From Deltaproteobacteria bacterium (GTDB lineage Bacteria > Desulfobacterota > RBG-13-43-22), in contig JACRBX010000188.1 of NCBI GenBank assembly GCA_016219225.1, positions 1-43,746 on the forward strand: a DNA stretch of 43,746 bases, given 5' to 3'. Position numbers and translations under genes: made by a program. Positions within the stretch are counted from its first letter, which is position 1; every line of letters begins with the position of its first letter. This document shows positions 1 to 43,746 of the stretch, one piece after another. The notes beneath the pieces were generated by a model. The model was not told where the DNA came from. It ran no database searches and saw only the letters and a program-made list of their open reading frames with translations.

Positions 1-546
1 AAGGCGCAGGTCTTGATCAAAGCGGGAGACCACATTACAACCGATGATATCCTTCCTGGAGGATCGGAAGTCTTACCCTTTCGGTCCAATATCCCGGCCA
101 TTTCCCGATATACCTTCCACCGCCTGGATCCGGCTTTTTCAGAAAGGGCCTTGAAGGCCAGGGGTGGGGTGATTGTAGGGGGAGAAAACTACGGCCAGGG
201 TTCATCCAGGGAACATGCGGCCTTGGCCCCCATGTACCTGGGTATTCAGGCCGTGCTGGCCAAATCCTTTGCCCGAATCCATTTAAGTAATTTGATCAAT
301 TACGGGATCATCCCCCTGGTTTTTGTGGAACCCGGGGACTATGATACCCTGGACCAGGATGACCGGCTTGAATTTCAAAGGGTAAAAAAGGCCATCCGGA
401 AAGGGCTATCTATTGAAGTCATCAATCAAACCAAGAAGAAAAAAATACTCTTCCGGGCCATGGTGCCGGCAGACAAGATCGATATCCTCTTGTCCGGAGG
501 ACTGCTGCCTTATTTAAAACAAGCGCAAAGCTCTCTTACTTTTTAA
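1..546 (+). CDS. Aconitate hydratase, C-terminal (swivel) part, 5' truncated by window edge
   Basis: The reading frame is open from base 1 (first codons encode KAQV) and ends with TAA at 544-546. The piece holds the aconitase C-terminal swivel domain: an ITTDDILPG stretch near the start, then GGENYGQGSSREHAA, whose Ser-Arg pair contacts substrate in aconitases, then the family's NLINYGIIPL stretch. Aconitase interconverts citrate and isocitrate in the TCA cycle using a 4Fe-4S cluster; the cluster cysteines lie upstream of the window. A homoaconitase or isopropylmalate isomerase small-subunit fusion is the alternative, but DDI-PGG and the C-terminal extension favour aconitase. The convergent neighbour is the HD-GYP regulator at 636-1697. 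Confidence 0.9.
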   Translation, partial: KAQVLIKAGDHITTDDILPGGSEVLPFRSNIPAISRYTFHRLDPAFSERALKARGGVIVGGENYGQGSSREHAALAPMYLGIQAVLAKSFARIHLSNLINYGIIPLVFVEPGDYDTLDQDDRLEFQRVKKAIRKGLSIEVINQTKKKKILFRAMVPADKIDILLSGGLLPYLKQAQSSLTF

Positions 547-568
547 TCAAGTATCCAGCATCGTTTTT

Positions 569-613
569 AAATCCACCGACGGCCTGGGTTTGATCCAGGC
601 CGTCGGTGGATTT
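569..613. terminator. Perfect 19-bp hairpin between convergent genes
   Basis: Arms 569-587 and 595-613 are exact reverse complements around a 7-base loop. It lies between the ends of the aconitase (+) and the HD-GYP regulator (-), where a shared terminator is expected. There is no long T-run on either side, so it may be a Rho-type or mRNA-stabilising hairpin rather than a classical intrinsic terminator. Confidence 0.65.
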
Positions 614-635
614 GCAGGTGAGGCCCTTACCAAGT

Positions 636-1697
636 TCATTTCTCATTCGAATGCTGTTCGTATATGGTTGCAAAAACCTGATGATTATCCCTGAAAGCTT
701 CAAAGACCCTGGGATCAAAGTGGGTGGGCATGGTCCGGTCATCCCCTTCGGTCAGGACCTCGAAAGCCTTTTCATGTCTGAAGGCCGATTTATAGGGCCT
801 CCGGCTGCGCAGGGCGTCATATTGATCGATGAGATTAAAGATCCTGCCTTCCATGGGGATCTCTTCCCCTTTAAGCCCCTGAGGATACCCGCTCCCATCC
901 CAGCATTCATGATGATAACGGGCGAACCGCTCGGCAGAAACCAGAATGGGTGAAGGAGATCCTTTCAATATAGAAGCCCCGATGGTCGTGTGGGTCTTCA
1001 TGACCTCAAATTCCTTACAGGTAAGACGGTCCGGTTTCAAAAGGATGCCGTCGGCGATGCCTATTTTTCCTACATCATGCATGGGACAGGCATAAAACAT
1101 GGTTTGAACCTCCTCCTCGGAAAACCCCAGTTTCCGGGCTAAATATTGGGTATAGTAGCTGGTCCGGGTAATGTGGAGGGCAGTGTCTTCATCTTTATAT
1201 TCGGCAGCCAGGGTCAGCCGCAAAATGGTATCGATGAAGGCATCGCGGAGTTCTTTGGTCTTTTCAGCCACCTGATAGGCCAGATGTTGATTGTGATTTT
1301 TGAGAAAATCTTCCACCTCCTTTATTCTTAACAAGTTCCGGGTCCTTACCTGGAGTTCCACCCCATCGAGGGGCTTGGAAAGAAATTCATTGGCTCCCGC
1401 CTCCAGACCTTTAATTTTGGAGCCTCTATCGGCTAAGGCGGTCACCATAACAACCGGGATGTCCTTAATCAAAGGGTCTTCTTTGATCCTTCGACAGACC
1501 TCGTAACCGTTGATCTCCGGCATCATGACATCCAATAGCACCAGGTCAAAGGCTTCGCTTTTTAATTTCTCCAAGGCATCCTGCCCGCTGTCCACAGTAA
1601 TGACCTGATACCCCTTTGGCTTCAGCATGGCCTCGAGTAAGGTCAGATTGGTCAGGTCATCATCTACACAGAGTATTTTTTGGTTTTTGGGGTCCAT
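636..1697 (-). CDS. Response regulator with HD-GYP cyclic-di-GMP phosphodiesterase domain (RpfG-like)
   Basis: This is a 353-residue protein starting at ATG 1697, chosen because an AGAAAGGA-like site precedes it and the receiver begins at once; a longer in-frame start at 1784 would overlap the upstream kinase. Residues 6-125 form a receiver domain with acidic residues D12/D13 and phospho-acceptor D56 (LVLLDVMMP). Residues ~170-340 form an HD-GYP domain with HDVGKIGI, HHECWDGSGYP and the DQYDALRS motif. HD-GYP proteins hydrolyse cyclic di-GMP in the cytoplasm, so kinase input probably sets c-di-GMP level and hence motility or biofilm. It lies 13 bp after histidine kinase 1711-3804, its probable partner. 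Confidence 0.92.
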   Translation of the reverse strand: MDPKNQKILCVDDDLTNLTLLEAMLKPKGYQVITVDSGQDALEKLKSEAFDLVLLDVMMPEINGYEVCRRIKEDPLIKDIPVVMVTALADRGSKIKGLEAGANEFLSKPLDGVELQVRTRNLLRIKEVEDFLKNHNQHLAYQVAEKTKELRDAFIDTILRLTLAAEYKDEDTALHITRTSYYTQYLARKLGFSEEEVQTMFYACPMHDVGKIGIADGILLKPDRLTCKEFEVMKTHTTIGASILKGSPSPILVSAERFARYHHECWDGSGYPQGLKGEEIPMEGRIFNLIDQYDALRSRRPYKSAFRHEKAFEVLTEGDDRTMPTHFDPRVFEAFRDNHQVFATIYEQHSNEK

Positions 1698-1710
1698 CTT
1701 AGATCCTTTC

Positions 1711-3804
1711 TTAATGAATCGGAATGAATAAACTGAATTTAGAACCCTTCTCAAGGACACTTTCCACCCGAATTTGACAGCCAAGCAATTCCACCAATCT
1801 TCTGGTCAAAGCCAGTCCCAGTCCGGCGCCCCTGTGTTTTTTTGTTTCTGGGGATTCGAGTTGCACAAAATCCTTGAAGAGTTTCGGTAAATCCTCTTCT
1901 TTAATCCCGATACCCGTGTCTTCAATGCTGATTATGATTGTATCAAAATCAGCGGATTCGGAGAGTTCTTCACTTCGAACTCCGAATTCCGAACCCCGAA
2001 CGCATTTGGCCGTCAAGCGAACAGAACCCCCTTCCCGATTAAACTTCAGGGCATTACTTAAGAGATTCATCAGGATTTGTTTCAGTTTCATTTGATCGGT
2101 TTCGATGATCAGGTCCGCTTCGGGGGCTATTTCCAAATTCATGGAAATCCCTGCCTTGGTAGCCTTCTCTTTAAATAGTAGCCAGGATGAATACAAAAGA
2201 TCCTTTAATCGAAAATCGGTTTGAGAGAAATCGGTCTCTCCGGCTTCGAAACGGGAGATGTCCAGGACATTTTTGAGCAGTTCATAGAGATGATGCCCTC
2301 CCTTCAAAATATTTTGTAAATACACTTTTTGTTTTTCATTGAGTTTGCCGAAATATTCATCGACCAGGACCTCGGAAAAACCGATAACAGCATTCAGGGG
2401 CGTGGTCAGTTCATGACTCATGTTGGACAAAAAGTCGTCTTTGGCCTTGTTGGCGGTTTCGGCCTGGAGTTTGGCTTCTTCTTTCTCCATTAATTGTCTA
2501 TGGAGTTCTTCATTGAGTTTATGCAGGGTCTCCTGATTCTGTTTCCGTTCGGTAACATCATGGGCAAGGCCCAAAAAGAGTGTTTGCTGGTTGCTTTCTA
2601 TGGGAACGGATCGAAGTTCCACGGTTACGATCCGGCCATCTTTCCGGCAAAGGGTAAGTTCTTCCGCAGCCACACTTTCACCCTTCTGCCTCTTAGCTAA
2701 ACGGGAGGCGGCGTTTACCAACTCTCCGGGAGGTATCAGTGGTGTCTGAAGGATATTCGCCCCAATTACTTCCTCTCGTTTATAACCGGTCAGATCCTCG
2801 GCAGCCTTATTGGTGTTCACCAAAATCCCCTGGGAATCAATGAGGTAGTAGGGATCAGGGGCAGATTCAAAAAGCTGTTTAAAATGCTCCTCCGATCGTT
2901 TGACCTCCTCCATTTTGTGATAACGATCCAGGCTGATGGAAAGCATATCGCGGGCGGTATCCAGGGCATTCAGGGTATGCTCCGAAAGGGGATGCCGTGC
3001 GAATAAAATGATCACCCCGATCAGATCATCCTCCATAATCAAGGGATATCCGGCGCAAGAGGTTATCCCCGTTTCCCTGGCCCAGTCTTTATCCTGGATC
3101 CAAGGATCGTTTTGTAAATCATTGCTCAGATAAGGGCCTCCTTTCTGAGCGATACGACCGACCATAAATTCTCCGAGTGGTATTCGACTATAGCTCCCAT
3201 GGAGCCGGGTGTAAAGCCCGGCGCTGGCCTGGAGTTCCAACACCTGCTCCGCCTGGTTAAAGGTCCAGACCCTGGCAAAAACCCCTTCCAAATGTCGCAC
3301 CATGGCCTCAGGGAAATAGGTCAACACTTCTTTTAAGGATTCGGTCCGGGTCAGAACAAATCCTATTTCGGCGATAAAACCGGCCAGCCTCGTTCGCTCC
3401 GCCAATTCCTGTTTCATTTCCTTGTAATCGGTCACATCCACCCAGGTGCCGACATACCCTAACGAAGTCCCCCGGGAGTCAGGAATCAGGCGCAGATCAT
3501 CCCGCAACCAGCGATAAGATCCGTTCCGGTGAAGAAATCGGTATTCGAGAATAAGGCTACCCCTTTCGGAGAGACAAGAGAGTTCGCTTAGAACCAGAGG
3601 GATATCTTCCGGATGAAGGTGCTCAACCCAAAACCTGGAATTTTTGAGGAACTGTTGATGGTCATAGCCTAATTGTTCCTGAACATTTTTACTGACAAAA
3701 GTGACCACCCGATCTTCTCCGGCCTTACAGCAATAGATGACCGCCGGGCTTTTAAAAAGTCCATCTTCCAGTTTTTCTAACGACTTCTTCAAATCCCTAT
3801 CCAT
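1711..3804 (-). CDS. Soluble PAS-GAF-PAS sensor histidine kinase
   Basis: This 697-residue protein has no membrane segments. Domains in order: PAS (about 20-130), GAF (140-295), a second PAS (305-420), a coiled linker, a HisKA dimerisation domain with phospho-acceptor H464, and a HATPase_c domain (570-695) with N-box NLLSNALKF, G1 box DTGIGI and GAGLGLAL. The residue after MSHEL is T where the family usually has R. Residues 601-622, between two strands of the ATPase domain, are encoded by a heptad repeat array (1954-2001). It probably phosphorylates the HD-GYP regulator directly downstream; the receiver 3848-4222 is a second candidate. The sensed signal is unknown. Confidence 0.92.
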   Translation of the reverse strand: MDRDLKKSLEKLEDGLFKSPAVIYCCKAGEDRVVTFVSKNVQEQLGYDHQQFLKNSRFWVEHLHPEDIPLVLSELSCLSERGSLILEYRFLHRNGSYRWLRDDLRLIPDSRGTSLGYVGTWVDVTDYKEMKQELAERTRLAGFIAEIGFVLTRTESLKEVLTYFPEAMVRHLEGVFARVWTFNQAEQVLELQASAGLYTRLHGSYSRIPLGEFMVGRIAQKGGPYLSNDLQNDPWIQDKDWARETGITSCAGYPLIMEDDLIGVIILFARHPLSEHTLNALDTARDMLSISLDRYHKMEEVKRSEEHFKQLFESAPDPYYLIDSQGILVNTNKAAEDLTGYKREEVIGANILQTPLIPPGELVNAASRLAKRQKGESVAAEELTLCRKDGRIVTVELRSVPIESNQQTLFLGLAHDVTERKQNQETLHKLNEELHRQLMEKEEAKLQAETANKAKDDFLSNMSHELTTPLNAVIGFSEVLVDEYFGKLNEKQKVYLQNILKGGHHLYELLKNVLDISRFEAGETDFSQTDFRLKDLLYSSWLLFKEKATKAGISMNLEIAPEADLIIETDQMKLKQILMNLLSNALKFNREGGSVRLTAKCVRGSEFGVRSEELSESADFDTIIISIEDTGIGIKEEDLPKLFKDFVQLESPETKKHRGAGLGLALTRRLVELLGCQIRVESVLEKGSKFSLFIPIH
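1954..2001. repeat. Heptad array (word CGAAYYC) inside a histidine kinase gene, with inverted arm
   Basis: On the plus strand, 1976-2001 is a run of 7-bp units of form CGAANNC. The short opposite-orientation arm 1954-1968 can pair with 1976-1990 to form a hairpin with a 7-base loop. It encodes kinase residues around 601-622 and keeps the frame. Confidence 0.8.
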
Positions 3805-3847
3805 ATAGGCTTCCTTTTTATGGGTCCTCTTATGTGATTGAAGAATG

Positions 3848-4222
3848 CTACACTCCCTTTTCCAAAAACTTTTCGACTTTCAACGGCAACTCCCGGGTAT
3901 CAATCGGTTTGGGAATGTAGCCATCAAACCCCGAGGCCATAACCTTCTCCTGCTCTCCTTTCATGGCAAAAGAGGTCAGGGCAACAATTTTCAGATGCCG
4001 GGTCCGGGGATCATCCTTGATTCTTCGGCAGGCCTCAAATCCATTCATCACCGGCATCTGCAAGTCCATAAAGATCAAGTCCGGGAGATGTTCCCCGGCA
4101 GCCATAATCCCTTCCTTTCCATTCTCGGCTTCGATCACCAGATAGCCCCTGAATTCGAGAATATCCTTGACCAGAAGACGGTTTGAAGGATTGTCTTCAA
4201 TCACTAATATCTTGGCGCTCAT
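3848..4222 (-). CDS. Single-domain response regulator (CheY-like receiver)
   Basis: A 124-residue receiver domain with no output domain. The phospho-acceptor is D53 (LIFMDLQMPVMNG), acidic residues are E9/D10, and the conserved Lys lies in the C-terminal YIPKPID motif. I chose ATG 4222 because GAGGG precedes it by about 5 bases and the domain starts immediately. A longer start at 4270 overlaps the upstream kinase stop as TAATG and would add 16 residues with no recognisable content. It sits between two histidine kinase genes on the same strand and is likely a phosphorelay shuttle or a diffusible output protein. Confidence 0.9.
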   Translation of the reverse strand: MSAKILVIEDNPSNRLLVKDILEFRGYLVIEAENGKEGIMAAGEHLPDLIFMDLQMPVMNGFEACRRIKDDPRTRHLKIVALTSFAMKGEQEKVMASGFDGYIPKPIDTRELPLKVEKFLEKGV

Positions 4223-4269
4223 TTTTTCCCTCTTTTCCCTTAGGCCGCGATGAACAGCCGCCTGTGGCA

Positions 4270-5892
4270 TTACCTTTCGTCTCCGATTTTTCGTTCAAGG
4301 GGTATTTCAAACCAAAACCTGCACCCCTTCCCTTCTCCTTCACTTGCGACCCGGATTCTCCCCCCATGGAGTTCCACCAAACGTTTGGTCAGGGCCAGAC
4401 CCAATCCTGTGCCTTCGTGATTTTTACTATAAACCGATTCCAGTTGCGTAAATTCCTTAAAGAGCCTGGAGAGATCTTCTTTTTTGATGCCGATACCGTT
4501 GTCTTCGATGCTGATTTCGATGAAATCAATATCCGGTTCGATGTTTTTAGTATGGAGTCCGTAGACTCCTTTACTCCAAACCCCGGACTCCCCACTCCGA
4601 ATTCGTTTCGCCGTCAGACGAACTGAGCCTCCATCCGGCGTAAATTTCACGGCATTGCTCAGGAGATTAAAGAGAATCTGTTTGAGTCTACGTTCATCGG
4701 CCTCGATCACCTGGTCCGCATCAGGGGTTATTTCCAGATTTATTTTTATATTGTGCGTTATGGCCTTTTCCTTGAGCATGGTTAGCGAAGCTTCTAACAC
4801 CTGTTTCAAAGGAAATCGGCTGGATTCAAGCTCCATCTTCCCCGCCTCTACCTTCGACAGGTCCAGGATATCGTTGATCAGTTTCAGGAGGTGCCGGCCG
4901 CTGCTATAGATATTTTTCAAGTAAGTAATTTGTTTTTCGTTTTGTTTTCCAAACAACTGGTCCAGCAGGACTTCAGTGAAACCGATAATGGAATTTAAAG
5001 GGGTCCATAGTTCATGAGACATATTGGCCAAAAAATCCGACTTGGCCCGGTTAGCCGATTTCGCTTGGACCATCGCTTCCTCGGCCTCATTTTTTTTAAA
5101 TTCAAGGTCCCCTTCCCTTTGTTTTAAGCTTCTGAAAAGAAGGCTGTAAGGTTTGGTCAGGCCGGTTTCGATGATGGCCTTATATAAAAAATAAGAGGAA
5201 AGCAATTTTAACAGATGCCCCATTATATTAGAAAAGTCATAAACGCCGATGTAAAAAGTGAACATCAACTCTGCTCCGACACTCAGCAACAAAGAAGCAA
5301 TTAAATAGTGTATTATCAGAAGATCGAAATCGGCCTTTTTTTGCAGTAACAAAATTATGGAAAGCAATAAGATCGTTGAGATAATATATTCGCTGATTAT
5401 TTTAAAAGGGGTTAATCCAATCCCGTCAACATAACAGACCGGAAAGATACCCCAGTAAAAAATAGATATCAGGAACAATCCGGTAACGGTACCGTAACTA
5501 CTCAAAACGAATAAAGGCTTGAGTTTTTTGCCCAGGAAATAAGGAGCGATCAGGAAGGAAAAACCTTGTAAATATCTGGCGGCAATCCAAAGGGCTGTCG
5601 CCAAATTTGGACCGTATCCCGTGAAAATATTCATGCCTTTATAAGCCAGGGTATGAAAAAGATCCAGTCCCCCAATAAAGAGATAGGCCAAACCTAAAAA
5701 CATCAGATAATTATTGTCCAATAATCGGCGGGTATTCCAGGTGATCAGAAAAATCCCGAAACCGATTAAGATGCTGAATATTTCCACCAGGGTATGAAAC
5801 AGGAGGAAGCTGTAGAGACTGGTCAGATAGGTACAAAATAAAATGACTGATCCTGTTATAATCCTCAGACCGGTATTTTTCATGGCTTCCAT
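4270..5892 (-). CDS. Membrane histidine kinase with MASE3-like sensor region
   Basis: This 540-residue protein has about seven hydrophobic segments in residues 8-245, resembling the MASE3 integral-membrane sensor domain. A short coiled region follows, then HisKA with phospho-acceptor H293, and a HATPase_c domain with N-box NLLSNAVKF, G1 box DNGIGI and GTGLGLAL. MSHEL is followed by W instead of the usual R. Residues ~430-455 are encoded by a heptad repeat array at 4554-4605, the same position in the ATPase domain as in the kinase at 1711-3804. Start ATG 5892 has a weak ribosome site; ATG 5883 is possible. The likely target is the receiver 3848-4222. Confidence 0.88.
   Translation of the reverse strand: MEAMKNTGLRIITGSVILFCTYLTSLYSFLLFHTLVEIFSILIGFGIFLITWNTRRLLDNNYLMFLGLAYLFIGGLDLFHTLAYKGMNIFTGYGPNLATALWIAARYLQGFSFLIAPYFLGKKLKPLFVLSSYGTVTGLFLISIFYWGIFPVCYVDGIGLTPFKIISEYIISTILLLSIILLLQKKADFDLLIIHYLIASLLLSVGAELMFTFYIGVYDFSNIMGHLLKLLSSYFLYKAIIETGLTKPYSLLFRSLKQREGDLEFKKNEAEEAMVQAKSANRAKSDFLANMSHELWTPLNSIIGFTEVLLDQLFGKQNEKQITYLKNIYSSGRHLLKLINDILDLSKVEAGKMELESSRFPLKQVLEASLTMLKEKAITHNIKINLEITPDADQVIEADERRLKQILFNLLSNAVKFTPDGGSVRLTAKRIRSGESGVWSKGVYGLHTKNIEPDIDFIEISIEDNGIGIKKEDLSRLFKEFTQLESVYSKNHEGTGLGLALTKRLVELHGGRIRVASEGEGKGCRFWFEIPLERKIGDER
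4554..4605. repeat. Heptad array (word ACTCCNN) inside a second histidine kinase gene
   Basis: Units of form ACTCCNN run from 4573 to 4600. An opposite-orientation copy, GGAGTC at 4554-4559, can pair with GACTCC at 4564-4569. The array is in frame and codes for kinase residues ~430-447. Confidence 0.75.
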
Positions 5893-5900
5893 TCGTAATT

Positions 5901-5948
5901 TAAATTAGGACGCAGATTTTCGCCGATACCCGCAGATAACTATTCTTG
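5901..5948. repeat. Partial copy of dispersed leader-like repeat
   Basis: This stretch matches 16221-16268 and 25676-25723 almost base for base (core CGCCGATACCCGCAGATAAC). Only the proximal ~48 bp is present here; the distal half seen in the other two copies is missing. It lies 8 bp upstream of the kinase start at 5892, in the same orientation relative to the gene as the other copies. Confidence 0.85.
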
Positions 5949-6005
5949 ATGGATTCGTAAAAAGCCCGTGAGATCCCAATTTCTTCAGCCCTCCCGACGC
6001 AGGGT

Positions 6006-6275
6006 CTAAGAAGTTGCTGGCCGGCGCGGCGGTTGCAGGATTTGGGAGTCGGCATTAAAATCACCATCCTCCGGATTGGCCTTGTCTGCAACGGCTGATT
6101 TGAGAATGGCCAGGTTCTGAGGTTCTGAGACAATCAGATCAAATTCAAAGGTCTTTAAAAGCTGCATAGCCTGGGGAATGGTAATCTGAGAGATAATCTT
6201 GCCTGGATCCCGGAGAATCCAATAAAAGGCCTGGTAGTCTTTATCTATATGCAGAATCATGATCGGATGATCCAT
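6006..6275 (-). CDS. Small receiver-like protein, function unknown
   Basis: An 89-residue protein. The stretch ILHIDKD at residues 7-13, then a helix and FDLIVSEPQ around residues 44-52, resembles the first half of a receiver domain, but no phospho-acceptor Asp is seen where it would be expected (S instead of D). It may be a degenerate or truncated response regulator. The ATG lies 6 bp after the stop of the upstream 85-residue gene, so the two are probably co-transcribed ahead of the kinase cluster. The last ~20 residues are low complexity. Confidence 0.55.
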   Translation of the reverse strand: MDHPIMILHIDKDYQAFYWILRDPGKIISQITIPQAMQLLKTFEFDLIVSEPQNLAILKSAVADKANPEDGDFNADSQILQPPRRPATS

Positions 6276-6281
6276 GGTTAT

Positions 6282-6539
6282 CTATCCATGGCTCCTTTTA
6301 ACAGGCATCCCATTATTAATAATCGGACATTGTTGGCAGCGCAATAACCCTTGATAAACGAAATAATTAAAAAGGTCTTCGGGTCTGGGGTTTTCAAATC
6401 TTTTCTTTTGGGCTGATTTTATCCGTTTAAGGCAGGCCCTTTTCGTTATTTTTAAATTCCCGGGTTGTAAAGGACAATCGATCAGTTTATCCCTGTTTGT
6501 CGAGTAATACTCCTTAATCAATTTTTCCAGACTGGCCAT
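6282..6539 (-). CDS. Small Cys-containing protein, possibly metal binding
   Basis: An 85-residue protein with three or more cysteines arranged as CPLQPG..ITKRAC and a C-terminal CQQCP. Similar paired-Cys layouts occur in small uncharacterised Desulfobacterota proteins and suggest zinc or another metal, but no named family is certain. It is the first gene of the minus-strand signalling cluster; the AT-rich region upstream (6600-6720) probably holds the promoter, though no convincing -35/-10 pair could be fixed. Confidence 0.6.
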   Translation of the reverse strand: MASLEKLIKEYYSTNRDKLIDCPLQPGNLKITKRACLKRIKSAQKKRFENPRPEDLFNYFVYQGLLRCQQCPIINNGMPVKRSHG

Positions 6540-6839
6540 AGAATTTCCCTCTTCTTAATTATTAAATGCGCCCTTCTCCATCCCAGGTGAAAAAGGGGAA
6601 TTTGTAAATCTTTAAATAGATTTAATTTAGCAAATCTTATGCCAGGGACCCTCAAATATAAATATTCAATTATTTAAGCAAGATACATTGAACAGGCGTT
6701 AAAATCAAACCTTCAGAATGCACAAAAAGCAAGTCATGTTGCACAATTTTTATTTTCGGGAATGTTTTTAATGGGGGTATTAAACTCATGCCCCTTGTGG
6801 GATGGCATGGAACATGGAAATTTAAATGTAGGAGGCGAC

Positions 6840-6950
6840 AGGCAATAGGCTATAGGCAATGGGCCAGGAGGTATGAGGGGGGTGCCACGAATCATGTAAA
6901 TGTTTTAAGGCGATGGGCTATGGGCAATAGGCGAAAGGCAAGGTACAAGG
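6840..6950. repeat. Heptad arrays of the AGGCAAT / TGGGCAA type
   Basis: Two arrays: 6840-6866 (units AGGCAAT, AGGCTAT) and 6907-6950 (six units of form NNGGCNA, then GGTACAA). Period is 7 throughout; the words drift from unit to unit. Confidence 0.85.
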
Positions 6951-6958
6951 TTTTCCCC

Positions 6959-6986
6959 TTGCAACTTGAAACTTGCATCTTGCAAC
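6959..6986. repeat. Heptad array of the TTGCAAC type
   Basis: Four units of form TTGNANC in exact 7-bp register. The preceding units ending in AAGG at 6950 are in the opposite sense, so the two arrays can partly pair across a short T/C-rich spacer. Confidence 0.85.
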
Positions 6987-6999
6987 TCTATTCTTTAAC

Positions 7000-7020
7000 T
7001 GACCCCCGACCCCTGAATAC
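7000..7020. repeat. Heptad array of the YGACCCC type
   Basis: Three 7-bp units of form YGANNCC/C. It is followed by the conserved flank TATTTTCGAACTAAGCACTCAT. Confidence 0.8.
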
Positions 7021-7086
7021 TATTTTCGAACTAAGCACTCATGCAGGCCTCAAGCCAGCACCACAAAAGATGAAAATAGGTTTTTC
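7021..7086. repeat. Conserved flank unit with hairpin, copy 1
   Basis: Begins TATTTTCGAACTAAGC, then CACTCAT, an imperfect stem (43-48 against 54-59), CACCAC, and the spacer AGATGAAAATAGGTTTTTC leading into the next array. It matches 7115-7176 in order and spacing. Confidence 0.8.
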
Positions 7087-7114
7087 CGAACCTTGAACCT
7101 TGAACCCTGAACCG
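7087..7114. repeat. Heptad array of the TGAACCY type
   Basis: Four exact-register 7-bp units of form YGAACCN, bounded on both sides by the conserved flank sequences. Confidence 0.9.
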
Positions 7115-7176
7115 TATTTTCCTATTAAGCGCTCATGCCCGGGTCGGGCACTACGAAGAATGAAAATGTCTTTCGC
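7115..7176. repeat. Conserved flank unit with hairpin, copy 2
   Basis: Begins TATTTTCCTATTAAGC, then GCTCAT, a perfect 5-bp stem with a 3-base loop (7137-7141 with 7145-7149, GCCCG/CGGGC), CACTAC, and the spacer GAATGAAAATGTCTTTC. The stem sequence differs from those at 28467 and 41938, but pairing is kept. Confidence 0.85.
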
Positions 7177-7210
7177 CGACCCCCGATCCCTGACCCCCGA
7201 TCCCTGAACG
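7177..7210. repeat. Heptad array of the YGAYCCC type
   Basis: Nearly five 7-bp units, alternating CGACCCC/CGATCCC and TGACCCC/CGATCCC, followed by TTATTTTCGTACTAAAG. It ends 11 bp before the panE stop codon. Confidence 0.9.
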
Positions 7211-7221
7211 TTATTTTCGTA

Positions 7222-8202
7222 CTAAAGACTTCCGGTGGTTTGGGAAATAAAAGAACCGTCCCAGACGCTCTGTCCATAGGATTCCTCAATGGTCTTAATC
7301 AAACAGGTCAGTACCCGGTTAATCGGAACCGGGATATGGTAAATCGCCCCCTCCTTCATAATCACACCGTTAATAAAATCGATTTCGGTCCTCTTTTGCT
7401 TTAAGACATCCTGGAGCATGGAGGAAACATTGGAACCGGTCAACCGGCAAACCTTTTTAACTTGTTCCAGGGGATCGGCATAGATGAATTCTATTCCCTT
7501 CTGCTTTCCGACCAAGAGTCCCTCCTGAACGGCCTCTTCCAGGATTATCCGGGTCCCAGGGAAATCAAGAAGTTTTCCATTCGGCAACCGGGTCAGGGCG
7601 GTCAGGGCGTTGATACCGACATTGATCAACAGTTTGCTCCAGATAAGGTTTTGAACCTTGGGCACCGACTTGGTCTTAAATCCGGCCTGGGTAAGCATCT
7701 CCTGGATCATTTTTAATAGAGAGTCGGAATCCGGTCCTCTATCCATTTCCGGGAAACCATAACCGATAAAGGTATCTCCCTGCCCGGCATGACGCACCTG
7801 ACCCGGTCCTAGATCAGTGGCCCCGTGAGAAGTAATGCCGGCCAGAATTTTTTCTTTTGGGAGATATTCTCCAAGGTGTTCTACGTTGCCCACACCATTC
7901 TGGAGAGTTAAGAAATAAGGCCCTGGATCGATGTCCTTTAGGGTCCGGGCCACGGTTCGCGTATCATAAGCCTTGACGCAGTTAATGATCAATTCCACCT
8001 GCGATAGTTCCAAAGGATTCAAAGTAACCGGAACCTTGACTTGAAAGGCTCCCCGGATACCTTCTACGCTTAGACCTTGCAGATTAATGACTTCGGCCCG
8101 TTCTTTTTCATGATCCAGAAGCAAAACCTCATTTCCGGCCCGGACCATATTCCCGGCCAGGAGGCAACCCATGGCCCCAGGGCCGACGATCCCGATTTTC
8201 AT
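7222..8202 (-). CDS. panE: 2-dehydropantoate 2-reductase (ketopantoate reductase)
   Basis: A 326-residue enzyme of normal length. It reduces ketopantoate to pantoate with NADPH, the second pantothenate/CoA-pathway step. The N-terminal Rossmann domain has the GPGAMGC nucleotide-binding loop (residues 7-13) and QNG at 101-103. The C-terminal helical domain has catalytic Lys190 in NLIWSKLLINVGINAL, with Asn194/Asn198 nearby and a Ser/Glu pair further on (TGSNVSSMLQD, KRTEID). It follows panB by 11 bp on the same strand, so the two catalyse consecutive steps from one operon. A repeat block starts right after its stop. Confidence 0.95.
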   Translation of the reverse strand: MKIGIVGPGAMGCLLAGNMVRAGNEVLLLDHEKERAEVINLQGLSVEGIRGAFQVKVPVTLNPLELSQVELIINCVKAYDTRTVARTLKDIDPGPYFLTLQNGVGNVEHLGEYLPKEKILAGITSHGATDLGPGQVRHAGQGDTFIGYGFPEMDRGPDSDSLLKMIQEMLTQAGFKTKSVPKVQNLIWSKLLINVGINALTALTRLPNGKLLDFPGTRIILEEAVQEGLLVGKQKGIEFIYADPLEQVKKVCRLTGSNVSSMLQDVLKQKRTEIDFINGVIMKEGAIYHIPVPINRVLTCLIKTIEESYGQSVWDGSFISQTTGSL

Positions 8203-8213
8203 TGGCTTTCTCC

Positions 8214-9074
8214 TTATTTTTTTTGACCTTTCTTCTTATCCTTTAGCCCCCTTAATTCCTGGCCATCCATGACAAAGGAATGCTCCGGGCCGGGAAATGT
8301 ACCGGTTTCCACCTCCTGTTTATAGGTTGCCAGTGCTTCTTTAATCATCGGGAAAAACTGAACATATTGTTTGACAAATTTAGGCAGGAACTTCTCAAAT
8401 AATCCCAACAGGTCATTGGTAACCAGGACCTGCCCGTCGCATTCCGGACCTGCACCGATGCCGATAGTGGGTATTCTTAAAGACTGTGAAATCAAACCGG
8501 CCAACTTGTCCGGGATGCATTCCATAACCACTGAAAAAGCCCCGGCTTCTTCGATGGCCAGGGCCGAATCCAACAGTTTACGAGCCGAAGCCAGGTCTTT
8601 TCCCTGGACCCGGAAGCCCCCTAATTTACCGGCGGTTTGCGGAGTCAACCCGATGTGGGCCACTACCGGGATCCCGGCCTCTACAATAGCCTTGATTGTT
8701 TCCGCTACCTCCCCCCCCCCTTCCAATTTAACCGCATCGCAACCGGACTCTTTCATAAACCGGCCGGCGTTCCGGATGGCTTCTTCCCGGGAGATATTAT
8801 AAGACATAAAGGGCATATCCCCCACCAGAAAGGCAAAGCGCATTCCTCTACGCACCGCCTTGCAGTGATGGATCATCTCCTCCATGGTCACCGGAACCGT
8901 GGAATCATAGCCTAAAACCACCATGCCTACCGAATCGCCGACTAAGATCATATCTATCCCGGCCTGATCAATAAAAGAGGCCATAGCGCAATCGTAGGCG
9001 GTCAACATGGTTATTTTTTTGCCTTCCTTTTTCTTGGCCTGTAAATCTTGAATCGTAACCTTTTTTCGTTCCAT
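8214..9074 (-). CDS. panB: 3-methyl-2-oxobutanoate hydroxymethyltransferase
   Basis: A 286-residue cytoplasmic enzyme transferring a hydroxymethyl group from 5,10-methylene-THF to alpha-ketoisovalerate, giving ketopantoate. Family marks: the TAYDCAMA start, metal-binding Asp in LVGDSVGMVVLGYDST and in FLVGDMPFMSY, VKLEGG, and the catalytic Glu in VVMECIP. An AAGGAGG site lies 6-7 bases before ATG 9074. It is first in a panB-panE operon. Its folate cofactor is also handled by FolD, encoded just upstream, although a terminator separates them. Confidence 0.96.
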   Translation of the reverse strand: MERKKVTIQDLQAKKKEGKKITMLTAYDCAMASFIDQAGIDMILVGDSVGMVVLGYDSTVPVTMEEMIHHCKAVRRGMRFAFLVGDMPFMSYNISREEAIRNAGRFMKESGCDAVKLEGGGEVAETIKAIVEAGIPVVAHIGLTPQTAGKLGGFRVQGKDLASARKLLDSALAIEEAGAFSVVMECIPDKLAGLISQSLRIPTIGIGAGPECDGQVLVTNDLLGLFEKFLPKFVKQYVQFFPMIKEALATYKQEVETGTFPGPEHSFVMDGQELRGLKDKKKGQKK

Positions 9075-9172
9075 GCCCCCTCCTTGATTCGGTAAAAATG
9101 TTCAATGTTCGGAAAATTGGGTTTTTATATTGAAAAATGACTGAAGGCTAAGCCCATACTACGCTCCCCCCA

Positions 9173-9210
9173 AAAAAAAGACCCCTGGACAGTGTTCAGG
9201 GGTCTTTTTT
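9173..9210 (-). terminator. Intrinsic terminator of folD
   Basis: Stem GACCCCTG (9180-9187) pairs with CAGGGGTC (9197-9204), extended by A/T pairs, around a ~9-base loop. Read on the minus strand it ends in a run of T, as expected for the end of folD transcription; the plus-strand side is also T-rich, so it can work in both directions. Confidence 0.85.
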
Positions 9211-9302
9211 CTTTATCTCCCCGTCCCAGTCCATCTTATGGATCCAAGCGGTTTAAGAACCTTAATACTTACGTTCGGGAAAAGCGAACGTTCTTTAAAT
9301 CG

Positions 9303-10193
9303 TTATTTTCCTGCCGCCAGTTTGGCGGCTTTAACCGTATTCTTCATCAGCATGGTAATGGTCATAGGCCCTACCCCACCCGGTACGGGAGTAATCAATC
9401 CGGCCTTTTCCTTGACCGTTTCAAAATCCACATCTCCAGCCAGGATGGCCTTGCCCGATTCGCTCATACCGATCCGGTTAACGCCTACGTCAATCACCGC
9501 GGCTCCTTCTTTGACCCAGTCGGCTTTAACATATTTGGCTACCCCGGCTGCTACGACCAGGATATCGGCCCGGCGGCAGTGTTCGATCACCTTTTCCGGA
9601 GGCGTACCGGTATGGACGATAGTCACCGTGGAATTGGCCCCCTCTTTCTTTTGAAGCATGATGTTGGCAATGGGTTTTCCAACGATATTGGAACGACCGA
9701 CTACTACCAGTTCGGCCCCTTTGGTCTTGACGCCGGCGCGAACCAGGAGTTCCTGGATACCGGCAGGGGTACAGGGGAGGTAATCGGCTTCGCCGATCAT
9801 CAATTTGCCGACATTGACCGGATGAAACCCGTCCACGTCTTTTTTAGGATCAATGGCATAGAGTACATTCGTTTCATTAACATGTTTTGGGAGGGGTAAT
9901 TGGACCAGGATTCCATGAATTTTTGGGTCTTTATTATATTGGTCGATCAAGGCCAAAAGGGCTTCTTCGCTGATATCGGCAGGTTGATTGTCCTGAATGG
10001 AAAAAAAACCTAATTCTTTTGAGGTCTTTTGTTTGGCCGTTACATAGCTGACCGAGGCCGGGTTTTCCCCTACCAGGATGGTCACTAAACCGGGAACAAC
10101 CCCTTTCTGTGCCTTAAGTTGTTCCACCTCCTGTTTCAATTCTTCTCGAATTTGTTTGGCTACTTCTGCACCGCTGATTATTTTCGCCGCCAT
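9303..10193 (-). CDS. folD: Bifunctional methylene-THF dehydrogenase / methenyl-THF cyclohydrolase
   Basis: A 296-residue enzyme from ATG 10193, which has AAGGAG 6 bases upstream; the frame extends to 10274 but lacks a ribosome site there. FolD oxidises 5,10-methylene-THF and hydrolyses the methenyl product, feeding one-carbon metabolism. Seen: Y50-x3-K54 of the active site in SVSYVTAKQK, the QLPLPKH motif, DVDGFHP, the nucleotide-binding VVVGRSNIVGKP, and C-terminal PGGVGPMTITML. It stands alone between its terminator and a divergent membrane protein gene. Confidence 0.96.
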   Translation of the reverse strand: MAAKIISGAEVAKQIREELKQEVEQLKAQKGVVPGLVTILVGENPASVSYVTAKQKTSKELGFFSIQDNQPADISEEALLALIDQYNKDPKIHGILVQLPLPKHVNETNVLYAIDPKKDVDGFHPVNVGKLMIGEADYLPCTPAGIQELLVRAGVKTKGAELVVVGRSNIVGKPIANIMLQKKEGANSTVTIVHTGTPPEKVIEHCRRADILVVAAGVAKYVKADWVKEGAAVIDVGVNRIGMSESGKAILAGDVDFETVKEKAGLITPVPGGVGPMTITMLMKNTVKAAKLAAGK

Positions 10194-10334
10194 GAATTTC
10201 TCCTTTCCAACAGATAAACTGATTTTATTATAAACAAAGGATACAATTTCCTTCAATTTATTATCAAATTTCAAGGGCCCGAGTCAATAAAAATAAAATT
10301 TACTCCCCTGAGCAAATATGCTAATTAATAAAGT

Positions 10335-10673
10335 ATGAAAACCATCTTAATAAAATGGCTGATCAACGCCCTGGCCCTTTATATCACCACCTATCTGGTC
10401 AGGGGAATAGCGGTTTCCGGTTCCTGGTCTTTGCTGGTGGCGGCGGCCTTGTTGGGGATCCTGAATGCCGTTATCCGCCCCATCCTGATTATATTGACTC
10501 TCCCGATTAATATCCTGACCCTGGGATTGTTCACTTTGATCATTAACGGAATGATGCTTTATACGGTATCCCTTCTGATTAAAGGCTTTATTATTGAAGG
10601 CTTTTGGCCGGCGGTCATCGGTGCTTTGATAATCAGTCTGGTCAGTTGGATTATTAACTGGTTGATTCATTAA
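10335..10673 (+). CDS. Phage holin family 4 / YvlD-like small membrane protein
   Basis: A 112-residue, very hydrophobic protein with about four transmembrane helices. The pattern NAVIRPILIILTLPINILTLGLFTLIINGMML is diagnostic of the PF04020 superfamily (mycobacterial four-TM holin-like, YvlD), here given only as a recognised pattern. Despite the name, most members are chromosomal housekeeping or stress membrane proteins of unknown role and are not phage derived; no phage gene is nearby. It is transcribed ahead of pilT but separated by 134 bp. Confidence 0.85.
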   Translation: MKTILIKWLINALALYITTYLVRGIAVSGSWSLLVAAALLGILNAVIRPILIILTLPINILTLGLFTLIINGMMLYTVSLLIKGFIIEGFWPAVIGALIISLVSWIINWLIH

Positions 10674-10726
10674 TGCCATCCATGAATCCGGATGTCTGAA
10701 AGATAAGGGATAAGAAACGATGCGGA

Positions 10727-10790
10727 TCGAAGGCGCTCATGACCCTTCGGAGCCAGTGCAAAAAACTTGTAAATCCTGTTTAATCCTGTC
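10727..10790. repeat. Degenerate flank hairpin plus a second dispersed repeat
   Basis: GGCGCTCAT followed by a partly broken stem (10741-10745 with 10749-10753) matches the conserved flank seen at 7130, 28460 and 41931. It is followed by TTGTAAATCCTGTTTAATCC, the reverse complement type of which occurs at 14002-14022. It lies in the leader of pilT. Confidence 0.6.
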
Positions 10791-10807
10791 ATGGAACGAG
10801 ACGACCA

Positions 10808-11890
10808 ATGGCCCAGATAGACGCCTTTTTTAAATTAATGCATGAGCAAGGGGCTTCTGACCTTCATCTGTCTTCAGGCTCCCAGCCCATCCTCCGGATA
10901 CGAGGAGAGCTGGAACGGGTAAAATATAAAATCCTGGAGAATGACGAACTGAAGGCCCTGCTTTATGAAATAACCCCGGAAGAAAAAATAAAACTGTTTG
11001 AAGAAACCGGAGATCTGGATTTCGCCTATGAAATCCCCGGACTGGCCCGCTATCGGGGCAACTTTTTCCGTCAACTTTACGGGGTGGGCGCGGTCTTCCG
11101 GGAGATCCCCAGTCAAATATTGACCGTGGAGGACCTCGGGCTCCCGATGGTCATTAAACGACTGGCTTCTTTGCCCAAAGGATTGGTTTTGGTGACCGGT
11201 CCAACCGGGAGCGGCAAATCGACCACCTTGGCAGCCATTATCGACCAGGCCAACCGTTCCCGGAAAGATCATATTTTGACCATAGAAGATCCGATCGAAT
11301 TCGTGCATCAAAATATCAATTGCACGGTAAATCACCGGGAAATCGGGAGACATACCCGCTCTTTTGCCACGGCCTTGAGGGGGGCCTTGCGGGAAGACCC
11401 GGACATCATCCTGGTGGGGGAAATGAGAGACCTCGAAACGGTTTCCCTGGCCATAGAAGCCGCCGAAACAGGCCATCTGGTTTTTGCGACCTTGCATACG
11501 ATCAGTGCCTCCAAGACAGTGGATCGCATCATAGAGGTTTTTCCAGCCGATCAACAGGCCCAGATTCGGGCTACTCTGGCTGATGCCCTGCGTGCCGTTA
11601 TCTCCCAAACCCTCTTTAGGCGCATTGACCGGAAAGGCCGGGTAGCCGCCATGGAAATCCTGATCGCCACCCATGCCGTACGCAATTTGGTCCGGGAGGG
11701 AAAAACCTATCAAATTCCTTCGGTCATCCAGACCGGCAAAAAATTCGGCATGCAATCGCTGGATGATGCCATAATGGAGTACTTAAAAAAAAGATGGATT
11801 TCCGGGGAAGAAGCCTATAATAAGTGTGTCGATAAAGAAAAATTTAAACCCTATTTGGGAGAAATGGTAACAGACTTTACGGAAATATAG
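10808..11890 (+). CDS. pilT: Type IV pilus retraction ATPase PilT
   Basis: A 360-residue hexameric ATPase that powers pilus depolymerisation at the inner membrane, giving twitching motility. Seen: N-terminal GASDLHL stretch, Walker A GPTGSGKS at 131-138, Asp box TIEDPIEFVH, Walker B DPDIILVGEMRD, His box GHLVFATLHT, and the C-terminal THAVRNLVREG that corresponds to the PilT AIRNLIRE motif needed for retraction. Length is normal. It is followed 63 bp later by a second PilT-like gene. The assembly ATPase PilB is encoded at 20813-22510. Confidence 0.95.
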   Translation: MAQIDAFFKLMHEQGASDLHLSSGSQPILRIRGELERVKYKILENDELKALLYEITPEEKIKLFEETGDLDFAYEIPGLARYRGNFFRQLYGVGAVFREIPSQILTVEDLGLPMVIKRLASLPKGLVLVTGPTGSGKSTTLAAIIDQANRSRKDHILTIEDPIEFVHQNINCTVNHREIGRHTRSFATALRGALREDPDIILVGEMRDLETVSLAIEAAETGHLVFATLHTISASKTVDRIIEVFPADQQAQIRATLADALRAVISQTLFRRIDRKGRVAAMEILIATHAVRNLVREGKTYQIPSVIQTGKKFGMQSLDDAIMEYLKKRWISGEEAYNKCVDKEKFKPYLGEMVTDFTEI

Positions 11891-11953
11891 CCAGGAGATG
11901 AAAGATCAAAGGAACGACAACTACTTCGTTACAATTAGAGAAGAATTAAAAAT

Positions 11954-13114
11954 ATGCGACAGGCAGAACTGGACAGCCTCATAGCAAAAATAGTCGATAC
12001 CTACCCACAAATTTCGGACATCAATATGACCGTTGGTTGTCCGTTACAGGTGGAAATCTATGGCAACCTGGTACCGGTTCAATTAAATTTATCGACCAAA
12101 GTATTGACCCCCTTTCAAACCGAGGTCATTGCCCTGAATCTGTTACAGTCGGACCGCCGGAAAATAGATACCCTGGTCCGAGAAGGTTCTTGTGACTTTT
12201 CCTATACCATCCAGGAAAAGGCCCGCTTTCGGGTAAACATCTTTTCCCAAAGAAACAGTTACAGTATCGTTATGCGCAAACTTCCGGTCGACGTGCCGAC
12301 CATCAGCCAACTGGGTCTGCCCTTGGTTTTTAAAAAATTGGCCCAGGAAAAAAACGGGATTATTTTTTTTACCGGGGCCACCGGAACAGGCAAAACCACC
12401 TCCCTGGCCTCTATTATCGATGAAATCAATGAAAATTTCCCGGTTCATGTAATCACCCTGGAAGACCCTGTGGAACTGGTCCATACCCACAAAAAGGCCA
12501 CTGTTAACCAGCGGGAATTAGGCACCGATTTCGATTCTTTTGCCCATGGGCTCAGGGCTGCCTTGCGGCAGGCACCGAAAGTCATCCTGGTGGGGGAAAT
12601 CCGCGACCGGGAGACCATGGAAATCGCCTTGACAGCCGCTGAAACCGGCCACCTGGTCTTCAGCACCCTCCATACGGTTGATGCCACCCAAACCCTAAAC
12701 CGGATTCTGGGCTTTTTTAATCAGGAAGAAGAAAGGCAGATCCGGGCCCGCACGGCCGGGGCCCTGCGTTGGATTGTCAGTCAAAGACTCTTGCCCCGGA
12801 GCGATCAGGGCCGGGTAGCTGTTTTTGAAATTATGACCAACAACCTTCGGATTCAAGATCTTATCGTTCATGGAGAAACCGAGGACAAGACCTTCTATGA
12901 GGTCATTGAGACCAGTCGGCCCTTCGGATGTCAGACCTTCGATCAGGATATTATTTCAAAATTTCATCAAGAGCTTATTGCCGAAGAAACGGCCATGCTC
13001 TTTGCCTCCAAACGGGCGGTCGTTCAGCGGGGTCTGGATCAGATAAAGAGCCGTCGGGGAGAAAAAACCACCGACATCGAAGGTCTTGGGTTGGATCAGG
13101 AATATCGGAAATGA
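11954..13114 (+). CDS. PilU-like second retraction ATPase
   Basis: A 386-residue paralogue of PilT. Walker A is GATGTGKT, the Asp box is TLEDPVELVH, and the Walker B region reads APKVILVGEIRDRETME, whose AP-x-ILxGEIRDRETME pattern is PilU-like rather than PilT-like. The His box GHLVFSTLHT is present. The C-terminus lacks a clear AIRNLIRE motif and is longer. PilU works with PilT and usually cannot retract alone. The ATGA at 13111-13114 overlaps the next gene, indicating translational coupling. Confidence 0.88.
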   Translation: MRQAELDSLIAKIVDTYPQISDINMTVGCPLQVEIYGNLVPVQLNLSTKVLTPFQTEVIALNLLQSDRRKIDTLVREGSCDFSYTIQEKARFRVNIFSQRNSYSIVMRKLPVDVPTISQLGLPLVFKKLAQEKNGIIFFTGATGTGKTTSLASIIDEINENFPVHVITLEDPVELVHTHKKATVNQRELGTDFDSFAHGLRAALRQAPKVILVGEIRDRETMEIALTAAETGHLVFSTLHTVDATQTLNRILGFFNQEEERQIRARTAGALRWIVSQRLLPRSDQGRVAVFEIMTNNLRIQDLIVHGETEDKTFYEVIETSRPFGCQTFDQDIISKFHQELIAEETAMLFASKRAVVQRGLDQIKSRRGEKTTDIEGLGLDQEYRK

Positions 13115-13590
13115 AGACCGGCATAAACCAACTGTGGACCAATAGCGACGAGTTTCCTTTGGCGGAGTTGACGGTTGAGGTTGCCGTTCAAACCCTCTGG
13201 GTTGAACCGGTGGTCAAAGCCCTTCAGGCCGCCGGGGGATCCCCTTTAATTGCAGGCCAAATAGATGAGGTCCTTTCTATCCTCCGGTTTGGTCAACCGA
13301 CCCTTTTAATCCTTTCCGAAGGTTTTATGGACAACGACAGCGGACAAAATCAATTATTGGAATATATCCAAAGAATGCCCGCCGTCCCGAGAAGAGAACT
13401 GTTTGTGGTTTGGATCGGCAAAAATATCAAATCCGGAGACAGGCTTTCCGCCTTTTCCCATAGCGTGAATTTAGTGCTCGAACCGGAAAAACTGACCGAT
13501 ATTATCGACCGTATAAAAAAATCCTGGATCCTGTGGAAGGAGATGTATCAGGTGTTTGTACAAACCCGGCTCCAAATCAACGGGTTTTAG
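13111..13590 (+). CDS. Receiver-like protein coupled to pilU-like gene, function unknown
   Basis: A 159-residue protein starting at the ATG that shares four bases (ATGA) with the stop of the PilU-like gene. No named domain is certain. Alternating hydrophobic strands and helices (TLLILSEGFM, ELFVVWIG, SVNLVLEPEKLTDIIDRIKK) suggest a receiver-like fold, but the usual acidic pocket and phospho-acceptor Asp are not obvious. Tight coupling points to a role in pilus retraction control; that is inference. Confidence 0.65.
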   Translation: MKTGINQLWTNSDEFPLAELTVEVAVQTLWVEPVVKALQAAGGSPLIAGQIDEVLSILRFGQPTLLILSEGFMDNDSGQNQLLEYIQRMPAVPRRELFVVWIGKNIKSGDRLSAFSHSVNLVLEPEKLTDIIDRIKKSWILWKEMYQVFVQTRLQINGF

Positions 13591-13615
13591 AATAACACCC
13601 CCTGATATTGACATC

Positions 13616-13909
13616 ATGAGAGCAATTCAACCCGTTAAAACCCAAACGCACCAGAGGCAAGTCCGTTTGCAAAATTGTCTCCAAACTATTTTAGAAGTCC
13701 ATGAATTTATGGGAGGACAGGCTATCCAGTTGGATATCATTCATCAATTGGAAAACTTGAGAGACTTGATAACCCATTTTCAACCTGAGCTTTTAAGTGA
13801 ACGGGACCTTGAAAAAATCGAAGAATCTACCAATCATCTCCTTCAGGAACTGGGCAAAATTTTCCAGATAAAAAAATTAGGCATGATCCATTCCGGGTAT
13901 TACCACTAA
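13616..13909 (+). CDS. Small helical protein of unknown function in the pilT operon
   Basis: A 97-residue protein from ATG 13616 (a TTG at 13556, overlapping the previous gene, would add 20 residues). It is predicted mostly helical, with repeated Leu/Ile and Gln/Glu and no cysteines or signal peptide. No ribosome site is convincing at either start. It shares no recognised family. Being the fourth gene after pilT with tight spacing, it may belong to the same operon. A heptad array begins two bases after its stop. Confidence 0.5.
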   Translation: MRAIQPVKTQTHQRQVRLQNCLQTILEVHEFMGGQAIQLDIIHQLENLRDLITHFQPELLSERDLEKIEESTNHLLQELGKIFQIKKLGMIHSGYYH

Positions 13910-13911
13910 AC

Positions 13912-13939
13912 GATTGCGGATTTCAGATTGCGGATTGTT
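13912..13939. repeat. Heptad array of the GATTGCG type
   Basis: Four 7-bp units (GATTGCG, GATTTCA and relatives) starting 3 bases after the TAA at 13907-13909. Confidence 0.8.
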
Positions 13940-13994
13940 ATCGGGTAGTGCATAAACACCCACACCGTAACATTTTAGATTTTTGAAAAATTAT

Positions 13995-14022
13995 TAGACA
14001 GGATTAACGGGATTTACATGTT
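13995..14022. repeat. Dispersed repeat (GACAGGATTAACGGGATTTAC)
   Basis: Inverse orientation relative of the sequence at 10768-10790. The rest of 13940-14155 holds no gene that I can support; it separates the converging pilT operon and the DUF1178 gene. Confidence 0.6.
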
Positions 14023-14155
14023 TTGCTCAGGTTCCATAGGATACTGAGCAACTTCCATCCTCCGTCGGAGGAAGAAAGATTTCTGTCCGCAGGATGATTT
14101 AGTTAAACTGATACCCCACTTCACTTGGTCCGGTATCATGCAGCGCCGAAGGTCT

Positions 14156-14566
14156 CTAATGGTCCGCCTTGGGCACAGGGATTTTATAAAATTCAACTCC
14201 TTCCTCTGTTAAGGTTTTTTCTTCTTCGGCTGTCGAGGTCCCCCGGATATTTCGATTTTCAGCCACCCCATAATGTATTTTTAAGGCCTCTTTGGTAAAT
14301 TCAGTCCCTACCTCTTCAAAATTTTCTTCAATATATTTATAAAATTGTTGTAATTTCTTAAAAGGATCAGGCGTTTCTTCCACCTCCTGGGGAAATCGGG
14401 GATGGCGTTTTATGGCCACAGGTGAAAGGGCTTGGCTGATTTGATTATCCTCACAAACCGGGCAATGGATTTCCCCCGCAGACTTTTGCCTTAAAAAATT
14501 CTCGGTACTGGCAAACCAGCCTTCAAAATGATGCGCATTGGCGCATTTTAACTCTAAAACCATCAT
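14156..14566 (-). CDS. DUF1178 family protein
   Basis: A 136-residue protein matching the DUF1178 pattern: start MVLELKCANAHHFEGWF, a zinc-ribbon-like CPVC in the first third (with an earlier Cys-x4-His), a helical middle and a C-terminal half with KIHYGVAENRNIRG..TAEEEKTLTEEG. The function of the family is unknown. ATG 14566 is followed at once by a second ATG 14563 that may be the true start. It begins one base after the ATP-grasp stop, so the two are one operon. Confidence 0.9.
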   Translation of the reverse strand: MMVLELKCANAHHFEGWFASTENFLRQKSAGEIHCPVCEDNQISQALSPVAIKRHPRFPQEVEETPDPFKKLQQFYKYIEENFEEVGTEFTKEALKIHYGVAENRNIRGTSTAEEEKTLTEEGVEFYKIPVPKADH

Positions 14567-14567
14567 A

Positions 14568-15350
14568 TTAAATTTTTCCTTGTATCATTAAGTCCCTCAG
14601 CACCTGACGGATATTCAACCCTTTTTCTTTCAAGGCCTGATGGCCGTAGTTCATATTAGCCTCCAGAACCATCCATCCCTTCTCGGGAGTATGGCATAAA
14701 TCCAATCCTACGTCATCAAAATTGCACCTTTGTGTAACCTGCAGGGCAAACTCCAGAGCCTCGTCGGGTATATCACTAAACCCGAGTAAGGCCCCTTGGG
14801 CCAAATTATTCCGGAATTCCCCTTCGCGGGCAATTTTCCAATAGGACAGGACCATCTGGTGACCAATGAGTATCACTCGGAGATCCCGGTCCAGAGGGAG
14901 ATATTCTTGGATATAGGCCACCGGGGAGCGGCGAAGATAACGGTTCAACCCTTCCTCATCACGAATCAAGAATACCCCCCGACCCATAGAAGAGCCCCTG
15001 GGAATTTTTGCAATGAATGGAAAGGGGAATTCTTTTTTGATCCTGCTCTTCTGTTGACCGAAATATATTCGGGTTCGGGGATGGGGAATCCTTAAAAATT
15101 GAAATAGGGCTGTTTGTTTGATCTTATCTCCTGAGTAAACGTACGTTTCCCGGCTGGGGAATATTTTTTTCCCCAGGGTAATAAAAAGATCGATATAGAG
15201 TGGCGTGGGGTAGTAGATCTTTTCAGCCGTCCTTATCCGCTGTTTCTCTTCCTCACTGTAATCGGAGAAATTCGGCCAGGCCTTAATGATCGTTACATCC
15301 GGACATTCTTTAAAACGATGACTGAAAGTAATGGAAGGACCGTTAGTCAT
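14568..15350 (-). CDS. RimK-like ATP-grasp ligase
   Basis: A 260-residue protein with an ATP-grasp fold similar to RimK/glutathione-synthetase-type ligases. Visible parts: KIKQTALFQFLRIPHPRT (N-terminal lid region), PFIAKIPRGSSMGRGVFLI (ATP-binding strand with Lys and glycine-rich loop), YIQEYLPLDRDLRVILIG and the C-terminal metal site LEANMNYGHQA. Such enzymes join an amino acid or other amine to a carboxylate using ATP; the substrate here cannot be read. It is coupled to DUF1178 and follows the beta-helix gene by 46 bp on the same strand. Confidence 0.85.
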   Translation of the reverse strand: MTNGPSITFSHRFKECPDVTIIKAWPNFSDYSEEEKQRIRTAEKIYYPTPLYIDLFITLGKKIFPSRETYVYSGDKIKQTALFQFLRIPHPRTRIYFGQQKSRIKKEFPFPFIAKIPRGSSMGRGVFLIRDEEGLNRYLRRSPVAYIQEYLPLDRDLRVILIGHQMVLSYWKIAREGEFRNNLAQGALLGFSDIPDEALEFALQVTQRCNFDDVGLDLCHTPEKGWMVLEANMNYGHQALKEKGLNIRQVLRDLMIQGKI

Positions 15351-15396
15351 AACAAATTTAAACTCCTATACCAGTAACCGGAAATCCGGGATCGCC

Positions 15397-16191
15397 TTAA
15401 CGAATTATCGATTTGGGGGGATAATAACCGGCCTTAACGGTGGCATTTGGCCCGACGATGCATTTCGGTCCCAACAGGGTCCCGGGATTGGTAACGGAAT
15501 TGCATCCGGTTTCCGTTCCGTCCCCCATAATGACCCCGAATTTTCTGAGTCCGGTATCGACCATTTTGTCAGCGCCTTTTACCTTGATGGTATTTTTGAC
15601 CATTTTAAGATTGGCCAGCTTGGTTCCCGCTCCCAGATTGCAATGGTTGCCTAAAATACTGTCGCCGATATAGGCGAAATGACCGGCCTTGGCATCGTTC
15701 AGCATAACCGAATTTTTCATTTCGGTCACATGGCCCACGACACAGCGATCCCCCACCAGACACCCCCCACGCATATAAGCCCCTTGGCGCACCTCGGTTT
15801 GCCGTCCGATAAAGGCCGGACCTTGAATATAGGCCCCGGTTTCCACCACCGACCCCGGACCGATATGAATATCTCTTCCTACCAGGGTGACTCCTCCGAA
15901 AAGGATGATAGCGCCCTCCAGCTCCTGATTATCACAAATCACTTTACATTCCCCTTTGGTGGCATCGCCGGGAATCAGCGAGAACCCCTTTTCAAAAACC
16001 TGACCCTGCCATAAAACAACCATCCTGGTCAAAAACGGCCCATCGGAAAGTATCCCACCCAGATTGGATTCTATCTTGGACCGCAAATAGGGTTTTATCT
16101 TTGGTAAGACGTTCCAGACCTGTTCGACACCATCGAAAAGTTCCTGGTGTTCCCAATCTGTTAAATCAAAAAATTTTTGAGGACTGAACAT
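15397..16191 (-). CDS. Left-handed beta-helix nucleotidyl/acyltransferase-like protein (GlmU C-terminal type)
   Basis: A 264-residue protein from ATG 16191 (GAGGAG about 9 bases upstream; an upstream GTG at 16212 lacks a site). Residues ~85-260 are hexapeptide repeats (for example IHIGPGSVVETGAYI, AFIGRQTEVRQGAYM) forming a left-handed beta helix as in GlmU or sugar-nucleotide acyltransferases. There is no N-terminal nucleotidyltransferase signature, so it is probably a stand-alone acyl- or sugar-phosphate-modifying protein for envelope synthesis. The exact substrate is unknown. A dispersed repeat lies 29 bp upstream. Confidence 0.75.
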   Translation of the reverse strand: MFSPQKFFDLTDWEHQELFDGVEQVWNVLPKIKPYLRSKIESNLGGILSDGPFLTRMVVLWQGQVFEKGFSLIPGDATKGECKVICDNQELEGAIILFGGVTLVGRDIHIGPGSVVETGAYIQGPAFIGRQTEVRQGAYMRGGCLVGDRCVVGHVTEMKNSVMLNDAKAGHFAYIGDSILGNHCNLGAGTKLANLKMVKNTIKVKGADKMVDTGLRKFGVIMGDGTETGCNSVTNPGTLLGPKCIVGPNATVKAGYYPPKSIIR

Positions 16192-16220
16192 CCCGAATAT
16201 CTCCTCACCCACAGGCTTCT

Positions 16221-16325
16221 TAAATTGGGACGCGGATTTTCGCCGATACCCGCAGATAACTATTCTTTATATTCAAAATCTTGGCAATCTGCGTCGACCT
16301 GCGTCTAAAAAGGAATTTCCTATAC
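16221..16325. repeat. Dispersed leader-like repeat, full copy
   Basis: About 105 bp, closely matching 25676-25790. It starts TTAAATTGGGACGCGGATTT, has the core CGCCGATACCCGCAGATAAC, and ends with ATCTGCGTCGACCTGCGTC and AAAAAGGAATTTCC. The GACGC-GAT near one end and ATCTGCGTC near the other are complementary, so the ends can pair. Confidence 0.9.
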
Positions 16326-16332
16326 TATCAAT

Positions 16333-17112
16333 CTACCACAGATACCGGACCGGAATTCCCCGTTCTTGCAAATAATCCTTAATTTGCCGGATGGTAAATG
16401 TCCCATAATGGGTCATGGAAGCAATCAGCGCGGCATCCGCTTTCCCTTGGCTAAGGACCTGAAAAAGATGATCCGGAAGACCGGCCCCACCGGAGGCAAT
16501 GACCGGTATGGAAACGGCCTCGGAAATCATTGGCGTCAGCCCCATTTCGTATCCTGTCTGAGTTCCATCGGCATCAATGGAATTCAAACAAATTTCACCG
16601 GCCCCCAGACGCTCGGCTTCTCTGGCCCACCACAGGGCATCAATCCCGGTAAAGGTCCGGCCTCCATGGATAACCATTTCATATCCGGATGGAATAGCCT
16701 GGGAAAGAGGAACTTTCTTTACATCCATGCCCAAAACGATGCATTGCCCACCGAAGGATAAAGCCCCTTCTTGAATCAACGAAGGGTTTTTTATGGCCGC
16801 GGAATTGATGCTGACCTTTTCCGCCCCGGCCAACAAAACCTGCCGCATATCTTCCAGACTGGCAATTCCTCCTCCAACCGAAAAGGGGATAAAGATTTCT
16901 TCAGCCACTTTTTGAACCACCTCAATCATGATGGCCCTTTTCTCCGCCGAGGCGGTTATATCGTAAAAAACCAGTTCATCCGCCCCTTCTTCATAATAAA
17001 AACGGGCCATATCGACAGGGTCCCCGATATCGATATTATTTTTGAAACGAATACCTTTGGTGGTTTTCCCGTCCCGTACATCCAGACAGGGAATAATTCT
17101 TTTAGTCAGCAT
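16333..17112 (-). CDS. hisF: Imidazole glycerol phosphate synthase cyclase subunit
   Basis: A (beta/alpha)8-barrel enzyme of 259 residues. With HisH it converts PRFAR and glutamine-derived ammonia to imidazole glycerol phosphate and AICAR (histidine and purine links). Catalytic Asp residues are present in [10 protein letters not shown] and VLGMDVKK, and the phosphate-binding SVGGGI and ASGGAG loops are intact, with FYDITAS and NSIDADGT. It keeps the canonical histidine-type motifs, which argues against the sugar-amidating HisF relatives. ATG 17112 follows GGAGGGG; it overlaps hisH by 11 bp. Confidence 0.95.
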
Positions 17113-17740
17113 CACGCCCCTCCCATTCTGAAAAGGCCTTTAACAGGGCCAGCCCCGGAGGCCCGCTCTTTTCAGGGTGGAATTGGAGGGCTACCAGATT
17201 CCTGTAGGCCAGGGCCGAAGGGAAAAGAAAACCATAATCGGTCCGGCCCAGAATATGGCTTTCTTCCCGGGGAACCGGATAATAGGAATGGACAAAATAA
17301 AAGTTACTCTGGGGTGGGATGGTTCGAATAAGAGGGTGTTGACGAACCCATTCCACCCGATTCCAGCCCATGTGGGGAATTTTTAAAATCCTTCCCTTCT
17401 CATCCCGGTGCGGATTGGGAAACCGAACCACTTCTCCGGGAAGGATACCGAGACAGGAGGTTTGATTTTCCTGACTGAAATCCAGGATGACCTGGGTACC
17501 CAGACAAATTCCCAGGATAGGGCGTCCGGATTTAAAATAGGCCCTGACGGCTTCATCCAGGCCATCCCCCCGCAGGGCTTTCATGGCCTCGCCGGCGGCA
17601 CCGACCCCGGGGAAGATAACCCGATCCGCTTCCAGAATTAATTCCGGATCATGCGTGATCCGACAGGGTATGGACAACATTTTTAAGGCCCGCTCCACAC
17701 TGGTCAAATTGCCTGCTTTATAATCTATGATACTGATCAT
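17102..17740 (-). CDS. hisH: Imidazole glycerol phosphate synthase glutamine amidotransferase subunit
   Basis: A 212-residue class I glutaminase that supplies ammonia to HisF. The nucleophile is Cys79 in GICLGTQV, and the His-Glu pair is in [10 protein letters not shown]-terminal IDYKAGNL and [11 protein letters not shown] are HisH-typical. Gene overlap with hisF fits the obligate 1:1 complex. No other histidine gene is in the window; hisH starts 55 bp after the PilS-like kinase on the same strand and may have its own promoter in that gap or be read through from the pilus genes. Confidence 0.95.
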
Positions 17741-17795
17741 GAGGGTGCTTCTCTTTTATTAAAAAAATTCGTTCATATCAACCAATGTCAATTTT

Positions 17796-19559
17796 TTAAC
17801 CTAAATCACCATCCGTTGTCAATGTCCTATCTTTGAATTGGGGAAATAGAATGACAAATTCAGCACCTTGCCCCGGAAAACTTTCCATCCGAATCTGTCC
17901 CCCGCGGTCGGAAATAATTTTTTGTACGATACTTAATCCCAGTCCGGTTCCTTGGTCTTTTGTGGTAAAAAAAGGTTCAAAAATCTTAGGCTGATCCTTC
18001 TCGGGAATGCCCGATCCATTGTCTCTGATTTTGATTTCTATCCCATCCTCCTGAGATCCGGCCTGATAGAGCCGTGCCCCGATAAAGATCTCACCGGAGG
18101 AAGGAACCGCTTGCAAGGCATTAGTCAAAAGATTCCATAAAATTTGGGACAATTCTCCGGTTGAAATACGGACCTTGAGATCGGGTTCGATATCCCATTT
18201 CCAAACCAGGTCAGGAGGGATCCCGGGATTCCTTTTTATCAATTCAACCGTCTCGCGGATAAAATCAGATATATTAAGCGGGGATTCGATATCCTGAACC
18301 GGTTTAGCAAAAGTTAAAAAATTATTCACCAATGAATCCAGTTTGGTTACTTCGCGCGAAATGATTTTCAAAAGGCGGTCCCCGGTCCTTTCCTCCTTAA
18401 AATCATCTTTCAAAACCTGGATGGAGCCGCTGATGGAAGCCAGGGGATTTCTAATTTCGTGAGCGATCCCGGCAGCCATTTTTCCCATCAAAGCCAGGCG
18501 ATCCACTTTCCGCAGGTGGTCTTCCATGGTTTTGATCCGGGAGATATCTTTAAAGGATAAGATTTTCCCTATCCCGTGAGGTTGTTGGTCACCTTTTATC
18601 GAGGTAAAGGAAAACCCTAATGTTACCAGTGCGCCTTCTGGATTTTGGTAGGAGGTTTCCAGCCGATTCCCCGGGTCAGAGGCTTTCGGATCAGGGCCTT
18701 TTTTCAAATCGGGAAAAAGATCCCTCAGGGGCAGGTCTATTAATTCACCAGAGAGCCGGCCCAGGATTTTCTCCCCGGCCGGATTAATACTCTTAATTTT
18801 ATCTTCATCGTCTAAAGTAATCAAGCCGATATCAATGTTCTGGATCACGACCCGGTTCAATTCCTCCAATTGATCGATATTTTTTTTCTGTATCTCAATC
18901 TGCCCCCGTTGTTTTCCGGCCTGTTCGGTGAAAACACTGCTCAGATAACCGATAAAAAAAAATCCCACCCCGTGCATGACTACCTGATACAAAAAATAGT
19001 TTTTTGAATAGGGGATCAGTTGAACCGCCCGTCCGTACAATAAAGGGATTTTCCCCAACCCTTGAAGAAAAAGGAGCCCTCCATACAAAACCGTCATACC
19101 AAAGGCCGTCAATATTCCACCCAATCGGTAAAAGAGGGTTCCTCCGGCCAAAATGATTAAAAAATAGAGGTAGGGGAAAAAGCTTTCTATCCCACCGGTA
19201 AGATAGACCACTGCGGTTACGAAGAGCCCATCAAGCAGTAACTGAAAAACAGCTACCCCTAAGACGGCAGACTCCCATAAAAGAAAAAGGATATAGAAGA
19301 TAGAAAAAAAATATTGGAGGGCGATTAAGAAGTATAGCCGGGAAAAGGAAAAAGGGAAAAGGCCTCCTTTCTCCTGAAGGATCACCGTCAGCAAAAGAAA
19401 AAAAGAAATAAATACCAGCCGCCATAAAATAAGCCATTGCGTTTTCCGCAAAAAATCTTTTTCATTATAAAACCAGGGTCTTGAAGAAATGCCTTCTTCT
19501 ATTTTCCGGCGATCAAAAATGATCGGTTTTTTCACCCTGTTACGTCCTTTTCCCGGCAT
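17796..19559 (-). CDS. PilS-like membrane sensor histidine kinase
   Basis: A 587-residue kinase. About six membrane helices occupy residues 42-210, as in PilS, followed by a coiled stretch, a PAS domain (235-345), HisKA with H367 in AAGIAHEIRNPLASISGSI, and HATPase_c with NLLTNALQAV, DNGSGI and GTGLGLSIV. The AHEIRNPL box and six-TM N-terminus match PilS/AtoS-type kinases that control sigma-54 activators such as PilR. It directly follows pilC, strongly suggesting a sensor for pilin expression. No pilR is in the window. Confidence 0.88.
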   Translation of the reverse strand: MPGKGRNRVKKPIIFDRRKIEEGISSRPWFYNEKDFLRKTQWLILWRLVFISFFLLLTVILQEKGGLFPFSFSRLYFLIALQYFFSIFYILFLLWESAVLGVAVFQLLLDGLFVTAVVYLTGGIESFFPYLYFLIILAGGTLFYRLGGILTAFGMTVLYGGLLFLQGLGKIPLLYGRAVQLIPYSKNYFLYQVVMHGVGFFFIGYLSSVFTEQAGKQRGQIEIQKKNIDQLEELNRVVIQNIDIGLITLDDEDKIKSINPAGEKILGRLSGELIDLPLRDLFPDLKKGPDPKASDPGNRLETSYQNPEGALVTLGFSFTSIKGDQQPHGIGKILSFKDISRIKTMEDHLRKVDRLALMGKMAAGIAHEIRNPLASISGSIQVLKDDFKEERTGDRLLKIISREVTKLDSLVNNFLTFAKPVQDIESPLNISDFIRETVELIKRNPGIPPDLVWKWDIEPDLKVRISTGELSQILWNLLTNALQAVPSSGEIFIGARLYQAGSQEDGIEIKIRDNGSGIPEKDQPKIFEPFFTTKDQGTGLGLSIVQKIISDRGGQIRMESFPGQGAEFVILFPQFKDRTLTTDGDLG

Positions 19560-19589
19560 AAAAACCGTAATCCGGTCCCTACCAATCCC

Positions 19590-20798
19590 TTATCCGGTAA
19601 TGGCTTCACCCATCTTAAAGATAGGCAGATACATGGCAATTACCAATCCGCCGACAATTCCACCCAGAACGACCATCATAATGGGTTCCATCATCGAAGT
19701 CAGGGTATTGACGGCGGCATCTACGTCGTCATCATAAAAATCGGCAATTTTGTTCAGCATGGTGTCCAGCTCTCCGGAGGCCTCACCCACCCCGATCATT
19801 TGGGTTACCATGGGAGGGAATACCTTACTTTCCTCTAAAGGTTCTGAAATCGTTTTCCCTTCGGCGATGCTTCCCCGGGCTTTATAAATAGCTTTTTCCA
19901 CCACCTTATTTCCGGCAGATTTAGCCACAATGTCCATGGCTTCCAAAATAGGCACCCCGCTGCTGACCATGGTTCCAAAGGTCCGGGTAAACTTGGCCAC
20001 GGCCACTTTCCGGAACAACATCCCGAAAATGGGCAGTTTCAACAGGAGATCATCGATCAGATACTTGCCTTTATCAGTCCGGTAAACAGAACGTAGCAGA
20101 AAAATCAAGCCCCCTATCCCGAGGGCAATAAAAATCAAATTGCTGCTGACAAACCGGCTGAGTCCGATTACAAATTGGGTCGGGACCGGAAGGGCTTGAC
20201 CGACCTCCGAAAACATCTTTTCAAAGACAGGAATGACAAAAAGTAAAATAATCGCCGTTACGACTATTGAGACCCCGGTAACAACAGCCGGATAGACCAT
20301 GGCGCCTTTGACTTTTTTTTTCAGTTTTTCTGTCTTTTCGATATAGCTGGAAAGTCGATTTAAAATGACATCCAGGATGCCGCCGGCCTCTCCGGCTTCC
20401 ACCAGATTGACATAAAGGTCATCAAAAACCTTAGGATGCTTTTTAAGGGCCTCGGCCAGGGATTGGCCGCTTTCTACGTCCCCTTTAATCTTGGCTATGA
20501 CATTGGAAAAAGCGGCGTTTTCCTGTTGATTGCCCAAAATGGTTAAGCATTGAACCAGGGGGAGTCCGGCATTGATCATCGTGGAGAACTGGCGCGTAAA
20601 GACCACGATCGATTTCTTGGGAATCTTTTTCCGAAGGGCAAACTTACGAGCGGGTTTTTCCCGTTTCTCCTGAATACGGATGGGGCGGATGTCGAGTTTG
20701 CGAAGCTGAAGGCGGGCGACGACTACATTATCGGCCACCAATTCCCCTTTTTTCAACTCCCCTTGTTTTGTTTTTCCTTGCCAGGTATAAGTCGGCAT
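19590..20798 (-). CDS. pilC: Type IV pilus inner membrane platform protein PilC
   Basis: A 402-residue GspF-type protein. It has two T2SSF domains, each with a cytoplasmic helical bundle and a membrane part; hydrophobic segments lie near residues 170-195, 215-240 and 365-390. Motifs seen: VVFTRQFSTMINAGLPLVQCL, LVEAGEAGGILDVIL, ARTFGTMVSSGVPI-like FTRTFGTMVSSGVPILEAM and GVGEASGELDTML. PilC anchors the pilus base and works with PilB and PilT. It lies 14 bp after pilB and 30 bp before the PilS-like kinase. Confidence 0.96.
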   Translation of the reverse strand: MPTYTWQGKTKQGELKKGELVADNVVVARLQLRKLDIRPIRIQEKREKPARKFALRKKIPKKSIVVFTRQFSTMINAGLPLVQCLTILGNQQENAAFSNVIAKIKGDVESGQSLAEALKKHPKVFDDLYVNLVEAGEAGGILDVILNRLSSYIEKTEKLKKKVKGAMVYPAVVTGVSIVVTAIILLFVIPVFEKMFSEVGQALPVPTQFVIGLSRFVSSNLIFIALGIGGLIFLLRSVYRTDKGKYLIDDLLLKLPIFGMLFRKVAVAKFTRTFGTMVSSGVPILEAMDIVAKSAGNKVVEKAIYKARGSIAEGKTISEPLEESKVFPPMVTQMIGVGEASGELDTMLNKIADFYDDDVDAAVNTLTSMMEPIMMVVLGGIVGGLVIAMYLPIFKMGEAITG

Positions 20799-20812
20799 AA
20801 TCGAATCCTTGG

Positions 20813-22510
20813 TTAGTCTTTATCCGTCACTTTAATGACTTCTTCCAGGGTGGTGACTCCTTCCAATACCTTTGTCAGGCCGCTTTCACGCAGGGTTTTC
20901 ATGCCCTGCTCCCGGGCCGCTTTTTTTATTTCAGCCGCCGAGGCCCTTTCAAAGATTAATTCTTTGAGTTGTTCAAAAAAAGGCAAAACCTCATAAATCG
21001 CAATTCGGCCCTTAAACCCTGTAAAATTACAGGCTGGGCAGCCGACGGCTTCCCATAAGGAATGACTGGCTGGATCTAAATGGAACTCCTTTAAGAGATC
21101 CGTTGATTTTTCAATCTTTTTCTTGCAGATCAAACATAATTTTCGAATCAGCCGCTGGGCCACTACCAGATTAATGGATGAAGCGACCAGAAAAGGCTCA
21201 ACACCCATATCCAACAATCGGGTAACGGTATTAGGGGCGTCGTTGGTATGGAGGGTACTCAGAACCAGATGGCCCGTTAGGGCTGCTTTAATGGAAATTT
21301 CGGCCGTGTCCTTGTCCCGGATCTCTCCCACCATAATGATATCGGGATCTTGTCGGAGAAAAGAGCGCAGGACATTGGTAAAAGACAGCCCGATATCTTC
21401 ATGCACCTGAACCTGATTAATCCCGTAAATATTCAATTCAACGGGATCCTCCACGGTCGAAATATTTTGGGTGGGCTTATTTAATTCGCTGAGAGTAGAG
21501 TAGAGGGTCGTTGTTTTCCCGCTGCCGGTCGGCCCGGTTACCAGGATCATGCCATAAGGTTTGTAGATGGCTTCATTATACTTGGTTAAGGCCTCTTTTT
21601 CAAACCCAAGTAATCTCAAATCCACCTGCAGGGTTGATTTGTCCAGGAGACGCAAAACCACCTTCTCCCCGAATAGGGTCGGCAAAACGGAAACCCGAAA
21701 ATCCATTTCATTGCCGTCTCCAAAGCGTAATTTCAGGCGACCGTCCTGGGGAAGCCTTCTTTCGGCAATGTTGAGATTCGACATAATTTTTAACCGGGAA
21801 ACCAAGGCGTTCTTTAGTTTAACCGGAGGATTCATGATTTCATAGAGGACACCGTCAATCCGATAGCGAACCCGGAAGGCCCGGTCATAGGTTTCGAAAT
21901 GGATATCGCTGGCCCCCCTTTTGATGGCATCGATGAGCAAAAGATTGGCCAGTTTGACTACCGGGGCCTCTTTGGCGGCAATCTCTAAATTGACCTCATC
22001 CATTTCTTCATCCGGCTGGATATAATCCACTTCCAACCCTTTGATATCTTCCAGGGCTTCGGTCAGGGTCGAGGTCAGACTGTAATATTTATCGATGGCT
22101 TCCTTAAGGTTTTTTTCGGAGGACAGAAAAAGCTGGATGTTGCTCCCGGTTAAAAATTTTAAATCATCCAAGGCAAAGATATTGGAAGGATCGGAAATGG
22201 CCATCTTGAGGGTAGCGCCCTCTTTGCCGATAGGAATGATTTCATATTTCCTGGCAATATTGTCCGGGATCAGGCTGATCCAGGTCGGTTTAAACTCCAG
22301 ACGGGACAGATCGATAATCGGCAAACCGAATTGCTTGGATAAAAAAGCCAGTAAGGTTTTTTCATCAATAAAGCCCTTCTGAACCAAAAGGGTTCCGATT
22401 TTGGGCCGGCCGCCAAGCCGTTTTTGTTCAGCCAGGACTTCTTCCAACTGTTTGGCGGTAATTTTTTGTTCCCGAAGGAGTAATTCGCCGATACGTTTGT
22501 TTTTAAACAT
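20813..22510 (-). CDS. pilB: Type IV pilus assembly ATPase PilB
   Basis: A 565-residue extension ATPase. The N-terminal GspE_N domain (RIGELLLREQKITAKQLEEVL..) comes first, then the ATPase core with Walker A GPTGSGKTTTLYS, Asp box VEDPVELNI, Walker B DPDIIMVGEIRD and His box GHLVLSTLHTNDA. A four-Cys zinc site is present (CLIC...CPAC). Length is normal. No Shine-Dalgarno sequence precedes ATG 22510, but the alignment of the N-terminus supports this start. The AT-rich 22511-22600 gap is a divergent promoter region shared with the PxxKW gene. Confidence 0.97.
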   Translation of the reverse strand: MFKNKRIGELLLREQKITAKQLEEVLAEQKRLGGRPKIGTLLVQKGFIDEKTLLAFLSKQFGLPIIDLSRLEFKPTWISLIPDNIARKYEIIPIGKEGATLKMAISDPSNIFALDDLKFLTGSNIQLFLSSEKNLKEAIDKYYSLTSTLTEALEDIKGLEVDYIQPDEEMDEVNLEIAAKEAPVVKLANLLLIDAIKRGASDIHFETYDRAFRVRYRIDGVLYEIMNPPVKLKNALVSRLKIMSNLNIAERRLPQDGRLKLRFGDGNEMDFRVSVLPTLFGEKVVLRLLDKSTLQVDLRLLGFEKEALTKYNEAIYKPYGMILVTGPTGSGKTTTLYSTLSELNKPTQNISTVEDPVELNIYGINQVQVHEDIGLSFTNVLRSFLRQDPDIIMVGEIRDKDTAEISIKAALTGHLVLSTLHTNDAPNTVTRLLDMGVEPFLVASSINLVVAQRLIRKLCLICKKKIEKSTDLLKEFHLDPASHSLWEAVGCPACNFTGFKGRIAIYEVLPFFEQLKELIFERASAAEIKKAAREQGMKTLRESGLTKVLEGVTTLEEVIKVTDKD

Positions 22511-22552
22511 GGGGTGTTAATTAATAATTTTTCAATTTTATGAAAATAATAG

Positions 22553-22580
22553 TTGACAAATAATAAATAAAAATTATATT
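22553..22580 (+). promoter_or_regulatory. Sigma-70-type promoter of the PxxKW gene
   Basis: TTGACA (22553-22558), 16-base spacer, TATATT (22575-22580). It lies 32 bp before ATG 22612. On the opposite strand TATAAT (22578-22573) could serve pilB, though no good -35 was found. Confidence 0.7.
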
Positions 22581-22611
22581 TTATAGAATTTTAGAAAAGG
22601 GGGTGATTATC

Positions 22612-22890
22612 ATGGTTTGTTCAACCGTAAAAGCCGGAACCGCATGTACCTTCATGAGCGCCAAGGGTTGTTCGTTTAACGGAGGATCTTGTTATCCTGC
22701 AATCGAACAATGTGACGGCTGTGACCGAAACAAAGAGTTCAGTAGTGGGAAATATTGCCTTTCTTATCCCGATCCTTCCCAAAAATGGAAATTGGGGAAC
22801 TGCAATTTAGCCACTCATATTAAAAAAGCCCCGGTCCAGACCGCTGCCAAGGTCAATCCGCTGAAGGCCTCCAAACGCAGTACCCGATAG
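22612..22890 (+). CDS. PxxKW family cysteine-rich small protein
   Basis: A 92-residue protein from ATG 22612 (AAAAGGGGGTG site upstream; an in-frame GTG at 22603 is less likely). Eight cysteines: C3, C12, C20, C27, C34, C37, C49, C64, with the family signature PSQKW at 55-59. Members are small cytoplasmic proteins found mainly in Desulfobacterota; the role is unknown, with metal or iron-sulphur binding plausible from the cysteines. The C-terminal 20 residues are basic. It has its own strong promoter, so it is probably well expressed. Confidence 0.85.
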   Translation: MVCSTVKAGTACTFMSAKGCSFNGGSCYPAIEQCDGCDRNKEFSSGKYCLSYPDPSQKWKLGNCNLATHIKKAPVQTAAKVNPLKASKRSTR

Positions 22891-22927
22891 GGATCAGCCA
22901 TTGAACCCTGAAATCCCCTGGTGCCAT

Positions 22928-22955
22928 GAGCCTTCTTGCTCAGTCAAGAAGGCTC
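22928..22955. terminator. Hairpin between converging genes
   Basis: GAGCCTTCTTG (22928-22938) pairs perfectly with 22945-22955 around a 6-base loop. It lies between the PxxKW gene and the converging tlyA. No T-run follows, so intrinsic termination is only likely. Confidence 0.6.
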
Positions 22956-22973
22956 TCACCGGAAGGGAAATCC

Positions 22974-23738
22974 TTAAAAGACAACCCCTTCGACCCCTTT
23001 CTGCATATAAATAAAATATTCCCGGTTGCCCTTGGCCCCTTGAATCGGGGATTCTACGGTTCCTGAAACCGACAACCCCTTTTCCCTGAAATACTGACTC
23101 AAATCTTCGATCACGGTCTTCTGGTCCTCCTCATTTCGGACTACCCCCCCTTTGCCGACCTTTCCTTTGCCCACCTCAAACTGGGGTTTAATCAAGGCGA
23201 CAATTTCCCCGTAATCCTTTAAAATAGGTAAAAGGGGCGGAATGATCAATTTCAATGAAATAAAAGAGGTGTCGACCACGATTAAATCGATCTGCTCCCC
23301 GATCTCCGACCGGGACAGAAAACGCGCATTTTTTCTTTCCATAACCTTAACCCGGGGATCCTGTCGAATCTCCCAGGCTAATTGACCATAACCCACATCA
23401 ACGGCATAGACGCGTTTTATTCCCCCCAAAAGCAGACAATGGCTGAATCCGCCGGTGGAAGCCCCGATATCCAAAGCGACCTTATCCTTAACCTGGACCT
23501 GAAAAGCCTTCAAGGCCCCTTCTAATTTAACCCCGCCCCGGCCCACATAAGGATGCTCGGTCTGTTTGAGTTCAATCGGTGATCCGGGATCCACCGATTT
23601 CCCCGGTTTAAGGGCCGGCACCTGATTAATACGAACCAGCCCCGAATAGATCAAGGCCCTGGCTTTTTCCTGGGAGGAAGCCATTCCTTTTTCCACCAGG
23701 AGCCGGTCCAATCGAACCTTAGGCGTTTTGGGGGACAT
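22974..23738 (-). CDS. tlyA: TlyA-family rRNA 2'-O-methyltransferase
   Basis: A 254-residue protein: an N-terminal S4 RNA-binding domain (residues 6-65, [23 protein letters not shown]) and an FtsJ/RrmJ-type methyltransferase domain with SAM loop [19 protein letters not shown] and VVDTSFISL. TlyA methylates rRNA and affects capreomycin sensitivity; many homologues are annotated as haemolysins. The start overlaps the end of dxs by 20 bp. dxs-tlyA linkage is a common arrangement in bacteria. Confidence 0.93.
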
Positions 23739-25647
23739 CCAATTCCTCCATCAAGACCCTCAAAATCCCTTCGGCATCAAGGCCATAGAGACTGCGTATT
23801 TTCTCAGAGGGACCGTGTTCCACAAAACGGTCTGGGATACCCAGAGAACGAACCCGGATTCCCCCGGCACGCAACTCATGCAATTTTTCCATTACCGCAC
23901 TGCCGAGCCCTCCCCGGGTCATGTTTTCTTCAACGGTAACCACCAGGGAAAATCTTTGGGCCACTTGGGCCAACAGCCTTTCGTCTAAGGGTTTTAAAAA
24001 CCGGGCGTTGACCACCGCAGCCGATTTTCCCTTACAGGTCAGGCGCTCCCCGGCCTCCAGGGCCGGATAAACCGTATTACCCAAAGCCAGGACGGCCACA
24101 TCCGTTCCCTCTTTAAGGGTCTCCCATTGCCCTAATGGAATAGGTTGAGCGTCCCCTCCCAGGGAAACCCCCACCCCGGCCCCCCGGGGATATCGGATGG
24201 CCACCGGCCGGTTGTAATGCACAGCCGAATAGAGCATGTCCCGCAATTCCCGTTCATCCTTGGGGGCCATGATAATCAGGTTGGGCAGAGGTCGGAGAAA
24301 AGAGAGATCAAAGAGACCTTGATGGGTAGGTCCGTCTTCGCCGACTATCCCGGCCCGATCTAAAGCAAAAATCACCGGTATATTGGGCAGACAGATATCG
24401 TGAAGCACCTGATCAAAGGCCCTCTGAATAAAGGTGGAATAAATGGCCACCACCGGCTTCAATCCCTCCAGGGCCAGTCCGGCGGCAAAGGTGACGGCAT
24501 GCTGTTCGGCTATGCCGCAATCAAAAAAACGTTGTGGAAAACGCCTGGCAAAGCGGTCCAATCCGGTCCCTTCCGGCATGGCGGCGGTGATGGCGAGGAT
24601 CCTGATATCCTTTTCCGCCAGGGCCACGATGGTTTTTCCAAAAACCTCGGTATAGGTGGGGGCACCGGAAGGTTTCTGAGGGCAGGGAACTTCGGCCTCC
24701 GGATCAAAAGGACCCACCCCATGATAATAGGCCGGGTTTTTTTCAGCCGGCCCATAGCCCTTGCCTTTAGTAGTCAGCACATGGACCAGAACCGGGGCCT
24801 GGATATGGCGGATGTTTTCAAAGGTAGCGATCAAATCCTCCAGCCGATGGCCTTTTACCGGCCCGAGATAGTCGAAATGTAAAGCAGCGAAAAGCATTCC
24901 CGGTGTAAAAAAACCGGTAAAGGAATCTTCGCTTTTTTTGGCCCATTGAAGTAAATTTTCGCCGATGCCCGGAATGGATTTAAAAAACGATTCCATCTCT
25001 CTTTTGAATTGGACAAAACCCCTTCCGGTTAATCGTTTACTCAAGAAAGAAGACAAGGCCCCCACATTCTGGGAGATGGACATCTCATTATCATTCAAGA
25101 CGACGATAAGATCTTTGTTCAGGTGCCCGGCCTGGTTTAAGCCTTCGAAGGCCTCGCCGGCGGTCATGGAGCCGTCTCCGATAACGGCTATTACCTTGGA
25201 CTGCTCTTTTTTTAATTCGTTGGCCACGGTTATCCCCAGCCCGGCTGAAATGGAGGTTCCGCTATGGCCGGTATCAAAAATATCATGAGGACTTTCCTGT
25301 CGCTTGGGAAACCCGCTCAATCCTCCAAAGGTCCTCAGGGTCGGAAATTGCGCCTTTCGGCCGGTCAGGATCTTATGGGTATAGGATTGGTGGCCTACGT
25401 CCCAGATAATCTTGTCTTTCGGACTCTCAAACACATAGTGCAGGGCAATGGTTAATTCGACAACCCCCAGATTGGGGGCCAGATGGCCTCCATTTTTGGA
25501 AACCGTCTCGATGATCAGTTGCCGGACCTCTTCGGCCACTTGTTTCAGTTGAGGCAGGGAAAGGTTCTTAAGATCCTTTGGATCCATTATGCCTTCCAAA
25601 AGGGATAAGGGTTTTTCGCTAAGTTTTATTTTAATTTCTTGATCCAT
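23719..25647 (-). CDS. dxs: 1-deoxy-D-xylulose-5-phosphate synthase
   Basis: A 642-residue thiamine-diphosphate enzyme; it condenses pyruvate and glyceraldehyde-3-phosphate in the first step of the MEP isoprenoid pathway. Seen: [17 protein letters not shown] (His for TPP), [12 protein letters not shown], the TPP/Mg motif [25 protein letters not shown], catalytic [10 protein letters not shown] and [14 protein letters not shown]. Length is normal. ATG 25647 follows an in-frame GTG; it lacks a strong ribosome site. A repeat-filled gap of 316 bp separates it from ispA, with which it is usually tight. Confidence 0.97.
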
Positions 25648-25675
25648 CACTTAATCCATTGCGTATTACGGGTTA

Positions 25676-25790
25676 TAAATTAGGACGCCGATTTTCGCCG
25701 ATACCCGCAGATAACTATATCTTTATCTTTATATTCAAAATCTTGGCAATCTGCGTCGATCTGAGTCCAAAAAGGAAATTCCTATACCAT
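25676..25790. repeat. Dispersed leader-like repeat, full copy
   Basis: Matches 16221-16325 with a short insertion (extra TATCTTTATC after the core). It starts 26 bp upstream of dxs, in the same orientation to the gene as the copies at 5901 and 16221. Confidence 0.9.
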
Positions 25791-25793
25791 CGA

Positions 25794-25814
25794 GTTACGG
25801 GTTACGGGTTACGG
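25794..25814. repeat. Heptad array of the GTTACGG type
   Basis: Three perfect 7-bp units, followed by GTTAAAA. A degenerate array in the opposite sense (words like AACCCGC, 25926-25953) lies 112 bp away. Confidence 0.9.
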
Positions 25815-25857
25815 GTTAAAAAATTTTCATTTCTTAATACCACAGCGACACTTTCCC

Positions 25858-25892
25858 CGTCATTCCCGAATGTCTTTATCGGGAATCCAGGG
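25858..25892. repeat. REP-like palindrome
   Basis: CGTCATTCCCGA pairs with TCGGGAATCCAG-type sequence: stem ATTCCCGA (25862-25869) with TCGGGAAT (25879-25886). It is the same family as the large palindrome at 36289-36368. Confidence 0.75.
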
Positions 25893-25963
25893 TTTTCAAA
25901 AAAATACACTGTAGTCTTAACCGCAAACCTGTATCCGGCAACCCGCAACAACCAGTCTTTTAT

Positions 25964-26860
25964 TTACCTGTCCCGGGAAAGGACATAGCCTCCTATTTGC
26001 AACAGAGGGAGGGCCTTCGCTCCGAAGATCCGGAGGGCTCCTTCGGCCTCCACCAATAACCGCCGGGCCAGGGCTCTGGATGGTTCCAACCCCAGAAGTC
26101 CCGGATAAGTGGCCTTGGCCTTTTTTTCATCCGTCCCTGTTTTTTTTCCCATGAGCGCGGCCTGCCCTTCCACGTTCAACAAATCATCTTTGATCTGGAA
26201 GGCCAGGCCGATCTTTTCCCCGAATTTTCGTAAGGCCCGGATTTCCCCGGCGGTTCCTCCCCCGATCAGACCCCCGCAAACCAGGGAAGCGGTTATCAAA
26301 GCCCCGGTTTTATGCTCATGAATATATTGTAAACAGGACGAAGAGACCTTTTTTTTCTCGGCCTCAAGATCGACTTCCTGTCCGGCCACCATACCATGGA
26401 TCCCGGCGGCCCGGGCGATCTCTTGAATAATCTCAAGCCTGATCGCTGCCGGGACCTTCCTCATGACCCCTTTTCGAGTCAATAAGGAAAAGGCCTCGGT
26501 CAATAAGGCGTCCCCGGCCAATATGGCAGTCGCTTCCCCGAATTTCTTATGGCAGCTCAATCGCCCACGGCGATAGTCATCGTTGTCCAGGGCCGGGAGG
26601 TCATCATGAATCAGGGAATAGGTATGAATATATTCCAGGGCACAGGCAGCCGGAAGGGCTTTGACCATTGGTCCGCCCACAGCCTTACAGGCCGACAGAC
26701 ACAAAATCGGTCTCAGCCTTTTTCCTCCGGCCAGTAAGCTGTACTCCATGGCCTTTCGAACCTGATGGGCATAAGCCTCCGGTTGTGGAAAATAGGTCAT
26801 TAAGGCTTCATCGACCATTTTCTGAAATTTCTTGAGTTCCAGGGGCTGCGGAATCTTCAA
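25964..26860 (-). CDS. ispA: Polyprenyl (farnesyl/geranylgeranyl) diphosphate synthase
   Basis: A trans-prenyltransferase of 298 residues from TTG 26860, which follows the xseB stop directly (TAAATTG) with AAGGAA upstream; an ATG at 26911 would overlap xseB by 50 bp. It extends DMAPP/GPP with isopentenyl diphosphate. The first Asp-rich motif is HDDLPALDNDD, the second QIKDDLLNVEG, and GGKRLRP with LAGDALLTEAF are family marks. It uses the products of the MEP pathway begun by Dxs downstream. Chain length cannot be fixed by eye. Confidence 0.93.
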   Translation of the reverse strand: MKIPQPLELKKFQKMVDEALMTYFPQPEAYAHQVRKAMEYSLLAGGKRLRPILCLSACKAVGGPMVKALPAACALEYIHTYSLIHDDLPALDNDDYRRGRLSCHKKFGEATAILAGDALLTEAFSLLTRKGVMRKVPAAIRLEIIQEIARAAGIHGMVAGQEVDLEAEKKKVSSSCLQYIHEHKTGALITASLVCGGLIGGGTAGEIRALRKFGEKIGLAFQIKDDLLNVEGQAALMGKKTGTDEKKAKATYPGLLGLEPSRALARRLLVEAEGALRIFGAKALPLLQIGGYVLSRDR

Positions 26861-26861
26861 T

Positions 26862-27098
26862 TTATTCCTTCTCCTCTTCAAAGGAAAAAGATTGGGATTG
26901 CAGGCTTCCATCCTCGGCCTTAAGGAGGAGATCCACTCTTTTTTGAACCTCCACCAGTTTTTGAGAACAGAGTTGCGACAACCGCATCCCTTCTTCAAAC
27001 AATTTCATGGATTCTTCAAGGGAAAGCTCTCCGCATTCCAATTTAGTGACAATCCCTTCCAATTTTTTAAAGGTATCTTCAAATCGTTCTTTGGACAA
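26862..27098 (-). CDS. xseB: Exodeoxyribonuclease VII small subunit
   Basis: A 78-residue protein. The start is TTG 27098 (LSKERFEDTFKKLEGIV..), with AAGGAGG about 9 bases upstream; the longer frame to 27242 lies in the xseA coding sequence and has no homology. The pattern FEDTFKKLE-IV-KLE-GELSLEESMKLFEEGM-L is typical of XseB, a helical regulatory subunit. It binds XseA to form exonuclease VII, which degrades single-stranded DNA. It overlaps xseA by 20 bp and abuts ispA. Confidence 0.93.
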   Translation of the reverse strand: MSKERFEDTFKKLEGIVTKLECGELSLEESMKLFEEGMRLSQLCSQKLVEVQKRVDLLLKAEDGSLQSQSFSFEEEKE

Positions 27099-28449
27099 AG
27101 GTCCTGTCCTCCTTCTTCCTGGTCCGCTCAACCAGACAATCCAATTCGCCCTGGGCAATGGAAACTCGAATGTGTTTCCCGGGAGGGGCCTCCTCCACCT
27201 TTTTGAGCAAAGCCAAATCCGGCAAGGTCCGGACCAGGGCATAGCCCCGATCCAGTATCCCCCAGGGGCTCAAGGCCTGAAGGGTTTTTCCCTGAGCCTC
27301 CAGGGCCATCTCCCATTGTTCCAATTTTCTATTGATCAGACCTCTTAATTTTAATCTTTGGATTTCCAGGCTGTTTTGTCCGGCCAGGACCTTGTCCCGC
27401 GGGGCCTTCAACAATAACTTTTCCTGGATCCAGGTCAAGGTATCCTGTCTTTTTCCCAAAATCCCTCGAAGGGCCAGTCTTAGCCGGGTACCGTAATCAT
27501 CCAGGCGGAGGGTAAGGTCGATCAAGCGGCGGCGGGGATCCCCGATCCTTTTCTGAAAATGGAAAAGCTTTTCTTCATAAAGCCCCAACTTCCTCCGCAA
27601 GGGTTGAACCAACCGGACTTGAATATCTCCGATTTTGGATTCCCATTCCCTCTGGGGCTGGATCAGTAATTCAGCCGCGGCCGAAGGGGTTGAAGCCCGC
27701 AGATCGGCCACAAAATCGGATATGGTAAAATCAACCTCATGGCCGATGGCCGAGACGACCGGGATGGCCGAACCGGCGATGGCCCGGGCGACCCGTTCTT
27801 CATTGAAAGGCCAGAGATCCTCTATGGACCCTCCCCCACGGGCCAGGATGATGACTTCTATGCCCAGGTCGGATTGATTTAACTTTTTTATGGCCTCCTC
27901 AATTTCAAAAGAAGCGGTCTCCCCCTGGACCAGGACCGGAAAGATGGAAACATGGATATTCCGGAAACGGCGATAAAGAATCTTCAAAAAGTCCTGAATA
28001 ACCGCGCCGGTAGGGGATGTAACTATAGCCACCCGCCTGGGCAGAAGGGGTAAGGGTTTCTTTCGCTCCAACTCGAACAACCCCTCCTTCCAAAGCCTTT
28101 CTTTTAACTTCTCGAAGGCCAGTTGCAGGGTTCCCCAGCCCTTTAATTCCATCCTTTCAATAATAATCTGATATTCCCCCCGCCCGGCATAGACCCCCAG
28201 CCGGCCGAAGCACAGGACCTGCAGGCCATTTTCCGGCTTAAAGGATATTCCTGATTGACCGGACTTAAAAAAAACCGCCCGAATCTGGGTCGAGACATCC
28301 TTCAGGGTAAAATAATAATGTCCGCTGGGGGGGACCCGGAAATTGGAGATCTCCCCTTCCAGCCACAGAAAAGGAAACTCCTCCTCCAACAGGTCTTTGA
28401 TCTCCTGAGTCAGCTCGGAGACGGTATAAATTTTTTGGGACAGGTCCAT
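27079..28449 (-). CDS. xseA: Exodeoxyribonuclease VII large subunit
   Basis: A 456-residue protein from ATG 28449 (MDLSQKIYTVSELTQEIKDLLEE..); the frame continues upstream into repeat sequence. The N-terminal OB-fold (LWLEGEISNFR..GHYYFTLKD) is followed by the catalytic domain with VTSPTGAVIQDFL, IILARGGGSIEDLWPFNEE and IGHEVDFTISDFVADLRASTPSAAAE, then a coiled-coil. No clear ribosome site precedes the ATG, because a heptad element ends only a few bases upstream. First gene of xseA-xseB-ispA. Confidence 0.95.
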   Translation of the reverse strand: MDLSQKIYTVSELTQEIKDLLEEEFPFLWLEGEISNFRVPPSGHYYFTLKDVSTQIRAVFFKSGQSGISFKPENGLQVLCFGRLGVYAGRGEYQIIIERMELKGWGTLQLAFEKLKERLWKEGLFELERKKPLPLLPRRVAIVTSPTGAVIQDFLKILYRRFRNIHVSIFPVLVQGETASFEIEEAIKKLNQSDLGIEVIILARGGGSIEDLWPFNEERVARAIAGSAIPVVSAIGHEVDFTISDFVADLRASTPSAAAELLIQPQREWESKIGDIQVRLVQPLRRKLGLYEEKLFHFQKRIGDPRRRLIDLTLRLDDYGTRLRLALRGILGKRQDTLTWIQEKLLLKAPRDKVLAGQNSLEIQRLKLRGLINRKLEQWEMALEAQGKTLQALSPWGILDRGYALVRTLPDLALLKKVEEAPPGKHIRVSIAQGELDCLVERTRKKEDRTFVQRTI

Positions 28450-28454
28450 ATATA

Positions 28455-28590
28455 TTAAACACTCATGACCCATCGGGTCACCACTAAGCAAGAAAAAGGA
28501 TTCAAGGGGTCCAGGGGCCAAGGGTTCAAGTGAAAGGCATGGAATTTAAAACCCCTCGAACCCTGGAATCCTATTTTAGTACTAAATATT
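28455..28590. mobile_element. Heptad element with conserved flanks and inverted arms upstream of xseA
   Basis: One end is TTAAACACTCAT with perfect stem GACCC-ATC-GGGTC (28467-28479) and ACCACTAAG. The left array (28498-28532, words like AGGGGTC, CAAGGGT) is met by a right arm in opposite sense (28551-28571, ACCCCTC, GAACCCT, GGAATCC) so the two can pair. The far end is CTATTTTAGTACTAAA. Order and spacing match the units at 7000-7210, with a longer core. Confidence 0.75.
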
Positions 28591-28675
28591 TTATAGAAGA
28601 AACGATTATTTAGCAAGCGATTTTGACGAACGGACCGAGGGAACTATCTGAAGAGGGCTTCCAACAAGGTGAGTT

Positions 28676-29038
28676 TTATTTTAATGGTTTAGCCGTCATT
28701 CTTTTCAAGCTCATGGATACGGGGTCAACAGCAATCCCCGTATTTTCCAAAGCGACAACTCCGAGGATTGGTTCAGAGTCCTCAGGACCGAATATGACCT
28801 GAGTCACGGTTTCCGCTCCCATAAAAGAAATCCTGGCAAACCCATAGGGGTATTCTACGGGCTGGCCGTTAGCCAATTCATACACCTCTTTTCCTTCCAC
28901 TTGGATACCAGCCTTAATCAGCTCACTGGCTGGTGCCATGCTATCAATCGCCCCGGTATCCACCAGAAAGATAGATTCATAAGAAGGAAAATTCTTGGAT
29001 AAATTGGTAATCGTCGCAGTTACTTTTGTTACTCCCAT
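28676..29038 (-). CDS. Retroviral-type (clan AA) aspartic protease
   Basis: A 120-residue protein whose catalytic Asp27 is in FLVDTGAIDS, the clan AA D-T-G-A motif. The flap-like ISFMGAETVTQVIFG and the C-terminal ILGVVALENTGIAVDP match the single-domain bacterial family, which acts as a homodimer. It has no signal peptide, so it is likely cytoplasmic; the substrate is unknown. Flanked by repeat sequence, with no tight neighbour. No retroelement genes are present, so the retroviral likeness is only of fold. Confidence 0.85.
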   Translation of the reverse strand: MGVTKVTATITNLSKNFPSYESIFLVDTGAIDSMAPASELIKAGIQVEGKEVYELANGQPVEYPYGFARISFMGAETVTQVIFGPEDSEPILGVVALENTGIAVDPVSMSLKRMTAKPLK

Positions 29039-29198
29039 AGATCACCTTTCATGAATAGGAATTCTGCTGACTGCTACAAAATCGAAAATTTATGCAACCT
29101 CTTATTTCTTATTTAAACACAACTCTTACCTAAAGACAATAAAATTAGGAAACAAGGGATAGGGAGGACAAGTTCTAATCAAAGATATTTAAAATTCC

Positions 29199-29226
29199 GG
29201 AATCCAGGAGTCAGGAGCCGGAATTC
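29199..29226. repeat. Heptad array forming the 3' end of the ABC ATPase gene
   Basis: Units GGAATCC, AGGAGTC, AGGAGCC and GGAATTC in 7-bp register. On the minus strand the array encodes the last residues (NSGS) and the TGA stop at 29211-29213. Confidence 0.75.
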
Positions 29227-31268
29227 AGATGGCAATGAACACTATGGGTGGGGCTGGAACTGTTTGGGGCTGGATAATCCGTCCGGCATTTCGGCCCGGC
29301 TTCCGTACAACGGGGATGAAAATGACAGCCGGCCGGAGGGTTGACCGGTGAAGGCAGGTCTCCCTGAAGCCGGATTACCTCCCGTTTCGTATCCCGATCG
29401 ATTACCGGCACCGCCGAGAGGAGGGCCCGGGTATAAGGATGCCTTGGATTGCCCAGGACTTCGTCAACCTTCCCTTGTTCGACAATCCGGCCCAGGTACA
29501 TAACCGCCACTTCGTGGGCCAGAAACTCAACCACGGAGATATTGTGCGTGATAAAGAGATAAGAGAGGCCGTGTCCGTCCTGGAGTTCCTTGAGCAGGTT
29601 GAGGATTTGGGCCTGGACAGAAATATCCAGGGCGCTGGTGGGTTCGTCGCAGACAATCAACTTTGGATTTACGGAAAGGGCCCTGGCGATAGCGATGCGC
29701 TGGCGCTGCCCTCCGGAAAATTCATGGGGATAGCGGTAATGGATCCCGGCCGGCAACCCGACTTCTTCCAGAAGGTGGCCTATGCGGGCCATCCGGTCCT
29801 CGGTTCCGGAGCCGATGCCCAGGGCCGCCATACCCTCCTCGATGATTTCCATAATCCGCATGCGGGGATTGAGAGACCCGTAAGGGTCCTGGAAGATAAT
29901 CTGCAACTCGCGACGCAAGGGCCGCATCCCGGCCGGTTTCAAGGTCCTGAGATCGATCCCCTGAAAGAGGATAGTGCCGCTGGTCACCGGAATGAGCCGA
30001 AGGACGCCCTTACCCAGCGTGGTCTTGCCACAGCCGGATTCTCCGACCAGGGCCAGAGTTTTGCCTGGGGGGATCGAAAAGGATACCCCGTCTACGGCCT
30101 TGACCTGTCCAACGGTTCGCTTCAAAAACCCCTTTTGGATAGGGAAATGGATCTTTAAATCCGCGACCTTCAGGATAAACGAACCATTATCCTGTCCGGG
30201 AATCAGCTCCCCTCTCGTGCCTTGTGCCTCATCCCTCGCACCTCTTTCCTCCCCCTCGTCTCGTGCCTCGTGCCTCATGCCTCGCGCCTCATCCCTCGTG
30301 CCTTTTTCATACAGATGACAGCGCACCCCCTGCCCTTCGGACCATTCGGACCACAAAGGGGCTTCCTTTCGGCAACGATCCCAGGCGAAATCACACCGTT
30401 CAGCATAACGGCACCCATTGAACTCACGGGTCAGGGGGGGCACATTCCCCCTGATCACGGCCAGGGACCGGTCCCGCTTGGTCCGGGCCGGTAGAGAGGC
30501 AAAAAGCTTTTGGGAATAAGGGTGGGCCGGGCCGGAAAAAAAGCGCTGGCGATCGGCCTTTTCCACTATTTCCCCGGCATACATCACCGCCACCCGGTGG
30601 GCCATCTCCGAGACCACCCCCAGATCGTGGGTAATGAGCAGGATGGACATGGCGGCCCTCTTTTGAAACCCCTGTAACAAATCGAGGATCTGGGCCTGGG
30701 TGGTAACATCCAGAGCGGTGGTGGGCTCATCGGCGATCAAGAGGTCCGGGTCACAGGCCAGGGCCATGGCGATCATCACCCGCTGTTTCATGCCTCCGGA
30801 AAACTGGAAGGGGTATTCCTTACTGCGCCGGGTCGCCTCGGGGATGCCCACGGCCTCGAGCAATTCCTTCACCCGGCCGGCGGCCGTCTCCCCCCGTAGG
30901 GCCGTGTGTTGCTGGAGCATTTCGGCCACCTGATTCCCGATGGTCATCACCGGATTCAGACTCAGCATCGGTTCCTGGAAGATCATGCCGATCCGTTTCC
31001 CCCGGATAGTACGCATCTCCGTTTCCGGCAAGGTCAAAAGATCGAACCCGTCAAGCCGGATAGTGCCGCCGACAATCCGGCCGGCCTCCGGCAACAGGCG
31101 CATGATGGAAAGGGCCGTCATGGATTTTCCGCAACCCGATTCTCCTAACAAAGCGAAGGTCTCCCCGCGTCTGATGTCAAGTGACAGATCGTCCACGGCC
31201 CGCACAATCCCGCCGGCCGTAACGATCCAGGATCTGAGATGATCGATTGCGAGCAAGGGCCTGTTCAC
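29211..31268 (-). CDS. Double ABC ATPase of a peptide/microcin C-type transporter (YejF-like)
   Basis: A 685-residue fusion of two OppD/OppF-type nucleotide-binding domains. The first has Walker A GESGCGKS (42-49), signature FSGGMKQRV and Walker [13 protein letters not shown]; the second has GESGCGKTT, signature FSGGQRQRI and [12 protein letters not shown]. Each is followed by the oligopeptide-transporter C-terminal Cys-containing tail. The linker residues 322-353 are encoded by a heptad array with a visible 7-residue period (RDEARGM-like). It powers the transporter and overlaps the upstream permease by 4 bp (ATGA). Confidence 0.92.
30214..30303. repeat. Heptad array of the CGTGCCT type inside the ABC ATPase linker
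   Basis: About twelve 7-bp units of form CNNNCCT from 30216 to 30303, with one 4-base slip around 30258-30261. All run in one sense. It is translated in frame as a charged, Arg/Glu-rich linker. Confidence 0.9.
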
Positions 31269-32740
31269 GGATTTCCCTCTTTCGAGCCGCCTGACTTTTC
31301 GGTCTGAAGGATCTGAAGCTGTACCGTCCGGGTTTGCGTCCGCGGATCAAAGGCGTCCCGCACCGCATCCGAAAAAAGATTGGCGCACAAAACCAGAAGA
31401 AACATGAAGCCGAAGGCGGCGGCCAGCGACCACCAGACCATGGGCTCCCGGGCCATTTCGAGGCGGGCACTGTTGATCATGGTGCCGAAACTGATCATCG
31501 AGGGATCAACGCCCACCCCTACGTAGGACAGTACGGCCTCCGCCAACACCAGACCGGAGAAATCCATGACCAGGGCGATCAGAACAATATGCATGACGTT
31601 CGGCAAAATATGGCGCAAGATGATCCGGAGGTCGGAAACGCCGAAGGCCTGGGCGGCCTGGATATATTCCATCTCCCGCAGTTTCAGGGCCTCCCCGCGC
31701 AGCAGACGGCACAATCCCGTCCAACTGGTAATCCCGAGGATAATGCAAAGGAACAATAGACGCAGATCGGCCCGGGCGCTGACGGTTTCAAACAGGTTGG
31801 GATGGGTATCCATATAAACCTGGGTCATCAGCACCGCCGCCGCAATCAGCAGCACGGCAGGTATGGAATTGAGCGTGGTATAGACGTACTGGATCAGATC
31901 GTCCATCCAGCCCCGGAAATAGCCGGCCATGATCCCCAACAGGACCGCAAAAGGCAGCATCACCAGTGTGGTCAGGGTGCCGATCACCAGACCGGTGCGG
32001 ATGCTCTTCAAAGCCAGGTAAAGCACGTCCTGTCCGACCTTATCGGTCCCGAGAACATGATACCTGGTACACAACAAGGCGGTAGGGGCCGCCAGGAGCA
32101 GGAGCCCCAGTAGTGTCAGCAGGCAGGCGTTCCAGGGAACCTCGCTTTGTCCTCGAAAGACAAGAGGTACCCAGGTGCCGAAACGGATTCTGCGGCGCCG
32201 GGCAAGATGCCACAAGAATACACCGCCGAGCAACCCCCAGAGCAAAACCGCCAGCAACGCACCGGCCCCGCCCCGCAAGGCGATGTCACCGGTCTTATCC
32301 CGGTCGGGGTTATTGAGATGGGCCCCGCCATAACGCAGACGGGGGAAGGTCCGCACTTGACGGCCATCGGGAAACTCAATAGTTTCCCGGGCATAAAGAT
32401 GGGTAGCGAAGGGGGCTGAGTAGGTTTTTTCAGTCTGTCTCCTCAGGGGTTGGACCATAACATCCAGCAAACTTAAGACCTCAACCGCATAGGACCGCCC
32501 GCCTTTATGGCCGGTTTCAATAGCCGGACGAAAATGCACCGAATCCAGCAGCCCGACTACCAGAAACCCTCCCAACACGACCATGGACACCATGGCATTC
32601 AGGTTCTGGGCCACCCGTTTCCAAGGGGCCAGCAGGTGTTCGCGGCCCCGCACCACCCAGCCAAAGATGAGACCGGCTGCCAGGAGCAGGTAAATCAGGG
32701 CATCGGTCCAGAGTATGATCGGTTTAAAGGGCATCTCCAT
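31265..32740 (-). CDS. Peptide ABC transporter permease (YejE/OppC-like)
   Basis: A 491-residue inner membrane protein. Two N-terminal hydrophobic helices and a large non-membrane stretch (about residues 65-165) precede a further helix and the BPD_transp_1 domain. The EAA loop, which contacts the ATPase, reads EMEYIQAAQAFGVSDLRIILRHILPN. The large extra domain is typical of YejE relatives rather than OppC. ATG 32740 overlaps the stop of the IVP remnant (TAATG). It pairs with the permease at 32999-33976. Confidence 0.9.
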   Translation of the reverse strand: MEMPFKPIILWTDALIYLLLAAGLIFGWVVRGREHLLAPWKRVAQNLNAMVSMVVLGGFLVVGLLDSVHFRPAIETGHKGGRSYAVEVLSLLDVMVQPLRRQTEKTYSAPFATHLYARETIEFPDGRQVRTFPRLRYGGAHLNNPDRDKTGDIALRGGAGALLAVLLWGLLGGVFLWHLARRRRIRFGTWVPLVFRGQSEVPWNACLLTLLGLLLLAAPTALLCTRYHVLGTDKVGQDVLYLALKSIRTGLVIGTLTTLVMLPFAVLLGIMAGYFRGWMDDLIQYVYTTLNSIPAVLLIAAAVLMTQVYMDTHPNLFETVSARADLRLLFLCIILGITSWTGLCRLLRGEALKLREMEYIQAAQAFGVSDLRIILRHILPNVMHIVLIALVMDFSGLVLAEAVLSYVGVGVDPSMISFGTMINSARLEMAREPMVWWSLAAAFGFMFLLVLCANLFSDAVRDAFDPRTQTRTVQLQILQTEKSGGSKEGNP

Positions 32741-32994
32741 TAGAATCCAGAATTCAGGAGCCAGGAGCCAGAATTGAAACCCTTTACCATATTCGCAACG
32801 ATGGAAATGGCGGCTCTTCTTAACTGTGATATCAATTCATATATTTCATTCCTGAGAAATAATTCAGTGTATCGGAAAACTACTAAAACAAATGGTTGGG
32901 CTTTCTGCCAGACAGTTAAATCTCTAAAATTTATTAACGGTTGTCTTTTCATTCTGGATTCTGACTCCTGAATTCTGGATTCTTGAATCATCAT
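32740..32994 (-). pseudogene. Truncated four-helix-bundle protein, 23S rRNA intervening-sequence protein (IVP) family
   Basis: An 84-codon frame (ATG 32994; ATG 32952 is an alternative preceded by AGGAG inside a heptad unit). The core INFRDLTVWQKA..EIYELISQLRRAAISIVANM matches the N-terminal half of the IVP family, which is normally about 115-125 residues. Helices 3 and 4 are missing. Both ends of the frame are encoded by heptad repeats: IQES-type N-terminus and NSGSWLLNSGF C-terminus. The stop shares bases with the next ATG. The family is related in fold to Avd of diversity-generating retroelements. Probably an inactive remnant. Confidence 0.75.
32742..32988. mobile_element. Inverted heptad arms flanking a truncated IVP gene (candidate non-autonomous element)
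   Basis: Left arm 32742-32776 (AGAATCC, AGAATTC, AGGAGCC) and right arm 32951-32988 (ATTCTGG, CTCCTGA, ATTCTGG) are near reverse complements, about 30 bp each. They bracket 174 bp that contains only the IVP fragment. The whole lies between the stop of one permease and the start of the next, where such operons normally have a gap of a few bases. No clear target duplication was found. Confidence 0.7.
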
Positions 32995-32998
32995 TTTT

Positions 32999-33976
32999 TC
33001 ATTCCAGCCTGATCCGCGGATCCACCAGGGTGTAGGCAATATCAGTCAGGATGAGGCCGATGATGTAGAGCACCGAACCCAGAAAAACCATAGCCCTGAC
33101 CACGGCAAAATCCTGTGAGTTGATAGCGTCGATGGTATAGCTGCCGAGTCCCGGTATGCCAAAAAAGGACTCGCTGATCAGGCTGCCCATAAAAAGCAGC
33201 GGAATGACCACCACCGCCCCGGTAAGGATGGGGATCAAGGCATTCTGGAGGACATGTTTGAACAGTACCCGTCCCTCGGATAAACCCTTGGCTCGGGCCG
33301 TGCGCACATAGTCTTTACCGATTTCTTCCAGAAAGATGGTGCGGTACCAGCGGGCGCTGGCTCCGATTCCGCTGATCATTCCCACCAGCACGGGCAATAT
33401 CAGGAACTTGACGGCGTTCCATCCCGTTCCGTATCCCGAAATAGGCACCAGGTTCCAAAGTTTACTGAGCAAATACTGACCGCCGATGATATAAAACAAG
33501 CTCGAAATGGACATGAGCCCGACGCACAATACCACGCCCCATAGATCCAGATAGGTGGTGCGAAAGAAGGCCATTATCAGGGCAAAAGAAATATAACAGA
33601 TAAGACCCAGGAGGAACACCGGCAGGGCTATGGCCAGGCTCGGGCCCATACGGTTTTTGATCTCGTAGGCGATGTCCCGGCCGTCATCGGCACGGCCGAA
33701 CTTGAAAGCGAATAACTTGACTGATTTTTCAAAAAAGATGGTGGCGGTCACCTTATTGATACCCTGGGCAGCAGGATTAAATAGAAGGGGCCGGTCGTAG
33801 CCCCTTTCCTGTTTCCATTTCGTAATGGCTTGTGCGGTTACCCGTTTGACCCCGAGATGGATACGGGCCATGTCGTCCGGGGTATTGACAACGAAAAACA
33901 GGGTAAAAGTAATGACATTCACCCCGATCAGGATCGGAATGGCATAAAGGATACGACGGACAATGTAATGCAACAT
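32999..33976 (-). CDS. Peptide ABC transporter permease (YejB/OppB-like)
   Basis: A 325-residue inner membrane permease. It starts MLHYIVRRILYAIPILIGVNVITF, the typical OppB/DppB N-terminus. It has an inserted domain at 60-120 and then BPD_transp_1 helices with the EAA loop KDYVRTARAKGLSEGRVLFKHVLQNALIP. The C-terminal LTDIAYTLVDPRIRL is conserved. ATG 33976 overlaps the stop of the binding-protein gene as TGATG, so they are translationally coupled. Confidence 0.93.
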   Translation of the reverse strand: MLHYIVRRILYAIPILIGVNVITFTLFFVVNTPDDMARIHLGVKRVTAQAITKWKQERGYDRPLLFNPAAQGINKVTATIFFEKSVKLFAFKFGRADDGRDIAYEIKNRMGPSLAIALPVFLLGLICYISFALIMAFFRTTYLDLWGVVLCVGLMSISSLFYIIGGQYLLSKLWNLVPISGYGTGWNAVKFLILPVLVGMISGIGASARWYRTIFLEEIGKDYVRTARAKGLSEGRVLFKHVLQNALIPILTGAVVVIPLLFMGSLISESFFGIPGLGSYTIDAINSQDFAVVRAMVFLGSVLYIIGLILTDIAYTLVDPRIRLE

Positions 33977-36159
33977 CAGATGGCCTTCCTATTCTCCCGG
34001 CGTCGAAAGGACAAAATGGCCGGCAAGGCGCTCGCGGCCAAGAGGGACAGGATCAGAAATATCGGCCAGATCACCGGGCGGTTCCATTCGGCCCGTTTCC
34101 GTTCCCGAAGCCCGGCATCGATGCGCTGGTACTTCAGCCCATTACGTGCCATCTGGTTCGGTTTCGGATTGAAAACCCAGGAATGGACCAGGGTATACTC
34201 TTTGGGGTGGAACCCCCAAAGCCAGGGGGCGTTGCGGCGGACAATCTCTACCATACGGTCGATAATGGCCTGTCGCTTCGGCCCGTTTTCCATGTTTTTC
34301 ATCTTTTCGAACAACCGGTCATACTCGGGATCGGCGTAGTTAGCCGCATTTTCCCCGTCCGTTTTTACTTTCCCCTGGGGCCCATATAAAAGGAAGAGGA
34401 AATTTTCCGGGTCGGGATAATCGGCATTCCAGCCCCAATTGAAGATCTGGGCATTACCCTTTCTAATCTTGTCCTGGAAACGGTTATAGTCGGTGGCCCG
34501 GATCACTAATTGCAGGTTAAGCTTTTGGAACTGCTTGCGGATCCAGTCGAGACGCGCCTTGTCATCCGGCCCCCGGGCTGTGACATCGAGGTTGAGCACC
34601 AAAGGCTTGCCGGTTTCCGTTTCAACCCCATTGGGATAACCGGCTTCTGTCAGCAATTTTTGGGCTTCCTCAAGGGATTTTCGCTTAGCGCCGCCATTTG
34701 CCCAATCATAAATATAAGGGTTGATTCCTTCCTTCCCGGAACGGTTACCAAAGATTTCAGGAGGAATCGGACCTTGAGCCGCAATACCCCGGCCGTTGGC
34801 AAAAATGCTGATGAACTCTTCGTAGTCCACTGCGATGGAAATGGCCTGGCGAAGTTTGCGGGCCCGCTCCGAATTTCCGCCAACCACCGGGTCCAGCATA
34901 TTGAACCCCATGTAGATGTCACTGGGGGCCACCGAAGTCATGAGGCGGATACCTTTCCGCCGCATGCCCTCTGTGATGGCAATATCTCCGGTACTGGTAG
35001 TTTGTACGGCCTGATCGAAACTATCGGAGCTGATTCCGGAAGCGTCGTAATACCCCTGAAGAAACTTGTTCCAATAAGGTATTCCCTCTTTTTCCAGGCT
35101 GAAGACGACCTTATCAATAAAAGGCAAGGGTTTCCCGGCATCTGCAAAAAACCCGGCCTCCCGGTCCCCGAGTTCTCCTTCGGCCGGATAGGTCTCTCCA
35201 TGAAAAAAGGGGTTACGCTCCAGCACCATTTGACGGTTGGGATTGTTCTCCGTCAACATATAAGGTCCGGTGCCTACCGGGTACCAGTCCAAAGAAAAAT
35301 TTTTCTCCGCCATCCCGGGTTGGGAATAGAAACGGGCCACTTCTTCCGGTATCGGTGCAAAAAAAGACATGGCCAGCCAGTAAATAAACTGCGGGTACTT
35401 CCCTTTGAGTTTCACCTGGTAAGTATACCGGTCCAGGACCTGGACCCCGGCCAGGGGAAACCGGTTAAGGTCCAAATAGACTTCACCGCGACCGTTATGG
35501 ACCAGTTCCTGGTCGGCTTTCCTCAGAACCGCCGCGAATTCTTTGAGCCCGACGATATAATCCATCATCAGACCGAAGATCGGGGAATGCAGTCTCGGGT
35601 GAGCCAGGCGCTTGATCTGGTAAACATAATCCGCGGCGATAAGCTCGCGGGTTCCCTGCTGTTTAAAATCCGAAAGGCGGCGGATGGAGGCCATAAAACC
35701 AGGATCGAGGTTATGAAAGAGCAGACGGCCCTGGTGGTCTCTGGCAAAGGCGGGATGCGGTTGATAGTGAATACCCGGGCGGATACTGATCTTATACAGG
35801 CTGTAAGCCACCAGGCCGGCCTCGGCATCGTCAGGCAGAGGACGTCCGGCGGCATCAAAAAATTGAGGCCGGGGGACTTCCTGGGCCGTGGCCGGTATGA
35901 GGGTGTATGGCCGTTTAAAATAATGGTATTGCAGGGGAGGTTCATAGATCTGGGCGGTAAAAGTGGATTCATTTTCGCTGTAGGACTGAACCGGGTCAAG
36001 ATGCTTGGGGCGTTCGGAAAAAGCCGAATAGAGGATATTGCCTCCCCGATCCTGGGCCGGATAGGGATTGTTCCAGACACCGCAGCCGCCAAGCAGCACG
36101 GCAGCCCAAAAAAGGGTCATGCCTCGTAAGAATCCATTTTTCCCTGGGCCTAAGCACAT
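33976..36159 (-). CDS. Solute-binding lipoprotein of the peptide ABC transporter (SBP_bac_5)
   Basis: A 727-residue binding protein, longer than the usual ~530-600. The N-terminus has a hydrophobic stretch ending in a lipobox-like LLGGCG, so it is probably lipidated (Cys26). The SBP_bac_5 body shows SERPKHLDPVQSY near the start, VGTGPYMLTENNPNRQMVLERNPFF and RQAISIAVDYEEFI. Near the C-terminus there is a single membrane helix (about 695-715) followed by Arg/Lys-rich residues. The other end of the operon provides permeases and ATPase. The substrate is probably peptides or microcin-like compounds. Confidence 0.9.
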   Translation of the reverse strand: MCLGPGKNGFLRGMTLFWAAVLLGGCGVWNNPYPAQDRGGNILYSAFSERPKHLDPVQSYSENESTFTAQIYEPPLQYHYFKRPYTLIPATAQEVPRPQFFDAAGRPLPDDAEAGLVAYSLYKISIRPGIHYQPHPAFARDHQGRLLFHNLDPGFMASIRRLSDFKQQGTRELIAADYVYQIKRLAHPRLHSPIFGLMMDYIVGLKEFAAVLRKADQELVHNGRGEVYLDLNRFPLAGVQVLDRYTYQVKLKGKYPQFIYWLAMSFFAPIPEEVARFYSQPGMAEKNFSLDWYPVGTGPYMLTENNPNRQMVLERNPFFHGETYPAEGELGDREAGFFADAGKPLPFIDKVVFSLEKEGIPYWNKFLQGYYDASGISSDSFDQAVQTTSTGDIAITEGMRRKGIRLMTSVAPSDIYMGFNMLDPVVGGNSERARKLRQAISIAVDYEEFISIFANGRGIAAQGPIPPEIFGNRSGKEGINPYIYDWANGGAKRKSLEEAQKLLTEAGYPNGVETETGKPLVLNLDVTARGPDDKARLDWIRKQFQKLNLQLVIRATDYNRFQDKIRKGNAQIFNWGWNADYPDPENFLFLLYGPQGKVKTDGENAANYADPEYDRLFEKMKNMENGPKRQAIIDRMVEIVRRNAPWLWGFHPKEYTLVHSWVFNPKPNQMARNGLKYQRIDAGLRERKRAEWNRPVIWPIFLILSLLAASALPAILSFRRRENRKAI

Positions 36160-36228
36160 AATGGTTTATTGTTTTCCTTCGGATTCTGTGATAATAAAAA
36201 AAGGTTCAAGGTTAGAAAATGTCTTTCC

Positions 36229-36249
36229 TTTGAGCTTTGAGCTTTCGTA
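36229..36249. repeat. Heptad array of the TTTGAGC type, first
   Basis: Two perfect TTTGAGC units and a third degenerate one, preceded by GAAAATGTCTTTC and followed by CAGTTTAGCGCT, both conserved flanks. Confidence 0.75.
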
Positions 36250-36288
36250 TCAGTTTAGCGCTTTTTGAAAAAACGTCGACAACCTCTC

Positions 36289-36368
36289 CGTCATTCCGGT
36301 GAAAACCGGAAACCAGGTTCTTTTCGTCTCAGCATAACGTCTGGATTCCGGTTTTCACCGGAATGACG
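36289..36368. repeat. REP-like palindrome pair
   Basis: Arms 36289-36316 and 36341-36368 are reverse complements with one mismatch around a 24-base loop. Each arm is itself palindromic (CCGGTGAAAACCGG). It resembles REP/BIME-type repeats such as CGTCATTCC..GGAATCCAG known in many bacteria. Confidence 0.85.
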
Positions 36369-36429
36369 TGTGCGAAAGTCAGGATTTTCAAGTAAAAGTT
36401 TCAAGTTTTTCATAGGGCTAAATTGTTAC

Positions 36430-36450
36430 GAGCTTTCAGCTTTGAGCTAC
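36430..36450. repeat. Heptad array of the GAGCTTT type, second
   Basis: Three units (GAGCTTT, CAGCTTT, GAGCTAC), followed by TAAAATAATATTTTCGG, the conserved end of an element, which runs to within about 10 bp of the trmJ start. Confidence 0.75.
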
Positions 36451-36476
36451 TAAAATAATATTTTCGGTTATCAAAA

Positions 36477-37322
36477 ATGGTTCCTGACATCAACTTCGAC
36501 CATATCACCATCGTCCTGCACCAACCCCGTTTTGCGGAAAATATAGGGGCCTCGGCCCGGGCTGCCTGGAATATGGGCTTCCCGCATATCATCTTAGTCA
36601 ATCCGGAAGATACAGACTGGGAACGGATGACCAAGCTTTCAACCCATGTGGCCCGGGGGCTTCTGGAAAAAATGCAAAGCTATTCCTCTCTGGCCGAGGC
36701 CCTGGCACCTTTCCACTATATTGTTGGAACAACGGCCCGTTTAGGAGGGCAGCGGAAAGAAATTATAAACCCTGCCCAGGCAGCCCGTAAAATTCAATCC
36801 CTTGGCGGTCAGAACCGTATTGCCCTCTTATTCGGCCCGGAAAACCGTGGACTCAGCAACGAAGAACTCCGCTTTTGCCATTGCACGGTCAATATCCCTA
36901 CGGCTTCGGCCAGCTCTCTCAATCTGGCGCAGGGTGTTTTGATCCTTTGTTATGAAATCCTTCTGGCCCATAGTGATGAAAAAGTTCGGAGTGTTGAGTT
37001 CGGAGTTCGGAGTGATCAAACCCTAAACCTTGAAATCTCGTCATCCATCACTCCCAACTCCGAACTCCGAACTCCGAACTCCGAACATCCCCTGGCCACA
37101 TCCTTCGAACTGGAGGGCATGTATCAGCACCTGTCGGAAGTCCTGCAGTTGATGGATTTTTTAGACGAACAGAACCCCGAACTCTGGATGATGAGCCTCA
37201 GGCGTTTTTTTTCCCGCATAGGGCTCTATCCTCAGGAGGTGCGCATGATCCGCGGTATCTGCCGCCAACTCAGATGGCTGGTCACCGGCCATCTAAAATC
37301 GAACACAAGGATTGAAAGGTAA
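36477..37322 (+). CDS. trmJ: TrmJ-family tRNA (cytidine/uridine-2'-O) methyltransferase
   Basis: A 281-residue SPOUT-class enzyme; TrmJ methylates the ribose at position 32 of tRNAs. Seen: RFAENIGASARAAWNMGF, LLFGPENRGLSNEEL (knot) and IPTASASSLNLAQGVLI, all in residues 1-160. Residues ~205-281 are the C-terminal helical extension. The linker ~170-204 is encoded by an inverted heptad array (36984-37086) and gives the peptide VEFGVRS...TPNSELRTPNSE. The protein otherwise has normal length and motifs, so it is probably active. mutM follows 3 bases later. Confidence 0.93.
   Translation: MVPDINFDHITIVLHQPRFAENIGASARAAWNMGFPHIILVNPEDTDWERMTKLSTHVARGLLEKMQSYSSLAEALAPFHYIVGTTARLGGQRKEIINPAQAARKIQSLGGQNRIALLFGPENRGLSNEELRFCHCTVNIPTASASSLNLAQGVLILCYEILLAHSDEKVRSVEFGVRSDQTLNLEISSSITPNSELRTPNSEHPLATSFELEGMYQHLSEVLQLMDFLDEQNPELWMMSLRRFFSRIGLYPQEVRMIRGICRQLRWLVTGHLKSNTRIER
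36984..37086. mobile_element. Inverted heptad element inserted in trmJ linker (words GTTCGGA / CTCCGAA)
   Basis: Left arm 36984-37018 (GTTCGGA units) and right arm 37047-37086 (CTCCGAA units, four exact in a row) are reverse complements over about 30 bp with a ~28-base centre. The frame is open right through it. Confidence 0.85.
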
Positions 37323-37325
37323 ACC

Positions 37326-38147
37326 ATGCCCGAGCTGCCCGAAGTTGAAACCATTGTTCGCCGTCTTCGTTCGGATCTGACCGGCCTGAAGATTCAAAAA
37401 GTTCAAGTATTCACCCCTAAAATCCTTCGATCGCCCGAAAAGCTTTTCATCCAAACCCTGACCGGTAGCATCATACGGGAAATAAGGCGTAAAGGCAAGC
37501 TGATCCTTTTCGATCTTGATCTCGATAGGACCCTGATCCTCCATTTGAAAATGACCGGCCAGGTTTTACTGGAACCCGCGTCAACCCCTGTCGACCGCCA
37601 CACCCATGTCATTTTTGATTTTTTGCCTCCGGATTTCCAGCTCCGATACCGAGATGTCAGGAAATTCGGCTTCTTTGATGTGATCCCGGCCGCGCCCTCC
37701 GGTTCAAACCCCTTTGACGGCAAGGTGGCCCCCGACCCTTTTGAAATCAACGCCGGTCAATTCGCCCGGATCATTCACTCTAAAAAAAAGGCCATTAAAA
37801 CCCTTCTTCTGGATCAATCCCTGATCAGCGGATTAGGTAATATTTATGTGGATGAATCCTTATTTCAAGCCAAAATCCACCCCCTGACTCCGGCTTCGGC
37901 TCTATCTTCAGACCGGATTAAAAACCTCCATCGGATTATCCGGCGTGTTCTGAGGCAGGCGATTTTAAAACAAGGCTCCACCCTGAGAGATTACCGAAGG
38001 CCTGATGGAACCTCCGGTGGATTTCAAAACTATCATCAGGTCTATGGACGGACCGGCCTGGCCTGCCCCTTCTGCCTTTCCCCGATTCAAAAAATACGGG
38101 TGTGCAGTCGCGGCACTCATTTTTGTGCTTCCTGTCAAAAACTCTGA
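37326..38147 (+). CDS. mutM: Formamidopyrimidine-DNA glycosylase
   Basis: A 273-residue base-excision repair enzyme that removes 8-oxoguanine and formamidopyrimidines. The catalytic N-terminus MPELPEVETIVRRL is intact (Pro and Glu). KGKLILFDL holds the conserved Lys, LISGLGNIYVDESLF the helix-two-turn-helix, and the C-terminal zinc finger has CPFC...CASC. Length is normal. It follows trmJ by 3 bases. Confidence 0.97.
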   Translation: MPELPEVETIVRRLRSDLTGLKIQKVQVFTPKILRSPEKLFIQTLTGSIIREIRRKGKLILFDLDLDRTLILHLKMTGQVLLEPASTPVDRHTHVIFDFLPPDFQLRYRDVRKFGFFDVIPAAPSGSNPFDGKVAPDPFEINAGQFARIIHSKKKAIKTLLLDQSLISGLGNIYVDESLFQAKIHPLTPASALSSDRIKNLHRIIRRVLRQAILKQGSTLRDYRRPDGTSGGFQNYHQVYGRTGLACPFCLSPIQKIRVCSRGTHFCASCQKL

Positions 38148-38258
38148 TCCGGAGGACCAAAGAAGCGGCAACCCCGCTCCAATCCGGGTTTCCATGAGCC
38201 CCTGACCTGTTTACCTTAGAAAAAAAGCGGTTTTTTTGATGATTGGTGTGTTTTTCGC

Positions 38259-38287
38259 TTGACCCTTTCCATTTTTTCCTCTATATA
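38259..38287 (+). promoter_or_regulatory. Sigma-70-type promoter of the HU gene
   Basis: TTGACC (38259-38264), 17-base spacer, TATATA (38282-38287), about 47 bp before the HU start. Confidence 0.75.
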
Positions 38288-38333
38288 GAAGCGTAAATTA
38301 AAAAAAAATTTATAATAAAAAGGAGGATTGGTT

Positions 38334-38636
38334 ATGGCTACAAAAAAACCCTTGACTAAAACCCAGCTCGTTGCTTACCTGGCGGAAAAATTTTCAATGA
38401 CGAAAAATGCGTCAAAGGAAATCCTCGATGAATTGGCCCGATTGGCGGTTGCTGAGACCAAGAAAACCGGATCATTTACCATGCCGGGCATCGGCAAGAT
38501 CGTTCTTTCCAAACGAAAGGCACGGGTAGGCAGAAACCCTCAAACCGGTGACCCCATTAAGATCCCCGCCAAGACCGTGACTAAGATGAGGATAGCCAAA
38601 GCCTTTAAAGACGCCGTTGTTCCTCCGAAAAAATAA
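38334..38636 (+). CDS. HU/IHF-family DNA-binding protein
   Basis: A 100-residue nucleoid protein from ATG 38334, with AAGGAGG 7 bases upstream (a TTG at 38328 is less likely). The N-terminal helices (TKTQLVAYLAEKFSMTKNASKEILDEL) and the beta arm (GIGKIVLSKRKARVGRNPQTGDPIKIPAKTVTKMRIAKAFKDAV) match HU. The conserved GRNP with the following Q-T-G is intact; the protein is longer by about 10 basic residues. It is probably involved in DNA bending and packaging. The next gene encodes another small basic protein. Confidence 0.95.
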   Translation: MATKKPLTKTQLVAYLAEKFSMTKNASKEILDELARLAVAETKKTGSFTMPGIGKIVLSKRKARVGRNPQTGDPIKIPAKTVTKMRIAKAFKDAVVPPKK

Positions 38637-38726
38637 CTTTTCCCCAGGTCACGAAACTACCAGGAGGGGGAAGCAAGGAAGAACACCATTAATCGATCCA
38701 ATCCTTATTAAGAGGGAGCAAGGACT

Positions 38727-38969
38727 ATGGCCATCCAAAAGAAACCGGCAATAAAAAAGACAAGTGCTGCTGTTGCGAAAAAAGACAAAGGACCTCAGAA
38801 AACTCCGGAAAAATGGGTTCGGACTACGGTCATGATTCGGGAAACGAATCATGGGAAGATTAAAGCCATTACCTACTGGGAAAAAACAGGAATTAAAGAG
38901 GTGGTCGACGAGGCTTTAAAATTATACCTGAAAGGAAGGAAAGTAAAACCTCTTCCCAAAAAGAAATAA
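38727..38969 (+). CDS. Small basic ribbon-helix-helix-like protein
   Basis: An 80-residue protein. The first ~28 residues are Lys/Ala rich and probably disordered; the core RTTVMIRETNHGKIKAITYWEKTGIKEVVDEALKLYL resembles a ribbon-helix-helix DNA-binding unit (beta strand, two helices); the tail is again basic. It could be a DNA-binding regulator or nucleoid protein. Its GGGAG..AAGG leader is a reasonable ribosome site. It follows the HU gene by 90 bp and ends before a long stem-loop. Confidence 0.6.
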   Translation: MAIQKKPAIKKTSAAVAKKDKGPQKTPEKWVRTTVMIRETNHGKIKAITYWEKTGIKEVVDEALKLYLKGRKVKPLPKKK

Positions 38970-39030
38970 GGTTCTCCTTCTGAGCCGACACCGGTCATCA
39001 AAATTGTATTGAAGAAGTCTTTAGGTTACG

Positions 39031-39078
39031 CTCTGTCCAAAGATACCTTTTCCGAGGAAAAGATATCTTTGGACAGAG
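39031..39078 (+). terminator. Long stem-loop after the small basic protein gene
   Basis: A 15-bp outer stem (39031-39045 with 39064-39078) and a 6-bp inner stem (CTTTTC/GAAAAG) separated by a one-base mismatch, with a 4-base loop. A T-rich stretch (CATTTTATAT) follows. It is probably a transcription terminator or RNA-stabilising element. Confidence 0.75.
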
Positions 39079-39171
39079 GCCCATTTTATATCTCACGGAT
39101 CAACTTATTGACCCCATAAATACCGTTTTCCCCTCGCACCCCTTCGAGACCACATTATCCTATTATTTTCC

Positions 39172-39200
39172 TTTACCAACTAATAAGAAAATGTTATACA
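39172..39200 (+). promoter_or_regulatory. Possible sigma-70-type promoter of the DUF1015 gene
   Basis: TTTACC (39172-39177), 17-base spacer, TATACA (39195-39200). It is about 40 bp before ATG 39241, which has a GAGAGGAG site upstream. Confidence 0.55.
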
Positions 39201-39240
39201 AAAAAGTTATTTTTATGAGTAGAGAGGAGTATTAAGTCCC

Positions 39241-40590
39241 ATGGCACATATCGCCCCTTTTCGGGGGGTTATTTATAATTCTCAGACCATTAAGGATTAT
39301 TCCCAGGTCGTCGCTCCGCCCTATGATGTGATCAAACCTCAGGAACAGGAACGGTTTTATCAACAGCATCCCTATAATATTGTTCGTCTGGATTTTGGCA
39401 AAAATTTCCCCAGTGATACACCTGAAGACAATCGATACACCCGGGCGGCCCGGATATTACGGATCTGGGAAAAGGAACAGATCCTGGTTCAGGACCCTGA
39501 ACCGGCCATTTATCTTTATAAAATTCAATATCAGCTTCCAGGGGAAAATTTACGGATTCGAACCGGGTTTATTTCCCTGCTGGGCCTGGAGCCTTTTGAT
39601 TCAGGGAAGGTCCGGCCCCACGAAAAGACCTTCTCGGCTTTCAAGCAGGATCGCTATCAGCTCTTCCAGCAGTGTCAAATGCAGTTTTGTCCGATCTTTT
39701 CTTTTTATCTTGATCCTGAAAACAGGGTCATTTCTCTTCTTTCCGGCCAGGCCCCGGCAGAACCCTTTCTTGATTTTGTCGATCAGGATTCTATCCGCCA
39801 TCAGCTTTGGAGAATTACCGACCCGTCGACCTTAACTACCATTCAAAAGACCTTTTCCGATAAGACCGTTTATATCGCCGATGGCCATCATCGTTACGAG
39901 ACCAGTCTGGCCTATCAAGCGGATATGCTTAAAAGGCATCCCGAGTCGGGAAAAAACGCAGCCTTTAATTTTACCCTGATGTTTCTCTGTCCGATGGAAG
40001 ATCCGGGGTTGACCATCTTCCCGGTTCATCGGGCATTGAACCGTCTTTTGGATCTTGAGCCCTCGTTGCTGGAAAAAAAATTGGATCAGGATTTTTTTAT
40101 AGAAAAAATCCCTTTTAACGGCGAAAACAAAAAGCAAGTCACACGGGATTTTTTGTCCAGACTTGGGGCAAAAGGAAGAGTGGCTCAGTCATTTGGTCTT
40201 TTTATGGCCCAAACCTCCTGGTTTTACCTCCTGACTCTGAAGCAAGAAAGTCTGGACGGTGCCTGGGGAGAAGATCTGCATCCCTTATTACGAAGATTGG
40301 ATGTCATGATTTTAAGCCGCCTGATCTTTCAAAAAGCCTTAGGCGTTCGCCGGGAAGAATTGGATCAGGAAAACATCATCGAGTATCGTCATGATGCTTT
40401 CGAGGTCCTCCAGCTGGTGGTAAAGGGACAAAGTCAGATGAGTTTCATCTTAAACCCAACCCCTATCGATCAGGTCAGGCAGATTGCCGAAGCCTCCCTG
40501 GTTATGCCCAGGAAGTCAACCTATTTTTACCCTAAAACCCTGACCGGCCTGGTAATGAATCCCCTGAATTTGAATGAATTCATCATTTGA
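39241..40590 (+). CDS. DUF1015 family protein
   Basis: A 449-residue cytoplasmic protein of the DUF1015 family. Typical marks: start IAPFRGVIYN, VAPPYDVI, NIVRLD, RPHEKTFSAFKQDR and the strongly conserved YIADGHHRYETSLAY. The biochemical function of the family is not established; similarity to a ParB-type phosphotransferase fold has been suggested elsewhere, which I cannot test. The methyltransferase gene downstream overlaps it by 17 bp, so they are coupled. Confidence 0.9.
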   Translation: MAHIAPFRGVIYNSQTIKDYSQVVAPPYDVIKPQEQERFYQQHPYNIVRLDFGKNFPSDTPEDNRYTRAARILRIWEKEQILVQDPEPAIYLYKIQYQLPGENLRIRTGFISLLGLEPFDSGKVRPHEKTFSAFKQDRYQLFQQCQMQFCPIFSFYLDPENRVISLLSGQAPAEPFLDFVDQDSIRHQLWRITDPSTLTTIQKTFSDKTVYIADGHHRYETSLAYQADMLKRHPESGKNAAFNFTLMFLCPMEDPGLTIFPVHRALNRLLDLEPSLLEKKLDQDFFIEKIPFNGENKKQVTRDFLSRLGAKGRVAQSFGLFMAQTSWFYLLTLKQESLDGAWGEDLHPLLRRLDVMILSRLIFQKALGVRREELDQENIIEYRHDAFEVLQLVVKGQSQMSFILNPTPIDQVRQIAEASLVMPRKSTYFYPKTLTGLVMNPLNLNEFII

Positions 40591-41341
40591 GAAGCGGGTA
40601 AAGATAAACAGCGATGAAACACTCGATTCCTGGGGAAAAGGGACTGTTCGGGTCATTCAAAAAAAAACCGGTTATCGTTTTTCCATAGACTCTTTACTTC
40701 TGTTTGAATTTGTCCGGATAAAGGAAGATCATCGGGTCCTGGATCTGGGAACGGGCAGTGGAATCCTGGCCCTGCTCCTGGCCAGGGCCTACCCCCTTGC
40801 CCGGATTGTGGCCCTGGAACTGTCCCCCGCCTTTTTAGATCTGGCCCGACGCAATACGGACCTGAACGGACTTCAGGGACGCATTTCCCTGATCCATGGA
40901 GATCTTTGCTACATCCCCTTTTTTATTAAAAAGGGGACCTTTGATGCCGTTGTTTGCAACCCCCCCTTTCGTCCTCTTCGAACAGGCCGGATAAACCCCG
41001 ACCCTCAGAAAGCCATGGCCCGCCATGAAATTCGGGTTACCTTATCTGAACTTTTACAGGCTGTAGCCCACGGATTAAAAAAAGGAGGGAAATGGTATGT
41101 TATTTACCCGGCCTGGCGGCTGGTGACCCTTCTGACCTTATCCAGACAAAACGGGCTGGAGCCCAAAACAATCCAATTGGTCCATTCCTTTCCAGGCAAA
41201 GAGGCCGAATGGATTCTCATGGAGGCTGTTTATCAAGGGCGTGAGGAGCTTAAGGTCCTTCCCCCCCTTATCGTTTACCAGGAAGTCGGGGTTTATAGCG
41301 ATCAGGTTCAAAGGAGTAAATTTTTCAACACTTTCCTTTAA
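40574..41341 (+). CDS. TrmN6-like tRNA1(Val) adenine-N6 methyltransferase
   Basis: A 255-residue class I SAM-dependent methyltransferase. The SAM loop is VLDLGTGSGILALLLA (about 55-70) and the amino-methyltransferase motif is CNPPFRPL. The N-terminal DSWGKGTVRVIQKKTGYRFSIDSLLLFEFV is characteristic of TrmN6/YfiC, which modifies A37 of tRNA1(Val); the HemK/PrmC family shares NPPF/Y but has a different N-terminus. It overlaps DUF1015 and converges with the dciA-like gene. Confidence 0.88.
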   Translation: MNSSFEKRVKINSDETLDSWGKGTVRVIQKKTGYRFSIDSLLLFEFVRIKEDHRVLDLGTGSGILALLLARAYPLARIVALELSPAFLDLARRNTDLNGLQGRISLIHGDLCYIPFFIKKGTFDAVVCNPPFRPLRTGRINPDPQKAMARHEIRVTLSELLQAVAHGLKKGGKWYVIYPAWRLVTLLTLSRQNGLEPKTIQLVHSFPGKEAEWILMEAVYQGREELKVLPPLIVYQEVGVYSDQVQRSKFFNTFL

Positions 41342-41370
41342 TCCTGCTAAACGGGACCCGGGGGGCACCT

Positions 41371-41862
41371 TCACGGGATCAGGGAGCGCTTGGCCGGTTC
41401 ATAACAACGACTCTTTTCCATAGCCGCCCGGACCCGTTCACGAACTTCAGGATCCTTGATTTCGGCACAAATATGTTGGATCCGTAATTTTTCTTTTTTT
41501 GACAAGGAACGGGGTCGGGGTGGTGTCGAATCCGTTTTTTCTTTTCGGCCGGGGCTCATTACCTCGACCGATCCCGGCTTTAACCGGATCGTTTTGACCA
41601 CCGGTTTTCCCAATGTTTCATTTATCTTTCCCCGAATGGAGTCTTTTAGAAATTGGAACTGTTGCCCGACAACCGGATTGGAAACCGATAGGTAAAGGGT
41701 CCCTTCCCGAATCCCTTCCATATAAATTCCCGATCGTAAGGACTCGGGAACGGCCTGGATCCAGGCATCGATAACAGCCGGGATCAAAGGATCCACCAGT
41801 GCATCCTTTCCGGTTAACAACTCTTGAACAACGGCTTTAAAAGGCAGGATTTCTTTATTCAT
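41371..41862 (-). CDS. DciA-like (DUF721) protein
   Basis: A 163-residue protein with a DUF721/DciA domain in its first two thirds: AWIQAVPESLRSG, LYLSVSNPVVGQQFQFLKDSIRGKINETLG and IRLKPG. DciA loads the replicative helicase DnaB in bacteria without DnaC. The C-terminal third is Lys/Arg/Glu rich and less conserved. It diverges from the trpB2 gene, with about 250 bp between them. Start ATG 41862 has no strong ribosome site. Confidence 0.85.
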   Translation of the reverse strand: MNKEILPFKAVVQELLTGKDALVDPLIPAVIDAWIQAVPESLRSGIYMEGIREGTLYLSVSNPVVGQQFQFLKDSIRGKINETLGKPVVKTIRLKPGSVEVMSPGRKEKTDSTPPRPRSLSKKEKLRIQHICAEIKDPEVRERVRAAMEKSRCYEPAKRSLIP

Positions 41863-41873
41863 CTTAAATTTAA

Positions 41874-41901
41874 TTGACAGTTTTTCATGACCCTGTATAT
41901 A
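41874..41901 (+). promoter_or_regulatory. Promoter of the trpB2 gene
   Basis: TTGACA (41874-41879), 16-base spacer, TATATA (41896-41901). The transcript would have a leader of about 210 bases containing the heptad element at 41930-42004. Confidence 0.6.
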
Positions 41902-41929
41902 GTGGATATTTAATGCCAGATTCTCTTAA

Positions 41930-42004
41930 ACGCTCATGCTCCTTTGGAGCCCCACAACCTTGAAATGGGTTTCGACAAACCGAACGACGAACTTTATTTT
42001 CTTA
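41930..42004. repeat. Heptad element with conserved hairpin in the trpB2 leader
   Basis: TTAAACGCTCAT, then perfect stem GCTCC-TTT-GGAGC (41938-41950), CCCACAAC, the spacer TTGAAATGGGTTTCG, a short degenerate heptad core (ACCGAAC, GACGAAC) and TTTATTTTCTTAAG. Order of parts matches 7115-7220. Confidence 0.7.
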
Positions 42005-42116
42005 AGAAAGGCCGGTTTCAAGCGGGTCATTTCCTTTACCCGGAAAAATTATTCTCACAGAAAACGGAATTCAAAGCAATAAAATAAACGGCAACCTTAA
42101 CGAAAAAGGAGGAATC

Positions 42117-43484
42117 ATGGAGCAGAAGAAAGTAACCCTGAGTGAAGATGAAATGCCCCGCCAGTGGTATAACATTTTGCCCGATATGCCGAACGGCATG
42201 CAGCCCCCCCTGCACCCCGGCACCGGTCAACCGGTCGGTCCCGATGATCTGGCCCCTGTTTTTCCCATGAATCTGATCGAACAGGAAGTCAGCCCGCAAC
42301 GCTTTATCGATATTCCCGACCCTGTCCTGGAAAAGTATTTGATCTGGCGGCCTACCCCCCTTGCCAGGGCCTACGGTCTGGAGCGATTTTTACAGACACC
42401 GGCCAAAATCTATTTTAAGAACGAAGGCGTCAGCCCGGCTGGCAGCCACAAACCCAATACCGCCATACCCCAGGCCTATTATAACAAAGTCTTTGGCACC
42501 AAACGGATAGCCACCGAAACCGGGGCAGGCCAATGGGGCAGTGCCTTGAGTTTCGCCTGTTCCCTTTTTGGATTGGAGTTAAAGGTCTATATGGTCCGGA
42601 TCAGCTACGACCAAAAACCTTACCGCCGTCTGATGATGAATACCTGGGGAGCCACCTGCGTCCCCAGTCCCAGCCCGGATACCCAGGCCGGCAGAAAAAT
42701 CCTGGAACAGGATCCTAATTCCCCTGGAAGTCTTGGAATCGCTATCAGTGAAGCCGTGGAAGATGCGGTGACCACCCCGAACAGCAAATATTCCCTGGGC
42801 AGCGTTTTAAACCATGTCTTGCTCCATCAGACCATTATCGGCCTGGAAGCCCAAAAACAACTACAAAAACTCGGGGACTATCCGGACATCGTCATCGGCT
42901 GCGCCGGCGGCGGAAGCAATTTTGCCGGACTGGCCCTACCCTTTATCCGGGACAAGATCGCCGGTAAAAAGGTCGAAGTGATCGCCGTCGAACCCACTTC
43001 CTGCCCGACCATGACCAAAGGCCCCTTTGTTTATGATTTCGGGGATACCGTCCAAATGACCCCCCTGTTGTGCATGCACAGTCTGGGCCACGCCTTCGTC
43101 CCGGCCCCTATTCATGCCGGCGGTCTGCGCTATCATGGAATGGCCCCCATTGTCAGCCAGTTGATCCTGGACAAAATGATCGAACCCAGGGCCGTGGGTC
43201 AGTTGGAAACCTTCGCCGCCGGTGTCACCTGGGCCAGGACCGAAGGCTACATCCCGGCCCCGGAAACCAACCACGCCCTGGCGGCGGTGATCACCGAGGC
43301 CAAGAAATGCAAGGAAGAGGGCAAGGCCAAAACTATTCTGGTGAACTGGAGCGGACATGGCCTGGTGGATTTAATGGCCTATAACGCCTATTTTGAAGGG
43401 AAGTTGACCGACTATGAACTCCCCGATGAGGAGATCCAGAAATCCTTGAAAGCCCTGGAAAGTTTTCCAAAACCGAAACCATAA
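42117..43484 (+). CDS. Tryptophan synthase beta chain, TrpB2 type
   Basis: A 455-residue PLP enzyme. The length and N-terminal extension (about 60 residues before [13 protein letters not shown]) are those of the TrpB2 group rather than the ~400-residue TrpB1. The PLP lysine is in [10 protein letters not shown]; the phosphate cup is [11 protein letters not shown], and [10 protein letters not shown] is the family's glycine-rich site. TrpB2 joins indole (or takes a different amine) with serine, usually without TrpA. No trpA is nearby. AAAGGAGG precedes ATG 42117 closely. The leader carries a repeat element. Confidence 0.92.
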
Positions 43485-43488
43485 AAAC

Positions 43489-43565
43489 AGGTCCAAGGTT
43501 TAAGGTGTAAGGTATTCGGCCCCAAAAGGCCTTGCACCTTGCACCTTGGACCATGGACCTATTAT
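43489..43565. mobile_element. Inverted heptad arms between trpB2 and the next gene
   Basis: Left arm 43489-43516 (AGGTCCA, AGGTTTA, AGGTGTA) and right arm 43531-43558 (CTTGCAC, CTTGGAC, CATGGAC) are near reverse complements around a short centre (CGGCCCCAAAAGGC). CTATTATTTTC follows, as at other loci. It starts 4 bp after the trpB2 stop. Confidence 0.8.
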
Positions 43566-43572
43566 TTTCACC

Positions 43573-43746
43573 ATGAATGAAACCTTTGACTCTTTAGAAA
43601 TCTATTGTCCCCACCTGGGAATGATGGTTACCTTCAACTACTGCCGCCGGGCTCAATCCTCTTTGCCCTGTAGAAATGTACCGGGCTGTTGGGAAGAGCG
43701 GTTGCCGGTGGCGACCTTCTTGGTCGAAAACTTTTCCCGGGAAGAA
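43573..43746 (+). CDS. Small Cys-rich protein, 3' truncated by window edge
   Basis: The frame is open from ATG 43573 to the end (58 codons). The N-terminus reads SLEIYCPHLGMMVTFNYCRRAQSSLPCRNVPGCWE, giving four cysteines in the first ~40 residues with CPxLGxxVxFxYCR spacing. Similar short Cys-rich proteins are known from Desulfobacterota and may bind metal; the function is unknown. It starts 7 bp after the heptad element, whose CTATTATTTTCACC end takes the place of a ribosome site. Confidence 0.65.
   Translation, partial: MNETFDSLEIYCPHLGMMVTFNYCRRAQSSLPCRNVPGCWEERLPVATFLVENFSREE

Follow-up and report, generated by a model that had tools for sequence, protein, structure and literature searches.

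Dispersed arrays of seven-base-pair units with changing words in an uncultured deltaproteobacterial lineage

Tandem arrays of 7-bp units, built from many different words, are scattered through the genome of an uncultured deltaproteobacterium, and with a probability of about one half they are dispersed heptamer-array cassettes that resemble the STRRs of cyanobacteria, are copied as wholes, and keep their period through a 7-nt step. Such a cassette would comprise approximately 3-14 degenerate 7-bp units, often arranged as two facing arrays capable of forming a long hairpin from one strand, the 5' arm of which would be rich in purines and G. The arrays are described here for a stretch of 43,746 nucleotides (hereafter the window), for larger samples of the same genome (5.93 Mb in 353 contigs), and for related genomes.

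The block at 6840-7210 has a histidine-kinase region on one side and, on the other, a ketopantoate reductase gene that ends there; it carries five arrays, each recovered by TRF and by a lag-7 scan (arrays and pairs are given without strand unless one is stated). The first (6840-6866) is composed of AGGCAAT/AGGCTAT and the second (6908-6934) of GGCGATG/GGCTATG, which belongs to the same word family in the same orientation. The third (6955-6987; CTTGCAA/CTTGAAA/CTTGCAT) has near-copies in the stretches L039 and L048. The fourth (7085-7116; CCTTGAA, reported by TRF as GAACCTT) is flanked by two copies of a dispersed hairpin element, H (TATTTTC...GAAAATA), located at 7021-7078 (+ strand, 56.3 bits) and 7115-7168 (+ strand, 67 bits), and the fifth (7176-7207) is built on GACCCCCGATCCCT, a double unit of 14 bp. 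TRF by itself delimits the five at 6840-6864, 6909-6934, 6958-6987, 7088-7113, and 7178-7207. An earlier, sequence-only reading had claimed five such arrays within 370 bp, and this count was confirmed: the lag scan of the block returned five arrays at lag 7 and none at lags 4-6 or 8-13, while 2000 Markov-1 shuffles of the block gave a mean of 0.009 lag-7 arrays and a maximum of 1. The folded part of the block had a z of -1.2 with no facing-pair fold, and across 6300-7400, both copies of H included, Rfam returned no match at E-values up to 1.

Nineteen lag-7 arrays are present in the whole window, against 1-5 at other lags that are not multiples of 7. Outside the block, TRF located ACTCCGA at 1972-2001 (inside the histidine-kinase ORF 1711-3804), GATTGCG at 13912-13937, GTTACGG at 25789-25821 (25794-25818 in TRF), and GAGCTTT at 36224-36248 (CTTTGAG at 36228-36245 in TRF). 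A facing pair, CAGGAGCCAG ... ATTCTGGATTCTG, occupies 32748-32989 (pair scan and synteny), and another, AAGGTGT...CCTTGCA, forms a long hairpin at 43489-43560 (TRF; fold z = -5.7). TRF gave a period of 7, or of 14 as twice 7, at every locus that the sequence-only reading had named, the minimum score being set at 30 and several of these loci scoring below 50. The period of those arrays is thus real, with the correction that two of them sit inside real genes. One, CTCGTGC at 30214-30303 on the minus strand, is an in-frame linker joining two ABC-transporter ATPase domains (TRF and gene calls); it encodes an Arg/Glu-rich repeat linker (GTRDEARG...), and linkers of similar composition are seen in relatives. 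The other is a facing pair, AGTTCGG...ACTCCGA, at 36983-37086 (+ strand; fold z = -8.1) within the open SpoU-methylase gene 36477-37322, its ACTCCGA arm lying at 37050-37086 by TRF.

The excess at 7 extends beyond the window. In a 527-kb sample of contigs picked by number from the 5.9-Mb genome, together with the window, the lag scan found 125 arrays at lag 7, 71 at 14, and 32 at 21, the rise at 14 and 21 being as expected, and 3-18 arrays at each of the other lags that are not multiples of 7. TRF returned 57 arrays of period 7 and 19 of period 14 from the 527-kb sample, compared with 0 and 2 from Markov-3 sequence; this comparison, with the block shuffles, rules out a chance origin. A genome-wide period distribution with no excess at 7 had been set beforehand as grounds for refutation, and the excess is present in this sample. 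Most of the lag-7 arrays (105 of 125, or 84%) fall outside predicted genes, and coding DNA is poor in them, the gene boundaries being approximate because the gene calls rest on a simple hexamer model. Array density per kb is 2.02 in spaces between co-directional genes, 1.3 in convergent spaces, and lowest, 0.81, in divergent spaces; the low density between divergent genes argues against a promoter role. Between co-directional genes, the arrays are commoner toward the end of the upstream gene.

Although the period is fixed and the words vary, the words are not as unrelated as the sequence-only reading supposed, and form a family of families that is only partly unrelated. In a 0.9-Mb sample, about 20 of the 61 loci of which were chosen for CTTGAAC-type arrays so that this word is over-counted, 105 words cover approximately 298 intergenic arrays, and some words recur 10-20 times; 240 arrays have a word in common with another array, against 77 expected for random words. 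Searched through the whole genome with up to three mismatches, (CTTGAAC)3 has 218 matches and its reversed control 10. Avoidance of stop codons in the words was slight when counted by array and within noise when counted by distinct word. The distinct words also fit a degenerate consensus, NHYYYGN, with a score of 4.32 against 3.54 ± 0.08 for letter-shuffled words. This fit would be expected if a DNA- or RNA-binding factor counted 7-bp units and the words were variants of its degenerate target, an explanation to which the fixed unit length and the recurrence of arrays at syntenic sites also lend weight. However, the consensus is weak, the words scored are distinct but related and therefore not independent samples, and the score is only marginal for the words of relatives (4.16 against 3.85 ± 0.13). 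With the sparseness of arrays between divergent genes, and with no candidate binding protein having been found, the earlier proposal of a factor that measures seven bases is not upheld, and we regard it as improbable. Even so, the shared consensus could be a sign of selection for a sequence signal, and to that extent counts against the cassettes.

Neighboring arrays tend to face one another. Among 98 pairs of neighbors no more than 200 bp apart, 28 are inverted and 4 are direct copies (20 against 1 under a stricter score), and in the four relatives of the same family the corresponding figures are 14 and 1; in 70 of the 98, no facing pair is recognizable. The 5' arm is purine-rich in 26 of 31 pairs in the genome itself and in 13 of 14 in the relatives, and is mostly G-rich as well. 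For several facing pairs, the predicted fold is much more stable than that of their shuffles (z of -3.6 to -8.1, with DNA parameters). Hairpins of this kind could act in transcripts, in mRNA stability, termination, or translational coupling, with the pairing rather than the word being what matters; such roles have been suggested for cyanobacterial STRRs (PMC2670836), and the preference of arrays for co-directional spaces, on the side of the upstream gene, agrees with them. Against this stand the many arrays that have no facing partner, the lack of enrichment in convergent spaces, and the nature of the mismatches between arms, which, when oriented by co-directional genes, number 27 of the G-U type and 31 of the A-C type, so that selection for RNA wobble pairs is unsupported. 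A role as RNA hairpins is accordingly given a low probability, on a par with that of the binding factor.

What dispersed arrays have in common goes beyond the word. When the 191 arrays that reach 28 bp were compared, a 28-base stretch with no more than two differences was shared by 90 pairs; when units were permuted within arrays, eight permutations gave a mean of 13 sharing pairs and a maximum of 19. Past the array edge, identity of the flanks drops from about 0.5 to the background level, approximately 0.28, over some 15 bp, and the shared stretch is thus the array itself. With unit order shared and similarity ending near the edge, whole arrays appear to have been copied. This bears on the simplest alternative, in which each array arose from a local chance duplication and grew by independent slippage, with a 7-nt step set by the contact length of the polymerase. 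Slippage accounts for the fixed period, the many words, and the relative rarity of arrays in coding DNA, and heptanucleotide repeats are reported to be the most abundant class of long units in most genomes (PMC4679880; PMC4692102). It does not predict the facing inverted pairs, the shared unit order, or the strong recurrence of words, nor does it predict that most of the families sampled in the phylum lack the peak, although these samples are small. The contention of the sequence-only reading that slippage is insufficient therefore holds for independent slippage alone, on the grounds of shared unit order, facing inverted pairs, and patchy distribution; we consider such slippage unlikely, if the strongest of the rivals.

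Comparison with relatives extends the constancy of the period, and the change of word, to syntenic sites in different species. Two members of the same genus (G001 and G002) and one of the same family (G004) were compared; at about 75% identity, single events are beyond reconstruction. The relatives named by DNA similarity (72-75%) are two Deltaproteobacteria MAGs, RBG_13_43_22 and NC_groundwater_1539. Where the genome carries GTTACGG (space 25651-25963), all three relatives have period-7 arrays of other words in the corresponding space, and in the space 36160-36476 the word GAGCTTT is matched in G001 and G002 by arrays of an ATTCTGA family. A single word family is found in all three species (the genome itself, G001, and G002) at 32741-32998, while the AAGGTGT...CCTTGCA family at 43485-43545 is shared with G002 and was undetected in G001 and G004. 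In ten co-occupied syntenic comparisons, the word family was the same in three and different in seven. Syntenic spaces are jointly occupied only moderately more often than expected by chance (odds ratio 4.1, p = 0.03; when long spaces are taken, p = 0.08). The SpoU-methylase linker provides a case within a gene: it holds the AGTTCGG pair in the genome itself, an ATTGCGG pair in G001, and in G002 a shorter linker with no arrays, and the reading frame is open in all three (281, 299, and 259 aa, respectively). Where present, the arms of this linker, the one candidate insertion, are inverted and their words vary, and the flanks are too diverged for a target duplication to be read.

Element H (TATTTTCGAACTAARCCCTCATGCCC..GGGCACCACGAAGCATGAAAATA, approximately 55 bp) has at least 134 matches in its own genome and is present in all five family genomes; with three matches in one other member of the phylum, it is nearly confined to the family. 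A 19-mer of H, CACCACGAAGCATGAAAAT, occurs in 98 stretches (L137-L216) from MAGs of several phyla (Chloroflexi, Acidobacteria, Ca. Acetocimmeria, Brocadia), and on these sequence matches part of H may be distributed far more widely than the family. Of all 7-mers, the ends of H, TATTTTC/GAAAATA, show the strongest enrichment next to arrays (37 against 4.8 expected), but only 13-19% of intergenic arrays have a detected H within 30-50 bp, compared with 8-9% for random intergenic positions. As most arrays are away from any detected H, the element is ruled out as the carrier of all arrays. Nor is H a proven RNA structure, since RNAalifold on a MAFFT alignment gave no pairs and covariation was slight. 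Other dispersed repeats were also observed, namely a repeat of about 130 bp at 13966-14099 of the window (more than 30 matches among those listed in G002, few in other relatives), one of about 100 bp at 18544-18647 of L026 (approximately 83-92% identical at more than 35 places in G002), and one around CCGTCATTCCCGAATG...GGGAATCCAGG at 25835-25904 of the window, which recurs many times in G002; a weak match to H lies at 28451-28498 of the window.

The lag-7 peak is present in all four family relatives (15-21 arrays per 100 kb). In the wider phylum, sampled at 2-54 kb per genome, its distribution is patchy, with G014 and G020 strongly positive and most other genomes showing no peak, and MAGs of other groups also hold heptamer arrays of multiple words (e.g., BS750m-G18, with nine in 13 kb). 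Both the excess of heptamers and the idea of a 7-nt polymerase contact have been published (Mrazek, 2007, as cited in PMC4679880 and PMC4692102), and several families of heptamer repeats have been described. Cyanobacterial STRRs usually have 7-bp units, are intergenic and in some cases hairpin-capable, and are of unknown function (PMC2670836); in Nostoc, different heptamer words are dispersed in one genome, including csR1.1 (TTGTCAG), csR1.2 (TTGTTAG), and csR4 (ATTGCGA) (PMC2408588). The present arrays resemble them in their tandem, degenerate 7-bp units and in their several dispersed, mainly intergenic words, and words of the ATTGCG type occur in both (PMC2408588), but the host here belongs to an uncultured deltaproteobacterial lineage. 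In Beggiatoaceae, TAACTGA forms dispersed intergenic direct repeats that are patchy across bacteria (PMC4679880); that is a single word near start codons, whereas here there are many. The GGGAATC repeats of Xanthomonas are about 90% intergenic, form 70-75 convergent pairs per genome, and occupy the same site between species in 83% of cases (PMC4692102). They share with the present arrays the period, the intergenic bias, and the inverted pairs, but consist of one G-tract word at mostly conserved sites, in contrast to dozens of words here, few of them with G-tracts, that often differ between species. On the strength of these likenesses, the arrays could be G-quadruplex elements, as proposed for the Xanthomonas repeats and the GGGGA(C/T)T repeats of Nostoc; however, only 59 of 295 words (20%) have a run of GGG or CCC in each unit, and the survival of the period where G-tracts are absent removes quadruplexes as a general cause here, leaving that explanation largely refuted and extremely unlikely. 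REP/BIME palindromes and MITEs are likewise dispersed, intergenic, and hairpin-forming, but the arms here are tandem heptamer arrays of changing sequence, and no target duplication could be read in the diverged flanks of the one candidate insertion. REP elements with a RAYT differ further, as copies of the Y1 transposase (PF01797) do not track the presence of arrays; the domain is also found in the array-poor genomes G010, G013, G017, and G023, and is rejected as the driver. A limited search of the open-access literature turned up no report of words being exchanged while the period stays fixed, of unit order shared between arrays, or of arrays present or exchanged within genes.

In the preferred reading, that of copied cassettes, whole arrays would enter tolerant sites such as intergenic spaces and protein linkers as copies, or would take the place of arrays already there, through recombination or through template switching at hairpins; switching between the arms would keep them complementary. 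The most speculative step is that copying or repair in some lineages would prefer a 7-nt step, so that the period stays while the words drift. Neither a target-site duplication nor a mobilizing enzyme was identified, so movement of the arrays is deduced from their distribution. The reading is also weakened by the 70 neighbors in which no facing pair is recognizable, by the lack of such a fold in the folded part of the block, by the divergence of the relatives, and by the modest co-occupancy of syntenic spaces. The copying of cassettes fits best, but gives no reason for 7 over 6 or 8; a step set by the polymerase or repair machinery, or a binding factor, is a possible source of the seven. A bolder version, in which lineage-specific machinery copies or synthesizes DNA in 7-nt steps and rewrites words in place while keeping period and hairpin, would amount to a new form of repeat homogenization in bacteria, and is doubtful, slightly more so than the factor or RNA explanations. 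Taken as a whole, the arrays probably play a selfish or neutral part instead of acting as a sequence-specific signal.

The arrays are a many-word form of known heptamer repeats in another lineage, often with different words at syntenic sites. An excess of heptamers was recognized in some bacteria by 2007 at the latest, with the mechanism missing. This lineage offers many words, relatives that carry other words at the same sites, and a case within a gene, and together these make slippage, copying, and the binding of a factor separable through sister strains.
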